This document shows, in pieces, positions 1 to 53,518 of a DNA stretch of 53,518 nucleotides. A program made the translations under genes and the position numbers. Numbering within the stretch: position 1 is the stretch's first letter; each line of letters begins with the position of its first letter. Where the stretch lies: the NCBI GenBank assembly GCA_009839745.1, contig VXPE01000005.1, positions 3,261-56,778 on the forward strand. The letters are read 5' to 3'. A model generated the notes under the pieces. That model worked only from the letters and a program-made list of their open reading frames with translations. It was not told the DNA's origin and did no database searches. The DNA is from Candidatus Poribacteria bacterium. GTDB lineage: Bacteria > Poribacteria > WGA-4E > WGA-3G.

Positions 1-55
1 GGACTACAAACCTTCGTCATCCGTTGCAGGAGTGCGCAACTTTTGAATAACCGTC
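1..55. repeat. Partial duplicate of the rpe 3' end
   Basis: The first 55 bases recur almost perfectly at 138-192, where they are the last codons and stop of rpe (minus strand). The copy at 1-55 lies downstream of the rpe stop, so rpe carries a trailing duplicate of its own tail 137 bases away. The left limit of this copy is cut by the window edge. It looks like a partial tandem duplication; no separate gene is visible in 56-137. Confidence 0.8.
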
Positions 56-140
56 CTTTAAATGTTCCTTGCGGTTCGGTGAGGTGAGTTGGCAGCGTCG
101 AATCCTTTTCCGTTGAGCCGTCCCGGCGCGTTGCTTGGGA

Positions 141-815
141 CTACAAACCTTCGTCATCCGTTGCAGGAGTGCGCAACTTTTGAATAACCGTCTCCGGTTG
201 CTGACTGCGGAAGATAGCGGTTCCTGCGACGAGGACGGTTGCGCCGTGATGAATCGCGAGAGGCGCGATTTCTGTCGTTACACCACCATCAACGGAAATG
301 TCAAGAAGCAACGTCATTTCTTGAACTATTCGATGTAATGTTGCTATTTTTTTGAGTGTATCCCGCTGAAAAGGTTGGCCTCCGAACCCAGGTTCAACAC
401 TCATTGGTAGGACCAAGTCAATGTCCGACAGGTAAGGTGTAACCGATGAGACGGGTGTCTTCGGACAAAGTGCTAAACCGGGTTTAAGCCCGTGTGCTTT
501 GATCTCCGAAATTACTTCGTTGGGTTTATCGGCACTTTCGATGTGAAAGGTAACCAGATCTGCACCAGCTGCTGCAAGGGCATCGATATAGCACAGCGGG
601 TGTGTCACCATAAGATGGACATCAAAAGGCACATCGGTGATCTCGCGAACAGCCGCGATAAAGGGTGGACTGATAGCGAAATTTGGCACAAATTCACCGT
701 CCATCACGTCGAAGTGGAGCATATCTGCCCCAGCCGTGACGATCCGCTTGACCTCTTCGCCAAGACGACTGAAATCTGCAGCGAGTAATGAAGGCGCAAT
801 TTTAGGCGTAAAAAT
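141..815 (-). CDS. rpe: Ribulose-phosphate 3-epimerase, probable ATT start
   Basis: Interconverts ribulose-5-phosphate and xylulose-5-phosphate in the pentose phosphate pathway. TIM-barrel signatures are clear: LHFDVMDGEFVPN, FDVHLMV, MSVEPGFGGQ and ISVDGG. The first in-frame ATG (722) is too late, because the family N-terminus (KIAPSLLAADFSRLGEEV) is encoded upstream in the same frame. Between the in-frame TAA at 828-830 and that segment there is no ATG, GTG or TTG. An ATT at 813-815 sits 7 bases after AAAGGAG (823-829) and gives 224 residues beginning (M)FTPKIAPSLLAADF, which is normal family length. Start at 815 is therefore inferred. It follows the PASTA gene closely, probably as the last gene of fmt-PASTA-rpe. 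Confidence 0.93.
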   Translation of the reverse strand: MFTPKIAPSLLAADFSRLGEEVKRIVTAGADMLHFDVMDGEFVPNFAISPPFIAAVREITDVPFDVHLMVTHPLCYIDALAAAGADLVTFHIESADKPNEVISEIKAHGLKPGLALCPKTPVSSVTPYLSDIDLVLPMSVEPGFGGQPFQRDTLKKIATLHRIVQEMTLLLDISVDGGVTTEIAPLAIHHGATVLVAGTAIFRSQQPETVIQKLRTPATDDEGL

Positions 816-838
816 CTGTAATCTCCTTTAGCGGCGTT

Positions 839-1816
839 CTATCTATAAACCACTTCAGGTAATTTTTCATCATCCTCGTAGACGATCACCCGTGCTTTGC
901 CAAAGACGCGAATCCCCTTCTGTTCCAAATCAATCACTGTCCCGGGGGCGTAGCGTTGATCGACCTCAATGCGCTCACTGTAGGCATCAATTATAACAAT
1001 CCTGATGTGACGTGAAAGTTTCCCTTCTTCACTCACCGTATACGTGAAGGGTAAGGGTCTGCTAATGTTTGCAGTAGTTCCTTGTACACCACTAATTTCG
1101 AGTAGAATGCGGTCTCCAGTTCTCACCATCACGCCACCTACAGGTTCGTGCGTGATAATTGCACCTTGGGGAATTTTAGGGTGTGAACTGTATTCAGTCT
1201 CAATCTTGAGTCCTACTGCTTCCAGGGCAGCAACCACATTGGCAGCCAGCTGACCTTGGAAATTCGGAAGTTGGACCACTTGTGGTCTCGGTCCACGACT
1301 CACTAAAAGATTCACAGGATTGCCGCGGCGTTGTCCGCCTCCTTCTGGCGGTGTTTGTGCGATAACCGTATCCTGCAGATAATCTTCAGAATGGACGAAG
1401 GCAACTCGATTTGGACGAAAACCCGCGCTCGTCAGGGTATCAAAAGCGGCATCTCGCGATTTCCCAATGACGGAGGGAACGGGGACTAACTCCGCTCCTA
1501 TGCTCACTGTGATTTCAACGGGCTGATATGATTTTATTCTAAAGTTTGCCTCTGGATTTTGTGAGACGATTTCACCTTTCGGTGCATCGCTGCTCGCTTC
1601 TTGAATGGTTTTTGCGGGCTGTAACCCCGCCTCACCCAGAATTCGCACGGCTTCATAGTAGCTTTCGCCGGTAATGTTGGGAACAAGGACCTCTTCGGTT
1701 CTGATCCAATTCGGAATAATGAAGAAAATGGCTAAGACCCCAATTATACCGAAGACAATCAAGAAATATAGGAGAACCTTGAATGATGCAAATAGGGTGT
1801 TGTTTAGACTATTCAT
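839..1816 (-). CDS. Membrane-anchored triple PASTA-domain protein
   Basis: The 325-residue protein has one N-terminal membrane segment (about residues 12-34) followed by three PASTA modules starting near residues 44, 112 and 183 (VPNITGESYYEAVRILGEAG, VPSVIGKSRDAAFDTLTSAG, LPNFQGQLAANVVAALEAVG). A C-terminal region of about 75 residues is rich in beta strands. PASTA domains bind peptidoglycan or muropeptides and usually belong to serine/threonine kinases or penicillin-binding proteins; no kinase or transpeptidase domain is present here. It is likely an envelope protein with its bulk outside the cytoplasmic membrane. It lies between fmt and rpe with short gaps, suggesting one operon. The function beyond the domain is unknown. 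Confidence 0.85.
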   Translation of the reverse strand: MNSLNNTLFASFKVLLYFLIVFGIIGVLAIFFIIPNWIRTEEVLVPNITGESYYEAVRILGEAGLQPAKTIQEASSDAPKGEIVSQNPEANFRIKSYQPVEITVSIGAELVPVPSVIGKSRDAAFDTLTSAGFRPNRVAFVHSEDYLQDTVIAQTPPEGGGQRRGNPVNLLVSRGPRPQVVQLPNFQGQLAANVVAALEAVGLKIETEYSSHPKIPQGAIITHEPVGGVMVRTGDRILLEISGVQGTTANISRPLPFTYTVSEEGKLSRHIRIVIIDAYSERIEVDQRYAPGTVIDLEQKGIRVFGKARVIVYEDDEKLPEVVYR

Positions 1817-1830
1817 TTTTTAATTCTACC

Positions 1831-2769
1831 TCAATAATTAAAAAACTCGCCTGTTTGCAACTGGTACCCGTTAATAAAATCGTGGGCTTCCATAGATTTT
1901 TTGGTTGCAGGTTGAATTTCCAACAATTGGAGCGTGCCTTCTGCCGTGGCAACGAGGAGTTTTTGTCTTTCGGCTATTTCAAGGGTCCCGGGCCGTCGAT
2001 CAAGTTTCTGTGGCAGGGGTTGACAACGCACAATTTTCAGCCGAAGTTTCTCGCGGAAGAAAGTATAAGCACCGGGCCAGACTGCTGTCCCTCTGACCAA
2101 ATTGTGAATTGTGATCGCCGGTTGATTCCAATCAATTCGCCCGATTTCCTTCGTCAATCGCGGGGCATGCGTTGCTTCTGCGTCGTTCTGTGGGATTGCC
2201 GATGGTGGTTCTCCAACCGGCATATTGGATAAACATCGGACAAGCTGATTTGCCCCGAGTTGCGCCAACTGTCTCGTCAATGTGAAAGCAGTATCTTCGT
2301 CTCGGATCGGGACTCGGTCTGCGGAAATAATATCACCTGTATCCTCCCCGGCATCGAGTAACATCAGTGTCACACCTGTCTCGGTTTCACCATTAATGAG
2401 TGCCCACTGAATTGGGGCGGCACCGCGATACTTTGGAAGAAGAGAGGGATGCACATTGATGGTGCCACAGGACGGAATATCCAAAATAGTTTGGGGAAGG
2501 ATTTGCCCAAAGGCAGCAACAACAATCACATCTGGAGTGAGACGTTTAAGCGTCCGCACAAAACCTGGATTTCTCGCCTTCTCAGGTTGATAGACCGGTA
2601 TCGTATGCGCTGTAGCGACTCCTTTGACAGGTGACGGAGTGAGCCGTTTTCCGCGTCCGCTGGGTCGGTCGGGTTGTGTGACGACACCGATGAGTTCAAA
2701 TGTGTGGGCGATGAGTTCTTTGAGCGCTGGAACGGCAAACTCACTGGTCCCCATAAACAGAATACGCAC
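1831..2769 (-). CDS. fmt: Methionyl-tRNA formyltransferase
   Basis: Formylates initiator methionyl-tRNA using 10-formyl-tetrahydrofolate. The N-terminal formyltransferase fold is recognisable from GTSEFAVPALKEL, VTQPDRPSGRGK, the catalytic-loop segment NVHPSLLPKYRGAAPIQWA and DTGDI. The C-terminal tRNA-binding domain follows from about residue 205 (RIDWNQPAITIHNLVRG, WPGAYTFF). At 312 residues the length is typical. The start is GTG at 2769, preceded by AAGGAA within a leader sequence (2771-2788) that also precedes two unrelated genes in the window. First gene of an apparent fmt-PASTA-rpe operon. Confidence 0.96.
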   Translation of the reverse strand: MRILFMGTSEFAVPALKELIAHTFELIGVVTQPDRPSGRGKRLTPSPVKGVATAHTIPVYQPEKARNPGFVRTLKRLTPDVIVVAAFGQILPQTILDIPSCGTINVHPSLLPKYRGAAPIQWALINGETETGVTLMLLDAGEDTGDIISADRVPIRDEDTAFTLTRQLAQLGANQLVRCLSNMPVGEPPSAIPQNDAEATHAPRLTKEIGRIDWNQPAITIHNLVRGTAVWPGAYTFFREKLRLKIVRCQPLPQKLDRRPGTLEIAERQKLLVATAEGTLQLLEIQPATKKSMEAHDFINGYQLQTGEFFNY

Positions 2770-2770
2770 T

Positions 2771-2790
2771 TTTAATTATTCCTTGCGGAG
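2771..2790 (-). repeat. Dispersed ribosome-binding leader repeat (copy at fmt)
   Basis: On the minus strand this reads CCGCAAGGAATAATTAAAA directly before the fmt GTG. The same string precedes proC (7915-7939), and a near-identical one precedes the PhyH gene starting at 29143 (29143-29170). A further partial copy is at 65-80. The AAGGAA inside the repeat serves as the Shine-Dalgarno sequence. Confidence 0.7.
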
Positions 2791-2921
2791 AAACAACCCA
2801 AGTTTGGACTTTGACGTGCTCTTCTCAAGAGTCGCCTGCGCCGTTGTTGCAGGCGACGCGTCTGGTAGAAAGTTGCAAAGTGTTCTAAAATCTATAAACG
2901 GACTTCGTTTAAACCTACGAG

Positions 2922-3488
2922 TTAGAAACGAATTTGAATGAGTGGCACCGCAAAACCGACAGCCTGGTCATTTGCCCATCCGTTGAGTCCTTTATTCATC
3001 GAGTCCTGTAGCGACTTATTTCTATATCTCGCTACATACGGGTCGGCATCGGACAACCGTGTAAGAGGACCGTCCACGGGATCCTCATCCTCAGGCGGTG
3101 GCGGTGTTTTTGGTTCAGGTACACGCGGTGCCGATCGGTCAACGTTACGGGTATGCCACCAATCCCATACCCCAATAAACAGAGAAAATGAAACAGCCCC
3201 GATGCCAATTATGCGATAGTCTTGTGTGGATAGCTCAGGTGCGAATTGGTTTTCACGCAACATTTTCACCAATCGCATTACGCCGTAACTGTGAATCGCG
3301 GTAAATGGGAGGGAACTCAAAGTAATGATCTCAAAGCGTCGCAAAGCACTTTCGCTATATTCCTCTGAATGCGTATGTCCTGCCTCCGATTCGTGATCGT
3401 CGGAATGAAGTTGCGCTTTTGCGTGTGGGATCCCTAAGGAAAGAAAGATTAGGCTAAACAAGAATAATCGAACACTCAATTTACACAT
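2922..3488 (-). CDS. Hypothetical exported membrane protein
   Basis: Not recognised. The 188-residue protein begins with a signal peptide (LFLFSLIFLSLGIPHAKA), then an acidic, histidine-rich stretch (residues 27-46, HSDDHESEAGHTHSEE) that could bind metal ions. Hydrophobic segments lie near residues 54-72 and 90-112 (IIGIGAVSFSLFIGVWDWW), followed by a proline/acidic linker (PKTPPPPEDEDP). The C-terminus ends in alternating hydrophobic residues and a terminal phenylalanine (VPLIQIRF). It lies downstream of lspA on the same strand with about 90 bases between them. Coding is supported by the intact frame, signal peptide and plausible composition only. Confidence 0.6.
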   Translation of the reverse strand: MCKLSVRLFLFSLIFLSLGIPHAKAQLHSDDHESEAGHTHSEEYSESALRRFEIITLSSLPFTAIHSYGVMRLVKMLRENQFAPELSTQDYRIIGIGAVSFSLFIGVWDWWHTRNVDRSAPRVPEPKTPPPPEDEDPVDGPLTRLSDADPYVARYRNKSLQDSMNKGLNGWANDQAVGFAVPLIQIRF

Positions 3489-3578
3489 GGATTATTTTCC
3501 CTGACGATTGGAACAAGCCAGAACCCTGATTATCGGAGATTTCATCATAGTGAATCACATCAATCATAAAAATCCTGG

Positions 3579-4091
3579 TCAAGTTTCCTGGTGTTGATCG
3601 CGGTTTTGAAAAAGGTAAACAATTAACATCCCGGCTCCAATACAGACGGAAACATCCGCAACGTTAAAAGTCGGCCAAAAGAGCCCCTTATCAGCTATAC
3701 CGAATTGCAGGAAATCGACAACCTCACCCAAATAGAGGCGATCAATGAAATTTCCAACGGCACCGCCGAGCAGAAAACCGAGAGCGACTTGCATCCAACG
3801 GCTCTCTCTGAATCGAAGATAATAAGCAAAAATGAAGGCTAAAGCGACAATAGTAATGAGAATCAGTAAGACCCTGTGTCCAGCAAGCACCCCAAAAGCC
3901 GCGCCTGTATTTCTATCGTGCCGAAGGTTGAAAAATCCCGGAATAATCGGAATAACCTCTGTAACCTGCGCGATATGGTTCTGCACCAGCCATTTACTGA
4001 CCCAATCTAGTATCAACACTGGAATCGCCACACCGATTAAGGGTAGAAGCGTCTGCCATGTATTTTTTTTAGGATCCTGCATCGTGGGCAT
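3579..4091 (-). CDS. lspA: Lipoprotein signal peptidase II
   Basis: Membrane aspartyl protease that removes signal peptides from prolipoproteins. Four hydrophobic segments are evident, and both catalytic aspartates lie in their family contexts: GGAVGNFIDR and FNVADVSVCIG. NTGAAFG is also conserved. The longest frame starts at 4124, but the ATG at 4091 has GGGAGG nine bases upstream and gives 170 residues, the usual size. The 5' end overlaps the 3' end of the IleS-like gene by 23 bases, indicating translational coupling. An ileS-lspA pair is a common arrangement in bacteria, which makes the neighbouring degenerate IleS noteworthy. Confidence 0.95.
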   Translation of the reverse strand: MPTMQDPKKNTWQTLLPLIGVAIPVLILDWVSKWLVQNHIAQVTEVIPIIPGFFNLRHDRNTGAAFGVLAGHRVLLILITIVALAFIFAYYLRFRESRWMQVALGFLLGGAVGNFIDRLYLGEVVDFLQFGIADKGLFWPTFNVADVSVCIGAGMLIVYLFQNRDQHQET

Positions 4092-6732
4092 TCTTAAGCG
4101 CCTCCCATTCCGCTTTTGCATCATCCGTCTCTATATCGGAAACCTGTAGCGTTTTCTCAATAATCGGTGAGAGTAGGTGCCAATTATTCTGAAAAATGCT
4201 CTGTTTATTCGTTATATCCTCTGTAGGAATGAGATGATAGAAATGTTCTGCCAAAAAAGGTGTCAAGGGTGCCAACCGTTGCAGGAGCACAGTCGCGATG
4301 TGTACCAAGGTAGCTTGTGCCACGGGTCCAGTTTTAGCGGGACGCGACTCTATGGTGCGGAGATAAAAATGCAGATCGTCTTCGCAGAAATTGGTTAACA
4401 GTGTCCACATTTCATGAAAATTCCCGTCTTGGTAAGCCTGCTGGACCTCCTGTAAAAGCTGATAGGTAACGATTATCGCCAACGCATCGATCGGAAGAAG
4501 TTTGGAGGGGTGGAAGGATAGAAGGGTGGGGGGACCATTCTTCCAATCTTCCACCCTTTCCTCTGCTTTCCGTTTTTTCAATCTTTCACCTTGAGGACCT
4601 TTCCCAAAATGGTAGACGGAATTACTGATATTCTCCAATAGTTCGTGTAATTGCTCGTATTGACCGAGGTAGCTCTCTGCAAGTTTATCCAGGGACTTGG
4701 GACTGACGCGCTCTGTTCCGACCTTAGGCGTTATTGCAACCAAGCGTGCCACATCCGCTGGATATTCGTTGAGAAATCCGTCTTGTATCTGTATTTCCTC
4801 ACCAACTTTTGGCATTGTGTTAAGCTTTAGTTGCTTAAAGGGCTGGCTTTCTTTAATTGGACGGCTTCTACTAAGTGATGCGGAGATAACACTGATTTCA
4901 GCCAACCATTTTGTCCATTTTGAATCCGCTGTATCGTTTTGCGGTACAAACATGACACTGGTGTGCCCACCGAGCGGTCTCTTGAAATCAGAGTTGTCAA
5001 TGATCTGCAGTAGATTGGCGAAATGGCTATCAATGAGCGTCGCTTCTTTGCGAAAATCGCTCGAATTACAGTTTAGACACCGTGTATCAACAGGCAAAAG
5101 TTCCTCAACGCTCAAACGGAACCAGAATTCAAACCCGCGTTGTATAGAATTCCGGATTGCGTTGAGGGTATTTTTATCGGTCAGCGGCTCATCACACTGG
5201 TCGCAGAGGAGAATTGGCAGGGGCATTCCCCATTGGCGTTGTGCTGAAACCTGCAAATCCTCAAAATCAAGGACGGCTTTTTGGACCTCGCGAATACCTT
5301 TATGCTCCGTGTCACCGTAATTATCCCAATATTCTGGGGCGTTGAGGAGCTGGGTAGTGGCGTGGTTTTTGGAGAGAGAGAACACCCATTTTGAACAGGG
5401 GCGGGACACAGCCACTTCTTCACAGCGCGGACAATGCGGCTCAGGCATTTCGCTTCTTTGGGTCTCAAGGAGATAACCGCACTTCTCCAATTGTGGCACA
5501 ATAAATTTCTCAGCATCAAACAGATACAAACCGCACAACTGCCCAGCCTCTTCGGTGAACCTTCCGGTTTCATCAAAAACAGGCATAGTATTCATGTTTA
5601 ATGCCTGGGCGATGTTGTAACTCGGCAGATGATGTGCTGGGTTTAAGGGCATAACCCCGGATTTTAGGGAAGATATTGATTCATCATCAACGGCATCCGT
5701 TGCTAAGGCTTCAGGAATGAGTGTAATTTCCAAGTCTTTTGACGCAAACAGTGGATGCGCCACAGCGCATTGTGCGAGTTCAGAGGCTTTGATTTTTGTA
5801 ATAGGTTTCGGTTTGGATTGTCCTTTTGGAAGGTGTTTCGTAAAGTGTTTGAGCTGCGGTTCCGCAAAAAGTAGGTATTCGTCTTGCCATTGGGTGAGCC
5901 AATAGGTCGTATCCTCGGTAATTCCGAGTTTAACGATTCCCGCTATTTCCCAGAGGTGCGGTATTTGGAGACAGAAGAAGACATCTACGCCAAATTCCTC
6001 TAACCCGACAGTGAAAGGAAACTTTACGTAGCCCTTCAAGGTGCGTGTCGGTATTTGGACGAGATTCGTTTGACTGATCGGGACAGTGCAGTTGGGACAC
6101 CACGGACTTAGCTGCGGCAAGTCGTGCAGATAGTCAGAATCGCGGAGTCGACTAATAAGCGCAATAAGCCTTGCTTCCTGTCGCGATTCGAGGGTTTTCT
6201 GTGCAGCATCCCAATCCGCGAAGATACCGAGTTGATGGAATTTCTGTTTTTGGACTTCCAATTCCTGTTTATGTCGTGCGCGACATCGCTTTCGGAGGAC
6301 AGATAACTTGATTGGCGTTTTGGATTTTGCAGCCTCAGTAACGTCTTCCTCAATCCAAAGGGGATAGGTCTCCCATGCAGGCACGTATGTGACCTGATGT
6401 CCTTGCATTAATTCTGCTTTAAGGAAGATGTCTTGACAAACTTTTCTACAAAGGGTGCTAAGAGTGAGTGCATCGACGGAGGTGGGTATCTCGCGAAGGA
6501 CATAGGTGTCTGTCTGGGAGGAGTGGGGGTGCTGTGTAGCACTTGCCTTGACGGCACTGTGGTCTACAGCCCCAGATTTTTTGCTCGCGAGTGGGTATAC
6601 ATTCGCGGTCTGCCAAATTTCCAGAACGGCGTTTTCCCTTTCGCGGTCTGTCAACTGCGGTGGCTCTTTCGGTTTCGTGGATTTGCCGCGTTTACGCGTC
6701 GTGCTTTTTGTGGTGGAATTTCGTTTTCTCAT
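4069..6732 (-). CDS. Degenerate isoleucyl-tRNA synthetase paralogue, catalytic motifs lost
   Basis: The 887-residue product aligns by eye along the whole of IleS but without its active-site motifs. The segment corresponding to GPPYANGxIHIGH reads REIPTSVDALTLSTLCRK, followed by the recognisable LMQGHQVTYVPAWETYPLWIE (IleS: GYDxPYVPGWDCHGLPIE). The editing-domain TTTPWTLPAN reads LQIPHLWEIAGI; the GTGAVHTAPGHG segment reads SGVMPLNPAHHL. QRQWGMPLPI matches the family's SRQRxWGxP region. Where KMSKS belongs the sequence reads KVGEEIQIQ. Zinc-like pairs remain (HCPRC, LLCDQC, RCLNC). It cannot be expected to aminoacylate, yet the frame is intact and it holds the ileS position before lspA. The start at 6732 (ATG) is preferred to TTG at 6750; no strong ribosome-binding site is visible. 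Confidence 0.85.
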   Translation of the reverse strand: MRKRNSTTKSTTRKRGKSTKPKEPPQLTDRERENAVLEIWQTANVYPLASKKSGAVDHSAVKASATQHPHSSQTDTYVLREIPTSVDALTLSTLCRKVCQDIFLKAELMQGHQVTYVPAWETYPLWIEEDVTEAAKSKTPIKLSVLRKRCRARHKQELEVQKQKFHQLGIFADWDAAQKTLESRQEARLIALISRLRDSDYLHDLPQLSPWCPNCTVPISQTNLVQIPTRTLKGYVKFPFTVGLEEFGVDVFFCLQIPHLWEIAGIVKLGITEDTTYWLTQWQDEYLLFAEPQLKHFTKHLPKGQSKPKPITKIKASELAQCAVAHPLFASKDLEITLIPEALATDAVDDESISSLKSGVMPLNPAHHLPSYNIAQALNMNTMPVFDETGRFTEEAGQLCGLYLFDAEKFIVPQLEKCGYLLETQRSEMPEPHCPRCEEVAVSRPCSKWVFSLSKNHATTQLLNAPEYWDNYGDTEHKGIREVQKAVLDFEDLQVSAQRQWGMPLPILLCDQCDEPLTDKNTLNAIRNSIQRGFEFWFRLSVEELLPVDTRCLNCNSSDFRKEATLIDSHFANLLQIIDNSDFKRPLGGHTSVMFVPQNDTADSKWTKWLAEISVISASLSRSRPIKESQPFKQLKLNTMPKVGEEIQIQDGFLNEYPADVARLVAITPKVGTERVSPKSLDKLAESYLGQYEQLHELLENISNSVYHFGKGPQGERLKKRKAEERVEDWKNGPPTLLSFHPSKLLPIDALAIIVTYQLLQEVQQAYQDGNFHEMWTLLTNFCEDDLHFYLRTIESRPAKTGPVAQATLVHIATVLLQRLAPLTPFLAEHFYHLIPTEDITNKQSIFQNNWHLLSPIIEKTLQVSDIETDDAKAEWEALKNAHDAGS
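4509..4555. repeat. Imperfect palindrome inside the IleS-like gene
   Basis: Two 21-base arms (4509-4529 and 4535-4555) are inverted repeats matching at 16 of 21 positions around a 5-base centre. The purine-rich arms (GGTGGAAG...AAGGGTGG) are unlike the surrounding codons and encode roughly VEDWKNGPPTLLSFHPS, which has no counterpart in IleS. It looks like a small palindromic element tolerated inside a reading frame. Confidence 0.6.
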
Positions 6733-6744
6733 ATTTTTCGTATG

Positions 6745-6785
6745 ACACAAACTAAAAGTTTATGCTACAAACGCGCAGTTTGTGT
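6745..6785. repeat. Dispersed repeat with 9-bp inverted ends
   Basis: ACACAAACT at 6745-6753 and AGTTTGTGT at 6777-6785 are perfect inverted repeats around a 23-base centre. The internal string CAAACTAAAAGTTTAnGCTACAAA recurs at 23225-23249, so this is a dispersed element. It lies immediately 5' of the IleS-like gene. Confidence 0.6.
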
Positions 6786-6821
6786 AAGTCCTAATTAACT
6801 GTTTGGCATTGCTGCCATCTA

Positions 6822-7085
6822 TCACCAGATCACACCTGCCAGAAACTGTAACAGAAGGATCAGCACAAAAGGTGAAATGTCAATACCAAAATTCCGAGTT
6901 ACCGGTCCGAGTGCGTTCCGAATGGGATTTAAAACTGGATCTACGAGGCGACTTGTCCACCAATAGAGTTGCCTAACGACTGAGTTCTGAGTGCCAAAAA
7001 CAAACCAAGAAAGTACGGCATTCGCGAAAACCACTATTGTATAAATTTCAAGCAGTTCACTGATGAACCAAGCGAACATATCCAT
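6822..7085 (-). CDS. yggT: YggT family integral membrane protein
   Basis: An 87-residue protein with two hydrophobic helices (about residues 5-27 and 68-87) separated by a polar loop containing LVDPVLNPIRNALGP, the hallmark of the YggT family. These proteins sit in the cytoplasmic membrane and are often encoded beside proC and yggS, as here; roles in cell division or osmotic tolerance have been suggested elsewhere. It is 27 bases downstream of proC on the same strand, consistent with a yggS-proC-yggT type cluster. Confidence 0.9.
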   Translation of the reverse strand: MDMFAWFISELLEIYTIVVFANAVLSWFVFGTQNSVVRQLYWWTSRLVDPVLNPIRNALGPVTRNFGIDISPFVLILLLQFLAGVIW

Positions 7086-7112
7086 TATTTCCTAAAATCC
7101 CTCGTAAACTGA

Positions 7113-7913
7113 TTACGTACTCCCAAGTTGCTTTGCTCGCTCCGTCGCAGCGAGGATAGCTTCTGTAAGCGTTGCTCGTAAACCGCCGCGTTCTAAGGCG
7201 TGTAGTCCGGCAGCGGTTGTTCCACCTGGTGTGGTAACACGGTTCTTGAGCGCAGCGGGGTGTTCCTGCGTCTCAATTAACATAGTCGCTGCCCCTAAGA
7301 CTGTATGGGTAGCAAGTTTCTGTGCATCCGCACGTGGTAAACCAACATGAACGCCGGCATCCGCTAACGCTTCAATGAAGAGTGCGACATAGGCGGGTCC
7401 ACTCCCACTTACCCCCGTGACAGCATCAAGATGGCGTTCATCCATCACTAAAGAGGTACCACACGCGTCGAAAATTTTCTGTGCTATTTCGAGATGTTCC
7501 TGATTCGCTGCCCTGCCAGCCGTGAGTACGGAGATTGCCGCACCCACGGATGCTGAAATATTCGGCATCACCCGAACGACGGGTGGTGCGTTGTCAAAGT
7601 AGGATTCAAGCGTTGTCGTTGTAACACCCGCTGCGATGCTAATGAGCCATTGCGATGCTGACAAGGTGCGTGCAACCTGTGGTAAAACGTGTGGGACTGC
7701 TGGAGGCGTAACAGCACAAAGAATAACTTCGGTGTTTTCTACCAAAGCAGCGATATCGCTTGCCCTGTTAGTTCCCTTTTCATCACACAGCTGCTGGACA
7801 AGGGTATTATCAAGGTCGGTAACCCAGATTTGTTTCGCGGGAAAGACCGTGTCAGCGATACTTCGGACGATAATGCCGCCCATCTTTCCAACGCCTATTA
7901 CACCTAACTCCAT
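7113..7913 (-). CDS. proC: Pyrroline-5-carboxylate reductase
   Basis: Last step of proline synthesis, reducing pyrroline-5-carboxylate with NAD(P)H. The N-terminal Rossmann motif GVIGVGKMG, the RVMPNISASVGAA segment and the C-terminal signature region TGVSGSGPAYVALFIEALADAGV through VTTPGGTTAAGL are all present. At 266 residues the length is typical. The ATG at 7913 follows the dispersed leader repeat (7915-7939), whose AAGGAA supplies the ribosome-binding site. It lies between yggT and yggS. Confidence 0.97.
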   Translation of the reverse strand: MELGVIGVGKMGGIIVRSIADTVFPAKQIWVTDLDNTLVQQLCDEKGTNRASDIAALVENTEVILCAVTPPAVPHVLPQVARTLSASQWLISIAAGVTTTTLESYFDNAPPVVRVMPNISASVGAAISVLTAGRAANQEHLEIAQKIFDACGTSLVMDERHLDAVTGVSGSGPAYVALFIEALADAGVHVGLPRADAQKLATHTVLGAATMLIETQEHPAALKNRVTTPGGTTAAGLHALERGGLRATLTEAILAATERAKQLGST

Positions 7914-7914
7914 A

Positions 7915-7939
7915 TTTTAATTATTCCTTGCGGTTCGGT
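7915..7939 (-). repeat. Dispersed ribosome-binding leader repeat (copy at proC)
   Basis: Minus-strand ACCGAACCGCAAGGAATAAT followed by TAAAAT and the proC ATG. This is the most complete copy of the leader also found before fmt and before the PhyH gene starting at 29143. Confidence 0.75.
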
Positions 7940-7954
7940 CAGAACTCTCTTTAA

Positions 7955-8722
7955 CTACTGGCTGTTTTCTGAAACCTCAAAAATCGCCCTGCCGATTCTA
8001 ACGAGGTTCGCGCCTTCTTGAACGGCTACCTCAAAGTCGTTTGTCATCCCCATAGAGAGATACTCCAGGGTAACTCCGGGAAATTTTTGGGCTTCTATTT
8101 TTTCAGCAATCGATCTCAGCAAGGCGAATGCGGGACGGTTTGCGTCCGGTGAAGGTGTTAACTGCCCCATTGTCATCAACCCAACAATGTGCGCGGCCGG
8201 ATATACCTGTGCGTCTTCCATGAACTGAAGGACATCCTCCGCTGCCACCCCGTATTTACTTGCCTCGCGCGTGGTATTTACTTGAATTAAAACATCTGTT
8301 CGTTGTGAGCGTTGTTCAGACCGACGTGCTATTTCTGCTAAAAGCCGCAAACTGTCAACTGAATGAATCAGTGAAAACATCTCCACTGCGGTTTTAACCT
8401 TATTTCTTTGCAGATGTCCAATCAGGTGCCATCGGCATGCGTTACGAGTGGCATCAGCCCCTGTAGCATCCACAAAGGCATTGACCGGCGTGTACTTCTG
8501 TTGCGCTTCCTGCACACGGTTTTCACCTATATCCGTTGCCCCTGCAGCGAGAGCTGTCTGAATTTCTGCCACCGCACGCCCTTTCGTAACAGCAACGAGC
8601 GTTATTGAATCGCGTGTGCGTTTACTCCGTTCTGCAGCGTTGGCAATCCGTTCATTGACCCTGGAAAGATTCTCAACAATCGAGTTCAATTTTTCAATTC
8701 CACAATTAAAAGGGTTTGTCAA
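7955..8722 (-). CDS. yggS: YggS family pyridoxal phosphate homeostasis protein
   Basis: Single-domain PLP-binding TIM-barrel protein related to the N-terminal domain of alanine racemase, known to maintain PLP and amino acid balance. Diagnostic segments are LVAVTKGR (PLP lysine), IGENRVQEAQQKY, WHLIGHLQRNK, GLMTMGQL, LSMGMTNDFEVAVQEGA and VRIGRAIF. It has 255 residues, slightly longer than many relatives because of about 30 N-terminal residues. It overlaps the upstream small membrane gene by 4 bases (ATGA), implying coupled translation. Confidence 0.95.
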   Translation of the reverse strand: MTNPFNCGIEKLNSIVENLSRVNERIANAAERSKRTRDSITLVAVTKGRAVAEIQTALAAGATDIGENRVQEAQQKYTPVNAFVDATGADATRNACRWHLIGHLQRNKVKTAVEMFSLIHSVDSLRLLAEIARRSEQRSQRTDVLIQVNTTREASKYGVAAEDVLQFMEDAQVYPAAHIVGLMTMGQLTPSPDANRPAFALLRSIAEKIEAQKFPGVTLEYLSMGMTNDFEVAVQEGANLVRIGRAIFEVSENSQ

Positions 8723-8997
8723 CTTTCAAGATTGTCTGTTGATGGCGGATCTGGATTTAAAGGCTTGCTTGTGTGAAAGAGTATACCAATGACAGCGACC
8801 AAGACGGCTATACTAACAATCCCAATACCAACGGTTATCTTATGTGTTGCCTCCGTATAAACCTGCGTGACTTGCACGGCACTCACATTTTCGGACAAAA
8901 CTTCCTGATACTTGGAAGGGTGGTTGCCGCCTTGTATAATAAAAACAAGTCCGATCAAACCTGTAACGATTGATAACGTCGCGAAGAGCACGCGCAT
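8719..8997 (-). CDS. Small hypothetical membrane protein
   Basis: Not recognised. A 92-residue protein with two predicted membrane helices, roughly residues 3-23 (VLFATLSIVTGLIGLVFII) and 50-72 (GIGIVSIAVLVAVIGILF), linked by a polar loop. ATG at 8997 is chosen over TTG at 9003 because GGAAAG lies at suitable spacing. The 4-base overlap with yggS supports expression as a pair. Nothing is seen in the 230 bases upstream (9004-9226) beyond AT-rich sequence. Confidence 0.65.
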   Translation of the reverse strand: MRVLFATLSIVTGLIGLVFIIQGGNHPSKYQEVLSENVSAVQVTQVYTEATHKITVGIGIVSIAVLVAVIGILFHTSKPLNPDPPSTDNLES

Positions 8998-9226
8998 CTT
9001 CAATTCTTTCCGGCGTATGCCAAATTATTACCTAACAACGAATTTAAGAAATCATTGCCCTAAACAGGTTGGAACATCTAAGAAAAATAACGTTACAAAT
9101 TGTAGTGAGGTTTCGACTGGGGACGCCGCTGATACTGATATTCATTTATGGCATCTACAATATATATTAATAATGATACTATATTTTTACGAGAAAAGCA
9201 AATTTTCCATCTGAGGATGCCCGTCT

Positions 9227-9979
9227 CTATTCAGTATCAAGTTGGATATATGAGAGCATCCTACCTGTTTGTCCGTTCTCAGCCCGATGTGAATAAAAAA
9301 GGTCTGTGCGACAAGCGGTGCAAAGTGGAGATATTGAGATGGAAGTGGAGGGTAAACCTGCTTCAACTAATTGGTTAACATTGGCAGCCTGTAGATTCAA
9401 GTGTGTTCCATCGTGGACGCTGCAGCCGAAGCGTTCAGCAAATTGTGTCAGCAATTCTGTGCTGACGGTATAGCAGCATTTCTGGATAGCGGGTCCCAAA
9501 TGAACCCGGCAGTTTTCAATCACAGTTCCGAAACAGGCTTTCATTTGTGCCAGCGTGTTCACCGCAACTCGTGCGAAGGTGCCACGCCACCCTGCATGCG
9601 CGAGACCGATTGCTGGCGTTTCAATATCAAGAATGAAAATAGGGACACAATCCGCTGTAAAAATTCCCAATGCCACATCGCGACACGCGGAGACCAGGGC
9701 GTCTGCCTCTGGGGGATTTTCAAGAGAGGCTCCCGTTGTGTCATCAACAGCAATCACACAGTTCCCATGCACTTGACGACAATACCGCCAATTCTTTAAA
9801 CCCGTTCGCTGAAAAAGGATTTTTCTGTTGGTTGCGACTGCCCTCGGATCGTCGCCGACATGTTCAGCGAGATTCAAGGAGGCGTAAGGTGTGTGGCTAA
9901 TGCCGCCAGTGCGCAGACTAATGCCAGCAGTGACAATGCCGGTCGTTTGAAGTTCTTGAATCGCGCGATACGTTTTCAT
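9227..9979 (-). CDS. pgeF: YfiH/PgeF family purine nucleoside phosphorylase (laccase domain)
   Basis: Family of zinc-dependent enzymes once called polyphenol oxidases and later shown to act on purine nucleosides or as peptidoglycan editing factors. Conserved segments are SLRTGGIS, CRQVHGN, FTADCVPIF (metal Cys), GLAHAGWRGT (metal His) and the LGPAIQKCCY motif. At 250 residues it is full length. It overlaps the upstream cupin gene by 4 bases (ATGA), so the two are translationally coupled. The exact substrate cannot be read from sequence. Confidence 0.93.
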   Translation of the reverse strand: MKTYRAIQELQTTGIVTAGISLRTGGISHTPYASLNLAEHVGDDPRAVATNRKILFQRTGLKNWRYCRQVHGNCVIAVDDTTGASLENPPEADALVSACRDVALGIFTADCVPIFILDIETPAIGLAHAGWRGTFARVAVNTLAQMKACFGTVIENCRVHLGPAIQKCCYTVSTELLTQFAERFGCSVHDGTHLNLQAANVNQLVEAGLPSTSISISPLCTACRTDLFYSHRAENGQTGRMLSYIQLDTE

Positions 9980-10302
9980 GACTTGTAATCTTCTCGTGGT
10001 GGACTAAAGATGTCGAGAGCAACAGCGGGCTCTTCAAACGCCTTGGCACTGTGCTTCACATTGGAAGGGATAAGGTAAGCGTCTCCTTTTTTGAGTATCC
10101 GAGATTCTCCGTCAATGGAGAGTTCAAATGTTCCTTCGAGGACCATCCCCATCTGTTCATGTGGATGACTGTGCTCTGCAACAACACTATACGGTTGCAG
10201 ATTGACGAAGGACATCATTATTTTTTCACCGTGAAGTGTCCGAAGACGTGCGCCATCGAAGACCTGCTTTTCGGGTTGCTCATCAATAACGAAAAAGGGC
10301 AT
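9976..10302 (-). CDS. Small cupin-domain protein
   Basis: A 108-residue single-cupin barrel. The two cupin motifs are readable: a histidine-rich HSHPHEQMGMVLEG (metal ligands H, H, E) and the second motif around GDAYLIPSNVKHSAKA. Such proteins bind a metal and may be sugar- or small-molecule-binding enzymes or regulators; the reaction cannot be inferred. Its 3' end overlaps pgeF by four bases. AAAGGAG lies upstream of the ATG at a longish spacing. Confidence 0.88.
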   Translation of the reverse strand: MPFFVIDEQPEKQVFDGARLRTLHGEKIMMSFVNLQPYSVVAEHSHPHEQMGMVLEGTFELSIDGESRILKKGDAYLIPSNVKHSAKAFEEPAVALDIFSPPREDYKS

Positions 10303-10322
10303 CGGTTGTGGGTATCTCCTTT

Positions 10323-11096
10323 CTATGGAAATGGCACATCGGGTGTAGCAGGCTCGACGTAAAGCAGCCTTTTACAACTTGAACAGTAGACTTGTTTCTG
10401 ATACTTTTGAGCTTCCTTGAGGGTCTGCGGTTGAATAGCGATGCGGCAACTGTCGCAGATACCGCTTTTGCTGAGTGCGACAAAACCGGTTTTCGCTCGC
10501 GCTGCGCCGGACCGGTTTGCAAACTGGGCTTTCATCCAGCGGTGATATTCGTCTCTGAGTCCTTTTTCAATTTTAGGAAGAAACGCCTTCCGACGTTTCA
10601 ACTTTTCATCTCGCTCTGTCTTTAAATTCTGGAGTTCTTGCTGGAGTTGTGCGGTTTCAGTATCAGTTTTCTGCCTTTCTTGGTTTACTTCAACTTCCAC
10701 TTGTGCCAATTCTTCTTTGAGTTGATCGCTTTTCTCCATAAGAACTAAGATCGTATCCTCCGCTTCTCCGTCCTCTTTATCAAGATATTCAATTTGTCGC
10801 TCAAGCGCATTATAAGCCTCGTTTGTCTTAACAACGCGTTGTTCATCTCGATATTTCTCGCGTTGGACAGCATTCATTTCAATTTCGGCGTTTTTGGAGC
10901 GTTGTTCTCTCTCTGTCTCTGCGAGCTCTGCCGATTTCGCCGCCATATCTGCTTCAGACTCTATAACGTCCGACTCTAACTGTTTAATACTACGCGGGAT
11001 CTCTTGAAGTTTTCGCTGGATGGATAACAGTTCTTGGTCGCGCTCCTGTAATTGGTATAACAAAGCAAGTTGTTGCTGTAAAGGCTCGTTAGCCAT
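10323..11096 (-). CDS. Coiled-coil protein with C4 zinc ribbon
   Basis: The 257-residue protein is a long coiled coil (about residues 5-185, heptads rich in Glu, Gln and Lys) followed by a C-terminal zinc ribbon CDSCRIAIQP...VYCSSCKRLLY. This is the architecture of the widespread bacterial family of C4-type zinc-ribbon proteins (CT398/HP0958-like); HP0958 is linked to flagellar and RNA functions, but the role here is unknown. Its ATG shares one base with the tatC stop (TAATG), so it is translated immediately after tatC. Confidence 0.87.
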   Translation of the reverse strand: MANEPLQQQLALLYQLQERDQELLSIQRKLQEIPRSIKQLESDVIESEADMAAKSAELAETEREQRSKNAEIEMNAVQREKYRDEQRVVKTNEAYNALERQIEYLDKEDGEAEDTILVLMEKSDQLKEELAQVEVEVNQERQKTDTETAQLQQELQNLKTERDEKLKRRKAFLPKIEKGLRDEYHRWMKAQFANRSGAARAKTGFVALSKSGICDSCRIAIQPQTLKEAQKYQKQVYCSSCKRLLYVEPATPDVPFP

Positions 11097-11926
11097 TATA
11101 CTTCTGCCTCCTTTTCGACAAGGTATGCGAAGAAAATACCGAGTTGATACAAAACGAAGAGTGGTATTGCCATCAATAACATTGAACCCGGATCGGCAGG
11201 TGTCAAGAGAGCCGACATGACACAGATACCCAATAACGCGTAACTTTGCTTCTCACGGAAGCCCTGTGCGTCAATGATGCCGATACGGGACAGAAACGCC
11301 ATAACTATCGGTAACTCAAAAGCGATACCGAATCCTAAAATTAAGCGCGTTATAAAGTTGATATATTTTTCCAGGTCCCACATGTTGGGTAACTCTGGCA
11401 GCAGCTGCGCGGAGAATTGCAGGACGACCGGTGTGACAATAAAGTAGGCGAAAGCCGCACCGAAGATGAAAAATACGACGATAATCAAAAACAGCGGTAC
11501 TGCGAATTGCCGCTCCTCGCGATTGAGTGCCGGAAAAACGAACGCCCAGACCTGATAAATGATTATCGGCAGTGCCAGCAAAATGCCGGTGGTTATCCCT
11601 AATTTCAGGTATGCCATGATACCTTCCAAGGGACCCACCTTCATCAGTATTGCGTTGACACTCGAAGTTCCGGATCGCAAAGCGAGTGCGAAAAATCCGA
11701 GTATTGAGCCCTCAGTCCCGCCTACGACATCAATAGCATTCGCGATGAGCGTGTTCATCGAAGTTCCCAATGGAAACTTAATTACCTTTTCAATGGGCTT
11801 GCTGAAAGACAAACTTAGGACCGTAAAAACGGCGATCGCGATAGCAGAAATAATAATGCGACGCCGGAGTTCCTCCAGGTGTTCCCAGAAAGTCATTGCA
11901 ACTTCGTTAGCTTCCGTAGATTCCAT
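11096..11926 (-). CDS. tatC: Sec-independent protein translocase TatC
   Basis: Receptor subunit of the twin-arginine export system in the cytoplasmic membrane. The conserved N-terminal cytoplasmic motif MTFWEHLEELRRR, six hydrophobic segments, the periplasmic loop before LGITTGILLALPIIIYQVWAF and the FGIAFELPIV region (conserved FxxE) are all present. ATG at 11926 is preferred to TTG at 11944; it gives 276 residues. tatA lies 27 bases upstream, making a compact tatA-tatC unit followed by the zinc-ribbon gene. No separate TatB is seen. Confidence 0.96.
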   Translation of the reverse strand: MESTEANEVAMTFWEHLEELRRRIIISAIAIAVFTVLSLSFSKPIEKVIKFPLGTSMNTLIANAIDVVGGTEGSILGFFALALRSGTSSVNAILMKVGPLEGIMAYLKLGITTGILLALPIIIYQVWAFVFPALNREERQFAVPLFLIIVVFFIFGAAFAYFIVTPVVLQFSAQLLPELPNMWDLEKYINFITRLILGFGIAFELPIVMAFLSRIGIIDAQGFREKQSYALLGICVMSALLTPADPGSMLLMAIPLFVLYQLGIFFAYLVEKEAEV

Positions 11927-11953
11927 AGTGCCTGCCGCTCGCAATCCGAGTCA

Positions 11954-12169
11954 TCAAGAAGGTTTCGGAGGTTTAATGTTCGGATCCGGTTCTTTATCAA
12001 TCTCATCTGCTGCTTTTGTCAGTTCATCTTGGAGATCACTACCCGCGCTCTTAAATTCTCGGATCGCTTTACCGAGGGAACGCCCCATTTCGGGCAACTT
12101 TTTCGGTCCAAAAATGACGAGTGCGACGACCAGGATTATAAAGATCTCCATTCCGCCTATTCCACCCAT
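11954..12169 (-). CDS. tatA: Twin-arginine translocase subunit TatA
   Basis: A 71-residue protein with a short N-terminal membrane helix (EIFIILVVALVIF), the FGPKKLPEMGRSLGKAI hinge and amphipathic helix of TatA/B, and a charged proline-containing tail. The phenylalanine-glycine after the helix favours TatA. A strong AGGAGG precedes the ATG, and a promoter-like pair lies at 12217-12245. Confidence 0.95.
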   Translation of the reverse strand: MGGIGGMEIFIILVVALVIFGPKKLPEMGRSLGKAIREFKSAGSDLQDELTKAADEIDKEPDPNIKPPKPS

Positions 12170-12625
12170 ATCTGCATTCCTCCTCGAATGAAATGTGGTA
12201 GTTTGCTGCTATTTATAGTGTAGCACACAATCAATCTATTCTCAATTATTTTTTCGATGTATTCAGTTTAGGACTTACGCAAATTGAGCAAATATCAGAC
12301 ATTTGGACGCAAAAAGTGGGTATTTCGGTGCTTTATAGTAAGCACGCGATGCATTGCCCGATGATCCGGACGCCCATTTGGTCAACAGAAGTATGGAGTT
12401 TTGGATTTTTGTTGCGATGGAAAGGTAACTTTATGTTCAGATTTGCGTCAGAAAAATAGGGCAATTCACGGAGGCTTCACGGAGGATTTTCCGGTGGTAG
12501 GCGGTCCCTGAGTTCCCAGCGTTGCAAATAGACACTCTCCGTGAAAGTGGATTTTAGGATTGACAGGATAATAGCAGACGATGGTCGGAAATTGGGATTT
12601 GGGGATCCTTCTTGTAATAAGAATA
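12170..12625. other. Intergenic region between the restriction island and tatA
   Basis: No gene is seen in these 456 bases. They hold the tatA promoter (12217-12245), an AGGACTTACGCAAATTGAGC string near 12270 (related to GTAAGTCCT at 6783-6791 in inverse orientation), and a duplicated TTCACGGAGG pair near 12464-12484, with the inverse CTCCGTGA near 12537. The pattern suggests accumulated short repeats at the island boundary. Confidence 0.4.
12217..12245 (-). promoter_or_regulatory. Sigma70-type promoter for tatA-tatC
   Basis: On the minus strand TTGAGA (12240-12245) and TACACT (12217-12222) are separated by 17 bases, about 45 bases upstream of the tatA ribosome-binding site. Confidence 0.55.
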
Positions 12626-15187
12626 TCACTCAGTATTCAAACGAGCTGATATTTCCAGAAATTCCTGTTCGCTGAATACCAACTGGAAGATGCCTTGCCG
12701 TCTGGGACTGTCGTAGACGACCATTCTACCGGCGGTGTTGAATGCGCCTTCAAGTGTTTCCAATACCTTTCGCTTATATTCGGTGTCAAGATTGCCTTCG
12801 AGGTGCTCACCCTTTGTGTCAAAAATCAAGACGCGCGTTACGCCCGCGATGTCATTCGTCATGGCGACAAAGTCAGGGTAAATGCGTCCGCGTTTCCAGC
12901 CTTGCAAGTAGTACTCACCCCGTTGACGCGCCGCGACTCGATGCCACCATTGCAGTGCTCTTTCTTCATCAAGGTAATACGCGAATTTCTTTTCCAATTC
13001 GCTATCGAATTGCCGCTCAAAAACGGATTCAAAGAGGCTTAACTGCAGAGGCTCATAATCTCTTCTTAAGAGAGGTCTGTCCTCTCGAACCTGTATGTTG
13101 TAACTATCCACCATCCGATAGTTCGGTTCTCGTGTCTCCAAGTCAAAGCGGATCTCATCTTGGTCCAATTTCCTGCGGAAGACCTGTTCTGCTTGCCTCT
13201 CGACTTCGCTTTTTACATGTTCCCGCAGCATATATGCGAGGTAAGAACGCCGGTCATAGATGTCTGCTTCGGTGTTCCCTTCTGCGCTAAGGCGTTCGTG
13301 CAGCTGCTGTGCGATACGAGCCGCTTGCCAGAGATTTGGCATAAGGTCGGACAGACGGCGTGCGAAATCGGAAATGTTGACAGTTTTATCAATATAGGGT
13401 TCTTGCTCGGGACGGAAAACAGGAGCGACCTCACCCATATCAACTGTTGCGGATTGCCGTTGGACACGCTGCGGGGCAGATGATCGTGGATCGGGAGGTT
13501 CGATTGCTGACCAATCTATATGCGGTAGGATGTGTGCTTGGTAATTAAGCTGAATCCATCTATTACCATCTCTATGGCGGACAACGGGCAGGTAAATCTC
13601 CGAATTTTGGAACGGGCTCCGACGTTGGACTGTCTGCTGTTGGACCTCTTGCGGTGCGCTCTCTTGTCGTGAATCCGACGCGCCCATCACTTCATCGCCT
13701 AAACCTGTCAATCCCTCCGATTCCAAGCCATTCTTCACCTGCGTGACGACGGCACCGACATCGACATTATTGCAATAGACGTAGCACTGATCCAGTGATT
13801 CTCTACCGGTGAGTTGGGCATGCGGTTGCCGCATCACGCGCCCGACGAGTTGTGTAATTGCCCGTTGTGCTTGGGTATTGTCGAGCATCACCAAGAGATA
13901 AGCGAAAGGACAATCCCAACCTTCCATCAGTGCGGATTTTGTGATGATCCAACGCACCTGCGAAAATTCGGAGAGTAGATTTTCCCTGCCGAGTTCATCG
14001 TTCTCAGCGGATTTGACGCGGACTGCATCCGAAGGCACACTAAGGTTCTGTGTGAGATACTCCCGGACATCCTCAGCGTGGATGCGCTCATTGTCTCGTT
14101 GATCCCTGCCAGTTCGCTCCACCCGGACAACAGCGATCGGGCGGACATACCGTCCCGTGCTGTTCTCATACGATTTCGCCTCGGTATCAAGGCGTTCCAG
14201 TTCGTCAGCGGCTTGGCTGAGGGTTAATTGCCACTCAGCATTCGGAAACGATGTCACTTGCACCGGTAGCTTAATCATCTCCTCTTTTTTCAGGTCGGGT
14301 CCCTCAATATCGACAAGTAGATTGCTGATGCCGCGGTTGGGGGTGGCAGAGAGTTCAATTACTATGCGTGGATCGAGGCGGTTGATGGATTTGGCGAATT
14401 CTTCGTTCGCTTGCCGATTTCTCGCGCCGTAAGCCTTGTGTGCCTCGTCCAGAACAACAATGGGACGGAGCATCTTGAAGACGTTAAATAGGCTCTGTTT
14501 GACGAGTCCACCTTCCGTGTGGCACTCCAGATCGGGGTATTCATTTAGCAGACGGGTGTTGCCGAAGATATCGTCGCTGTCGGGGTAAAAACTGGGGTAG
14601 CGTCCGCTATCCCGGAACATACGGAGGAACTCCCTGCCTTTCTGTCGGTTGGTTGCTGGGAGCATGAGCAGCATGACACAGAGATAATTGGCGATGTCGT
14701 CTCTGTTGAAGGTATCCTCCTTTTCCAGCATCTTGACACGACCTGCGCTCGCCCGATTCAACATCTTACGGTAGGGGTGTCGTTTGTCCCATAAGGCGAC
14801 TTTGGTTTGATTATAGATCGCCTTGCTTGGCACAACCCAGAGGACCAGACCTCGTTGCCACGGGAGGCGTTCCAGTGCTGCAGCGGCGAGCAAGGTTTTA
14901 CCGCCACCTGTTGGCACTTTAAAACAGATATGTGGGACAGGACGGTTTGCCTCGTCGGTGCGGTCAACGTATTCGCCTGCGGTTGCTGCGACACCGCCGT
15001 TGCCTTTTAATTTTTGCCATGCAGCTTTCGGGTAATTGCGCAGTTCATCGGGGATCGGAATGTCGGTCGGTGCCTGTCTGAACATTTCGATCATCATTTC
15101 TAACTCACGTTGTGTATCTTCAAGTGCTTCTAACCAACGAGCCAAAGCGTCAAGTGCACCGCGTTGATATTCCTTTAATTCCAGCAT
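12626..15187 (-). CDS. Type III-like restriction enzyme Res subunit (SF2 helicase with nuclease domain)
   Basis: The 853-residue protein carries superfamily 2 motifs: Walker A VPTGGGKT (residues 91-98), DEAH box VVLDEAHKAYG, motif III LSATPNRG, and the motif VI region QLVGRVMRQP. A C-terminal segment IYPDFVAM...VLIFDTKGEHL has the spacing of a PD-(D/E)xK nuclease core. This order is that of the Res subunit of type III restriction enzymes, which translocate on or cut DNA together with Mod. It is the last gene of the operon, 12 bases after the small membrane-protein gene and close to the mod gene (15701-17353). Target sequence and activity are unknown. Confidence 0.88.
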   Translation of the reverse strand: MLELKEYQRGALDALARWLEALEDTQRELEMMIEMFRQAPTDIPIPDELRNYPKAAWQKLKGNGGVAATAGEYVDRTDEANRPVPHICFKVPTGGGKTLLAAAALERLPWQRGLVLWVVPSKAIYNQTKVALWDKRHPYRKMLNRASAGRVKMLEKEDTFNRDDIANYLCVMLLMLPATNRQKGREFLRMFRDSGRYPSFYPDSDDIFGNTRLLNEYPDLECHTEGGLVKQSLFNVFKMLRPIVVLDEAHKAYGARNRQANEEFAKSINRLDPRIVIELSATPNRGISNLLVDIEGPDLKKEEMIKLPVQVTSFPNAEWQLTLSQAADELERLDTEAKSYENSTGRYVRPIAVVRVERTGRDQRDNERIHAEDVREYLTQNLSVPSDAVRVKSAENDELGRENLLSEFSQVRWIITKSALMEGWDCPFAYLLVMLDNTQAQRAITQLVGRVMRQPHAQLTGRESLDQCYVYCNNVDVGAVVTQVKNGLESEGLTGLGDEVMGASDSRQESAPQEVQQQTVQRRSPFQNSEIYLPVVRHRDGNRWIQLNYQAHILPHIDWSAIEPPDPRSSAPQRVQRQSATVDMGEVAPVFRPEQEPYIDKTVNISDFARRLSDLMPNLWQAARIAQQLHERLSAEGNTEADIYDRRSYLAYMLREHVKSEVERQAEQVFRRKLDQDEIRFDLETREPNYRMVDSYNIQVREDRPLLRRDYEPLQLSLFESVFERQFDSELEKKFAYYLDEERALQWWHRVAARQRGEYYLQGWKRGRIYPDFVAMTNDIAGVTRVLIFDTKGEHLEGNLDTEYKRKVLETLEGAFNTAGRMVVYDSPRRQGIFQLVFSEQEFLEISARLNTE

Positions 15188-15199
15188 TGTATTATTTTG

Positions 15200-15616
15200 T
15201 CAGGGGGAACCTACAATCTTCTGTTGTTTGAGAGTTTCGATTTCCTGCCTGAGTTCTTCGATTTTTCGCTCTTGGTCGCGATCCTTTTTTCCGAGCCAAG
15301 TGGGGATACCAATAGCGGCGACAATAAGGGCGATGAGTCCATACGTTAGATTTGTAGCATGTGCGACCTGTTTTTCAACACCGTCCATCCGTCCATCTAA
15401 CCGTGCGACCCCTTCCTTTAGTGTGCCAATATCCGACTTTAGCGTGTCAATATTCGTTTCTATGGAACCGATCTCGGCTTTTATGGGTTTGAGTTCCTCT
15501 TTAATTTCTTCCTTGACGATCAAGCGGATCTTATTGAGGTCTGCCTCGGTCAACGCTGCGCCTGCTGGCATTGCGGTTGCAGAAAGAAGTATCAAGAGGA
15601 CAAGAATGGTTTTCAT
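15200..15616 (-). CDS. Small exported coiled-coil protein with one membrane segment, between mod and res
   Basis: Not a recognised family. Using the ATG at 15616 (GGAG eight bases upstream) it has 138 residues: a signal peptide (MKTILVLLILLSATAMPAGA), a heptad-rich region (about residues 22-88), a hydrophobic helix (about 91-111, LTYGLIALIVAAIGIPTW) and a charged coiled-coil tail. The longer frame from 15667 would mask the signal peptide. It lies between mod and res on the same strand, 12 bases before res. An envelope-located partner of a cytoplasmic restriction system is unusual. It may be a membrane-acting component or a chance insertion. Confidence 0.7.
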   Translation of the reverse strand: MKTILVLLILLSATAMPAGAALTEADLNKIRLIVKEEIKEELKPIKAEIGSIETNIDTLKSDIGTLKEGVARLDGRMDGVEKQVAHATNLTYGLIALIVAAIGIPTWLGKKDRDQERKIEELRQEIETLKQQKIVGSP

Positions 15617-15700
15617 CGTGGTGTCTCCTTTTGGAGATAGTAAAACATATTTAGGCGTGGGTGTCAACGAAAAAAATGTAATGCTCGATTCCAGGGCTTT

Positions 15701-17353
15701 TTATCTTTCGTGCAGAGCATCGGGGAGTTGGCAGAATATAATGCCCATCTGTGTGAGTTCACGCTGACCGATGTAATTGCCAGCGGCATACACGATTGCT
15801 TTTCTACCGGTATCGCGGCTGGCATCGCGAATACGTTCTGCGCGTTCCAAGTTGAGGATAGCGGCGTTGCTGCGTAACCATTCAAGGTCGGGTTTGTAGA
15901 GGAGATAGTAGTCGTTTTCATCGTCGCTGTGGAAAAGTCCGTCCTCATTTTTTGCCCCCACTGTGTCCGCGCCTATGGAAGCACCAGAAGTCGTATACAA
16001 TAGGTTGGCGGCGAGTGCTGCGTATGAGGGCAACGCCTCTCCGGTGAGCATTGTTTCAATCTCAATCGGTTTCCCTAAGGTGCAATAGGTAAAGGAGCCG
16101 CCTAAGCCTTCGCGGAGGGCATTATCACGGGCATCGGGAACCCCGTTGATAACACGGCGGACCCGCTCGGCGGTGATGGTGTCGGCGTAGTCTTCACACT
16201 CAATGAGGATAAACTTCCGATTGCCGCCATCTTCTCTATTGAGGTCAAGAACGGCATGGGCAGTGGTGCCGCTACCAGCGAATGAGTCAAGAACAATAGT
16301 GTCATTTTTTCTTGATACACCTTCGGCAATCCCTATTAAGTTTGCGATCAATCTTGTAGGTTTAGGATTGTTGAACTCAAGGGCTGCGCTTTGGAAGACA
16401 GTCTGTAACTGCTTTGTTCCTTCATCTGTAGTCCCAGCAATATCTGCTAACATTAAATCGATTGGGACGATCCCTTTTTCTTCAGATTCACTTAGAAAAT
16501 TTTTAAGGCGGGGATAGCGCAAATTTCCGTCAAGTCCCCACCAAAGCCTATCTTTCGTAACATGTTTCTCATGGGTGCTTTGGCTGTACTTCCAAGCATG
16601 CGTAGGATGATTTACAGACTCTCCTGTATAGGGATTTGTTAACGGATAAACTAAATTTGGACGTTGTTCTTTTGTCGCAGGATTGACATACGAAGCAGAC
16701 ACCCAACTACCACGTGGGTCATTATCAGGATTAGAATATGTTTCATTAAGTTCTTCATTCCGCTTAACCCGAATGTGAGAAACAGCATCGGATTTTCTAT
16801 ACGCAATAACATGTTCACGTTGGTTTGAGAATAATTTGGCATTATTACTTCTACCATAGCGATGTTGCCAAATAATATCTGCAAGAAAGTTTTCATCTCC
16901 CAAAATTTCATCCATTAGCATCCGTAAATGATGGACTTCATTGTCGTCAATGGAGATGAAGATTATCCCATCGTCTGAAAGCAATTCTTTGAGCAGGTGC
17001 AACCTCGGCCACATCATGCAGAGCCATTTGTCGTGTCGTTCCAGGTCTTCGTTATCAACGGGTGCGTTCTCCGTGAGCCATTGCTGCATCACTGGACTGT
17101 TTACATTATCATTATAGACCCAGCCCTCGTTGCCAGTATTGTAGGGTGGGTCGATGTAGATGCACTTGATACGGTTGGCATAGCGCGGGAGCAAGGCTTT
17201 GAGGGCGTGCAGGTTGTCGCCGTGGATGATGAGGTTGTCGTCTGTGTCAGTCGGGTTGCAGGAGCGGGTTTTGTCGGGTTCGAGGGGGCGGTAAGGGACG
17301 GTGAGGTGGTGGGCGTAGATGTGTTGTTTTCCTTTGAATTCGAGTGTGGGCAT
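15701..17353 (-). CDS. Type III-like DNA adenine methyltransferase Mod subunit
   Basis: A 550-residue N6-adenine or N4-cytosine methyltransferase. The catalytic motif IV DPPYNTGN (residues 68-75) precedes the AdoMet-binding motif I DSFAGSGTTAHAVLDL in the C-terminal half, followed by FILIECEDYADTI; that order is the beta class typical of Mod subunits. LIIHGDNLHALKAL before motif IV is also typical. It modifies the recognition sequence and gives the Res partner its specificity. It starts 33 bases after the receiver gene, so modification, restriction and the two signalling genes appear to share one transcript. Confidence 0.92.
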   Translation of the reverse strand: MPTLEFKGKQHIYAHHLTVPYRPLEPDKTRSCNPTDTDDNLIIHGDNLHALKALLPRYANRIKCIYIDPPYNTGNEGWVYNDNVNSPVMQQWLTENAPVDNEDLERHDKWLCMMWPRLHLLKELLSDDGIIFISIDDNEVHHLRMLMDEILGDENFLADIIWQHRYGRSNNAKLFSNQREHVIAYRKSDAVSHIRVKRNEELNETYSNPDNDPRGSWVSASYVNPATKEQRPNLVYPLTNPYTGESVNHPTHAWKYSQSTHEKHVTKDRLWWGLDGNLRYPRLKNFLSESEEKGIVPIDLMLADIAGTTDEGTKQLQTVFQSAALEFNNPKPTRLIANLIGIAEGVSRKNDTIVLDSFAGSGTTAHAVLDLNREDGGNRKFILIECEDYADTITAERVRRVINGVPDARDNALREGLGGSFTYCTLGKPIEIETMLTGEALPSYAALAANLLYTTSGASIGADTVGAKNEDGLFHSDDENDYYLLYKPDLEWLRSNAAILNLERAERIRDASRDTGRKAIVYAAGNYIGQRELTQMGIIFCQLPDALHER

Positions 17354-17385
17354 AGAGAGATCTCTTTCTACGTAGGGTCGAGAAT

Positions 17386-18429
17386 TTAGGTAGTGTAGCG
17401 ATCAATAAAATCCTTATTGTCAATATCTGGTTGACCTTGTCGGGCATAATACGAGGAAAAGCGTGATACAATATCCTTTACAAAAGACGGAGATATCTGA
17501 ATTGTAGGTTTTCCGAATTTTCCGTCAAAAACGTCTTGGTCAAGAGTCGTTAGTCTTCTGAAATTGAGGATCCCACCCTGAAAAAAATCAGTCGGCGGGA
17601 GCCAATGATAGTAAGTGCGTCTATTAGCAGAAAGTTCGCTGACTCTGTTTTTACTTTTGCTACCGCCCAATATCTTCTCTACGCTTTCGATCTCAACTAA
17701 AAGGATGTGATCTGTGTTGAGCACACCGTTTTCTCCTCTGGGAACGAGATCACAGGCTGGGCTCAGGACAACGAACCATTGGTCATCTGCTGTTACTATA
17801 CTCCCGGTTGTAATTCTATCTAACACTGAAGGATACAAGTAAAATTCTTCAGGAAAGCAAAGTTTCTCGTCTTCCTCAAGAAATTGAATGAGGTGATTTA
17901 GAGCGTATCGGAGGAGTGCTTTCTCGGTTCGTTCTGAATCTGTTTCTGCATAGGATATCCAAGTGTTTATCTGCGGTAGAAGGTTTTTGAGGAAAACGTC
18001 ATTAAGTCGTTGTTCTATTAGACCTCTGCCTCCCATGATACGGGTGAGGCCCGTGTCATAAATTTTCTGGAACAATAGCAAATCGGATGTATAGATTCCA
18101 TCCGACCGACGACGCGTATGGATAATGGATGGGTGATCGACCACGTCCTCCGGGAAAGCTGTAACGAAGATAATAGGTATTCTGGTAAATGAATCACCGA
18201 GTTGGCGAACGATTTTATTTCCGCCATCTGCATCGTTGCCCAATACCAGATCGATAATTACACCGTCGTAAGATCCATCAATTTTGTTTGATGCTTCTGA
18301 GAGATTTGCTGCGGTATCGGGTTCAACACCTTGATTGTTTTCGTCGTCATTGAAAACTTCTACCGCCTCCTTAAAGGCCTCTCGTTGATCTTCTTCGTCT
18401 TCAATGAGTAGAATTTTCATTGCACTCAT
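17386..18429 (-). CDS. Response receiver protein with unassigned C-terminal domain
   Basis: The first 125 residues form a receiver domain: acidic cluster LIEDEEDQ (residues 8-15), probable phospho-acceptor D60 in VIIDLVLG, and the switch threonine T90 in IIFVTAFPEDV. The usual lysine is not obvious. The rest (about 130-347) matches no DNA-binding or enzymatic output domain known to me; it contains VVLSPACDLVPRG (about residues 223-235), then a beta-rich stretch with ILLVEIESV and a YYHWLPP segment. It overlaps the kinase gene by 29 bases (20 if the second ATG at 18420 is used); AGGAGG lies just upstream. Cognate to the kinase by position and probably its phosphorylation target. Confidence 0.8.
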   Translation of the reverse strand: MSAMKILLIEDEEDQREAFKEAVEVFNDDENNQGVEPDTAANLSEASNKIDGSYDGVIIDLVLGNDADGGNKIVRQLGDSFTRIPIIFVTAFPEDVVDHPSIIHTRRRSDGIYTSDLLLFQKIYDTGLTRIMGGRGLIEQRLNDVFLKNLLPQINTWISYAETDSERTEKALLRYALNHLIQFLEEDEKLCFPEEFYLYPSVLDRITTGSIVTADDQWFVVLSPACDLVPRGENGVLNTDHILLVEIESVEKILGGSKSKNRVSELSANRRTYYHWLPPTDFFQGGILNFRRLTTLDQDVFDGKFGKPTIQISPSFVKDIVSRFSSYYARQGQPDIDNKDFIDRYTT

Positions 18430-20593
18430 TTTCCTCCTCTACTTTCGGTTGGAGCCTGAAATATGCCCCTTTATCAGATTCAAAGGCTACTAACTCAAGA
18501 TCGTTGCGATCTGCGGCTTCTCCAGCTATGGCTAGTCCTAGTCCACTCTTGCTTCCGGGTTTAGTGGAAAAGTCAGGTTCAAAAATTACCTCGCTGTCAA
18601 TATGTGCTGCCTTAATCCCTGGTCCAGTATCGCGATAGTCGATATGAACAAGACAACTCCCTTCGGTCTTGATGTCGATCATGATTTTCCGTACTGGACT
18701 TTCTTTCGCATCAATCCAATAGAGACTATTGTCCACAAGATTTGTGAAAATTTCATAGATATCCTGATACCAAGCGGAAAATTTGAAGTGATCAGGACCG
18801 ATGACATTTGCAGACACATTGTGCAATTTCATCTCATGTTCAAAGACCAGAAGAGTGTCCTCTATCGTTTTCTTCAGTTCTAATAACTCCTTTGGCCCGC
18901 GTTTTCCTACTGCAAGCGGATTCAGTCTGCCAAAGAGTTTGTCGAAAACCTTGGCATTTCGGTGTATACCGTCAGCAATCCTCTCAATTTTCTCAAGCTT
19001 CACCGGATCCTTGGTTTTCTGAAATGATTTGCACCAATGCTTGAGAGTATGGGTCTGGTTGTTGAAGTAGGCAATAGGCTTGCTAGCTTCGTGAAGAATT
19101 ACACGGACGATTTTCCCTAGGACAGCTTGGGCTTGGTAGATAGCGACAGCCTCTCGAATTTCGTCAACCACCTTGTTTTTTGCTTCAGTATCTTGATTAA
19201 TAAGTTTAATGATTTCGTCAGTAGTTGTTTGGTCAACTGTCCTTTTGGTAAGTTGTGTTTGGACATTCTGTTTCAAGACATCAGACGAAAAAAGACTTTG
19301 CAGACTCTGTTCTACCCTAATGGCAGGTCGACTCAAACCCTCTTTTCTTCTGTAAATATAGCGCCGGACTTCAAGTTCTGTTAATACCTTCTCTGTGACT
19401 TTCTTTAATTGTTCAAACGCTCGATTTTCCCTGAGTCCGTCCCGGGCACTTTTTTCAATCAAACCGGACTGATCCTGGGACTGAATTTGGACGTATCCAA
19501 TTGCTTGATTACTGCCGATACAGCGAGTCGGGTTTTGAATACGACGCTCATTAAGTTTGAGCCAATCAAATTCGGCATCGCCTAGAGGTCGGATCCGGAA
19601 GCCATTTCGGTAAACAGCGATACCGTTATTTGCGTTTAGGAGCTGCCGTGCCTCTCTTTTTCTCACGTAGTTGCCTGATTCATCCGTAAGTCCGCGTTTA
19701 ATCAGGGAGGTAATGGCTTCCGCGTCGCGATCATAGACTCGGATATCAATGTCAAGTTCACCACAGCTCGTAGCCCCTTCAAAATCGAATAGAATCTGCT
19801 CATCTAGAATATTACGGGCTTTCTGCGATGTATAGGTCAGAACTCCTTTACCGTTGCTGCCAATGGCCCCTGAAATTTTATAGTCAAATAGATCTAGCAG
19901 AGGATATGGTTCAATGGTTTCCTTAATGTCCGCCATTCCAGGAAAACCTTCGACTGTCAAATGTATCTGGAACACATCGCTACTATCTTCATGACTAAAT
20001 GTGCTAATTGTAGGTGATGTTAGTTTCTTTAATTCAAACCGGAGTTTGTCGAACCGATCTTCATTCCAATCAACAAGAAGCTTGCTATCCCCATTTATAG
20101 TCAAGCACGTTCCTTGTGATTCAGAAACTTGTGTTGTTTTAACCAATACTTCTACATCATCTAGGTATTGACCCTTCTCAAAGTCTGACCATTCAATATG
20201 TACTGTAGTTTTCTCACCTTCGTCGGTAACCGTTTTAAGTGATAGATTCGTACCGAGAATCGATGCAGCATAGCGTCCTACCCCTTTACTTCCTTGTAGT
20301 GTTCGCCCAGAACGACTATGCTGCTTTTCTACCTTGTCCTGGGTTGATGGCACCAGCCACTTTTTGATGACATCATCTCTGGACATACCGTGCCCATGAT
20401 CAGAGATGACGATGGAATATTCGCTAAGGTTTGGAATCTTCTTAAATTCTACGTCCACCTGAGGTGAGTCGGCATCATAAGCGTTTTTTACTAGTTCAAT
20501 AACAGCGGCATAATTATCCTGAATGAGATCACGACCTATGGTGAGAATGTGTCGTCCCGCAGGTCTAATCTTATAGTTTGTGTTAGTGTTCAT
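18401..20593 (-). CDS. Double-GHKL protein: MutL/Hsp90-like ATPase fused to a histidine kinase
   Basis: The 730-residue protein (ATG at 20593; an upstream ATG at 20641 has poor spacing) has two ATP-binding modules. The N-terminal GHKL domain shows ELVKNAYDAD (about 33-42), DHGHGM and GSKGVGRYA, the Hsp90/MutL/MORC form. A transducer-like middle region follows (VYRNGFRIRPLG). The C-terminal half is a histidine kinase: H-box ILHEASKPI with probable phosphohistidine H501, N-box NLVDNS (618), DTGPGI (655) and GLGLAI (684). No membrane segment is visible, so it acts in the cytoplasm. It is the first gene of the kinase-receiver-mod-small protein-res operon. MutL/MORC-like ATPases associated with restriction systems have been described; this fusion with a kinase and receiver is the notable part. 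Confidence 0.85.
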   Translation of the reverse strand: MNTNTNYKIRPAGRHILTIGRDLIQDNYAAVIELVKNAYDADSPQVDVEFKKIPNLSEYSIVISDHGHGMSRDDVIKKWLVPSTQDKVEKQHSRSGRTLQGSKGVGRYAASILGTNLSLKTVTDEGEKTTVHIEWSDFEKGQYLDDVEVLVKTTQVSESQGTCLTINGDSKLLVDWNEDRFDKLRFELKKLTSPTISTFSHEDSSDVFQIHLTVEGFPGMADIKETIEPYPLLDLFDYKISGAIGSNGKGVLTYTSQKARNILDEQILFDFEGATSCGELDIDIRVYDRDAEAITSLIKRGLTDESGNYVRKREARQLLNANNGIAVYRNGFRIRPLGDAEFDWLKLNERRIQNPTRCIGSNQAIGYVQIQSQDQSGLIEKSARDGLRENRAFEQLKKVTEKVLTELEVRRYIYRRKEGLSRPAIRVEQSLQSLFSSDVLKQNVQTQLTKRTVDQTTTDEIIKLINQDTEAKNKVVDEIREAVAIYQAQAVLGKIVRVILHEASKPIAYFNNQTHTLKHWCKSFQKTKDPVKLEKIERIADGIHRNAKVFDKLFGRLNPLAVGKRGPKELLELKKTIEDTLLVFEHEMKLHNVSANVIGPDHFKFSAWYQDIYEIFTNLVDNSLYWIDAKESPVRKIMIDIKTEGSCLVHIDYRDTGPGIKAAHIDSEVIFEPDFSTKPGSKSGLGLAIAGEAADRNDLELVAFESDKGAYFRLQPKVEEENECNENSTH

Positions 20594-20896
20594 GATTCCC
20601 AATTTCCTTGAATCTTTCAGAAATCCTACATGCCCTTCCAAAAAGATCGAGATGATTAGGTTTACTGCTTATAACAAGATACTCCAATCATTCTTGCTAT
20701 AATGAACCCCCTGCATATTACAATTCGACGTTTAAATAAAAAGATGCTAAATTTATTTATAGTCTATTATACCTTAGAACCAAAATGGTATCAAACAGTT
20801 TCAAGAATACAACCGAACATGCCTGATTTTGGTTTTCTGACAGAAAAGAAGTGGAGAGACTAAGATTGTTTGCCCTATTAGCGCGTGGTTTAGGTC
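20594..20896. other. Leader and promoter region upstream of the kinase gene
   Basis: An AT-rich 303-base gap with no gene. It contains the promoter at 20766-20794 and, on the minus strand, about 165 bases of putative leader whose role is not evident. Confidence 0.5.
20766..20794 (-). promoter_or_regulatory. Sigma70-type promoter of the kinase-restriction operon
   Basis: Minus-strand TTGATA (20789-20794), 17-base spacer, TATAAT (20766-20771). A perfect -10 box with ideal spacing about 170 bases upstream of the kinase ATG, leaving a long untranslated leader. Confidence 0.65.
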
Positions 20897-21385
20897 TTAT
20901 TGCTCCCGTTCATCCGAATCAAAGGGCGAATCGAACTTTATGGATATTTTCCCTTCTTTGATTGACTGATTCAGTACTTCAATGTCTTCTTCCGTGAGAT
21001 GGGGTGGTTTTTCCATCGCTTTAATGAGACGTTGTGCAGCGGCATTTTTTCCCTTTTCTGTAATTCCTTTTACTCGTTTATCTCTTTGAAGTTTGGCATC
21101 CGCTTTTATCTGTTCGTGCGGAATCCCTCTAAGTTGAGAGGCAAGAAAACTAACACACTTACACATTTGCCCATTAGCATTGCTGAATTCAACCTCGTAT
21201 GCTTCGCCATTTGAAAGGATTTCAACGACTGTGCCGATGTCTCCACGCTTGAGATTATGCTCAGGGACATCTTGTGTGAGCGCGACGACATCCAGAAGTT
21301 TGATTTTGCCTTTTTCTGTAGGTTCGTGGTTGCGTTCAGGCACGCTATCTGTATTCAAGGTATTATCGGAAAATTTGTTTTTCAT
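20897..21385 (-). CDS. DUF4926-like domain protein with antitoxin-like tail
   Basis: A 162-residue soluble protein. Residues 28-75 (KLLDVVALTQDVPEHNLKRG, then DIGTVVEIL and YEVEFSNANG) resemble the small beta-barrel DUF4926 domain often found alone near toxin-antitoxin or mobile loci. The C-terminal third is acidic and helical (LTEEDIEVLNQSIKEGKI, FDSPFDSD), reminiscent of an antitoxin tail. It is a fusion of two short modules rather than the usual stand-alone DUF4926. Same strand as the restriction operon but separated from it by a promoter. The family call is by eye and tentative. Confidence 0.6.
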   Translation of the reverse strand: MKNKFSDNTLNTDSVPERNHEPTEKGKIKLLDVVALTQDVPEHNLKRGDIGTVVEILSNGEAYEVEFSNANGQMCKCVSFLASQLRGIPHEQIKADAKLQRDKRVKGITEKGKNAAAQRLIKAMEKPPHLTEEDIEVLNQSIKEGKISIKFDSPFDSDEREQ

Positions 21386-21895
21386 CGTCCACTCGAAGGT
21401 TTCGTCCTACATGTTCAAAGCGAGCAGCTTTTGAGAAAGACAGTGGCAACCTACCAATAGGTGCTAATGTTCCAAAATGTTACGTTTTTATAACATTTTT
21501 AAATTGGCATTTCTGTGCGTGTTTCGGTTGAGAACCCACTGGTGGTGTGGGTTCCTTGGGGGTCTCTCCTGTCGCGATTTTTTTTGAAAAAAATAATTTG
21601 GTGAAAAGTGTAACATTTTTCATTTTTTCGCCGGACTTCCAATATCCACCTGATCCACTATCCTTCGCTTTGCAGGATAAGGGCAGTATAGGATTGTAAC
21701 ATTGTTTTTCGCCGTTGAGATTTTAAAATAAGTATAGCATTAAGTTAGGAAGGTTTCAAGTTTAAATATCAAGAAAGTGGACGGGGACAGCAAGAGGTGC
21801 GTGAATAAAGGCGAGGTTAGGAAATCTCGCCTGCTGGGCAGAGATCCGATGTTCAGCGAAAACGTTTGAATTCACACGCGTAATATGCTATGATG
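21386..21895. other. AT-rich intergenic region with repeated TAACATTT sites and a hairpin
   Basis: No gene is seen in 510 bases. A 9-bp perfect inverted repeat AAAATGTTA/TAACATTTT lies at 21474-21482/21491-21499; TGTAACATT-like sites recur near 21609-21620 and 21695-21703. A GC-richer hairpin GAACCCAC/GTGGGTTC lies at 21532-21539/21547-21554. The repeated sites could be operators upstream of the DUF4926-like gene or a dispersed repeat. Confidence 0.4.
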
Positions 21896-23086
21896 TTAGC
21901 TGCGCGGGAAAAACGTATCAATTCCGGCTTCAACGTCTTCAATCGGATGTCCGTGTTGCTGCTGATAATTTTCGTGGGTGTCGCGCTCTGCTGCTGTTAG
22001 GTCTGTCAGAGGGAAAACAATCGCTTCTCTGCTCCGATTCCCGGATTCTTTCATGGCGATGTTCATCTCTTGGTCCTGCCGCGCGAGTGCTGCGCCGTAT
22101 TCAGGTTCCGTATCGTTAAGCACAGCCGTGGCGATACTGAGGAGCTCATCTGCGACTGCCATCTGTCTCTCAGGAATGGGATAGTCTTTGAGCGGGTTTT
22201 CCCATGTCACGGTTTGTTCAGGCAATTGCAACTCGATCTTCTCAATGACTTCAACGCCATCTACGTCAATTGTGGTTCGCTCGGGACGGTAAGCGATCCC
22301 TTGTGCGCCAGATTGTAGATCGTCTGCGGGTGTTACGTAGATATCCTCACCGACGATGGCACCTTTGCTACCATCGATCTGCGAAATACCGGTTTGTCCG
22401 CGTCCCAAGGATCGGGCGTGGATAACGTTGGAATACACCATGAGAGCAGTCGCGTTGTTGTCGAATTCAATGAAGCCGAGACTCCAGTTTTCGCTTGTAT
22501 GCTGCCGCTTCATTCGGTCGATAATCGGAATGACAGGGCTTGTTTGTGTGATACCGAGCATAGATTTTGGAGGAGCCCCCGCACGGAGGCGGAGCATGCT
22601 CATCCCATGATGCCCTCCTTCATGGAAAATTCGGTAGATTCGAGCGACTTCGCCGATAACGTCTGCTTCAATTACCTTTGATAAAAACCGCTCACGTGGC
22701 ACACGATAATAGTTTTCAGCGATCTCAAGTTTGACATTATTCGCTTTAGCACGCTCAATTATCAGGTCTGCTGTGGGGAGTGTAACAGTAATAGGTGTTT
22801 CACAAAGGATGTGAACACCGGCATCCGCCATAAAACATGCAATCGCGTGATGTGCGGGAGCCGGGGCAGTAATATCAACGACATCCAGTTGTTCATGGGC
22901 AACGAGGTCTCGGACATTGGTGTACGGGGTCGCCCCATATTGTTTGGCGTAGTGCGTTGCCACTTCCTCGTCTATATCGCAAATTGCAACGAGATTGTAA
23001 ATATGTTTGAGTTTCGAAATAACAGGTAGATGCGCAGCGCTGCCTCGCCTGCCTGCACCCACTAAAGCGATATTAAGTTTGGACAT
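21896..23086 (-). CDS. Gfo/Idh/MocA family oxidoreductase
   Basis: NAD(P)-dependent dehydrogenase of the glucose-fructose oxidoreductase/inositol dehydrogenase superfamily. The Rossmann motif GAGRRGSAAHLP, ICDIDEEVATHYAKQYGA and the LCETPITVT segment (in place of the usual EKP, so the catalytic-lysine position is not standard) are followed by IAENYYRVPRERF and a C-terminal beta-sheet domain. ATG at 23086 has a clear AAGGAG; the longer frame from 23200 adds an unconvincing N-terminus. 396 residues. Likely a sugar or polyol dehydrogenase; substrate unknown. The missing EKP lysine (ETP here) could mean altered activity. Confidence 0.88.
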   Translation of the reverse strand: MSKLNIALVGAGRRGSAAHLPVISKLKHIYNLVAICDIDEEVATHYAKQYGATPYTNVRDLVAHEQLDVVDITAPAPAHHAIACFMADAGVHILCETPITVTLPTADLIIERAKANNVKLEIAENYYRVPRERFLSKVIEADVIGEVARIYRIFHEGGHHGMSMLRLRAGAPPKSMLGITQTSPVIPIIDRMKRQHTSENWSLGFIEFDNNATALMVYSNVIHARSLGRGQTGISQIDGSKGAIVGEDIYVTPADDLQSGAQGIAYRPERTTIDVDGVEVIEKIELQLPEQTVTWENPLKDYPIPERQMAVADELLSIATAVLNDTEPEYGAALARQDQEMNIAMKESGNRSREAIVFPLTDLTAAERDTHENYQQQHGHPIEDVEAGIDTFFPRS

Positions 23087-23222
23087 GGGAGGTCTCCTTA
23101 TTTCGTTTGTAATGAAGATAGCAGTTATGTGGAAATGTGTCAACGAAAACCTTGGGCATTTATGGGAAAATAATCTAAGTTGTTTCCTGTATCGCATCAT
23201 CGATTAGATTGCGGTTACGCCT

Positions 23223-23250
23223 GCGCAAACTAAAAGTTTACGCTACAAAA
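23223..23250. repeat. Dispersed repeat, second copy
   Basis: GCGCAAACTAAAAGTTTACG followed by CTACAAAA matches, with few differences, the core of the element at 6748-6771. It lies in the intergenic space 5' of two divergent genes. Confidence 0.55.
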
Positions 23251-23306
23251 CACCGTAGATAATGAAATCTCGTCAGCAAAGAGAGCCACATAAGCCCTGA
23301 AGATAT

Positions 23307-24065
23307 ATGTTAGCCATCATCCTCAAAGAGCTCCATTGCTATTGTAATTCTACCAAATATCGGCGCATCCAGTTTTTGATTATATGTGTCCTTGCGCTGC
23401 TTTTGTTCGTGGCAACGGTTGAATTCTATGCCGACAGTCGCACGGGAAAACCTATAGATGTCGGGAAACAGACGTATACGCTTTTTATCATCGCTCTTTT
23501 GATTGTGCAATTTTGGGTGCCACGGCATGCGGTTGAGGCGTGGTGTATGGAAAGAACTCACACGTCTTATCCAGCACGTCTACGGGAATATGGGCAGAAC
23601 GGCGCATTTCTCGCGCTAACGCCATTGACGAATTGGAAAATCCTTGGAGGTAAGCTCAGTGCAATTGTAGTGTGGACGCTGTGGAGTATTTGGCTATCCA
23701 TTCCACTGTTGGCACTCTCAACCTACATAGGCGGTTTGACAGTGGCGCAATTGGTGAGATGTGGGGCAGTCTTATTGGTAAGTTGTATTTTTTATGCCCT
23801 TATCGGCGTGAGCTTTGCGTTATGGAATTCTTCCATTCGGGCAAAGCACGTAAGTTACGGTGTGGTTCTGCTCACAACTTTTCTTCCACTGGTTCCAGTC
23901 CCGCCATTCAACACAATCCCGTTGTTTGCGGCGATGAGTCCACTGTGTGCGATGTTATCAATTCTTGACGCGGATCCAACGCACTTGTGGATGTGGAACA
24001 TCGGATTGTTTTGTGTGCTATCCGTGTTACTTTTCCCTATTCTGTTGAGACAGATGCGTTTCTGA
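23307..24065 (+). CDS. ABC-2-like polytopic membrane protein
   Basis: A 252-residue protein with about six hydrophobic segments (around residues 22-40, 56-76, 108-135, 145-172, 178-200, 228-248). The layout, with a polar N-terminus beginning MLAIILKELH and a hydrophilic segment before LTPLTNWKILGGKLSA, resembles the permease subunit of ABC-2 type exporters (the LTPLT...ILxGKL segment is typical). No ATPase gene is adjacent, so it may pair with one encoded elsewhere. It ends 20 bases before the next membrane-protein gene and is probably co-transcribed with it. Confidence 0.7.
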   Translation: MLAIILKELHCYCNSTKYRRIQFLIICVLALLLFVATVEFYADSRTGKPIDVGKQTYTLFIIALLIVQFWVPRHAVEAWCMERTHTSYPARLREYGQNGAFLALTPLTNWKILGGKLSAIVVWTLWSIWLSIPLLALSTYIGGLTVAQLVRCGAVLLVSCIFYALIGVSFALWNSSIRAKHVSYGVVLLTTFLPLVPVPPFNTIPLFAAMSPLCAMLSILDADPTHLWMWNIGLFCVLSVLLFPILLRQMRF

Positions 24066-24085
24066 AAATATATATTATTGAAAGC

Positions 24086-26032
24086 ATGACAAATACATCA
24101 AAACATCCCTCAACCCATCAAGAGACACCGCGACCTGCACACCCCGGTGTAACCTTCCGTGCGATCTTAATCGGCATTGTCCTCATACCGCCCAACACCT
24201 ATTTTATCATGGCGAACCATCTCCGTTACTGGAGCACCTTACCCACAACGATGTCGCTGATTTACAACGTGGTGGTCACATTGGTGGTGGTGACGTGCCT
24301 CAATTTCTTGCTCAAATTGCTATTGCCCCGTTTCGCGCTCCGACAGGGAGAACTGCTCACTATCTACGTCATCCTCTCTATCTCATCGGCGATTGCGGGG
24401 CATGATATGATGCAGACGGTCGTGCCTGTGATCCCGAACGGTTTTTGGTTTGCGACTCCCGAAAATGAATGGCAACAACTCTTCTGGCGGCACCTCCCGA
24501 ATTGGATGACCCTCAGTGAGTTGTCCGTCTTGCAAGATTTCTACGATGGCGATACAACCTTTTATACACAAAGGTATCTGTCAGCATGGTGGGAACCGAT
24601 TTTATGGTGGACTATTTTTTTGTCTGTTCTGATTTGGGTGATGATTTGCATCGATCTGCTCCTCCGGAAACAGTGGATTGAACGGGAGCGGCTCAGTTAC
24701 CCAATTGTCCGCCTACCGATAGAGATGACCTACTCAGATGGCAGACTCTTTAAAAACAGAATGTTGTGGGCAGGGTTCGCGATTGCGGGGGGTATCGACC
24801 TGATTAACGGCATCCATGCGTTCTTTCCAACGTTTCCAGAGATACCGGTTCGTAAGGCAGACCTCGGCATCTATTTCACCGAGAAACCGTGGGATGCAAT
24901 GGGCTGGACCCCTGTCTATATTCTCTCATTCGGTGTAGGGCTTGCTTTTTTAATGCCGTTGGAGATGTCGTTTTCGCTCTGGTTTTTCTACCTGTTTTGG
25001 AAAGGGGAACGCATTTTGGGACGGGCGATGGGACTTCAAGTTTTGCCCGGTTTTCCCTATGATGGACCACAAGGGGTAGGTGCGTATCTGGCTATCGCCT
25101 GTTTCGGACTCTACGGTGGACGCAAACACTTCTATGCCATATTCAGAAACCTTATCGGGAAAAAAGATACAAATCTTCCACCGGAGATGCAAGATTCAAC
25201 GGACTATCGATGGCCACTGGCAGGATTGATCGGCGGTGTTCTTTTTCTCTTCATCTTTTCACACCGTGGCGGGATGGCGATCTGGATGATAGCTTTGTAT
25301 TTCGCCATCTATTATCTGCTTGCGTTGGGAATCACACGCGTCCGTGCCGAGGTCGGACCCCCGACCCATGAGATGTTCGTCGCTAACCCCCGACAATTTA
25401 TCATAGATTCACTCGGTTCTCGCATGATTCCGCCACCGAGTTTAACGATGATGTCGCTCTATTTCGCGTTTAATCGTGGGTACCGCGCCCATCCGATGCC
25501 TCATACGTTAGAAGGTTTTAAACTCGTGGAAGTGGCGAATATGCGTGCAGGACGGATGGTCGTGGCACTGATGTGCGGTGTCTTTTTTGGGATTCTCGCT
25601 TCGTTTTGGGCATACTTGGTGGTTTCTTACAAGATAGGTGCGAACCCTGGATTGGGAAGCGGGGGTTACAATATGCTCCGCTCGTGGCTCTACTATCCGA
25701 CAGAAACGGACATCCCCGCCGTGACGTTTATGGGAGTCGGTTTTCTATTTACGGGGTTGCTGTGGTGGATGCGTACCCGTTTTCCGATGTTCCCGTTTCA
25801 TCCTACCGGTTATGCGGTGGCGAGTAGCATGTGGACCTTCGGTTGGCTTTGGTTCTCCGTGCTGATTAGCTGGGGTATCAAGAATCTCATTTTGCGGTTC
25901 GGTGGGATTCGGCTCTATCACCGCGTGTTACCCCTGTTTTTGGGACTCATCCTCGGGCAATTTATTGTCGGCGGCACATGGGTCCTGATTCGGCTTATCT
26001 GGGGTGTGTCCGTTTATTCATTTTATCGTTAG
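24086..26032 (+). CDS. Large polytopic membrane protein (DUF6785/DUF6784-like)
   Basis: A 648-residue protein with twelve or more hydrophobic segments spread over the full length and a short polar N-terminus (TSKHPSTHQETPRPAHPG). It resembles the large uncharacterised integral membrane proteins annotated with DUF6785/DUF6784 that recur in poribacterial and planctomycete genomes; this assignment is from memory of the pattern (RQGELLTIYVI, IPNGFWFATPENEW, ARVRAEVGPPTHE-type segment reading TRVRAEVGPPTHE). It may act as a transporter but no substrate is known. ATG at 24086 is chosen; the frame extends to 23987 within the preceding gene. Confidence 0.75.
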   Translation: MTNTSKHPSTHQETPRPAHPGVTFRAILIGIVLIPPNTYFIMANHLRYWSTLPTTMSLIYNVVVTLVVVTCLNFLLKLLLPRFALRQGELLTIYVILSISSAIAGHDMMQTVVPVIPNGFWFATPENEWQQLFWRHLPNWMTLSELSVLQDFYDGDTTFYTQRYLSAWWEPILWWTIFLSVLIWVMICIDLLLRKQWIERERLSYPIVRLPIEMTYSDGRLFKNRMLWAGFAIAGGIDLINGIHAFFPTFPEIPVRKADLGIYFTEKPWDAMGWTPVYILSFGVGLAFLMPLEMSFSLWFFYLFWKGERILGRAMGLQVLPGFPYDGPQGVGAYLAIACFGLYGGRKHFYAIFRNLIGKKDTNLPPEMQDSTDYRWPLAGLIGGVLFLFIFSHRGGMAIWMIALYFAIYYLLALGITRVRAEVGPPTHEMFVANPRQFIIDSLGSRMIPPPSLTMMSLYFAFNRGYRAHPMPHTLEGFKLVEVANMRAGRMVVALMCGVFFGILASFWAYLVVSYKIGANPGLGSGGYNMLRSWLYYPTETDIPAVTFMGVGFLFTGLLWWMRTRFPMFPFHPTGYAVASSMWTFGWLWFSVLISWGIKNLILRFGGIRLYHRVLPLFLGLILGQFIVGGTWVLIRLIWGVSVYSFYR

Positions 26033-26033
26033 G

Positions 26034-26049
26034 TTGTCAAGATTGACAA
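26034..26049. other. 16-bp palindrome between convergent genes
   Basis: TTGTCAA-GA-TTGACAA is a perfect inverted repeat between the plus-strand membrane gene and the minus-strand epimerase. It is too short and lacks the T-run of a classical terminator; its role is unknown. Confidence 0.35.
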
Positions 26050-26055
26050 TTACCA

Positions 26056-26853
26056 CTACAAATGCGCAGCGAATTCATCTCGGACGCGCACTTTGTCTGT
26101 GTCATCCCCGAAACCGAGGCTAAACCACCCCTCATAGCCGCGCCCATTCAACTGCGCAAATAGATCCGCAAAATCAATCGTCCCTTCTCCCGGGATGAGA
26201 TGGATTTCATACTCACCGGTATTGTCATTAAGTCGGACCTGACCGATGTTCTCTACACCGAAAGCCTCCAAAAACCCTTGCCATCCTTCAGGAACGAGAT
26301 GCCCGTGTGCGACATTAAACGCCCACTTGAGATACGGAGAACGAAGTGCATCGAAAAACCAGTGTGTCTCTTCAACATTATGGGGGATATAATGGATTTC
26401 GGCGTGTTCGGGTTCTCGGTTGTGGTTCTCAAAGAAGATGACTATCTCTGCCTGTTCTGCCCGCGCGACCAATCGCTGGATGCGTTCAATCGCAGCATCA
26501 CGGCGTTGCGCGACATCTCCGAAATGATAACCACCATGCCCAATGAGCCACCCACACCCAAGGCGTTGGGCAAGTTCTAAATTGGCAAAAAGGTAGTTAT
26601 CGACTGCTTCAGACATAATCGGCACGTACTCGGCATTGTTGATCGCCGACGAAGGATGAATACCCATAGCAACTTCGTGTGTTTCACAGAGATCTCGAAC
26701 TTTGCGGACGCGCTTTGCGTCAAATGAGGCTATGTCATTTGGTGGAACATCGGCTTGGAAGTCGATATATCCAAACCCATTTTCCGCTGCCCATTGGATC
26801 GAGGCTTCGATCGGTTTATTTTTTGGGGCATCAAACCCGAATCGGTGTTTCAT
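26056..26853 (-). CDS. Sugar phosphate isomerase/epimerase-like TIM-barrel protein
   Basis: A 265-residue protein of the xylose isomerase-like TIM-barrel superfamily (AP endonuclease 2 fold). Support comes from MKHRFGFDAPKN at the start, GYIDFQAD, GIHPSSAIN, the metal-binding-type segments FFENHN and WAFNVAHGH, and the C-terminal GEGTIDFADLFAQLNGRGYEGWFSLGF. Glutamate and histidine ligands lie in the expected positions. ATG at 26853 is used because the upstream extension to 27039 overlaps the sulfatase gene. It follows the sulfatase on the same strand by 11 bases, suggesting co-expression in sugar or glycan breakdown. Confidence 0.85.
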   Translation of the reverse strand: MKHRFGFDAPKNKPIEASIQWAAENGFGYIDFQADVPPNDIASFDAKRVRKVRDLCETHEVAMGIHPSSAINNAEYVPIMSEAVDNYLFANLELAQRLGCGWLIGHGGYHFGDVAQRRDAAIERIQRLVARAEQAEIVIFFENHNREPEHAEIHYIPHNVEETHWFFDALRSPYLKWAFNVAHGHLVPEGWQGFLEAFGVENIGQVRLNDNTGEYEIHLIPGEGTIDFADLFAQLNGRGYEGWFSLGFGDDTDKVRVRDEFAAHL

Positions 26854-26864
26854 ATTGTTCCTCG

Positions 26865-28244
26865 TTAAGTTAGTAGGTGATTTTCCCACCATGCGACGTA
26901 ATCCGCATCGCTTATATCGTGTGAGAGTCCGCGTTGTTCCATGTCTTGCTTGAACCTTTCCGCCATATTCTCGTCCCAATACGTGGTGACCTCTGAGGAT
27001 TCGGGAATATCTCCCATATCGCCTGTTTCTACCATCCATGTGTCGAGCTGCGTTGCGAGTTCGTTTCGGAGAGTGTCATAATCTGGATCCGCGGCGAGGT
27101 TATTAATTTCAGAGGGATCCGCTTCCAGATCGTATAATTCTTCAGGCGGACGCGTCTGTTTCATGAAATGCTGCTGGGCGTCGGATAACTTACCCTTTGC
27201 TGATAACAACGGCATCAATGCCCAGAGTGGATACTGCTGCTTCTTGTAGCCGTTGAATTGCATATAGGGACGCTCAGGGTGATAATTGCGAATGAGTTTA
27301 TAGCGGTGTGTCCGTATGCACCGGATTCTGTCATCCGTTCCATCACATCGATCTCTCGCTGCGAAGATTGCGTCGCGGGATGTTGCATCGGTTCCGAGGA
27401 AAACTTGCCCTTGCATGAAGTCAGGAATGTCAATCCCAACGAGGGATAGTGCTGTCGGCGCGAAATCAACGCCGCTGATGAGTTTATCATCAACAGTCCC
27501 AGGTTCAACGCCCCCAGGCAATCGAACAATGAGTGGGATATGGATACCGCCATCATAGAGGAACTGCTTACAACGGATATGCGCCCGCCCGTGATCACTC
27601 ATGAAGAAGACGATCGTGTTGTCCGAGAGTCCTTCATCATCCAGCCGTTTGAGGATTTGTCCGACCTTCTTATCTAAAATTTGAATGCTCTCAAGGTAGA
27701 GTGCCCAATCCTTTCGGACAAGCGGATGGTCGGGATAGTAAGGGGGCAATTCGACAGCCTCCGGGGAGATAGGACGCTCTCGGTCAGGCTTGAAGACGCG
27801 GTGTGTATCAGGGATGTTAATCTGTGCGTAAAAGGGTTGCCCTTCAGGACGTTCGCGCCAGTCGATGCCATCAAAGGGGTGTTCGCGCTGAAAGTTGAAA
27901 TCGGTTTTTCCGGGGCGGTCATAAGGGGGCCCTGGACTGTTGCAAGTAAAATAGCCTGCTTCCCGGAAGCAATCGGTGATTAGTTTCATATCCGCCTGCA
28001 AGGGTTTATCACGATTGCTGCGATGGTTGTGTGCGTCAAAGTGTGTCTGATAGGTTCCTGTCATCAGGGCGGAACGGCTTGGGGAACAGACTGGACATGT
28101 GACGAAAGCGTTCGTATAACGAACACCCTCGGACGCGAGCCGATCAACATTTGGTGTTGCCACGGCGGGGGTGCCGTAACAGCCGAGGTCCGGCGAGAGG
28201 TCTTCACCATAAATCCAGAGGACGTTCGGTTGTTCTGTAGACAT
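26865..28244 (-). CDS. Type I (formylglycine-dependent) sulfatase
   Basis: Hydrolyses sulfate esters. The active-site motif is VCSPSRSALMTG, with the cysteine of C-S-P-S-R to be converted to formylglycine by a sulfatase-modifying enzyme encoded elsewhere. N-terminal metal ligands lie in VLWIYGEDLSPDLGCYG and further ligands in FMSDHGR. 459 residues, family-typical. No signal peptide is apparent, unlike many arylsulfatases, so the enzyme may be cytoplasmic or exported another way. Upstream of the epimerase-like gene and downstream of two PhyH genes, in what looks like an accessory catabolic block. Confidence 0.93.
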   Translation of the reverse strand: MSTEQPNVLWIYGEDLSPDLGCYGTPAVATPNVDRLASEGVRYTNAFVTCPVCSPSRSALMTGTYQTHFDAHNHRSNRDKPLQADMKLITDCFREAGYFTCNSPGPPYDRPGKTDFNFQREHPFDGIDWRERPEGQPFYAQINIPDTHRVFKPDRERPISPEAVELPPYYPDHPLVRKDWALYLESIQILDKKVGQILKRLDDEGLSDNTIVFFMSDHGRAHIRCKQFLYDGGIHIPLIVRLPGGVEPGTVDDKLISGVDFAPTALSLVGIDIPDFMQGQVFLGTDATSRDAIFAARDRCDGTDDRIRCIRTHRYKLIRNYHPERPYMQFNGYKKQQYPLWALMPLLSAKGKLSDAQQHFMKQTRPPEELYDLEADPSEINNLAADPDYDTLRNELATQLDTWMVETGDMGDIPESSEVTTYWDENMAERFKQDMEQRGLSHDISDADYVAWWENHLLT

Positions 28245-28273
28245 AATGACTCCGTTGGTTTTCCTTTGCGTTG

Positions 28274-29143
28274 CTATGGCGTGCCGTTGGGATTGTCGAC
28301 GACATACCGGTCCCGGAACAGGGTTCTCCGCAGCGGGGGCATTTCAGCGAGGAGTTTTGGAGGTGGCTTGTATACCTTCGCGAAACCGCTGTCAACAGGA
28401 CTATACAGGTTAAAAACGGCGATCCTATCGTTTTCAGTATTCGTCCACTCCGTGGCACTGTGGGTGAGTGCTTCTGTGAAAAAGAGGAGTGAACCGCCCG
28501 GGCAGCCGTAAGTCGCCCAAATATCGGAATTAGGATTTTGGATATCAGCGGGTGCGGTGTAAACCGATTTGTGGCTACCGGTTACTAAAAGCGTGCCGCC
28601 CTGTCCTTTCTTTACTTCGTTCAATTCCCATACAATACGGGTGTGCGGGCTGTAGCCTTTGCCGGGGAAGGCGTTGTAGTAGTGAACATCACCGGGAAAA
28701 CGGAGTAAACCGTTGCCGTTGTGGGGTCCAAAGTGCCCCATGCCGGGCGCGCGATAAAAAAGGCTCGCACTTTCAACAGCAAAACCGTAGCACTCTGGAC
28801 TGGTTACAGCCGGATGCGCCGTGAATTCGTTGAGGAGTGAAACAACAAGCGGATGGTCGATGAGTTTCTGCAAGGGACCCCCGACGGGACTCCGCTCATG
28901 CTCTGGAATAGATTCCGGGTCGTGGTGTAGTCGGCAGCCGAAATCACGCATCTCCTTGAGTTCTGATCCGGTAAATACCTCTGGGACCAGAAACCAACCG
29001 TGCGTATCAAACGCATAACGTTGTTCAGGAGTCAACTCAGGAATCGCGAAACCGTCGGCGTTTCGGGTCGGAAATTCGCAGGTATCCGGTGGCAACAATG
29101 CACCGAGCCAAGGTTGCTGATTTTTGTCTGTCTGTTTTTCCAT
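28274..29143 (-). CDS. PhyH-like 2-oxoglutarate oxygenase, H-x-G facial motif
   Basis: A 289-residue phytanoyl-CoA dioxygenase family protein. The double-stranded beta-helix core is recognisable from RIVWELNEVKKGQGGTLLV followed by GSHK, the distal histidine H228 in LTHSATEW and a 2-oxoglutarate-binding R240 (NDRIAVFNLY). The first iron-binding motif, normally H-x-D, reads H141-N-G143 (GPHNGNGLLRFPGD). Loss of the carboxylate ligand recalls radical halogenases such as SyrB2 or WelO5, but many environmental PhyH relatives vary here and function is unknown. It follows the dispersed leader repeat (29143-29170) and is paired with a paralogue at 29197-30117. Confidence 0.85.
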   Translation of the reverse strand: MEKQTDKNQQPWLGALLPPDTCEFPTRNADGFAIPELTPEQRYAFDTHGWFLVPEVFTGSELKEMRDFGCRLHHDPESIPEHERSPVGGPLQKLIDHPLVVSLLNEFTAHPAVTSPECYGFAVESASLFYRAPGMGHFGPHNGNGLLRFPGDVHYYNAFPGKGYSPHTRIVWELNEVKKGQGGTLLVTGSHKSVYTAPADIQNPNSDIWATYGCPGGSLLFFTEALTHSATEWTNTENDRIAVFNLYSPVDSGFAKVYKPPPKLLAEMPPLRRTLFRDRYVVDNPNGTP

Positions 29144-29170
29144 TTTTTAATTTTTCCTTGCGGTTCGGTT
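29143..29170 (-). repeat. Dispersed ribosome-binding leader repeat (copy at PhyH gene)
   Basis: Minus-strand AACCGAACCGCAAGGAAAAA, then TTAAAAA and the ATG at 29143. Matches the proC leader except for single-base changes after the AAGGAA. Confidence 0.7.
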
Positions 29171-29196
29171 AGGGCGGTATAGGTATTAACGTTCCT

Positions 29197-30117
29197 TTAA
29201 ACGTCGGGGGGATAAGCAGATGTCCGCTGATTAAAATCTCCATTCACGACGTTGCCGCCTGCATACGCCTCTCGGAAGAGTGTCTGTCGTTTGACGGGCA
29301 TCGCTTCAATGAGCTGCGGATGCGGTAACCAATTCGACCAACGACTCGCCACCGTATTATACAAATTCGAGAGAGTGACCCGCTCAGCAGCACTGACGTG
29401 AACCTGCGTCTGCGTCATAGATTCCGTGAAAAGAAAGAGAGAACCGGGCGGGCATTCATACGTCTCCCACAACGGGGAATCTGGATTCTGCGAGGCTTCT
29501 GGTATCGGATATGCGGCTTTATGGCTCCCCGTAATAAACCGAATGCTGTTCGTGTGGGCAGTGACTTCGGTGAGTTCCCATACAGCACGTGTCAACCCAC
29601 TCCAGCCGCGTCCCGGCACGCACCGATAGAGATGAGAATCCCCTGGTAAGCGAAACAATCCATTTCCTTTGTGAAGTCCTGACTGGATATCAGGAGGCGT
29701 TGCGATATTCCCTACGGATGCCGCTGTTTCTTCCAGTCGAAACCCGTAGCAATCCTCACTCGCTGCGGGTGGATATGCCAAGAATTCATTCAGAAACCCA
29801 ACGACAACCGGATGATCAGCGAGTTTTTGAAGTGGACCCCCGAGGGCACACCGTTCCGGTTCTGGAATGCGTTCGGGTGCCTCGGACAGACGTTGGCAGA
29901 ATTCACGCATTTCCACGATGTCGGTATCCGACAAAACACTCGGAACTAAGAGCCAGCCATTGCGGTCAAAATCGTATTTTTGCTTCTGGGTTGGAACAAC
30001 GACGGGTACACCATCGGCGGTGGTTTGTGTTAGATCTTCGGGTTCGACCTCAACGGCACTGCCTAAGTTCTTGTTAACAATAAAAGGTTTTCTCGTTGCG
30101 AGTTCTTTGTAAGCCAT
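29197..30117 (-). CDS. PhyH-like protein lacking iron ligands, probable diverged paralogue
   Basis: A 306-residue paralogue of the adjacent PhyH protein, sharing the frame PxxQKYDFDRNGWLLVPS, ALGGPLQKLADHPVVVGFLN and FITGSHKAAYP. Its first metal motif reads H149-K-G151 and, where the neighbour has the distal histidine (LTHSA), it has MTQTQ (Q236). R246 persists. With one histidine at most in the facial triad, iron binding would be altered or absent. ATG at 30117 with AAAGGA upstream is preferred to the longer frame from 30159. The next upstream gene is pgsA; the two PhyH genes run in tandem 53 bases apart. Confidence 0.8.
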   Translation of the reverse strand: MAYKELATRKPFIVNKNLGSAVEVEPEDLTQTTADGVPVVVPTQKQKYDFDRNGWLLVPSVLSDTDIVEMREFCQRLSEAPERIPEPERCALGGPLQKLADHPVVVGFLNEFLAYPPAASEDCYGFRLEETAASVGNIATPPDIQSGLHKGNGLFRLPGDSHLYRCVPGRGWSGLTRAVWELTEVTAHTNSIRFITGSHKAAYPIPEASQNPDSPLWETYECPPGSLFLFTESMTQTQVHVSAAERVTLSNLYNTVASRWSNWLPHPQLIEAMPVKRQTLFREAYAGGNVVNGDFNQRTSAYPPDV

Positions 30118-30206
30118 CACGGTATTTCCTTTTAACATGCATCTGGAAGTGCATTTCACAGTCTCAAGATGCAGTTGTTAGGTTTTCTTATCTTGATTTG
30201 GATTTA

Positions 30207-30815
30207 CTAACGGTTCTGTGTTTCCAACACGCGAAACATGTGGTGAGCATAACTCACCGTTGAGATAAATACAAACACTAACGCCAGACAAAGTCCGTAA
30301 AATTCAATATTCCTCGGTAAATATGGAATTATCGGACGGAGCAGATACAGCAGTATAACAACTGACAAAAAGAAACTGGTACATTTTCCCCACAGGTTAG
30401 AACGGGTGATCATCTTCGCCTTATATGCCAAGACTGCATTGCCGAGTACGATTAAGGTATCACGGACAACAATCACCAGAAATGCCCATACGGGAAACCT
30501 GGAATGGAATATAGCGAGGGCAAAGATTCCTGCGGAGAGCGCGAGCTTATCTGCCACCGGATCTAAGATATAACCGAGTTCAGTGTGCTGCTTCAAACGC
30601 CGGGCAAAGAACCCATCTAACAGATCCGTAATAACGGCGACTGCACCACAGGCAATAGCGACGACCCACTGGGCACGGTAAATAAAGTAAAAGATAAAAG
30701 GCACCGTGAGGAGCCGAGCAACCGATAAGAGATTGCTAACATAGAAGAAATCCCGGGATGTAATCTGGATCGACCGGGTTTCAGTAAATTGATGGATGGG
30801 AGTCTTTAGTGCCAT
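30207..30815 (-). CDS. pgsA: CDP-alcohol phosphatidyltransferase (PgsA-like)
   Basis: A membrane enzyme of phospholipid synthesis. The family signature D-G-x2-A-R-x8-G-x3-D-x3-D is fully present (DGFFARRLKQHTELGYILDP, then VADK). 202 residues with about five hydrophobic segments, matching phosphatidylglycerophosphate synthase size. The motif alone does not separate PgsA from cardiolipin synthase of the CDP-alcohol type, so the symbol is a best guess. Starts MALKTPIHQF; the LON-domain gene lies 95 bases upstream on the same strand. Confidence 0.88.
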   Translation of the reverse strand: MALKTPIHQFTETRSIQITSRDFFYVSNLLSVARLLTVPFIFYFIYRAQWVVAIACGAVAVITDLLDGFFARRLKQHTELGYILDPVADKLALSAGIFALAIFHSRFPVWAFLVIVVRDTLIVLGNAVLAYKAKMITRSNLWGKCTSFFLSVVILLYLLRPIIPYLPRNIEFYGLCLALVFVFISTVSYAHHMFRVLETQNR

Positions 30816-30910
30816 TGTATTATAGCGTTGCAGATAGGATTGTGTGCCGTAGGAGCGAGCGTCTCAATACGGGAAGTCTGCTAACTTCGTCCAACGTGAT
30901 TGTGTCCTTC

Positions 30911-31579
30911 TCAATTGTTTTGCGCCGCCAGTTGAAAAGAGATCCGCCGATTCTGATCGGTCAGAATTTCGATTTCGCGTGTGAGGAGCTGCTCTAACGG
31001 AATTGTCTCCAATAAGGTTTGCTTTTCTTCAAGGGAAATCCGTAACCGTATGCCGACTTGGTAAGCGAGTTCCCGCGGATCATCCGGTTGTTCTTCAGGT
31101 GGACTCCAAGCAAAAATTAATCGACTGGATAACTTTTCGTATGCCGTATACAATTCTTCAGCTTGTGTCGTGAGTAATTCAGATACCGATTCAATTTCTG
31201 TATCCAAGTCATCTAACATCTGGACCCGACCTGTAAGATAGGAGAGATGCTCCTGAACTTCCAGAATCTGAAAGCGGTATTCACCAGCTGTGATAATATT
31301 CATGCGGTCGTCGTCTAAATGTTCAACTTGAAGGATACGGGCAGCTGTCCCAATTTCATAGGGTGTTGCGGCTTCACCGACCTCCTCTCCTTCTTTGATA
31401 AGCACAACTCCAAACTCGGACTGATGTTCTAAACAGAATTTAACCATCGTCCGGTAACGGGGTTCAAAGATGTGCAGCGGTAAAAATCCGCCGGGGAACA
31501 AGACCGTCTGTAACGGAAAAAGCGGAATTTGTCGTTCATAAGGCGTTTGACTTTTCGATGAAACCGGGGCACTCCGCAT
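30911..31579 (-). CDS. LON N-terminal-domain protein
   Basis: A 222-residue protein consisting of the substrate-binding (LAN) domain of Lon protease without ATPase or protease parts. The segment IPLFPLQTVLFPGGFLPLHI, FEPRYRTMV, the FGVVLIKEGEE stretch and GTAARI are typical. Stand-alone LON-domain proteins are widespread in bacteria and of unclear role. The ATG at 31579 has GAGGAG eight bases upstream; the longer frame from 31666 uses TTG and is not favoured. Confidence 0.9.
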   Translation of the reverse strand: MRSAPVSSKSQTPYERQIPLFPLQTVLFPGGFLPLHIFEPRYRTMVKFCLEHQSEFGVVLIKEGEEVGEAATPYEIGTAARILQVEHLDDDRMNIITAGEYRFQILEVQEHLSYLTGRVQMLDDLDTEIESVSELLTTQAEELYTAYEKLSSRLIFAWSPPEEQPDDPRELAYQVGIRLRISLEEKQTLLETIPLEQLLTREIEILTDQNRRISFQLAAQNN

Positions 31580-31783
31580 GTGAAAACTCCTCTGTGCACG
31601 ATGTTCACTGTACAAGATGGATTTTATTTTCGGTGTCGTAGAACACTGTAAAGGATAACCTGCCAAGAACCAACCTTTGTCTATAGCGTTTCTAACGAAT
31701 ATCTGTTTTCAGGTACAACCTTATTTATATTTTCGCACAAAATATCTGATTCGTCAATAGTTTTTTACGCGGTAGAGAGGTCT

Positions 31784-31811
31784 TGACATTTAGGAGATTT
31801 TCCGCTATAAT
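31784..31811 (+). promoter_or_regulatory. Consensus sigma70-type promoter
   Basis: TTGACA (31784-31789), 16-base spacer, TATAAT (31806-31811). Both boxes are perfect consensus, upstream of the plus-strand hypothetical gene at 31924 with an approximately 105-base leader. Confidence 0.7.
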
Positions 31812-31923
31812 GCATCTTAGCAATCTTATTATTCCTTAAACGATAAATTAGCAGATTTAATTCACATAGATATTTGTGCGTGCCCTGTGTAGGGAACGGA
31901 TATCAAAACGATTGGAGAAAGTC

Positions 31924-32406
31924 GTGAATTCAGAAAAATTGGGAAATGCTTTATCAAAATCCAAAGACATCGCCTTCACGCTTTTAGGGAATATGCTGTA
32001 TCGGACGCGCGTTGAACCCATCCGTGATGCAGACGGGATAAGGGGTATGAAAGCGAGTTGGATAGGCGACCCCGGAGAAGACGTGATCGAGATCAATACC
32101 CCTTCAGGAAGCACGGATCTTACAATAGACGGCAACACAGCACCGATGATTGAGTACGTCCAAGATGGTGAGAAACGGACAATCGCTGTCAGACATATTA
32201 AAAACCTCTCCTGCGAACTTGACCGAGAGACGATGGATCAGATCGCCACACCGAGAGGCGCGGGCATTGCGATGTGTATTGGCGCGGGTGTCGGGTTACT
32301 CGGTTGGTTCCTGATTTCGGTGATGCGTGTGTTCCCTACCCCACGAACAGAACAAGACGATGCTGCTATTCCTCCGATTGACACTACAGAAGATCGTGGG
32401 GAATAG
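31924..32406 (+). CDS. Hypothetical C-terminally anchored protein
   Basis: Not recognised. From the GTG at 31924 (GGAGA five bases upstream) it has 160 residues. A basic N-terminal half is followed by a beta-rich stretch (IEINTPSGSTDLTIDGNTAP, IAVRHIKNLSCELDR) and one hydrophobic segment (about residues 112-133, AGIAMCIGAGVGLLGWFLISV) near the C-terminus, ending with an acidic tail. The topology suggests a cytoplasmic domain tethered to the membrane. The frame can be extended to a GTG at 31876 but the later start fits the ribosome-binding site. A consensus promoter lies upstream and the stop is followed at once by the enolase-superfamily gene. Confidence 0.6.
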   Translation: MNSEKLGNALSKSKDIAFTLLGNMLYRTRVEPIRDADGIRGMKASWIGDPGEDVIEINTPSGSTDLTIDGNTAPMIEYVQDGEKRTIAVRHIKNLSCELDRETMDQIATPRGAGIAMCIGAGVGLLGWFLISVMRVFPTPRTEQDDAAIPPIDTTEDRGE

Positions 32407-32409
32407 AGA

Positions 32410-33603
32410 ATGAAAATCACCGCCGTCGATCCCTTTTATCTGCGGATGCCAGATATCACAACTGCGGCAGATGGCACACAAGACACACTTTTAGTCCGTA
32501 TTCAAACGGATACAGGACTTGAGGGTTGGGGTGAATGTGATGCGTCGCCGTTAGTCAGTCTGGCGGTTTATTGTTGCCCGATGTCTCACGGAAATATCAT
32601 CAATATTCGCAGTTCACTCATTGGCGAAACGCTTGACGGACCCGATGATATACTCCGACTGAGTGAAAAGACACTCCGAAATGGATTGGATATTCAACAG
32701 ATACAGCACGCTTACAGTGGTGCTGAAATAGCGTTGTGGGACGTTGTTGGGCAACAGTTAAATAAACCTATCTACCGTCTCCTCGCCGAGATGTCAGGAA
32801 CATCCAGCACAGCACACCCTAAACTACCGTATGCCTCTGTCCTTTTTGGAGATACCCCCGAAGCGACCTATCGCATAGCGGCACGGCTACGCGAACAAGG
32901 ATACCGTGCTGCGAAGTTCGGTTGGGGACCGATGGGAAAATTCGGCGAGGCACACGACATCGCACTCGTGCGTGCAGCGCGTGAAGGGATGGGAACAGAA
33001 GCCCAGATTATGATTGACGCTGGCGTTGTCTGGGAGAGCGATCACGAAACGGCTTACCAGCGTGCTGAGGCATTCTCACAATTTTCCCCAACGTGGCTGG
33101 AGGAACCCCTTGCTCCCGATGCAGTCGAGGCCTATGGTGCGCTAACGCGTCGGAACCCATCTGTTCGTATCGCAGCAGGTGAAGGATCGAACACCTACCG
33201 GATGGCAGAAGATATTATCGTCCACGGCGGGATCGAGTTCGTGCAGATTGACGCGGGACGTATCGGAGGGATTCTGCCTTCTTTCCAGGTCCGTCAGCTC
33301 GCGGAAGAGCATGGTATCCAGTACGTCAACCACACGTTTAAGAGCCACCTGAGTCTTGCCGCCGCATTTCACGTTTTCGCGACGAACCCTGATTTTAACT
33401 TATTAGAATATCCAGCGGCGGGATCGGAATTGTCGCAGCGGTTGGTAGCGGAACCGTTCGAGGTTGAATCCGATGGAATGGTTCGGATAAAGGATTTACC
33501 TGGACTCGGTGTCGGTGTAGATACGGAAGCCATCCGTCCGTATTTAGCACCGGTTAGAATTGAGGTAGGAACGGATGCAGTCTTTGAACAGGAAAGTTTA
33601 TAG
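32410..33603 (+). CDS. Mandelate racemase/muconate lactonizing enzyme superfamily protein
   Basis: Enolase-superfamily enzyme that abstracts a proton alpha to a carboxylate. The capping domain is N-terminal (about residues 1-125), then a barrel with the catalytic-strand lysine region YRAAKFGWGPMG, and metal ligands in MIDAGVVW (D), WLEEPLAPD (E) and AAGEGSN (E). The C-terminal histidine region (YVNHTFKSHLSLAAA) is consistent with a general base. 397 residues, typical. It begins 4 bases after the preceding gene, so they probably share the promoter at 31784-31811. Substrate is probably a sugar acid or small hydroxy acid but is unknown. Confidence 0.9.
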   Translation: MKITAVDPFYLRMPDITTAADGTQDTLLVRIQTDTGLEGWGECDASPLVSLAVYCCPMSHGNIINIRSSLIGETLDGPDDILRLSEKTLRNGLDIQQIQHAYSGAEIALWDVVGQQLNKPIYRLLAEMSGTSSTAHPKLPYASVLFGDTPEATYRIAARLREQGYRAAKFGWGPMGKFGEAHDIALVRAAREGMGTEAQIMIDAGVVWESDHETAYQRAEAFSQFSPTWLEEPLAPDAVEAYGALTRRNPSVRIAAGEGSNTYRMAEDIIVHGGIEFVQIDAGRIGGILPSFQVRQLAEEHGIQYVNHTFKSHLSLAAAFHVFATNPDFNLLEYPAAGSELSQRLVAEPFEVESDGMVRIKDLPGLGVGVDTEAIRPYLAPVRIEVGTDAVFEQESL

Positions 33604-33642
33604 ACAGGTTCAAAATTAATAGTTTTTACTAAAAGCGGGTGT

Positions 33643-33713
33643 GTTTGTAGTAGAACGATTCATCTCACGTTCTAAATATATATTGACGGGCAATGAATTG
33701 CCCTACTACAAAC
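33643..33713. repeat. 71-bp element with perfect 11-bp inverted ends
   Basis: GTTTGTAGTAG (33643-33653) and CTACTACAAAC (33703-33713) are exact inverted repeats. Inside the right half is a second palindrome GGGCAAT-GA-ATTGCCC (33688-33703). The structure resembles a miniature inverted-repeat element in a non-coding gap between two genes; no target-site duplication was established. Confidence 0.55.
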
Positions 33714-33763
33714 CAAGGTCAACTTACGATGGAGACTACTCAGAGCCAGAGAAATAGAAAAAA

Positions 33764-34349
33764 TTATTTCAGGATAACCATTTTGCGCATGAGTGAAGTT
33801 TCGTCTGTCTGTAATCTATAAAAATAAACACCGCTACAGCATTATGAAGGCGTTTAGAGAAATACCGACCTCGAACGCCTTCAATTTTGCTAACAGCGGT
33901 GTGGCATGCACAAACGCTTCTTCAGCAATAGTGGTTGTTCTCTGACCGTCTCGGTATTCTACCGAAATGTCATCTTGAATATGAAGGTCGCTAAGTCTCC
34001 AAATAGAGGATGCTACTCCGGGACTGTCCGCGTAAGGGTTGTTCGTTTCTTGTGGGATAGATTCAAAAGTTTGGAGCAATCTGTAGGCATGCCCTGTACT
34101 CCATTCAGGTCCCAAATGTACAGAATACTTCCGCATCAACGCTAAAGAAGCACTATGTGAGGCAATTTCTATCGGTTCATCCAGCAGCGTCACTTGCACA
34201 GGTTCAACCACGGTAGCACTTTCGCTGCCTTCCGGGGTTTCATCTATTTCCCAGTGGTAGGTGAAAGGGGCACCTTGGATGTCGGGATTACAAATCCCTC
34301 CTACAAGAAAGATAGCTAAGATTATGGTGAATTTGGCGGTTTTCATCAT
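33764..34349 (-). pseudogene. Broken secreted-protein gene with C-terminal sorting-tail remnant
   Basis: The intact 5' part (34349-33834) encodes a signal peptide (KFTIILAIFLVGGICNP) and about 145 residues of an exported domain (FTYHWEIDETPEGSE, YADSPGVASSIWRLSDLHI). Near its end the frame shifts: a neighbouring frame continues AKIEGVRGRYFSKRLHNAV, consistent with loss of one A in an A-run near 33879. Further downstream a third frame, 33764-33835, encodes GVYFYRLQTDE...MRKMVILK and a stop, which is the form of a type A C-terminal sorting domain (type IX secretion-like). A large central deletion with frameshift between head and sorting tail is the simplest reading. The family of the head domain is unknown. 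Confidence 0.7.
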
Positions 34350-34478
34350 TTTTTCAAAAGCAGGATGAATTTGTGTAAGCGACGACTGCCTTCAATAACA
34401 GATTGTATCAGTGGTTCTTCTTGAATGAGGTGTTGGACTTAAGATATCACATTGCCTGAAAAGAATCAACATTAACAT

Positions 34479-35672
34479 TCACGACACCCTAAGCCCCGTG
34501 TCGTAAACATGGTTTTGGACTAACCATACCGAAACTGCCTGAACGAGAATCTGATTTGCTCGTTCGATAATTGGGTTTAGCGATGGGATATGCGCAAACA
34601 TATTTTGTGCTCGGTGTTTCAGGTTTGCAATGGGCGGCAACTCAAGGATTTTCATCTCTTTGAGGAACGCTTCTACCTCCGATTGGCTGATGCGAGCGCG
34701 TTTACGGAGTTCTTCTAACTTTGGCGTATGTGCCCACGCTTGCAAAACCGTTTTACCGATGTGTTCAATCGAAACACTCGCAGCGAGTTGGTGTGCAGCA
34801 TTTTCGATGGTTGTTAGAGAGAGTCTACGCTTACCTGCAACGACATGTGCCGGTGGCAGACGTAGGTCCCAAACGATTTTAAAGAAGGACAAGGTTTTCA
34901 GAATATAGTACGTGACATCAATTTGCCACCAACGAAATCCTTGCGGTGCAGCACTCGGAAAGTGGTGATGATTGTTATGCCAGCCTTCCCCCAACGTAAT
35001 AATAGCGAGGAATAGGTTGTTGCGTGAATGGTCCCCCGTGACATACGGCTGTTTACCTATCACATGTGCGAGAGAATTAATCGTAAATGTCCCGTGATAA
35101 AGGATCACCGTGCTCACGAGGAATCCTACGACGAGTCCTGACCAACCCGCAATCGCCCAAACGAGAACACCTAAGAGGAACGGGGGCAATATGTCCCATT
35201 TATTCAGCCAAACCAGTTCTGGGTATTTCTGGAAATCCTTAATTATACTGTAATCTGCGGTCCGACCGCGTTTAGAGAAAATCCACAGCACGTGAGAATA
35301 CCAGAATCCGTGTTGTATTGGGGAATGTATATCTTGCTCTGTATCGGAGTACTTATGATGTTCGCGATGCTTCGCCGCCCACCAGAGCACGCCTTGTTGC
35401 GCTGAGCTCTGACCGAGAAATGCCAGAAAAAATTGGAATCCGCGGCTTGTTTTGAAGGAGCGGTGGGAAAAATAACGATGGTATCCAGCAGTAATGCCAA
35501 ACATACGGATAACATACAATGCACCACATATAATCCAGTCGATGGGTTGAACGTCCACCCAGAAAATCGCAAGGCATGCAAGGTGAACCATTACGAAAGG
35601 CAGGACGCGTGGGTGAATAATGTCCTCCGCATGGGAAGGACTTGTAGGACATGGTTTTGTTGACAATATCAT
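34479..35672 (-). CDS. Membrane fatty acid desaturase (acyl-CoA desaturase type)
   Basis: Di-iron delta-9-type desaturase. The three histidine boxes are present: HRYFSHRSF, HREHHKYSD and HNNHHHFP. Several hydrophobic segments flank them, and a C-terminal extension follows of about 120 residues rich in helices, with no membrane segment (AHTPKLEELRKRARISQSEV onwards). The start is uncertain: ATG at 35672 has AAGGAG only one base upstream, whereas TTG at 35666 has it seven bases away; the protein differs by only two residues. It introduces a double bond into acyl chains, adjusting membrane fluidity. It is downstream of the pckG gene on the same strand. Confidence 0.93.
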   Translation of the reverse strand: MILSTKPCPTSPSHAEDIIHPRVLPFVMVHLACLAIFWVDVQPIDWIICGALYVIRMFGITAGYHRYFSHRSFKTSRGFQFFLAFLGQSSAQQGVLWWAAKHREHHKYSDTEQDIHSPIQHGFWYSHVLWIFSKRGRTADYSIIKDFQKYPELVWLNKWDILPPFLLGVLVWAIAGWSGLVVGFLVSTVILYHGTFTINSLAHVIGKQPYVTGDHSRNNLFLAIITLGEGWHNNHHHFPSAAPQGFRWWQIDVTYYILKTLSFFKIVWDLRLPPAHVVAGKRRLSLTTIENAAHQLAASVSIEHIGKTVLQAWAHTPKLEELRKRARISQSEVEAFLKEMKILELPPIANLKHRAQNMFAHIPSLNPIIERANQILVQAVSVWLVQNHVYDTGLRVS

Positions 35673-35697
35673 TCTCCTTATCGCTGTAGTAGACAAA

Positions 35698-35727
35698 ATA
35701 GGGCGAAGCACAGAGACTTCACCCTAT
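35698..35727 (-). terminator. Terminator-like hairpin after pckG
   Basis: On the minus strand an 11-bp stem (ATAGGGTGAAG/CTTCGCCCTAT, with one G-U pair) with an 8-base loop is followed by a short T-run. It lies 18 bases after the pckG stop and before the desaturase start. Confidence 0.6.
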
Positions 35728-35744
35728 AATCGGATAGGTCGGTT

Positions 35745-37538
35745 TTATTGCTTTTCACGCAGACGTGTTTCTAACGCCGCCAATTCATCGGATAACGCTT
35801 CGGGCAGTGTTTCCTCAAAGCGCGCGTAATGTTCTCGAATGGATTCAATTTCGTTGAGCCATTCTTCGACATTTACGTCCAGCAGTTCTGCCATCTGATC
35901 GTCTGTTACGTCTAATCCACTGGTATCAATGGCACCAGATTTGGGTAAGTAACCGATCGGTGTTTCAACTGCTTCGCCTGTGCCAGAGACACGTTCCACG
36001 ATCCATTTCAGCACACGACTGTTTTCTCCGAAGCCGGGCCAGAGCCATCCACCGTCAGCGTCTTTACGGAACCAATTGACGTAGAAAATCTTCGGCAGTT
36101 TGCTGGCATCGGTGTTTTTCCCCATCTCTAACCAGTGTGCGAAGTAATCGCCCATGTTGTAGCCACAGAACGGGAGCATCGCCATCGGATCGCGTCGGAG
36201 TTCACCGACCGTGCCTGCTGCGGCGGCTGTGCGTTCGGAGGAAGCGATGGAGCCAATGAAGGTGCCGTGCTGCCAATCAAACGCTTCAAATACGAGAGGG
36301 ACAGTCGTAGCACGGCGTCCACCGAAAAGGATCGCCGAAATTGGAACGCCCTTCGGGTTTTCCCAGTTCGGATCGATGATCGGGCATTGCGCTGCGGGGG
36401 TGGTATAGCGTGAATTTGGGTGTGCCGCTGTTTTTTCATCACCCGGATGCCACGCTTCACCGAGCCAACTGGTGAGGGTTTCGGGGAGATCTTCGCTCAT
36501 CTCTTCCCACCAGACATCACCATCTTCTGTGAGGGCGGCATTCGTGAAGATTGAGTTTGAGGCGAGCGTATGCATTGCATTCGGATTGGTGTCCATTGAT
36601 GTTCCGGGTGCTACACCGAAGAAGCCTGCTTCAGGGTTAATCGCGTAGAGCCTTCCGTCTTCACCGAATTTCATCCATGCAATGTCGTCACCGATGGTCT
36701 CTGCTTTCCAACCGGGGATGGTTGGCGTCAGCATCGCGAGGTTCGTCTTACCACAGGCACTTGGGAACGCTGCAGCGATATAAGTTTTCTCGCCTTCCGG
36801 ACTCGTGAGTCCCAAAATGAGCATGTGTTCTGCCATCCATCCATCGTTTTTCGCCATAATAGAGGCGATACGGAGGGCATAGCATTTTTTGCCGAGCAGG
36901 GCGTTTCCACCGTAGCCGCTACCGTAGGACCAGATGGAACGTTCTTCGGGAAAATGGACGATGTATTTGTTCTCCGAATCACAGGGCCAGACGACATCGG
37001 CTTGTCCGGGTTCCAATGGCATTCCGACAGAGTGTAGACACGGCACAAAGTCACCGTCTTCGCCTAAGACATCTAAGACGGCACTGCCCATGCGTGTCAT
37101 AATCCGCATGTTCACAACAACGTAGGGGGAATCGCTAATTTCAACGCCGATGTGTGAAATGGGGGAACCGAGCGGTCCCATGCTGAACGGCACAACATAC
37201 ATCGTCCTGCCTTTCATGCAACCCTTGAAAAGCCCTTTGAGGGTCTCTTTCATCTCATCGGGATCGTGCCAATTGTTTGTCGGTCCTGCTTCGAGTGGCG
37301 TTTTCGCGCAGATAAACGTTCGGTCTTCAACGCGTGCGACATCGGCAGGGTTAGAACGCGCTAGGTAACTCCCTGGACGTTTTTCGGGGTCTAAGCGAAT
37401 AAAGGTCCCTTTTTGAACTAATTCTTCACAGAGTCGATCGTTTTCTTCTTGAGAACCATCACACCAGTAGATAGAATCGGGTTCGCAAAGCGCGGCGGCT
37501 TCTTCGACCCAACTCTGTAATTTCTTGTTTTTGGTCAT
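35745..37538 (-). CDS. pckG: Phosphoenolpyruvate carboxykinase (GTP)
   Basis: Converts oxaloacetate to phosphoenolpyruvate using GTP, the gluconeogenic step. 597 residues. The kinase-1 region [20 protein letters not shown] (kinase-2/metal region), WHDPDEM and the substrate-contact segment [15 protein letters not shown] identify the GTP-dependent class. A C-terminal acidic helical tail of about 40 residues is present. A good ribosome-binding site (GGAGG) precedes the ATG and a hairpin follows the gene. Confidence 0.97.
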
Positions 37539-37628
37539 CTAAACCTCCAGTAATTGAATATTCTGGTTATTACTTCCATATATAATTTTATAACATATTT
37601 CCGCACTTGGCAAATTAAAAGGTAGACG

Positions 37629-39599
37629 CTAAAACGCCGCGCCGAGATTAACGTGGATTTTTCCTCGCAAGAGGGAGTCTCCCGCGGCGAGTCCGTAATT
37701 GATGCGTAGGATGCCACCTCTGGATTCAAGCCGTGCCCCAAATCCATAACCGACACGAAGTGTATCGAAGACCGAGGGGGTTTCAATCAAGGTGACAGCC
37801 CCTAAATCCGTGAACACAAAAATTTGGGAATCCGGTCCGACGAGGAATCGGTATTCGAGGTTGGCATACACACGGCGCGGTCCAGAGAACCAGTCTTCAT
37901 CGTATCCTCGTAAAGTGGTCGCACCCCCGAGATAGAAAAGTTCGGTTGGCGGGATAGCTATATTAGATTCGCTTGCAAGCTGCGTCGTAAAACCCCATGC
38001 GGCGGCACCGTGGAGTTCAACGGCAACTGTCTGTTTTCGCCATGTTGGAAAATATTGTTGTAGAGAAAGCCATGCTTTTCGGAGACGAAAATCGCTCCGT
38101 GACACTTCAAAAGCGATACTATCCCGCCGTCCGCGTGTCGGGTTGAGAAAATAGTCACGGGTATCTCGTGTTAAACGGAGTGTGACACTGTATTTCGTGC
38201 CGATGTAGGGCGTAGGTTCGGTGGGCGAAATAGTACTTGGATCGGGAAGGATAGGCGTTTGGAAATCGAGCGTAGAGGGTATCACTGAAGGGGTACCTAC
38301 ATTTGGCACGTTAATCCGTTTATAGCCCAACGTCATAATTCCTTCAAAGACGCGTCCGAAGTTCGTTGTTGCACTTATACTCCCCGACTGTTCTTCGGAA
38401 ACGGTTTCTGAGGCATTATCAGCAAAACCTTGGAGCTGTCCGCTATTGGGATTACGTTGTTCGAGTTGCCCGTATTCTATTCCGATGGTTAGGGGGTTGC
38501 CAAATATCCACGGTTCTGCATAGCCGACCCGTAAGATCTTCAGCAGCCCAGATTTCCAATACAAGTTAACCTGTCTGCCCGTTCCTAAGAGGTTGGTTTC
38601 GCGGGCTTCAAGCACACCCGTGAGTTGTGGGGCAGCGTCAACGTCTGACTCCGGTGGCGCATATCCGACAACCCCGCTCAATTGTCCTGTGCGTGCTTCG
38701 GTGACTCGGGCGTGGAAATTGATGCTATCTTCTGTTCCACCCGCTTCCAACACGTTTGGATCAACTTGATAGAAATATCCCAAATTTCGTAAGCGACGAT
38801 AACTTGTGTCGATATCACGCTGCTTGAAGTTGTCATTCGGTTTCACGTGCATTTCCCGAAGGACCACCTTCGTTTTGGTTTTCTTGAGTCCGCTTACCTT
38901 GACTTCACCGATCCGAATCTGTGCCCCTTCTCGGATATTCAACTCGAAATTGATGGTGCCTGTTTCTGGCAAAAGTTGGATGTTCTGAGGCGCGATCTCG
39001 ATTTTCGGGTATCCATGTTCACTGTAAAACGCTTGGAGGCGTTCGATTCCCTGTTCCAATGCCACCTGTGTAAAGGATCTTCCCTCTTTTATCCCGAATT
39101 GGTCTCGAATTTCCGATTCCGAAAAGCGTTGATTTCCCGAAAATGTTAACGTCCCAGTGCGGAGCGGTTTGCCTTCAACAATTTCTACGCTGATAGATAT
39201 AGACGTTTCGCCGTTGCCGTGTTCATCTTCAGAAATCTTTGTGATGGTGGGAGATGTTTCTGCGAATATATAGCCTGCATCCCGATAACCTGTTACGATG
39301 CGTTCAAACCCCGCTATAATTTCTTCACGAGAATAGGATTTTTCTTCCTGCCATCCAAACAGTGTTATCAGTTTTTTCTCATTTAAATGGGTATTCCCAT
39401 TAAAACGGAGGTGGCGAATACGGTAATAGGCTTGTGCCGTTCCTTCTGTATCTTCGTTTGGTGATATGATTGATTCTTCCGCGGGAGTGCGCTGTTCAAG
39501 ATCCTCTGCGCCATACAACAGTGTTTGCGGATGACTTGCCAGACAAAAGAGAACGCCACTGAAAAATAGTATGAATTGTGGAAGTTGGGATCTATACAT
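37629..39599 (-). CDS. BamA/TamA-like outer membrane protein (Omp85 family)
   Basis: 656 residues: signal peptide (LPQFILFFSGVLFCLASHPQ), then three or more POTRA-type repeats (about residues 60-300; FNGNTHLNEKKLITLFGW, FSGNQRFSESEIRDQFGI, SGLKKTKTKVVLREMHV), and a C-terminal beta-barrel (about 320-656) with LSGVVGYAPPE, GGATTLRGYDED (the Omp85 barrel-loop motif) and a final strand ending in phenylalanine (HVNLGAAF). Proteins of this family insert beta-barrel proteins into the outer membrane or translocate substrates across it, so a diderm envelope is implied. Alone here, without the BamB-E genes. Confidence 0.93.
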   Translation of the reverse strand: MYRSQLPQFILFFSGVLFCLASHPQTLLYGAEDLEQRTPAEESIISPNEDTEGTAQAYYRIRHLRFNGNTHLNEKKLITLFGWQEEKSYSREEIIAGFERIVTGYRDAGYIFAETSPTITKISEDEHGNGETSISISVEIVEGKPLRTGTLTFSGNQRFSESEIRDQFGIKEGRSFTQVALEQGIERLQAFYSEHGYPKIEIAPQNIQLLPETGTINFELNIREGAQIRIGEVKVSGLKKTKTKVVLREMHVKPNDNFKQRDIDTSYRRLRNLGYFYQVDPNVLEAGGTEDSINFHARVTEARTGQLSGVVGYAPPESDVDAAPQLTGVLEARETNLLGTGRQVNLYWKSGLLKILRVGYAEPWIFGNPLTIGIEYGQLEQRNPNSGQLQGFADNASETVSEEQSGSISATTNFGRVFEGIMTLGYKRINVPNVGTPSVIPSTLDFQTPILPDPSTISPTEPTPYIGTKYSVTLRLTRDTRDYFLNPTRGRRDSIAFEVSRSDFRLRKAWLSLQQYFPTWRKQTVAVELHGAAAWGFTTQLASESNIAIPPTELFYLGGATTLRGYDEDWFSGPRRVYANLEYRFLVGPDSQIFVFTDLGAVTLIETPSVFDTLRVGYGFGARLESRGGILRINYGLAAGDSLLRGKIHVNLGAAF

Positions 39600-39755
39600 C
39601 TATCCTCTCCATTGGATCAGCACCTATGCGTCGAAAGTAATTTTAACATGCACAGGATGCTACAGGCAACCAATGCTTCAATAGAGACTGTTCCGTGATC
39701 ACGATCTTGTGGGAGATCAATTGTCAGTTAATGCAATACCTTGTGAAGAAAAAAT

Positions 39756-39784
39756 TTGATAAAAATTTGAAATTGTGGTATCAT
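39756..39784 (+). promoter_or_regulatory. Promoter-like pair upstream of the radical SAM gene
   Basis: TTGATA (39756-39761), 17-base spacer, TATCAT (39779-39784), in a very AT-rich stretch about 90 bases before the ATG. Confidence 0.4.
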
Positions 39785-39875
39785 AATTGATAGGAGTCAT
39801 TAAATTTATAAAATATTCAAAAAATTTTGGCAATATGGGCATGGAAGTTCGCCCGCAAGGAGATGGATATATATT

Positions 39876-41858
39876 ATGCCAAATGCCTTATTTGTTTATC
39901 CAAAATTCCCGCCATCCTATTGGGGTTTTAAGTACGCCTTAGAATTTCTTGGTAAACAATCATCGATGCCCCCGCTTGGATTGTTGACGATCGCCGGAAT
40001 GTTCCCCAAGAATTATAACCTAAAAGTCGTTGATATGAACATTGAACCGCTGACGGATGCGCATCTCGAATGGGCGGATGTCGCGCTGACATCGACGATG
40101 ATCGTTCAAAAAGACTCGCTTTATGAAGTTGCCGAACGCTGTAATCGCGCCTCAGTCCCTATCATCGCTGGGGGACCACACCCGACCTCCTACTATGATA
40201 ATATCAAAGAGGAAACCGATGCTGAGATTGACCATTTTCTCTTTGGTGAAGTTGAGGAGGTATTTGAAGACTTCTTAACCGATTTTGAGAGTGGGAGTGC
40301 GCAAGATATCTATCGCGAGAAGCGGAAACCGGATATCACGAAGACGCCACCCCCCCGTTACGACCTTATTAACATCAACGCTTACGGATCAATGGCACTC
40401 CAGTTTTCGCGGGGATGTCCTTTTAATTGTGAGTTTTGCGATATTACGAAGTTGTTTGGACGCGTGCCACGCACGAAAAGCAATGAACAGATGCTCGGTG
40501 AGTTTGAGATGCTCTATAAACTCGGTTGGGATGGTGCGATGTTCGTTGTGGATGATAATTTTATCGGTAACAAACGCGATGCGATGCGTTTATTGCCGGC
40601 TGTGCAACAATGGCAGGAGGAACGCCAATTCCCGTTTTCGCTCTATACCGAAGCCAGTGTAAACCTCGTGGAAATCCCAGATATGCTCGACGCAATGAGC
40701 GGGGCAGGTTTTAACATGGTATTCCTCGGCATTGAGAGTCCCAATGATGAAGCACTCCTCAGCACTTCCAAAGGACAGAACACCAGCAAGGAGGAGGAAG
40801 CCGGGAGTTACCTCTTGCGGGCAATCAGGAAGATACAGAGCAAGGGGATGGAGGTTACAGGCGGATTTATTATCGGGCTTGATGGGGACACCGAGTTTGA
40901 TTCTCACATCAATTTTATTCAGGAAGCCGGTATACCGATGGCGATGGCAGGACTGCTGACGGCTTTAAAAGAGACCGACCTGTGGCACCGACTGAAACAG
41001 GAAGATCGGTTGCTTGGGGAGTCCAGCGGAAATCAGACCGACATGACCCTTAATTTTGTACCGGAAATACCGCGCGAGGAACTTATGGCGGAATATCGAC
41101 GGGTTGTTTCGACGCTCTATGATCCGACCCTAAAGAACTATTTCGCACGGTGTTTGACGCTGCTTGAGCACATGCCGCATACATCACACAATGTGAGATC
41201 GATTCGGATGGAAGAATTACGTGCCTTTATGAGATCCGTCCAGCAACAACTTTTCTCCAGACAAGGCTGGGAGTACACACGCTATTTGTTCAAGACACTC
41301 AAAAACCATCGTAAGATGTTCCCGGAAGCCGTGCGACTGGCGGTCATGGGTTACCACCTGGAGAAAACGACGCGTCATACGATCGCTGTTGAAGATTTCA
41401 GAAAGTTCCTAGATCACGAAATGGATACGTTTAAGGAGGAGATCTCACAGTTTTCACACGCACCGGACAACCGGATGGGTGAGATTCAGAACTATTCGCG
41501 GCAACTCTTTGATCGTGTTAAGAAGGAGTACGATTCGATTCACGAGGATTTCCGATACGCAGCGCACGGTGCACTTGCCGGGTTTCAGAAGTCGGTGTTC
41601 AAGGAGTACTTGGACGCGGAGTTCAATGCTTTTAAAGCGGCTGTCGGCACTTTCGCTAAGGCACAGACTGAAAGACTCGGTGAGCTCCAGATGTATGTCC
41701 ACAATCTCTTTACCCGGGTTCGTGCGCAACACGAGCAACTCCACGACGATTTCAAGCAGAACGTCCAAGAATCTTTTGACGCTTTCCGAGACTCTGTCCA
41801 ACGGCATTTAGAGCAACTCTTCGGTTCTGTCCCTGTCCAGATTGAAGGACTCAGTTAG
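39876..41858 (+). CDS. B12-binding radical SAM protein with duplicated C-terminal repeat
   Basis: A 660-residue protein. An N-terminal cobalamin-binding-like domain (MPPLGLLTIAGMFP, VVDMNIEPL, IIAGGPHPTS) is followed by the radical SAM core with CPFNCEFCDI (three-cysteine 4Fe-4S motif), MFVVDDNFIGNK and GGFIIGLDGDT. The layout resembles hopanoid or lipid methylases of the HpnP type with a DUF4070-like region. Unusually the C-terminus adds two copies of a 67-residue helical repeat (residues 512-578 and 579-645; LDHEMDTFKEEISQF and LDAEFNAFKAAVGTF). Upstream leader AAGGAG. The substrate is not known. Confidence 0.85.
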   Translation: MPNALFVYPKFPPSYWGFKYALEFLGKQSSMPPLGLLTIAGMFPKNYNLKVVDMNIEPLTDAHLEWADVALTSTMIVQKDSLYEVAERCNRASVPIIAGGPHPTSYYDNIKEETDAEIDHFLFGEVEEVFEDFLTDFESGSAQDIYREKRKPDITKTPPPRYDLININAYGSMALQFSRGCPFNCEFCDITKLFGRVPRTKSNEQMLGEFEMLYKLGWDGAMFVVDDNFIGNKRDAMRLLPAVQQWQEERQFPFSLYTEASVNLVEIPDMLDAMSGAGFNMVFLGIESPNDEALLSTSKGQNTSKEEEAGSYLLRAIRKIQSKGMEVTGGFIIGLDGDTEFDSHINFIQEAGIPMAMAGLLTALKETDLWHRLKQEDRLLGESSGNQTDMTLNFVPEIPREELMAEYRRVVSTLYDPTLKNYFARCLTLLEHMPHTSHNVRSIRMEELRAFMRSVQQQLFSRQGWEYTRYLFKTLKNHRKMFPEAVRLAVMGYHLEKTTRHTIAVEDFRKFLDHEMDTFKEEISQFSHAPDNRMGEIQNYSRQLFDRVKKEYDSIHEDFRYAAHGALAGFQKSVFKEYLDAEFNAFKAAVGTFAKAQTERLGELQMYVHNLFTRVRAQHEQLHDDFKQNVQESFDAFRDSVQRHLEQLFGSVPVQIEGLS

Positions 41859-41865
41859 TTAGACC

Positions 41866-43395
41866 ATGGCGTCTATTGAGATAGAAAATCTCGGTTTTAC
41901 CTATCCGAGTCGTGAGACCCCGACGCTGCACAGTATTACGACACGCATTCCTTCGGGAGCGTTTGTGCTACTGACGGGCCCAACCGGATGCGGCAAATCT
42001 ACTTTACTGCGGACACTGAACGGTTTGATTCCGCATGCTTCGGCAGGAACGCTTACCGGAACGGTGCGTCTTAACGGTCAAGACCTCGCTACGCAGCCCC
42101 TGGCGACAACGTGTCAACAGACCGCTCTCCTCTTCCAAAACCCCAACGATCAACTCTTTTGCACGCGAGTCGAAGACGAAATCGCCTTTGGACTCGAGAA
42201 TCTCGGTTTTCCTCCCTCCAAAATTAAGGAACGGATTGCTATTGCCTTGAAACAGGTGGGACTTCCCGACTTTGCATCGCGGGAGATCGCATCGCTTTCT
42301 GGCGGTCAAAAACAGCGCGTTGCGCTTGCGGCTGTCTGTGCTATGCAACCGCGCGTCCTGCTGTTAGATGAACCAACGAGCCATCTTGATCCGCATGGAA
42401 CACGCGATATCCTCACTATCGTCACAAAGTTGAATAAGGAGTTAGGCATAACAATCGTTTTGGCAACCCATCGAACCAAAGAGGTCGCTCCGTTGTGTGA
42501 TCGTGTATGGCTGATGGACGCAGGGCGACTCTATCTGGACCTGCCCGAAGCGGAGGCGTTTCAAGATCTCACGCCATATCAGCGTTTGGGTGTGCAGGTT
42601 CCGAAAACCGAGGAAGCCTCGCGCGGGGTCCCCTCAACTGTATCCCGAAAGGGTGCTGGTGAGATAACATCTCAAAATCCTCTCCTTAGCATCCGAGAAC
42701 TCCAATTCAGTTATCCGAACACCGGTGAAGATGCGGTGCGTTCAATCTCTTGCGCGGTGCCGCGTGGGGAAGTCCTCGCTATCATGGGGGCAAACGGTTC
42801 TGGGAAGACGACCTTGATCCATCTCATCGCGGGGTTGTTGCGTCCGGCGGCAGGGGAAATTGTCCTTGCTGGAAAGGTGTCCGATCGTCCGAAACTTCAT
42901 CAGTTGGCAGGTAAAGTTGGTATCGTTTTTCAGGATCCAGACCTATTACTACAAGCGGAGACGGTTCGAGATGAAGTCGCATTCGGACCCAAAAACCTCA
43001 AATTCCCCGCACAGATTCTCGAAAATAGAATTGATGAAACGCTTGCGCGGTTTGATTTACGAAATCTTGACTCGGAGGCACCCTATTCGCTCTCTCGAGG
43101 ACAACGCCAACGGGTTGCTGTCGCAGCAACCTTTTCCCTATACCCTGATCTTTTTCTGCTTGATGAACCCACCACGGGTCAAGATGCACACCATCTCCAC
43201 CAGTTGATGGACGAACTCTGCGACGAGATCCGTCGCGAAAATAAAACCCTCATTTTTGCAACACACGACACGGAACTCACCTTAAGATACGCTGATCGTG
43301 TCCTCTTATTACGCGAGGGGACAGTAATTTTTGACGGCGCGCCAAATGCCGCTTTCGCAAATCCTGATCTCCTACAGCAGGCATCGCTATCATAA
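41866..43395 (+). CDS. Fused double ATPase of ECF/cobalt-type ABC transporter
   Basis: Two ABC ATPase domains in one chain of 509 residues: the first with Walker A GPTGCGKST (about 38-46), signature LSGGQKQR and Walker B VLLLDEPTSHLDP; the second with GANGSGKTT, LSRGQRQR and LFLLDEPTTGQD. FQNPNDQLFCTRVEDEIAFG matches the energy-coupling factor/cobalt (EcfA/CbiO) subgroup, where the two ATPases are often separate genes. Neither the transmembrane EcfT nor a substrate-binding S component is adjacent; they must be elsewhere. It starts 7 bases after the radical SAM gene. Confidence 0.93.
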   Translation: MASIEIENLGFTYPSRETPTLHSITTRIPSGAFVLLTGPTGCGKSTLLRTLNGLIPHASAGTLTGTVRLNGQDLATQPLATTCQQTALLFQNPNDQLFCTRVEDEIAFGLENLGFPPSKIKERIAIALKQVGLPDFASREIASLSGGQKQRVALAAVCAMQPRVLLLDEPTSHLDPHGTRDILTIVTKLNKELGITIVLATHRTKEVAPLCDRVWLMDAGRLYLDLPEAEAFQDLTPYQRLGVQVPKTEEASRGVPSTVSRKGAGEITSQNPLLSIRELQFSYPNTGEDAVRSISCAVPRGEVLAIMGANGSGKTTLIHLIAGLLRPAAGEIVLAGKVSDRPKLHQLAGKVGIVFQDPDLLLQAETVRDEVAFGPKNLKFPAQILENRIDETLARFDLRNLDSEAPYSLSRGQRQRVAVAATFSLYPDLFLLDEPTTGQDAHHLHQLMDELCDEIRRENKTLIFATHDTELTLRYADRVLLLREGTVIFDGAPNAAFANPDLLQQASLS

Positions 43396-43414
43396 TTTCT
43401 CTCTACCGGGAGTC

Positions 43415-43444
43415 TTGACAAACCCTTATCGAGTATGTTATACT
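43415..43444 (+). promoter_or_regulatory. Consensus-like promoter for the MNT-HEPN gene
   Basis: TTGACA (43415-43420), 18-base spacer, TATACT (43439-43444), just upstream of AAGGAGG and the ATG at 43466. Confidence 0.7.
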
Positions 43445-43465
43445 CTGATTAAAAGGAGGTTTCAC

Positions 43466-44254
43466 ATGGTTACCCGGGAAGATATTCAAGCGACATGTGA
43501 TGATATCGTTCGGAGATTCGCACCGCTCCAAGTAATCCTTTTTGGCTCCTATGCCTACGGCACGCCGACAGAGGACTCGGATGTAGATCTGCTTGTTGTG
43601 ATGGACATTCCGAAGTCAGAGTTTACTCGTAAGGCACTTGAAATTCATCAACAGATTCCGCGTCGTTTCAGTATGGACCTCTGGGTACGCTCTCCAGAAG
43701 AAATTGCGTATCGCGTTTCATATAACGACTGGTTTCTCCGCGATATCACCGAAAAAGGAGAAGTGCTTCACGGTTCTGATGCAGCCTGCAACGTCAAAAA
43801 CCTACGATTCATGCATTACGGAACAAACCTTGCCGAAAAGGAGAAGAACGGCATGAACCCATTGACGTTGGAGTGGATAGAAAAGGCTGAAAACGATTAT
43901 GCGGCTGTCCAGCAGCTTCTGCAAGCACCAAATCCATTGCATGATATTATCTGTTTTCATGTCCAACAGTGTATTGAAAAGTATTTAAAGGCGTGGCTGC
44001 AGGAGGCAAACATCCATACTCCAAGGACACATAACCTTCAAGAATTACTGGACCTGATTGTCCAAACACTTCCGACGTGGGCCCGTTGGCAGCCTGACTT
44101 TAAGAGAATAACAACGTATGCAGTGGACCCTCGATATCCGGGGGATTCAAGAACCTCCGAGGATACCCAGCATGCTATGCACGTATGCACTGAGGTGCGC
44201 CAAGCCGTTCGCACGCAGCTAAAACTCCCAAAGAATCCCGTTGAGGCATTGTAA
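43466..44254 (+). CDS. MNT nucleotidyltransferase fused to a HEPN domain
   Basis: A 262-residue fusion. Residues 1-125: minimal nucleotidyltransferase with GSYAYGTPTEDSDVDLLVV (GS...D-x-D at 27-41) and a third aspartate in FSMDLWV (D71). Residues 130-262: HEPN domain (MNPLTLEWIEKAENDY, HVQQCIEKYLKAWL, THNLQELLD, YAVDPRYPGD). Usually the two are separate adjacent genes forming a toxin-antitoxin pair in which the MNT partner modifies the HEPN protein. Here the frame is continuous, but an internal ATG at 43853 with AAGGAG (43838-43843) upstream could allow separate HEPN translation. Own promoter. No complete Rx4-6H ribonuclease motif was located. Confidence 0.88.
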   Translation: MVTREDIQATCDDIVRRFAPLQVILFGSYAYGTPTEDSDVDLLVVMDIPKSEFTRKALEIHQQIPRRFSMDLWVRSPEEIAYRVSYNDWFLRDITEKGEVLHGSDAACNVKNLRFMHYGTNLAEKEKNGMNPLTLEWIEKAENDYAAVQQLLQAPNPLHDIICFHVQQCIEKYLKAWLQEANIHTPRTHNLQELLDLIVQTLPTWARWQPDFKRITTYAVDPRYPGDSRTSEDTQHAMHVCTEVRQAVRTQLKLPKNPVEAL

Positions 44255-44262
44255 AGAGTAAA

Positions 44263-44982
44263 GTGTTTAAAAGCTTTCATATTTCCCTAATATTTTTGTT
44301 CTTACTCTTGTGCGTTGGTGTGCTCCATGCAGCACCATTAAAGACACTCTCTTTGGACTTTACGCGCGAATTAACCGAAAACGACAAAACCGAGCACATT
44401 GCAGGGACCCTTCACTACAATGTAAAAGAGGCGCGAGTTGTCATTGAGGTCGTCGAGCCTCTTAGACAAATAATGATTATAGAGGACAACGCCCTTGAAA
44501 TTTATTATCCCATAGAGAAACAGGCGTTTCGATTTATTTCTCAAGGGCGGATTCCACTTCCGTTTGTTGAGTCCATTATCCAGTCCACACAAGCCGAGCA
44601 CGGATTGACAGCGATCGGGTATTCTTTGGAAAAGCACGATATCGTAAACGGAGTGCTCTATAGCTACTGGAGTCCGCCTAAGAAAGCGAAAGATACGCTC
44701 GGTCCTGTTATCCTCGGTATGCAAGACGACAGACTTATTTCTGCCGAAGTTAAGAATCCGAAAGGTTATATCATCGCCAGATCGCACTATCAGAACCACA
44801 GCAAAGTCGGCATGAACTATGTTCCGCTGATGGTTACTTCCAGCACCTACCGTGAGAAATCTGAAGTGCTCCAACGCGAACAGGTTATCTATAGCAATCC
44901 ACAGGTAAACGTAGAACCACGAAATTCAATACTCGATTTCACAATTCCTGAATCGATAGAGGTCAAAGAGATCAAATGGTAA
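44263..44982 (+). CDS. LolA-like outer membrane lipoprotein carrier
   Basis: A 239-residue protein with a signal peptide (HISLIFLFLLLCVGVLHAA) and a beta-rich periplasmic domain: LDFTRELTENDKTEHIAGTL, IEVVEPLRQIMIIEDNALEI and IYYPIEKQAF fit the LolA/LolB-like fold. LolA carries lipoproteins to the outer membrane; identification is by general pattern. The start is GTG at 44263, 9 bases after the MNT-HEPN stop. Overlaps the YidD-like gene by 7 bases. Confidence 0.7.
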   Translation: MFKSFHISLIFLFLLLCVGVLHAAPLKTLSLDFTRELTENDKTEHIAGTLHYNVKEARVVIEVVEPLRQIMIIEDNALEIYYPIEKQAFRFISQGRIPLPFVESIIQSTQAEHGLTAIGYSLEKHDIVNGVLYSYWSPPKKAKDTLGPVILGMQDDRLISAEVKNPKGYIIARSHYQNHSKVGMNYVPLMVTSSTYREKSEVLQREQVIYSNPQVNVEPRNSILDFTIPESIEVKEIKW

Positions 44983-45404
44983 ACCGTTTTGTCCTTTTCA
45001 GTGTGTCCTGTGTGTTCGTTGTTTTTTGGGGTTTACCTGCGTTTGCGGGTGAAGCCGCGGACCTAACATTCATTCGTAAAGTCAACCCAATTACAATGCC
45101 GAGAGCACAGGAAACTGTCCGTTTTAATCCACAGGCACCTTCCGAACTAAAACTCGTTGCGATGGGATTGATTCGACTCTATCAGAAGTTTGTCTCCAGC
45201 CAAGACGGTCCGTCATGCAACTTCCACCCGACATGTTCCCACTTCGGTATGGCGTGTATACAGGAATATGGTCTCGGACGAGGGATCCTGTTGACCGCGG
45301 ATAGACTCCTTCGGTGCAATGGGTCTCAGACGCAGCATTACCATAAAGATGAGATAACAGGAAAATACATTGACCCCGTTTCAAACTATGCAACTTTTAA
45401 ATAA
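44976..45404 (+). CDS. YidD-like protein with N-terminal signal sequence
   Basis: The 142-residue product contains the YidD core MGLIRLYQKFVSSQDGPSCN, FHPTCSHFGMACIQEYG, and RLLRCNG (conserved cysteines), which assists membrane-protein insertion next to YidC in other bacteria. Unlike classical small cytoplasmic YidD it has an N-terminal hydrophobic signal (LFSVSCVFVVFWGLPAFAG), so it would be exported or membrane-anchored. Start ATG at 44976 overlaps the LolA-like gene. Confidence 0.83.
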   Translation: MVNRFVLFSVSCVFVVFWGLPAFAGEAADLTFIRKVNPITMPRAQETVRFNPQAPSELKLVAMGLIRLYQKFVSSQDGPSCNFHPTCSHFGMACIQEYGLGRGILLTADRLLRCNGSQTQHYHKDEITGKYIDPVSNYATFK

Positions 45405-45422
45405 TTCTGTCCCCTATAACAT

Positions 45423-45512
45423 CCGGTAGGTGCGGTTTTATGAAGTTTAAGTATTTAATTCAGTAATATTTATTTTCCCAGGCCCGGTAGGTGCGGTTTC
45501 TAACCGCACCGG
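45423..45512. repeat. Two copies of a GC-rich REP-like sequence with hairpin
   Basis: CCGGTAGGTGCGGTTT occurs at 45423-45438 and again at 45484-45499. The second copy extends to a perfect 9-bp stem GGTGCGGTT/AACCGCACC (45490-45498/45502-45510). It lies in the gap after the YidD-like gene and could stop transcription or be a dispersed repeat. Confidence 0.6.
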
Positions 45513-45604
45513 ATCTAAAAATAAATGTTGTAAAGTGGCAAGTCCCCTCATTCAACCTGACGGAAATACATAGAAATACTCAAGCAAAAACACCTGTGAG
45601 TTAT

Positions 45605-46489
45605 ATGAACACCACCCAATTACCCAAATTCCTGTTCCTAATTTTCTTCACTCTTACGCTCCTATCCTGCGTAGCCGCCGAAGAATCTATTGAATACTAT
45701 GCCCCCGAAAACGTCCGTAAATTCGCCGATTTTCTGTATGAGCAAGGTGATTACCTCCGCGCAGCCGGTGAATACGAACGTTATCTCTTTTATCAGCCAC
45801 AAGAAAGCGAGCAGATTCGCTATAGAATTGCCCTTTGTTATCGTTTTGCGGGTCAAACCGAACAAGCGCTCCAGAATTTTCAGATGCTTTTACGGATGCA
45901 CCCTGAAGGTCGGTTTATGAGCCGTGTTTACTATCAGATGGGTGCGACCTATTTTCTGACAGATCAGTTTGAACAGACTGCCCTGTTTCTACATGAAACG
46001 CTGCCGGATATAACAGATACACGGCAACACGCCGAAGCCGAGCAGTTAATTGGGCTGTCTTATCTGATGCAAAAACAGTGGTCCGAAGCGGGTGAAGTTT
46101 TCAAGACGTTGCGGGGATCGGAAGTGGATTCGGTCAGCCAAAAAGCGATAGTGTATCACGATTATGCAGAGATGGGCACTCGGTTGCCGACGCGTAGTCC
46201 GGTTTTGGCTGGGATTCTCTCCACGATCATTCCTGGGGCTGGACGGCTCTATACAGAAAGGCTCAGCGATGCGTTCGCCTCTTTGTTCATGGTTAGTTTA
46301 ACGGGTTGGCAGGCTTACGACGGTTTCCAGAGAGATGGGCTTTCGTCGGTGAAAGGGTGGACGCTCGGCACAATCAGCGGTATTTTCTATGTCGGCAACA
46401 TCTACGGCTCAGTCATTGCAGCCCGTGTATACAATCGCCGCGTAGCAGATGAGTTTTTGTCGACGTTATCTATTGAATTGCCGTATTAA
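45605..46489 (+). CDS. TPR lipoprotein-like protein
   Basis: From ATG at 45605 it has 294 residues. The signal ends LTLLSC, fitting a lipobox (LLS-C), so the mature protein may be lipid-anchored. Tetratricopeptide-like repeats occupy residues 30-180 (FLYEQGDYLRAAGEYERYLF, AGQTEQALQNFQMLLRM). The C-terminal part (about 200-294) has hydrophobic segments (VLAGILSTIIPGAGRLY, LGTISGIFYVGNIYGSVIAA), similar to a DUF5683-type membrane domain. It follows LolA-like and YidD-like genes; the three likely act in envelope assembly. Ribosome-binding site is weak. Confidence 0.75.
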   Translation: MNTTQLPKFLFLIFFTLTLLSCVAAEESIEYYAPENVRKFADFLYEQGDYLRAAGEYERYLFYQPQESEQIRYRIALCYRFAGQTEQALQNFQMLLRMHPEGRFMSRVYYQMGATYFLTDQFEQTALFLHETLPDITDTRQHAEAEQLIGLSYLMQKQWSEAGEVFKTLRGSEVDSVSQKAIVYHDYAEMGTRLPTRSPVLAGILSTIIPGAGRLYTERLSDAFASLFMVSLTGWQAYDGFQRDGLSSVKGWTLGTISGIFYVGNIYGSVIAARVYNRRVADEFLSTLSIELPY

Positions 46490-46512
46490 TTGAGGGATTT
46501 GCGACATTGAGC

Positions 46513-46783
46513 TCAACGTCTTGCGACAAGTTCGGGGTGTGCGACTTGCATACGGATCGGCGGTAATCCTACCGAGATGGCTTCAACGTCATCTGTAACC
46601 ATTCTGCCGATATCGAAAAGGGCGTGATCAGCAGTTCCTCCAGCCCCATCGGCTGTATCCCCTGCTGTTGTAGGTGTGTATCGGGAAGCCACGGATCGTA
46701 GGCGTGTAGTTTACAATGAAACGGAGCCAACAACTGTCGCAGTTCCCGCGCGAGGTTTCCATAGCCGATGATACCTACCGTAA
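46513..46783 (-). pseudogene. D-2-hydroxyacid dehydrogenase relic
   Basis: In one minus-strand frame the start encodes the NAD-binding end TVGIIGYGNLARELRQLL through HAYDPWLPD and MGLEELL. A different frame then encodes FDIGRMVTDDVEAISVGLPP and a tail ending HPELVARR-stop (stop at 46513-46515). The middle catalytic segment between them is missing. The pieces together are the two ends of a D-isomer-specific 2-hydroxyacid dehydrogenase with an internal deletion and frameshift, so it is a decayed gene. Confidence 0.75.
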
Positions 46784-46864
46784 GTGTGATTTAGCATTTT
46801 AGCATGGATCGATCCAACCTACAATTTAAATTAAAAATAGGCTGCTGCATTAACAGAATTGTTC

Positions 46865-46892
46865 TTGCGTTATTTTTTTTCAGCGATATACT
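46865..46892 (+). promoter_or_regulatory. Weak promoter-like pair upstream of the glycosidase-like gene
   Basis: TTGCGT (46865-46870), 16-base spacer, TATACT (46887-46892). The -35 box is poor; listed as a candidate only. Confidence 0.3.
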
Positions 46893-46933
46893 GAAACCAT
46901 GTCAAACACAAAACAACGAAATAGGGACTTTAT

Positions 46934-48982
46934 ATGCAGTACACATCACAGCAAAATGATTGGTTGATTCACCCTTTTCCGCAGCCTGCTTCGGTAAAAG
47001 AAGCAGACAATCGGCTTATTCTCGGTAATGGGCTCATTGAGCGGACATTCGTCACTTCACCTAATTTCGCAACGGTCGATTATACCAATCAAATTACGGG
47101 TAGCAGTCTCCTCCGTGGCATTAAACCGGAGGCAGTGCTTACGATTAACGGACACCCGTTTGAGGTCGGTGGACTGAAAGGACAGCCCGATTACGCCTAT
47201 CTTGATTCGGATTGGATTTCGGACTTGACCAGTGATCCGAACGCATTTCAATTTTGCGAATATAGAGTCGGTGAACCTGATACCCCTTACCCGTGGGTCC
47301 GCAGGCGTTCTACGACACCATCAGTGTATCCGTCAGAGGGTGTGACACTGACGGTTGTGTTCTCACCGCCACCATCTGTTGACTCCCTTCGGGTTTGTGT
47401 CCATTATGAACTCTACCAAGGCATTCCGGTGTCGTCTAAGTGGATCACGATTCACAATGACGGACAAAAATCGATTCAACTGGATGCGTTAAGCTGTGAA
47501 ATCCTTGCCGTCAACGAACAGGAAAAGCATCGGCTGTATGTCGAAAGTGATTATGCTTTTAGTGGAATGGAAACGACACAGTGGGGTCCAGATGCGGATT
47601 ACAAGACACAGGTCGATTATCGCTATCAGATGCCGCTGTTAATGACAAGTCGTTATCCGCTCGGTCCTGGGATACTGCTTCAACCCGAAGAGACTTTCAA
47701 GAGTTTTCGTACCTTCGAGATTCTGCAGGATAGTGATGATCGTGAACGAAAAGGACTCGCACGCCGCAAGATGTATCGCACGGTCGCACCACAGGTCACA
47801 GAGAATCCAATCCTCATGCACGTTCGAAGTGCCGACCCTGAAGCGGTTCGTTTGGCAATTGATCAGTGTGCAGAAGTCGGATTTGAAATGGTGATTATGA
47901 CCTTTGGGAGTGGATTCAATATTGAGAGCGAAGACTCGGAATACATCGCTACACTGAAGGGAGTCACCGATTACGCACATAGCAAAGGGATTCAACTCGG
48001 AGGTTATACACTGATGTGTGCTTCGCGGGATGTGGGCGCGGACTTCAACTGTATTGATCCAGACACTGGGAAACCCGGAAGTCGATTTGGACAAAGTGCT
48101 TGCCTCGCCAGTAGATGGGCAGATGGCTATTTCCAGCGGGTGCTGAATTTCATGGATGCAACCGGAATGGATGTCATAGAGACGGATGGTCCGTATCATG
48201 GGGATGTCTGTGCGGCAACGACGCACGAACATCATAACGGTTTAGCGGATTCGCAGTTGCGCCAGTGGGAAGCGTGTGTTCGTTTTTACCACGAATGCCG
48301 AAAACGCGGTATCTATATCAATTCGCCAGATCAGTATTACCTCAACGGTTCCAACAAATGCGGTATGGGGTATCGCGAAACGAATTTCAGTTTGCCCCGC
48401 GAGCGACAAATTCTAATTGCCCGGCAGAATATCTACGATGGGACGTATGAAAAGACACCCAGTATGGGGTGGATGTTCGTTCCGTTGGTAGAGTATCACG
48501 GCGGTGGAGCAGCCGCAACGTTTGAACCGCTTTGTGAACATCTTGATGACTATGAATCACATCTATCACAGAATTTCGGCAGTGGCGTGATTGCATGCTA
48601 TCGCGGTCCCCGGCTCTTTGATACTGAAGAGACGAAAGCGGTGGTTAAGAAATGGGTTGACTTCTACAAAAAGTATCGTCCAATACTGGAATCTGACCTG
48701 ATTCACGTGCGGCGCCCAGATGGTCGCTCTATTGATTGTATGCTTCACGTCAACGCGCAAATCACGCCCTGTGGACTCGCAATGCTCTATAATCCGACGC
48801 GGAGGGTGCAGCGGACCACTTTGAAATTACCACTCTATTATACTGGAGTGTCTGAGATTGCGAAGATTCGTGAAGCGGACGGGGCGTTCCAACACTATAA
48901 AATCGACCGGAATTACAACGTTGAGATTCCAATTAAGATGGAGGCGAAGAGTGTGAGTTATCTCGTTATTGAACCTAATTGA
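46934..48982 (+). CDS. Glycoside hydrolase-like (clan D/alpha-galactosidase-like) protein
   Basis: 682 residues without a signal peptide. The N-terminal part (about residues 1-270) is a beta-sandwich region, the central part (about 300-560) looks like a TIM barrel: GFEMVIMTFGSGFN, GVTDYAHSKGIQLGGYT, DVIETDGPYHGD (a likely catalytic-region aspartate) and GIYINSPDQYYLNG, and a beta-domain closes it. This resembles alpha-galactosidase-type clan D glycosidases but the family is only inferred and no specific catalytic pair is confirmed. Confidence 0.7.
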   Translation: MQYTSQQNDWLIHPFPQPASVKEADNRLILGNGLIERTFVTSPNFATVDYTNQITGSSLLRGIKPEAVLTINGHPFEVGGLKGQPDYAYLDSDWISDLTSDPNAFQFCEYRVGEPDTPYPWVRRRSTTPSVYPSEGVTLTVVFSPPPSVDSLRVCVHYELYQGIPVSSKWITIHNDGQKSIQLDALSCEILAVNEQEKHRLYVESDYAFSGMETTQWGPDADYKTQVDYRYQMPLLMTSRYPLGPGILLQPEETFKSFRTFEILQDSDDRERKGLARRKMYRTVAPQVTENPILMHVRSADPEAVRLAIDQCAEVGFEMVIMTFGSGFNIESEDSEYIATLKGVTDYAHSKGIQLGGYTLMCASRDVGADFNCIDPDTGKPGSRFGQSACLASRWADGYFQRVLNFMDATGMDVIETDGPYHGDVCAATTHEHHNGLADSQLRQWEACVRFYHECRKRGIYINSPDQYYLNGSNKCGMGYRETNFSLPRERQILIARQNIYDGTYEKTPSMGWMFVPLVEYHGGGAAATFEPLCEHLDDYESHLSQNFGSGVIACYRGPRLFDTEETKAVVKKWVDFYKKYRPILESDLIHVRRPDGRSIDCMLHVNAQITPCGLAMLYNPTRRVQRTTLKLPLYYTGVSEIAKIREADGAFQHYKIDRNYNVEIPIKMEAKSVSYLVIEPN

Positions 48983-49066
48983 ATTCAAGAGTCCGTGCCA
49001 AAAGACAGTGTAATCCGTGATGGAATTACGCTCGATTAACCCCTACATTTACAAATGGAGTTAAAA

Positions 49067-49834
49067 ATGAGAGTCTTCCAATTAAAAAAAGCAATTTTGG
49101 TATATGCAACCCTAATCTGCATCAGTTTCATGATTCCGAATCTAAGTGCTGCCAAGCTCGATGCGAACGCACTTTTGGGGATATGGTTCTTTGATGAAGG
49201 GAAAGGCGGTGAGGCAAAAGATGCTTCCGAGAATGGCAATGATGGAAAGATTGTTGATGCCCAATGGGTCGATGGCAAGTTTGAAGGCGCGTTAAAGTTT
49301 GAAGGTGGTGCGCATGTTGCTGTCGGTGATTTTTCTGACTATGAAGACGAAGTATCGATCGTTGCTTTTATTAAAACACCTGCCGCCCCCGCATGGTCTG
49401 ACATCATCGTAGGTCCCTGCGGCGACGTTATCCTGACATTAAGGGACCACAAATTAAATTTTGCTGGACAGTGTGCCCAACCGATTCCCCATAATACGTG
49501 GTCGAAATCCTTGTTGAACGATGATAAGTGGCATCAGATTGCGGGGACTTATGACGGTAAAGAAGTGAAGGTCTATGTTGATGGCGAAGAAGAAGCATCT
49601 AATGCCGCCGCAGGTCCATTTAAAGCAGGTCCAAAGTATATTGGCTCCAGAGACGACAAGCAGGAGGCTTTCACCGGTCTCATTGATGAGATCGCATTTT
49701 TCAATGTCGCACTCTCGGATGCTGATGTGAAAGCGATTGCGGACAGTGGATTATCTGTGGCACTCGGTTTTGCCGCGGTGTCTCCGCAAGCAAAACTGGC
49801 AACGGTTTGGGCGAAATTGAAAACTGAACATTAG
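49067..49834 (+). CDS. Secreted LamG/concanavalin-like protein
   Basis: 255 residues from ATG at 49067 (GGAG six bases upstream; another ATG at 49055 lies inside the leader). Signal peptide (ILVYATLICISFMIPNLSAA), then a LamG jelly-roll: GIWFFDEGKGGEAKDASENG, AHVAVGDFSDYEDEVSIVAF, DDKWHQIAGTYDGKEVKVYV, ALSDADVKAIADSG. Its C-terminus reads LATVWAKLK..., which resembles the tail of the Kelch protein at the right edge. Probably binds glycans outside the cell. Confidence 0.88.
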   Translation: MRVFQLKKAILVYATLICISFMIPNLSAAKLDANALLGIWFFDEGKGGEAKDASENGNDGKIVDAQWVDGKFEGALKFEGGAHVAVGDFSDYEDEVSIVAFIKTPAAPAWSDIIVGPCGDVILTLRDHKLNFAGQCAQPIPHNTWSKSLLNDDKWHQIAGTYDGKEVKVYVDGEEEASNAAAGPFKAGPKYIGSRDDKQEAFTGLIDEIAFFNVALSDADVKAIADSGLSVALGFAAVSPQAKLATVWAKLKTEH

Positions 49835-49902
49835 CTTCTTAAGAGTATCAACTTCGTTATTATCTGTGCGCGTTTGGTAGGGGCATCGGGGTTGAACGAA
49901 CG

Positions 49903-50727
49903 TCAAAAATCGGAGGGTTTCGTAGAGAGACGCCAATATTGACTGCACGCCAGCGGCCAATCGGTACAGATAGCGTCGATTTTGATGGCGCGGGCTTTGT
50001 CCCAGATGTCGGGTTGCTTCTCACCGATATGCAAGGCGAGCCAGACTTGCTTACTGAGTTTATGTGCCTGTTCCACCGCTTCTGCATTTGGCATGAAATG
50101 CACCCACAAGCAGTCTGCGAGTGGATCGTGCAGTGCTGCAGTAAACTGATCGGCTTCACTGTTATTTAGATATACCGTGGTCTGTAACTTTGGATTGGCT
50201 TCTTTAAAGCGACGACTCGAATCACTGGGCTGACCGAAGGCGCAGAGTTGATTAAACAGTCCGTATTTTTCGACGAGTTGCACGATGTTCTTCTCAATCC
50301 CCGACGAGATAACTTTCATATTCAGTGCGATGGTCACCTGAGTTCGCTGACGCTCGCGAATGAGTTTGAAAACCTCTTCTAATGTCGGTACCTTCTCGCC
50401 ATTGAAACGCTGGTCGAACCAACTTCCGGCATCCAGTTCGCGGATTGCCGCCAAGGTCATTTCGGTTACTTCACCCGTGCCGTTGGTCGTGCGGTCCACA
50501 GTTTTATCGTGAATGACCACCAGGTGCTCGTCGCGTGTCTGGTAGACATCCAACTCTATTGATAAGCCTAACTCGATGGCTGCGGCAAAAGCGGGTAGCG
50601 TGTTCTCAGGCGCGTGCTCCACCAAACCGCGGTGAGCGAGCAAGATTGGATCGGCGACCGACGGATTCACCGTTGGTTCTGGCAGCGCGGCGATCGCACA
50701 CGTAAACATCAACATATTGAATGGCAT
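49903..50727 (-). CDS. Glycerophosphodiester phosphodiesterase family protein
   Basis: A 274-residue exported or membrane-tethered protein with N-terminal hydrophobic segment (MLMFTCAIAALP). The GDPD core shows LLAHRGLVEHAPENTLPAF, ELDVYQTRD, VVIHDKTVDRTTNGTG and DAGSWF. The third catalytic acid, in the usual E-x-K, reads NMK (ALNMKVIS), so a metal-coordinating glutamate may be replaced; activity is therefore uncertain. It opposes the LamG gene and lies about 170 bases from the PEP-domain gene on the other strand. Confidence 0.85.
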   Translation of the reverse strand: MPFNMLMFTCAIAALPEPTVNPSVADPILLAHRGLVEHAPENTLPAFAAAIELGLSIELDVYQTRDEHLVVIHDKTVDRTTNGTGEVTEMTLAAIRELDAGSWFDQRFNGEKVPTLEEVFKLIRERQRTQVTIALNMKVISSGIEKNIVQLVEKYGLFNQLCAFGQPSDSSRRFKEANPKLQTTVYLNNSEADQFTAALHDPLADCLWVHFMPNAEAVEQAHKLSKQVWLALHIGEKQPDIWDKARAIKIDAICTDWPLACSQYWRLSTKPSDF

Positions 50728-50899
50728 AATTTATCTCCTGATAGCAAATAAAACCTTATCTGAATCATAACACATTTAGCAAAGACGGGAAATATAAAAG
50801 GTAGGTATTTTTTTTGAACAAATTCAGCCCTTGTTTGCCTAATCTAAGTAAAGAACGTGTGCTTCCCATAGAGATTCCCAATGCTTAGAGAGGAAACAG

Positions 50900-53050
50900 A
50901 TGAAACGGAAACATATTATCATAACCCTTTTCCTGTGTGTTCTGGTATTTTCAATGGCAGTTGTCCTAAACACTTGGACACAAGATAAGCTCTTACAGGT
51001 AGAGAAGCGATTTGATTTTGACCGAGACGTTGAGCTCAGTGAATCCGAAAAGGAGTTCATGGTAAGGGTGATGCGGCTGGAAGATGCCAAAGGCACCCAA
51101 TTCAGTGAGAGTCAGATTCGCGAGATGCGCACCGGGCAGCGAGATAGATCTCGCCGTAGAGGTGGAGGCGGTTGGGGACGCGGTTCAAGAGAGCCTACAG
51201 GACCACGCTTGGATCCAGATCAGGTCGCATTCAAGGACGGCACAGCCACGATTCCTGACAGAGAGACCTTTGAAAAATTGTCGTATCAAGGCACAGAAGT
51301 CCGCATTGATACCCAACTTATCGGGATTGAATTTGTAAAGTTTCAGATTGAAAGAACACATACTCAGAACCCAGAACTTTACTTCATGAATACAGAGACG
51401 CATCGTTCACATGGTGCCTTCATGCGCGTTGCGGGTTTGCGACGAGGGCAAGGGCAGATGCGCGGGGTGTTGAGTTATCGTCCACTTTTCACGTCTCCAA
51501 ATGGCGAACCCGGGGTCTATACCTTTGAGTTTAATCCAAATGACGCATTCCCGTTTGAAGAGATCAAACTTGCCCATGATCTGCTCGTGGCGAAGATGCC
51601 GATACTGGAAAACAGACTCGGTTATTGCCCATTGTGGGGAGCAGTCGGGATTTATGAACGCGAGAAAGCACGCTATGACGCTGCGGAATTCCCTGTTTAC
51701 TTTGAGGATGATCTTTACGCGAACATCGGTTACCTTCCATTGAATCAGACCTCGTCATTTGGGCGGCTACGTCTATTGGAGATAGGTGAACGTCCTGCGG
51801 TTCGGGACATTGTTATCTGTAAGACATTACCAAACGAGATGCCAAGGGTTGCTGGGGTAATTACAGGGGTTCGACAAACGCCGCTTTCGCACGTCAACCT
51901 CCGGGCTATTCAAGACAAAGTCCCCAATGCCTTCATCACCAAGGCGTGGGAGAACAATTCTATTGCACCGCTCATCGGTAAGTATGTCTACTATGCGGTG
52001 AACGCAGACGGCTTTGAAATTAGGGAGGCGACGCTTAAAGAGGTGGAAACCCACTTCGTTGATTTACGTCCTTCAAAGGTGCAAAGACCTGAACGCGACC
52101 TTTCTGTGAAGCAGATTCTACCGCTGGACGACATCGGGTTTACGGACGCGGCGCGCTTCGGTGTGAAAACCGCGAACCTCGCAACACTGCGGACGTTTGG
52201 GTTTCCCGAAGGGACTGTTCCGAATGGGTTCGGGATACCGTTCTATTTCTACGACGAATTCATGAAGCACAACGACTTCTATGAGTACCTTGAAGCGTTG
52301 CTTAAAGATGCAGAGTTTCTAAGTGATCACGACACGAAGGAAGCTGCGCTGAAAAAGTTTCGAGCAGAAATTAAAAAGGGTGAGATGCCGACATGGATGA
52401 TGGACGCACTTTCGAAATTACACAACGCGTTTCCAGAAGGGACATCTCTCCGGTGCCGTTCCAGTACCAACAACGAGGATCTCCCCGGTTTCAGCGGCGC
52501 AGGTTTATACGACTCCTATACACATCACCCGAACGAAGGGCATTTGTCCAAATCGATTAAGCAGGTGTTTGCGAGTCTCTGGAATTTCCGGGCGTTTGAG
52601 GCACGTGATTTCTATCGTATTGACCCTTTCGTTACGGCTATGGGAGTGCTGATCCATCCCAATTTTGAAAGCGAATTAGCAAATGGTGTGGCTGTAAGTG
52701 ATGATGTCGTCTATCAGACGCAGGGGAATTATTACCTCAACACCCAAGTCGGGGAAGACCTCGTGACGAATCCTGAAGAACAATCTGTGCCTGAGGAGAT
52801 TTTGTTGGATTGGTGGGATAGTAATAATTATAGGGTCGTAACGACATCCAATCGAACGGCGAATGGCGAACGGATTCTAAAGGATGAATACTTACACCAA
52901 CTTAGTTTCTATCTTGGGATGGTACATAATAAATTCAGGAATCTCTACACACCGACTTCCCCGACGAACGAATTCGCCATGGAAATTGAGTTCAAGATTA
53001 CGGGCGACGGCAAACTCGCAGTCAAGCAGGCGAGACCGTGGGGATATTAA
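50900..53050 (+). CDS. Exported protein with phosphohistidine and ATP-grasp PEP-synthase-like domains in reversed order
   Basis: 716 residues. An N-terminal hydrophobic signal segment (IIITLFLCVLVFSMAVVL) is followed by a Gly/Arg-rich linker (SRRRGGGGWGRG) and an unassigned domain. Residues about 280-395 contain a swivelling phosphohistidine-like site, TPLSHVNLRAI (H331). Residues about 415-716 are a PPDK/PEP synthase N-terminal (ATP-grasp) domain: GVKTANLATLRTFGFPEG, NGFGIP and SLRCRSSTNNEDLPGFSGAG. In PPDK and PEP synthase the order is ATP-grasp then phosphohistidine then a TIM barrel; here it is reversed and the barrel is absent, with an export signal at the front. Confidence 0.85.
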   Translation: MKRKHIIITLFLCVLVFSMAVVLNTWTQDKLLQVEKRFDFDRDVELSESEKEFMVRVMRLEDAKGTQFSESQIREMRTGQRDRSRRRGGGGWGRGSREPTGPRLDPDQVAFKDGTATIPDRETFEKLSYQGTEVRIDTQLIGIEFVKFQIERTHTQNPELYFMNTETHRSHGAFMRVAGLRRGQGQMRGVLSYRPLFTSPNGEPGVYTFEFNPNDAFPFEEIKLAHDLLVAKMPILENRLGYCPLWGAVGIYEREKARYDAAEFPVYFEDDLYANIGYLPLNQTSSFGRLRLLEIGERPAVRDIVICKTLPNEMPRVAGVITGVRQTPLSHVNLRAIQDKVPNAFITKAWENNSIAPLIGKYVYYAVNADGFEIREATLKEVETHFVDLRPSKVQRPERDLSVKQILPLDDIGFTDAARFGVKTANLATLRTFGFPEGTVPNGFGIPFYFYDEFMKHNDFYEYLEALLKDAEFLSDHDTKEAALKKFRAEIKKGEMPTWMMDALSKLHNAFPEGTSLRCRSSTNNEDLPGFSGAGLYDSYTHHPNEGHLSKSIKQVFASLWNFRAFEARDFYRIDPFVTAMGVLIHPNFESELANGVAVSDDVVYQTQGNYYLNTQVGEDLVTNPEEQSVPEEILLDWWDSNNYRVVTTSNRTANGERILKDEYLHQLSFYLGMVHNKFRNLYTPTSPTNEFAMEIEFKITGDGKLAVKQARPWGY

Positions 53051-53057
53051 CCGCAAG

Positions 53058-53079
53058 GGCGCGGTCTTTCAACCGCGCC
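53058..53079. terminator. Hairpin between convergent genes
   Basis: GGCGCGGT (53058-53065) and ACCGCGCC (53072-53079) form an 8-bp stem with a 6-base loop just after the PEP-domain gene; a T-run is absent. Resembles the poribacterial REP-like AACCGC repeats. It may stop transcription from both sides. Confidence 0.5.
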
Positions 53080-53155
53080 TATTCTGTCCACAATTCGATA
53101 ATCTGGATATTGCGTTTCGGAACCTCGTCATTGATGCTAAATGTGCAGAGTAATA

Positions 53156-53518
53156 CTAATTGGTTTTCTTAATTTTACCCCAGATGGTAAGAAATCTATC
53201 CAGTACTGCTACGCTCAGACCGCTCGGAGCGAATTGCTCAACAGTTGGAAGAATCGCGGGCCCTAACCCTTCTGCAACACCCCCAACAGCATAGATTTTA
53301 TTCGCAATAGTGCCAACCCCTAAGAACACTCTCGCCGTTGGCATTTCGGGGGCTTCTGTCCATGTGTCCTTGTCGGGATCGTATATTTCAACGGTTGTTA
53401 GCCCAGGACCTTGCACATTGGAGGTCCCCCCAACGGCGTAAATTTTTCCAGCCACAACGCCTACTGCCAAAGCCGTTCGAGGTGTCGGCATATCTGCTTT
53501 TTGGGTCCATGTATCAGT
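53156..53518 (-). CDS. Kelch-repeat protein, 5' end cut by window edge
   Basis: The open frame continues past 53518 (TDTWTQKAD precedes the first internal ATG), so the real start lies outside. The visible 121 residues hold two Kelch-type repeats (MPTPRTALAVGVVAGKIYAV, MPTARVFLGVGTIANKIYAV) and a tail LTIWGKIKKTN. Kelch proteins form beta-propellers and often bind partners extracellularly. The tail resembles that of the LamG protein. Confidence 0.85.
   Translation of the reverse strand, partial: TDTWTQKADMPTPRTALAVGVVAGKIYAVGGTSNVQGPGLTTVEIYDPDKDTWTEAPEMPTARVFLGVGTIANKIYAVGGVAEGLGPAILPTVEQFAPSGLSVAVLDRFLTIWGKIKKTN

Follow-up and report, generated by a model that had tools for sequence, protein, structure and literature searches.

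Upstream of a type III restriction-modification unit in a Poribacteria genome lies a second, separate module, consisting of a histidine kinase with two GHKL ATPase domains (HK) and a receiver-effector protein (RR). Elsewhere this pair usually accompanies C5 cytosine methylases, and here it sits at the start of the methyltransferase gene mod as part of an inserted cassette whose own methylase gene has been lost. Gene order, HK-RR coupling, motif and residue conservation, the predicted fold of the RR output domain, C5-methylase linkage, cassette insertion and methylase loss are directly supported by the data described below. On balance, we lean slightly toward a two-module account in which the pair would serve a methylase system as its guard or restriction arm, acting through a toxin-fold effector switched by a phosphorelay. 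The DNA analyzed here, referred to as the window, is a stretch of 53,518 nt from contig VXPE01000005.1 of a Candidatus Poribacteria bacterium.

Organization of the locus

A previous sequence-only reading had described five genes in a row, with HK overlapped by RR. All five open reading frames are intact, lie on the minus strand, and occupy the place and order given there, together with the following neighboring elements.

20897..21385 (-): DUF4926 gene, upstream of the cassette
20766..20794 (-): TTGATA-17-TATAAT, a sigma-70-like promoter that derives from the methylase operon
18401..20593 (-): HK, double-GHKL kinase, 730 aa from ATG 20593 (ORF from TTG 20641)
17386..18429 (-): RR, receiver-effector, 347 aa
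17354..17368 (-): cassette/mod junction; homology with HK-free loci begins here or at the mod ATG
15701..17353 (-): mod, type III N6-adenine methyltransferase, 550 aa, with DPPY and FAGSG motifs
15200..15667 (-): small protein with signal peptide, coiled coil, and TM segment, encoded by an accessory gene between mod and res
12626..15187 (-): res, type III restriction subunit, SF2 helicase (TGGGKT, DEAH) with a C-terminal PD...DTK nuclease motif

RR overlaps HK by 29 nt, and the distances along HK, RR, mod, the small gene, and res amount to -29, 32, 33, and 12 nt; judged from this layout, the five genes are likely to form one transcript. The promoter proposed for it (20794-20766) is a good one by score, reaching 11 of 12 and ranking first among 19 candidates in the region, but that candidate number does not exceed chance (17.4 in shuffled sequences). 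The promoter stretch is conserved with the methylase promoter of relatives. GC3 differs along the locus, with 39% in HK/RR vs. 50–55% in mod/res.

Profile searches support the proposed double-GHKL architecture of HK, identifying an N-terminal HATPase_c_3 domain (paraMORC/HgiDII-like), a DHp-like segment that contains H501 (codon 19091-19093), and a C-terminal HATPase_c domain. Homologues favor translation from the ATG at 20593, yielding the 730-aa protein in which the histidine is numbered H501. Both ATPase domains are present in all 45 diverse HK relatives, and both ATPase sites as well as H501 are invariant (45/45). The HisKA profile does not match the window HK and matches only one of the 45 relatives. 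HK is devoid of known membrane domains, and HK-RR is a cytoplasmic signaling pair. The RR protein had been taken for a cognate receiver with D60 as phosphoacceptor; it matches Response_reg with an E value of 2e-5, below the Pfam cut-off, and the assignment is upheld by conservation of D60, T/S90, and K/R108 in each of 59 homologues, position 108 being R in the window and K in 50 of the 59. The conserved two-component residues are present, with the phosphoacceptor His and kinase core in HK, and the Asp, acidic pair, T/S, and K/R in RR.

The type III assignment of mod and res likewise stands. The proteins contain N6_N4_Mtase (mod) and ResIII (res) domains, PADLOC identifies a type III MTase (1e-184) and a type III REase (1e-190), and a beta-class N6-adenine Mod is thus encoded together with an SF2-helicase/nuclease Res.

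A type III unit that does not need the kinase

The mod-res unit is present in most genomes of the genus, often in multiple copies, whereas a true HK is found in 9 of 38. HK adjoins mod in 7 of 43 close mod homologues of the genus, a count that includes G026, where the locus is split over two contigs; direct adjacency alone gives 6. At the orthologous tatA site, genomes G023 and G034 harbor mod-res without HK-RR, and at the site beside genes for 293-, 478-, and 486-aa proteins, G035 carries res-mod and G021 carries HK-RR. HK-linked mods are scattered over the mod tree, their five rows requiring five changes, as many as shuffled labels do, and the window's mod groups as sister with the one from G013, a genome without HK. 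Co-evolution of HK-RR with mod-res was rejected on the basis of this tree and of pairwise identities.

The small protein had been read as an envelope-located member of the system. Copies of its gene that are 77% identical lie with mod-res in G013, G030, and G023, at loci showing no HK-RR, and in other relatives the same position is taken by a HicA-like/HicB-like pair or by no gene. We therefore rejected the small protein as a system component, and given the optional nature of the slot, a role in envelope signaling is unsupported; the space between mod and res seems to serve as an accessory position. At L021:2588-3111, and similarly at L022, L028, and L271, the HicA-like/HicB-like toxin-antitoxin pair of 66 + 107 aa lies between mod and res, and in relatives it overlaps the res start. 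The mod-(small)-res set is an ordinary type III unit, widespread in the Poribacteria genus, for which the kinase is not needed.

HK-RR is a module of its own beside C5 methylases

A profile-guided scan of bacterial and archaeal genomes yielded at least 566 HK relatives among candidate stretches, of which the best 80 were kept. An alignment-based scan of viral contigs added 65 HK loci; scanning the viral contigs with the single HK protein gave no match. The pair also resides on conjugative Campylobacter plasmids and on Enterobacter and Hymenobacter plasmids. Coupling of the two genes is widespread, 123 loci containing a gene for 330–520 aa that overlaps the HK stop or starts at most 28 nt away. 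More than 100 HK-RR loci were sampled, from many phyla, proviruses, and plasmids, and they usually lie beside a C5 methylase, often with Vsr. Neighbors were counted at the 44 genome loci whose flanks reach at least 5 kb on either side; 36 of them have a C5 methylase and 16 have Vsr nearby; mod occurs at one (a distant 980-aa match, L195) and res at none. The recurrence of a kinase-receiver pair with mod-res, as predicted from the window, is accordingly limited: the order HK-RR-mod is found at seven of nine HK loci within the genus, but none of the loci sampled outside Poribacteria has this mod-res beside HK-RR.

Complete operons consisting of only HK/RR, with or without methylase/Vsr, account for 25 of 61, and a separate nuclease therefore seems unneeded. 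In line with this, a Pfam tally of HK-RR neighbors contains scattered restriction-modification nucleases (HaeIII, XhoI, HNH_2) and no constant nuclease partner. Because many loci combine it with a solitary methylase, HK-RR may provide such methylase systems with their restriction or abortive arm. Collectively, HK-RR is a module of its own.

Several individual loci illustrate its genomic settings. L204, a viral/proviral contig from IMG/VR, carries methylase-HK-RR-Vsr with an HK that is 62% identical to that of the window, and the module therefore travels on phage-like elements. At L019 (Hymenobacter plasmid), L152, and L186, HK-RR-methylase is joined to an ATPase-Z1-PDDEXK helicase system, which at L019 also includes AIPR. 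At L018, a Campylobacter coli conjugative plasmid, HK-RR adjoins an AAA ATPase and a cytosine methylase in convergent orientation; in this Campylobacter conjugative-plasmid family the two proteins are listed as an ordinary sensor kinase and an ordinary response regulator.

Methylase loss and cassette insertion at the mod start

Within the genus, the C5 methylase of the cassette (DCM) is restricted to 4 of 38 genomes and always lies directly upstream of HK, whose start it overlaps in all four (G003, G010, G024, and G026). No copy of such a methylase was detected in the window's genome at E<=1e-20. Two traces of the gene nevertheless precede HK in the window.

20609..20838 (-): remains of the lost C5 methylase gene, namely its promoter region and, in decayed form, its first ~26 codons (blastn, tblastn)
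20594..20624 (-): methylase 3'-end remnant fused to the HK start; internal deletion scar, ~1.17 kb lost

The 230 nt from 20838 to 20609 are homologous to the DCM promoter and 5' end at L020, L021, and L023 (72–75%, blastn), and tblastn matches 20687-20598 to DCM residues 1-30. In this remnant the start codon reads ATA and the DLFAGAGG-type SAM-binding motif is eroded. Over the last 31 nt before the HK ATG, the alignment runs from the last ~12 DCM codons into HK (L020, L023). The window methylase has been lost by internal deletion.

It could be argued that the window pair has become a non-functional leftover of a methylase cassette without its partner, as would fit the deleted methylase, its decayed remnant, the lack of such a methylase in the genome, and the HK of G028, which is split by a stop codon. 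We regard this as distinctly unlikely for the window itself, where the HK and RR frames are intact, every catalytic motif is conserved, and a good promoter is retained. The window pair may be coasting after methylase loss, or it may rely on Mod for self-marking. In G028 (L026:6446-9815), in addition to the split HK, RR is shortened and two mod 5' stubs flank the pair; HK-RR of this genome is a decaying cassette copy.

In HK-free loci, homology to the window begins 0–15 nt before the mod ATG, namely from 15 nt upstream at L269 and L276 and from the ATG itself at L268, L271, L272, L275, and L277. In G003 and G028, a truncated second copy of the first 53–61 nt of mod lies upstream of the cassette. 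The two genus HK loci that depart from the HK-RR-mod order (G021, G028) keep a mod 5' stub after RR, with mod-res itself missing. These observations are most simply explained by a promoter-methylase-HK-RR cassette that inserts at the highly conserved mod 5' end and regenerates an intact mod start. The homologous tail of the window's DUF4926 gene is found upstream of mod in several HK-free loci. At L271:12482-17195, and similarly at L273, L278, and L284, a 1.0–1.5 kaa NTPase/TPR-like protein is encoded directly upstream of mod in the absence of HK, followed at L271 by a gene for a PIN-domain-like protein of 150 aa. The C-terminal tail of the NTPase/TPR-like protein, AQRLIKAMEKPPHLTxEDIEALNQSIKEG, also occurs in the window's DUF4926 gene, and the arrangement looks like another interchangeable defense cassette at the mod start.

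These data bear on the interpretation originally given to the locus, in which HK-RR is part of the type III system and RR phosphorylation controls restriction by Mod-Res. What speaks for it is the probable single transcript in the window, the genus loci in which HK-RR is followed by mod-res (seven of nine) or by a mod stub (the other two), and the intact HK-RR without methylase in both the window and G018. Moreover, all HK-RR loci of the genus are found at mod starts, a pattern that could also result from a functional link, and with its methylase gone, the window pair might by now serve the type III system or be decaying; both points count against the two-module account. Most mod-res loci nevertheless lack HK-RR, the pair is found beside C5 methylases and not this mod-res in all other phyla sampled, and the histories of HK/RR and mod are decoupled. 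Adjacency to mod and probable co-transcription follow from cassette insertion, and therefore no regulatory link is needed. We consider phosphorylation-controlled type III restriction improbable, and an abortive response, also suggested at the outset, survives as a property of the HK-RR module itself, not of the type III system.

The receiver carries a predicted MazF/CcdB-fold output domain

Since the full-length RR fold search was swamped by receiver domains, the C-terminal domain was modeled separately. Viral matches to full-length RR include PemK/MazF, which is an independent hint at the nature of this domain. RR is divided as follows.

Residues 1-131: REC domain, with the D60 codon at 18250-18252
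Residues 137-185: two-helix linker
17386..17868 (-): output domain of predicted MazF/Kid/CcdB fold, residues 188-347

The full-length AlphaFold model has a pLDDT of 93.5, and the output domain folded alone reaches 92. In the PDB, the latter matches MazF best, with CcdB and Kid next (Foldseek E 5e-4), and superposition on MazF/CcdB gives Z 11.2 and an rmsd of 3.0 over 102 aligned residues (VIA-align). A structure search on this domain had been recommended in the initial reading, and it thus returned a defined fold. The same output domain aligns in distant RR groups with E values of 5e-13 and 5e-9, one of these groups including a protein with a sub-threshold Response_reg_2 match. Conservation is concentrated in the motifs P-x-C-D, P278, and R-x-G-x-P, with C226 and P278 in 59 of 59 homologues, G332 in 58, R330 in 55, P334 in 54, and D227 in 51.

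The catalytic Arg/Thr of MazF are not evident in the RR motif alignment, and other residues stand in place of the RP motif that precedes the VVLSP strand. The PemK_toxin profile PF02452 matches no RR member (Pfam), the sequence profile of the output domain finds no match among PDB sequences, and hhalign against 17 PemK proteins is not significant, so that homology to MazF rests on the fold only. The models confidently place the output domain in a toxin fold shared with MazF/CcdB, with a different putative active site. As MazF catalytic residues are not apparent and both the PemK profile and the PemK comparison are negative, the domain may not be toxic. No MazE-like partner gene lies beside the window RR. 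A 225-aa receiver protein of the genus resembles only the REC part of RR (~44% identity); it is encoded at L027:5589-6266, L029:9014-9691, L030:11229-11906, and L031:2735-3412, with no adjacent HK found.

A different role for the output domain would be that of a protein- or nucleic-acid-binding adaptor, with HK-RR regulating C5-methylase restriction-modification genes instead of firing a toxin. Control of the expression or activity of such genes was proposed in 2021 for HEF_HK/Response_reg_2 pairs (PMC8011034), which have the same architecture and methylase linkage, and the apparently missing MazF catalytic residues along with the new invariant surface C226/D227/R330/G332/P334 would be compatible with it. 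Yet many loci offer no restriction-modification gene other than the methylase to be regulated, and the fold is that of a toxin and not of a known DNA-binding output domain. We judge an adaptor or regulator to be rather unlikely, albeit worth keeping in view.

Proposed mechanism

In the two-module account, mod-small-res would form one unit, and the upstream cassette, originally promoter-C5 methylase-HK-RR and now without its methylase, the other. The N-terminal paraMORC-like GHKL module of HK probably senses DNA or its methylation state. The C-terminal kinase domain, judged by its invariant motifs, would autophosphorylate H501, from which the phosphate would move to D60 of RR. In phosphorylated RR, the two-helix linker would be rearranged and the MazF/CcdB-fold output domain released, dimerized, or otherwise switched. 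The likeliest output would be growth arrest or inactivation of a target when methylase protection fails or foreign DNA enters; HK-RR would then be the arm of a cytosine-methylase system that guards or restricts. Phosphotransfer, signal, toxicity, defense, and any effect on the type III enzymes are steps that we infer. A more specific version, in which a phosphorelay drives HK-RR as the abortive or restriction arm of cytosine-methylase systems, the effector has a new active site, and the cassette spread in Poribacteria via type III mod starts, is put forward tentatively, as a possibility somewhat short of even.

If the output domain were a switchable effector, these widespread methylase-linked kinases would amount to an immune system whose output, triggered through classical His-Asp phosphotransfer, is a toxin-fold domain in place of a transcription factor. 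The role of these kinases becomes directly testable with three point mutants. The locus further documents how restriction-modification modules are stacked through cassette insertion at a conserved gene start.

Comparison with known systems

Similar methylase-linked kinase-receiver pairs were already known, published in 2021 and uncharacterized. Bellieny-Rabelo et al. 2021 (PMC8011034) described a HATPase_c_3+HEF_HK+HATPase_c kinase paired with a Response_reg_2 protein and linked to restriction-modification loci, with C5 methylases and Vsr as foremost partners. The window shares with these pairs a HATPase_c_3, DHp-like, and HATPase_c kinase beside a receiver-like gene, and its HK-RR relatives have the C5 methylases and Vsr in their neighborhoods. 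However, neither HK matches PF19191 nor RR matches PF19192 even at E<=10; HEF_HK (PF19191) matches 3 of 45 HK relatives and Response_reg_2 (PF19192) 1 of 46 receivers, a PF19192 search in the genomes of distant loci yielded one sub-threshold match only, and plasmid relatives found with an Acinetobacter RR are not members of the Response_reg_2 profile. As so few relatives match, we place the window pair, by sequence, in the same broad radiation and outside the published profiles. It also differs in that PMC8011034 reports no known domain beside the receiver, whereas here a MazF/CcdB fold is predicted, and in that the window pair adjoins type III genes after loss of the C5-methylase neighbor, which relatives retain. 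New in our analysis are the recognition, in confident models, of the output domain as a MazF/CcdB fold with different invariant residues, and the documented mode of insertion of a methylase-HK-RR cassette at the mod start.

The paraMORC GHKL ATPases described by Iyer et al. 2008 (PMC2292703) occur in restriction-modification operons with methylases, Vsr, SFII helicases, and AIPR. HK likewise has an N-terminal GHKL ATPase and a restriction-modification neighborhood, but in HK this module is followed by a kinase core that includes a phosphoacceptor His, and a receiver is coupled to it; receivers find no mention in that work. The N-terminal GHKL domain also matches BbrUII/HgiDII restriction enzymes (NF050001, E 6e-16), the match covering residues 43-182 only, at 58 bits vs. 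a cut-off of 550, with the rest of the enzyme unmatched. With the MazF/PemK/Kid and CcdB toxins, RR shares the predicted fold of its output domain (Z about 11), which is here fused to a receiver, has other conserved residues, and shows no PemK profile match. Compared with type III restriction-modification systems, mod and res are typical, and the only unusual features are the cassette upstream and the accessory gene between mod and res.
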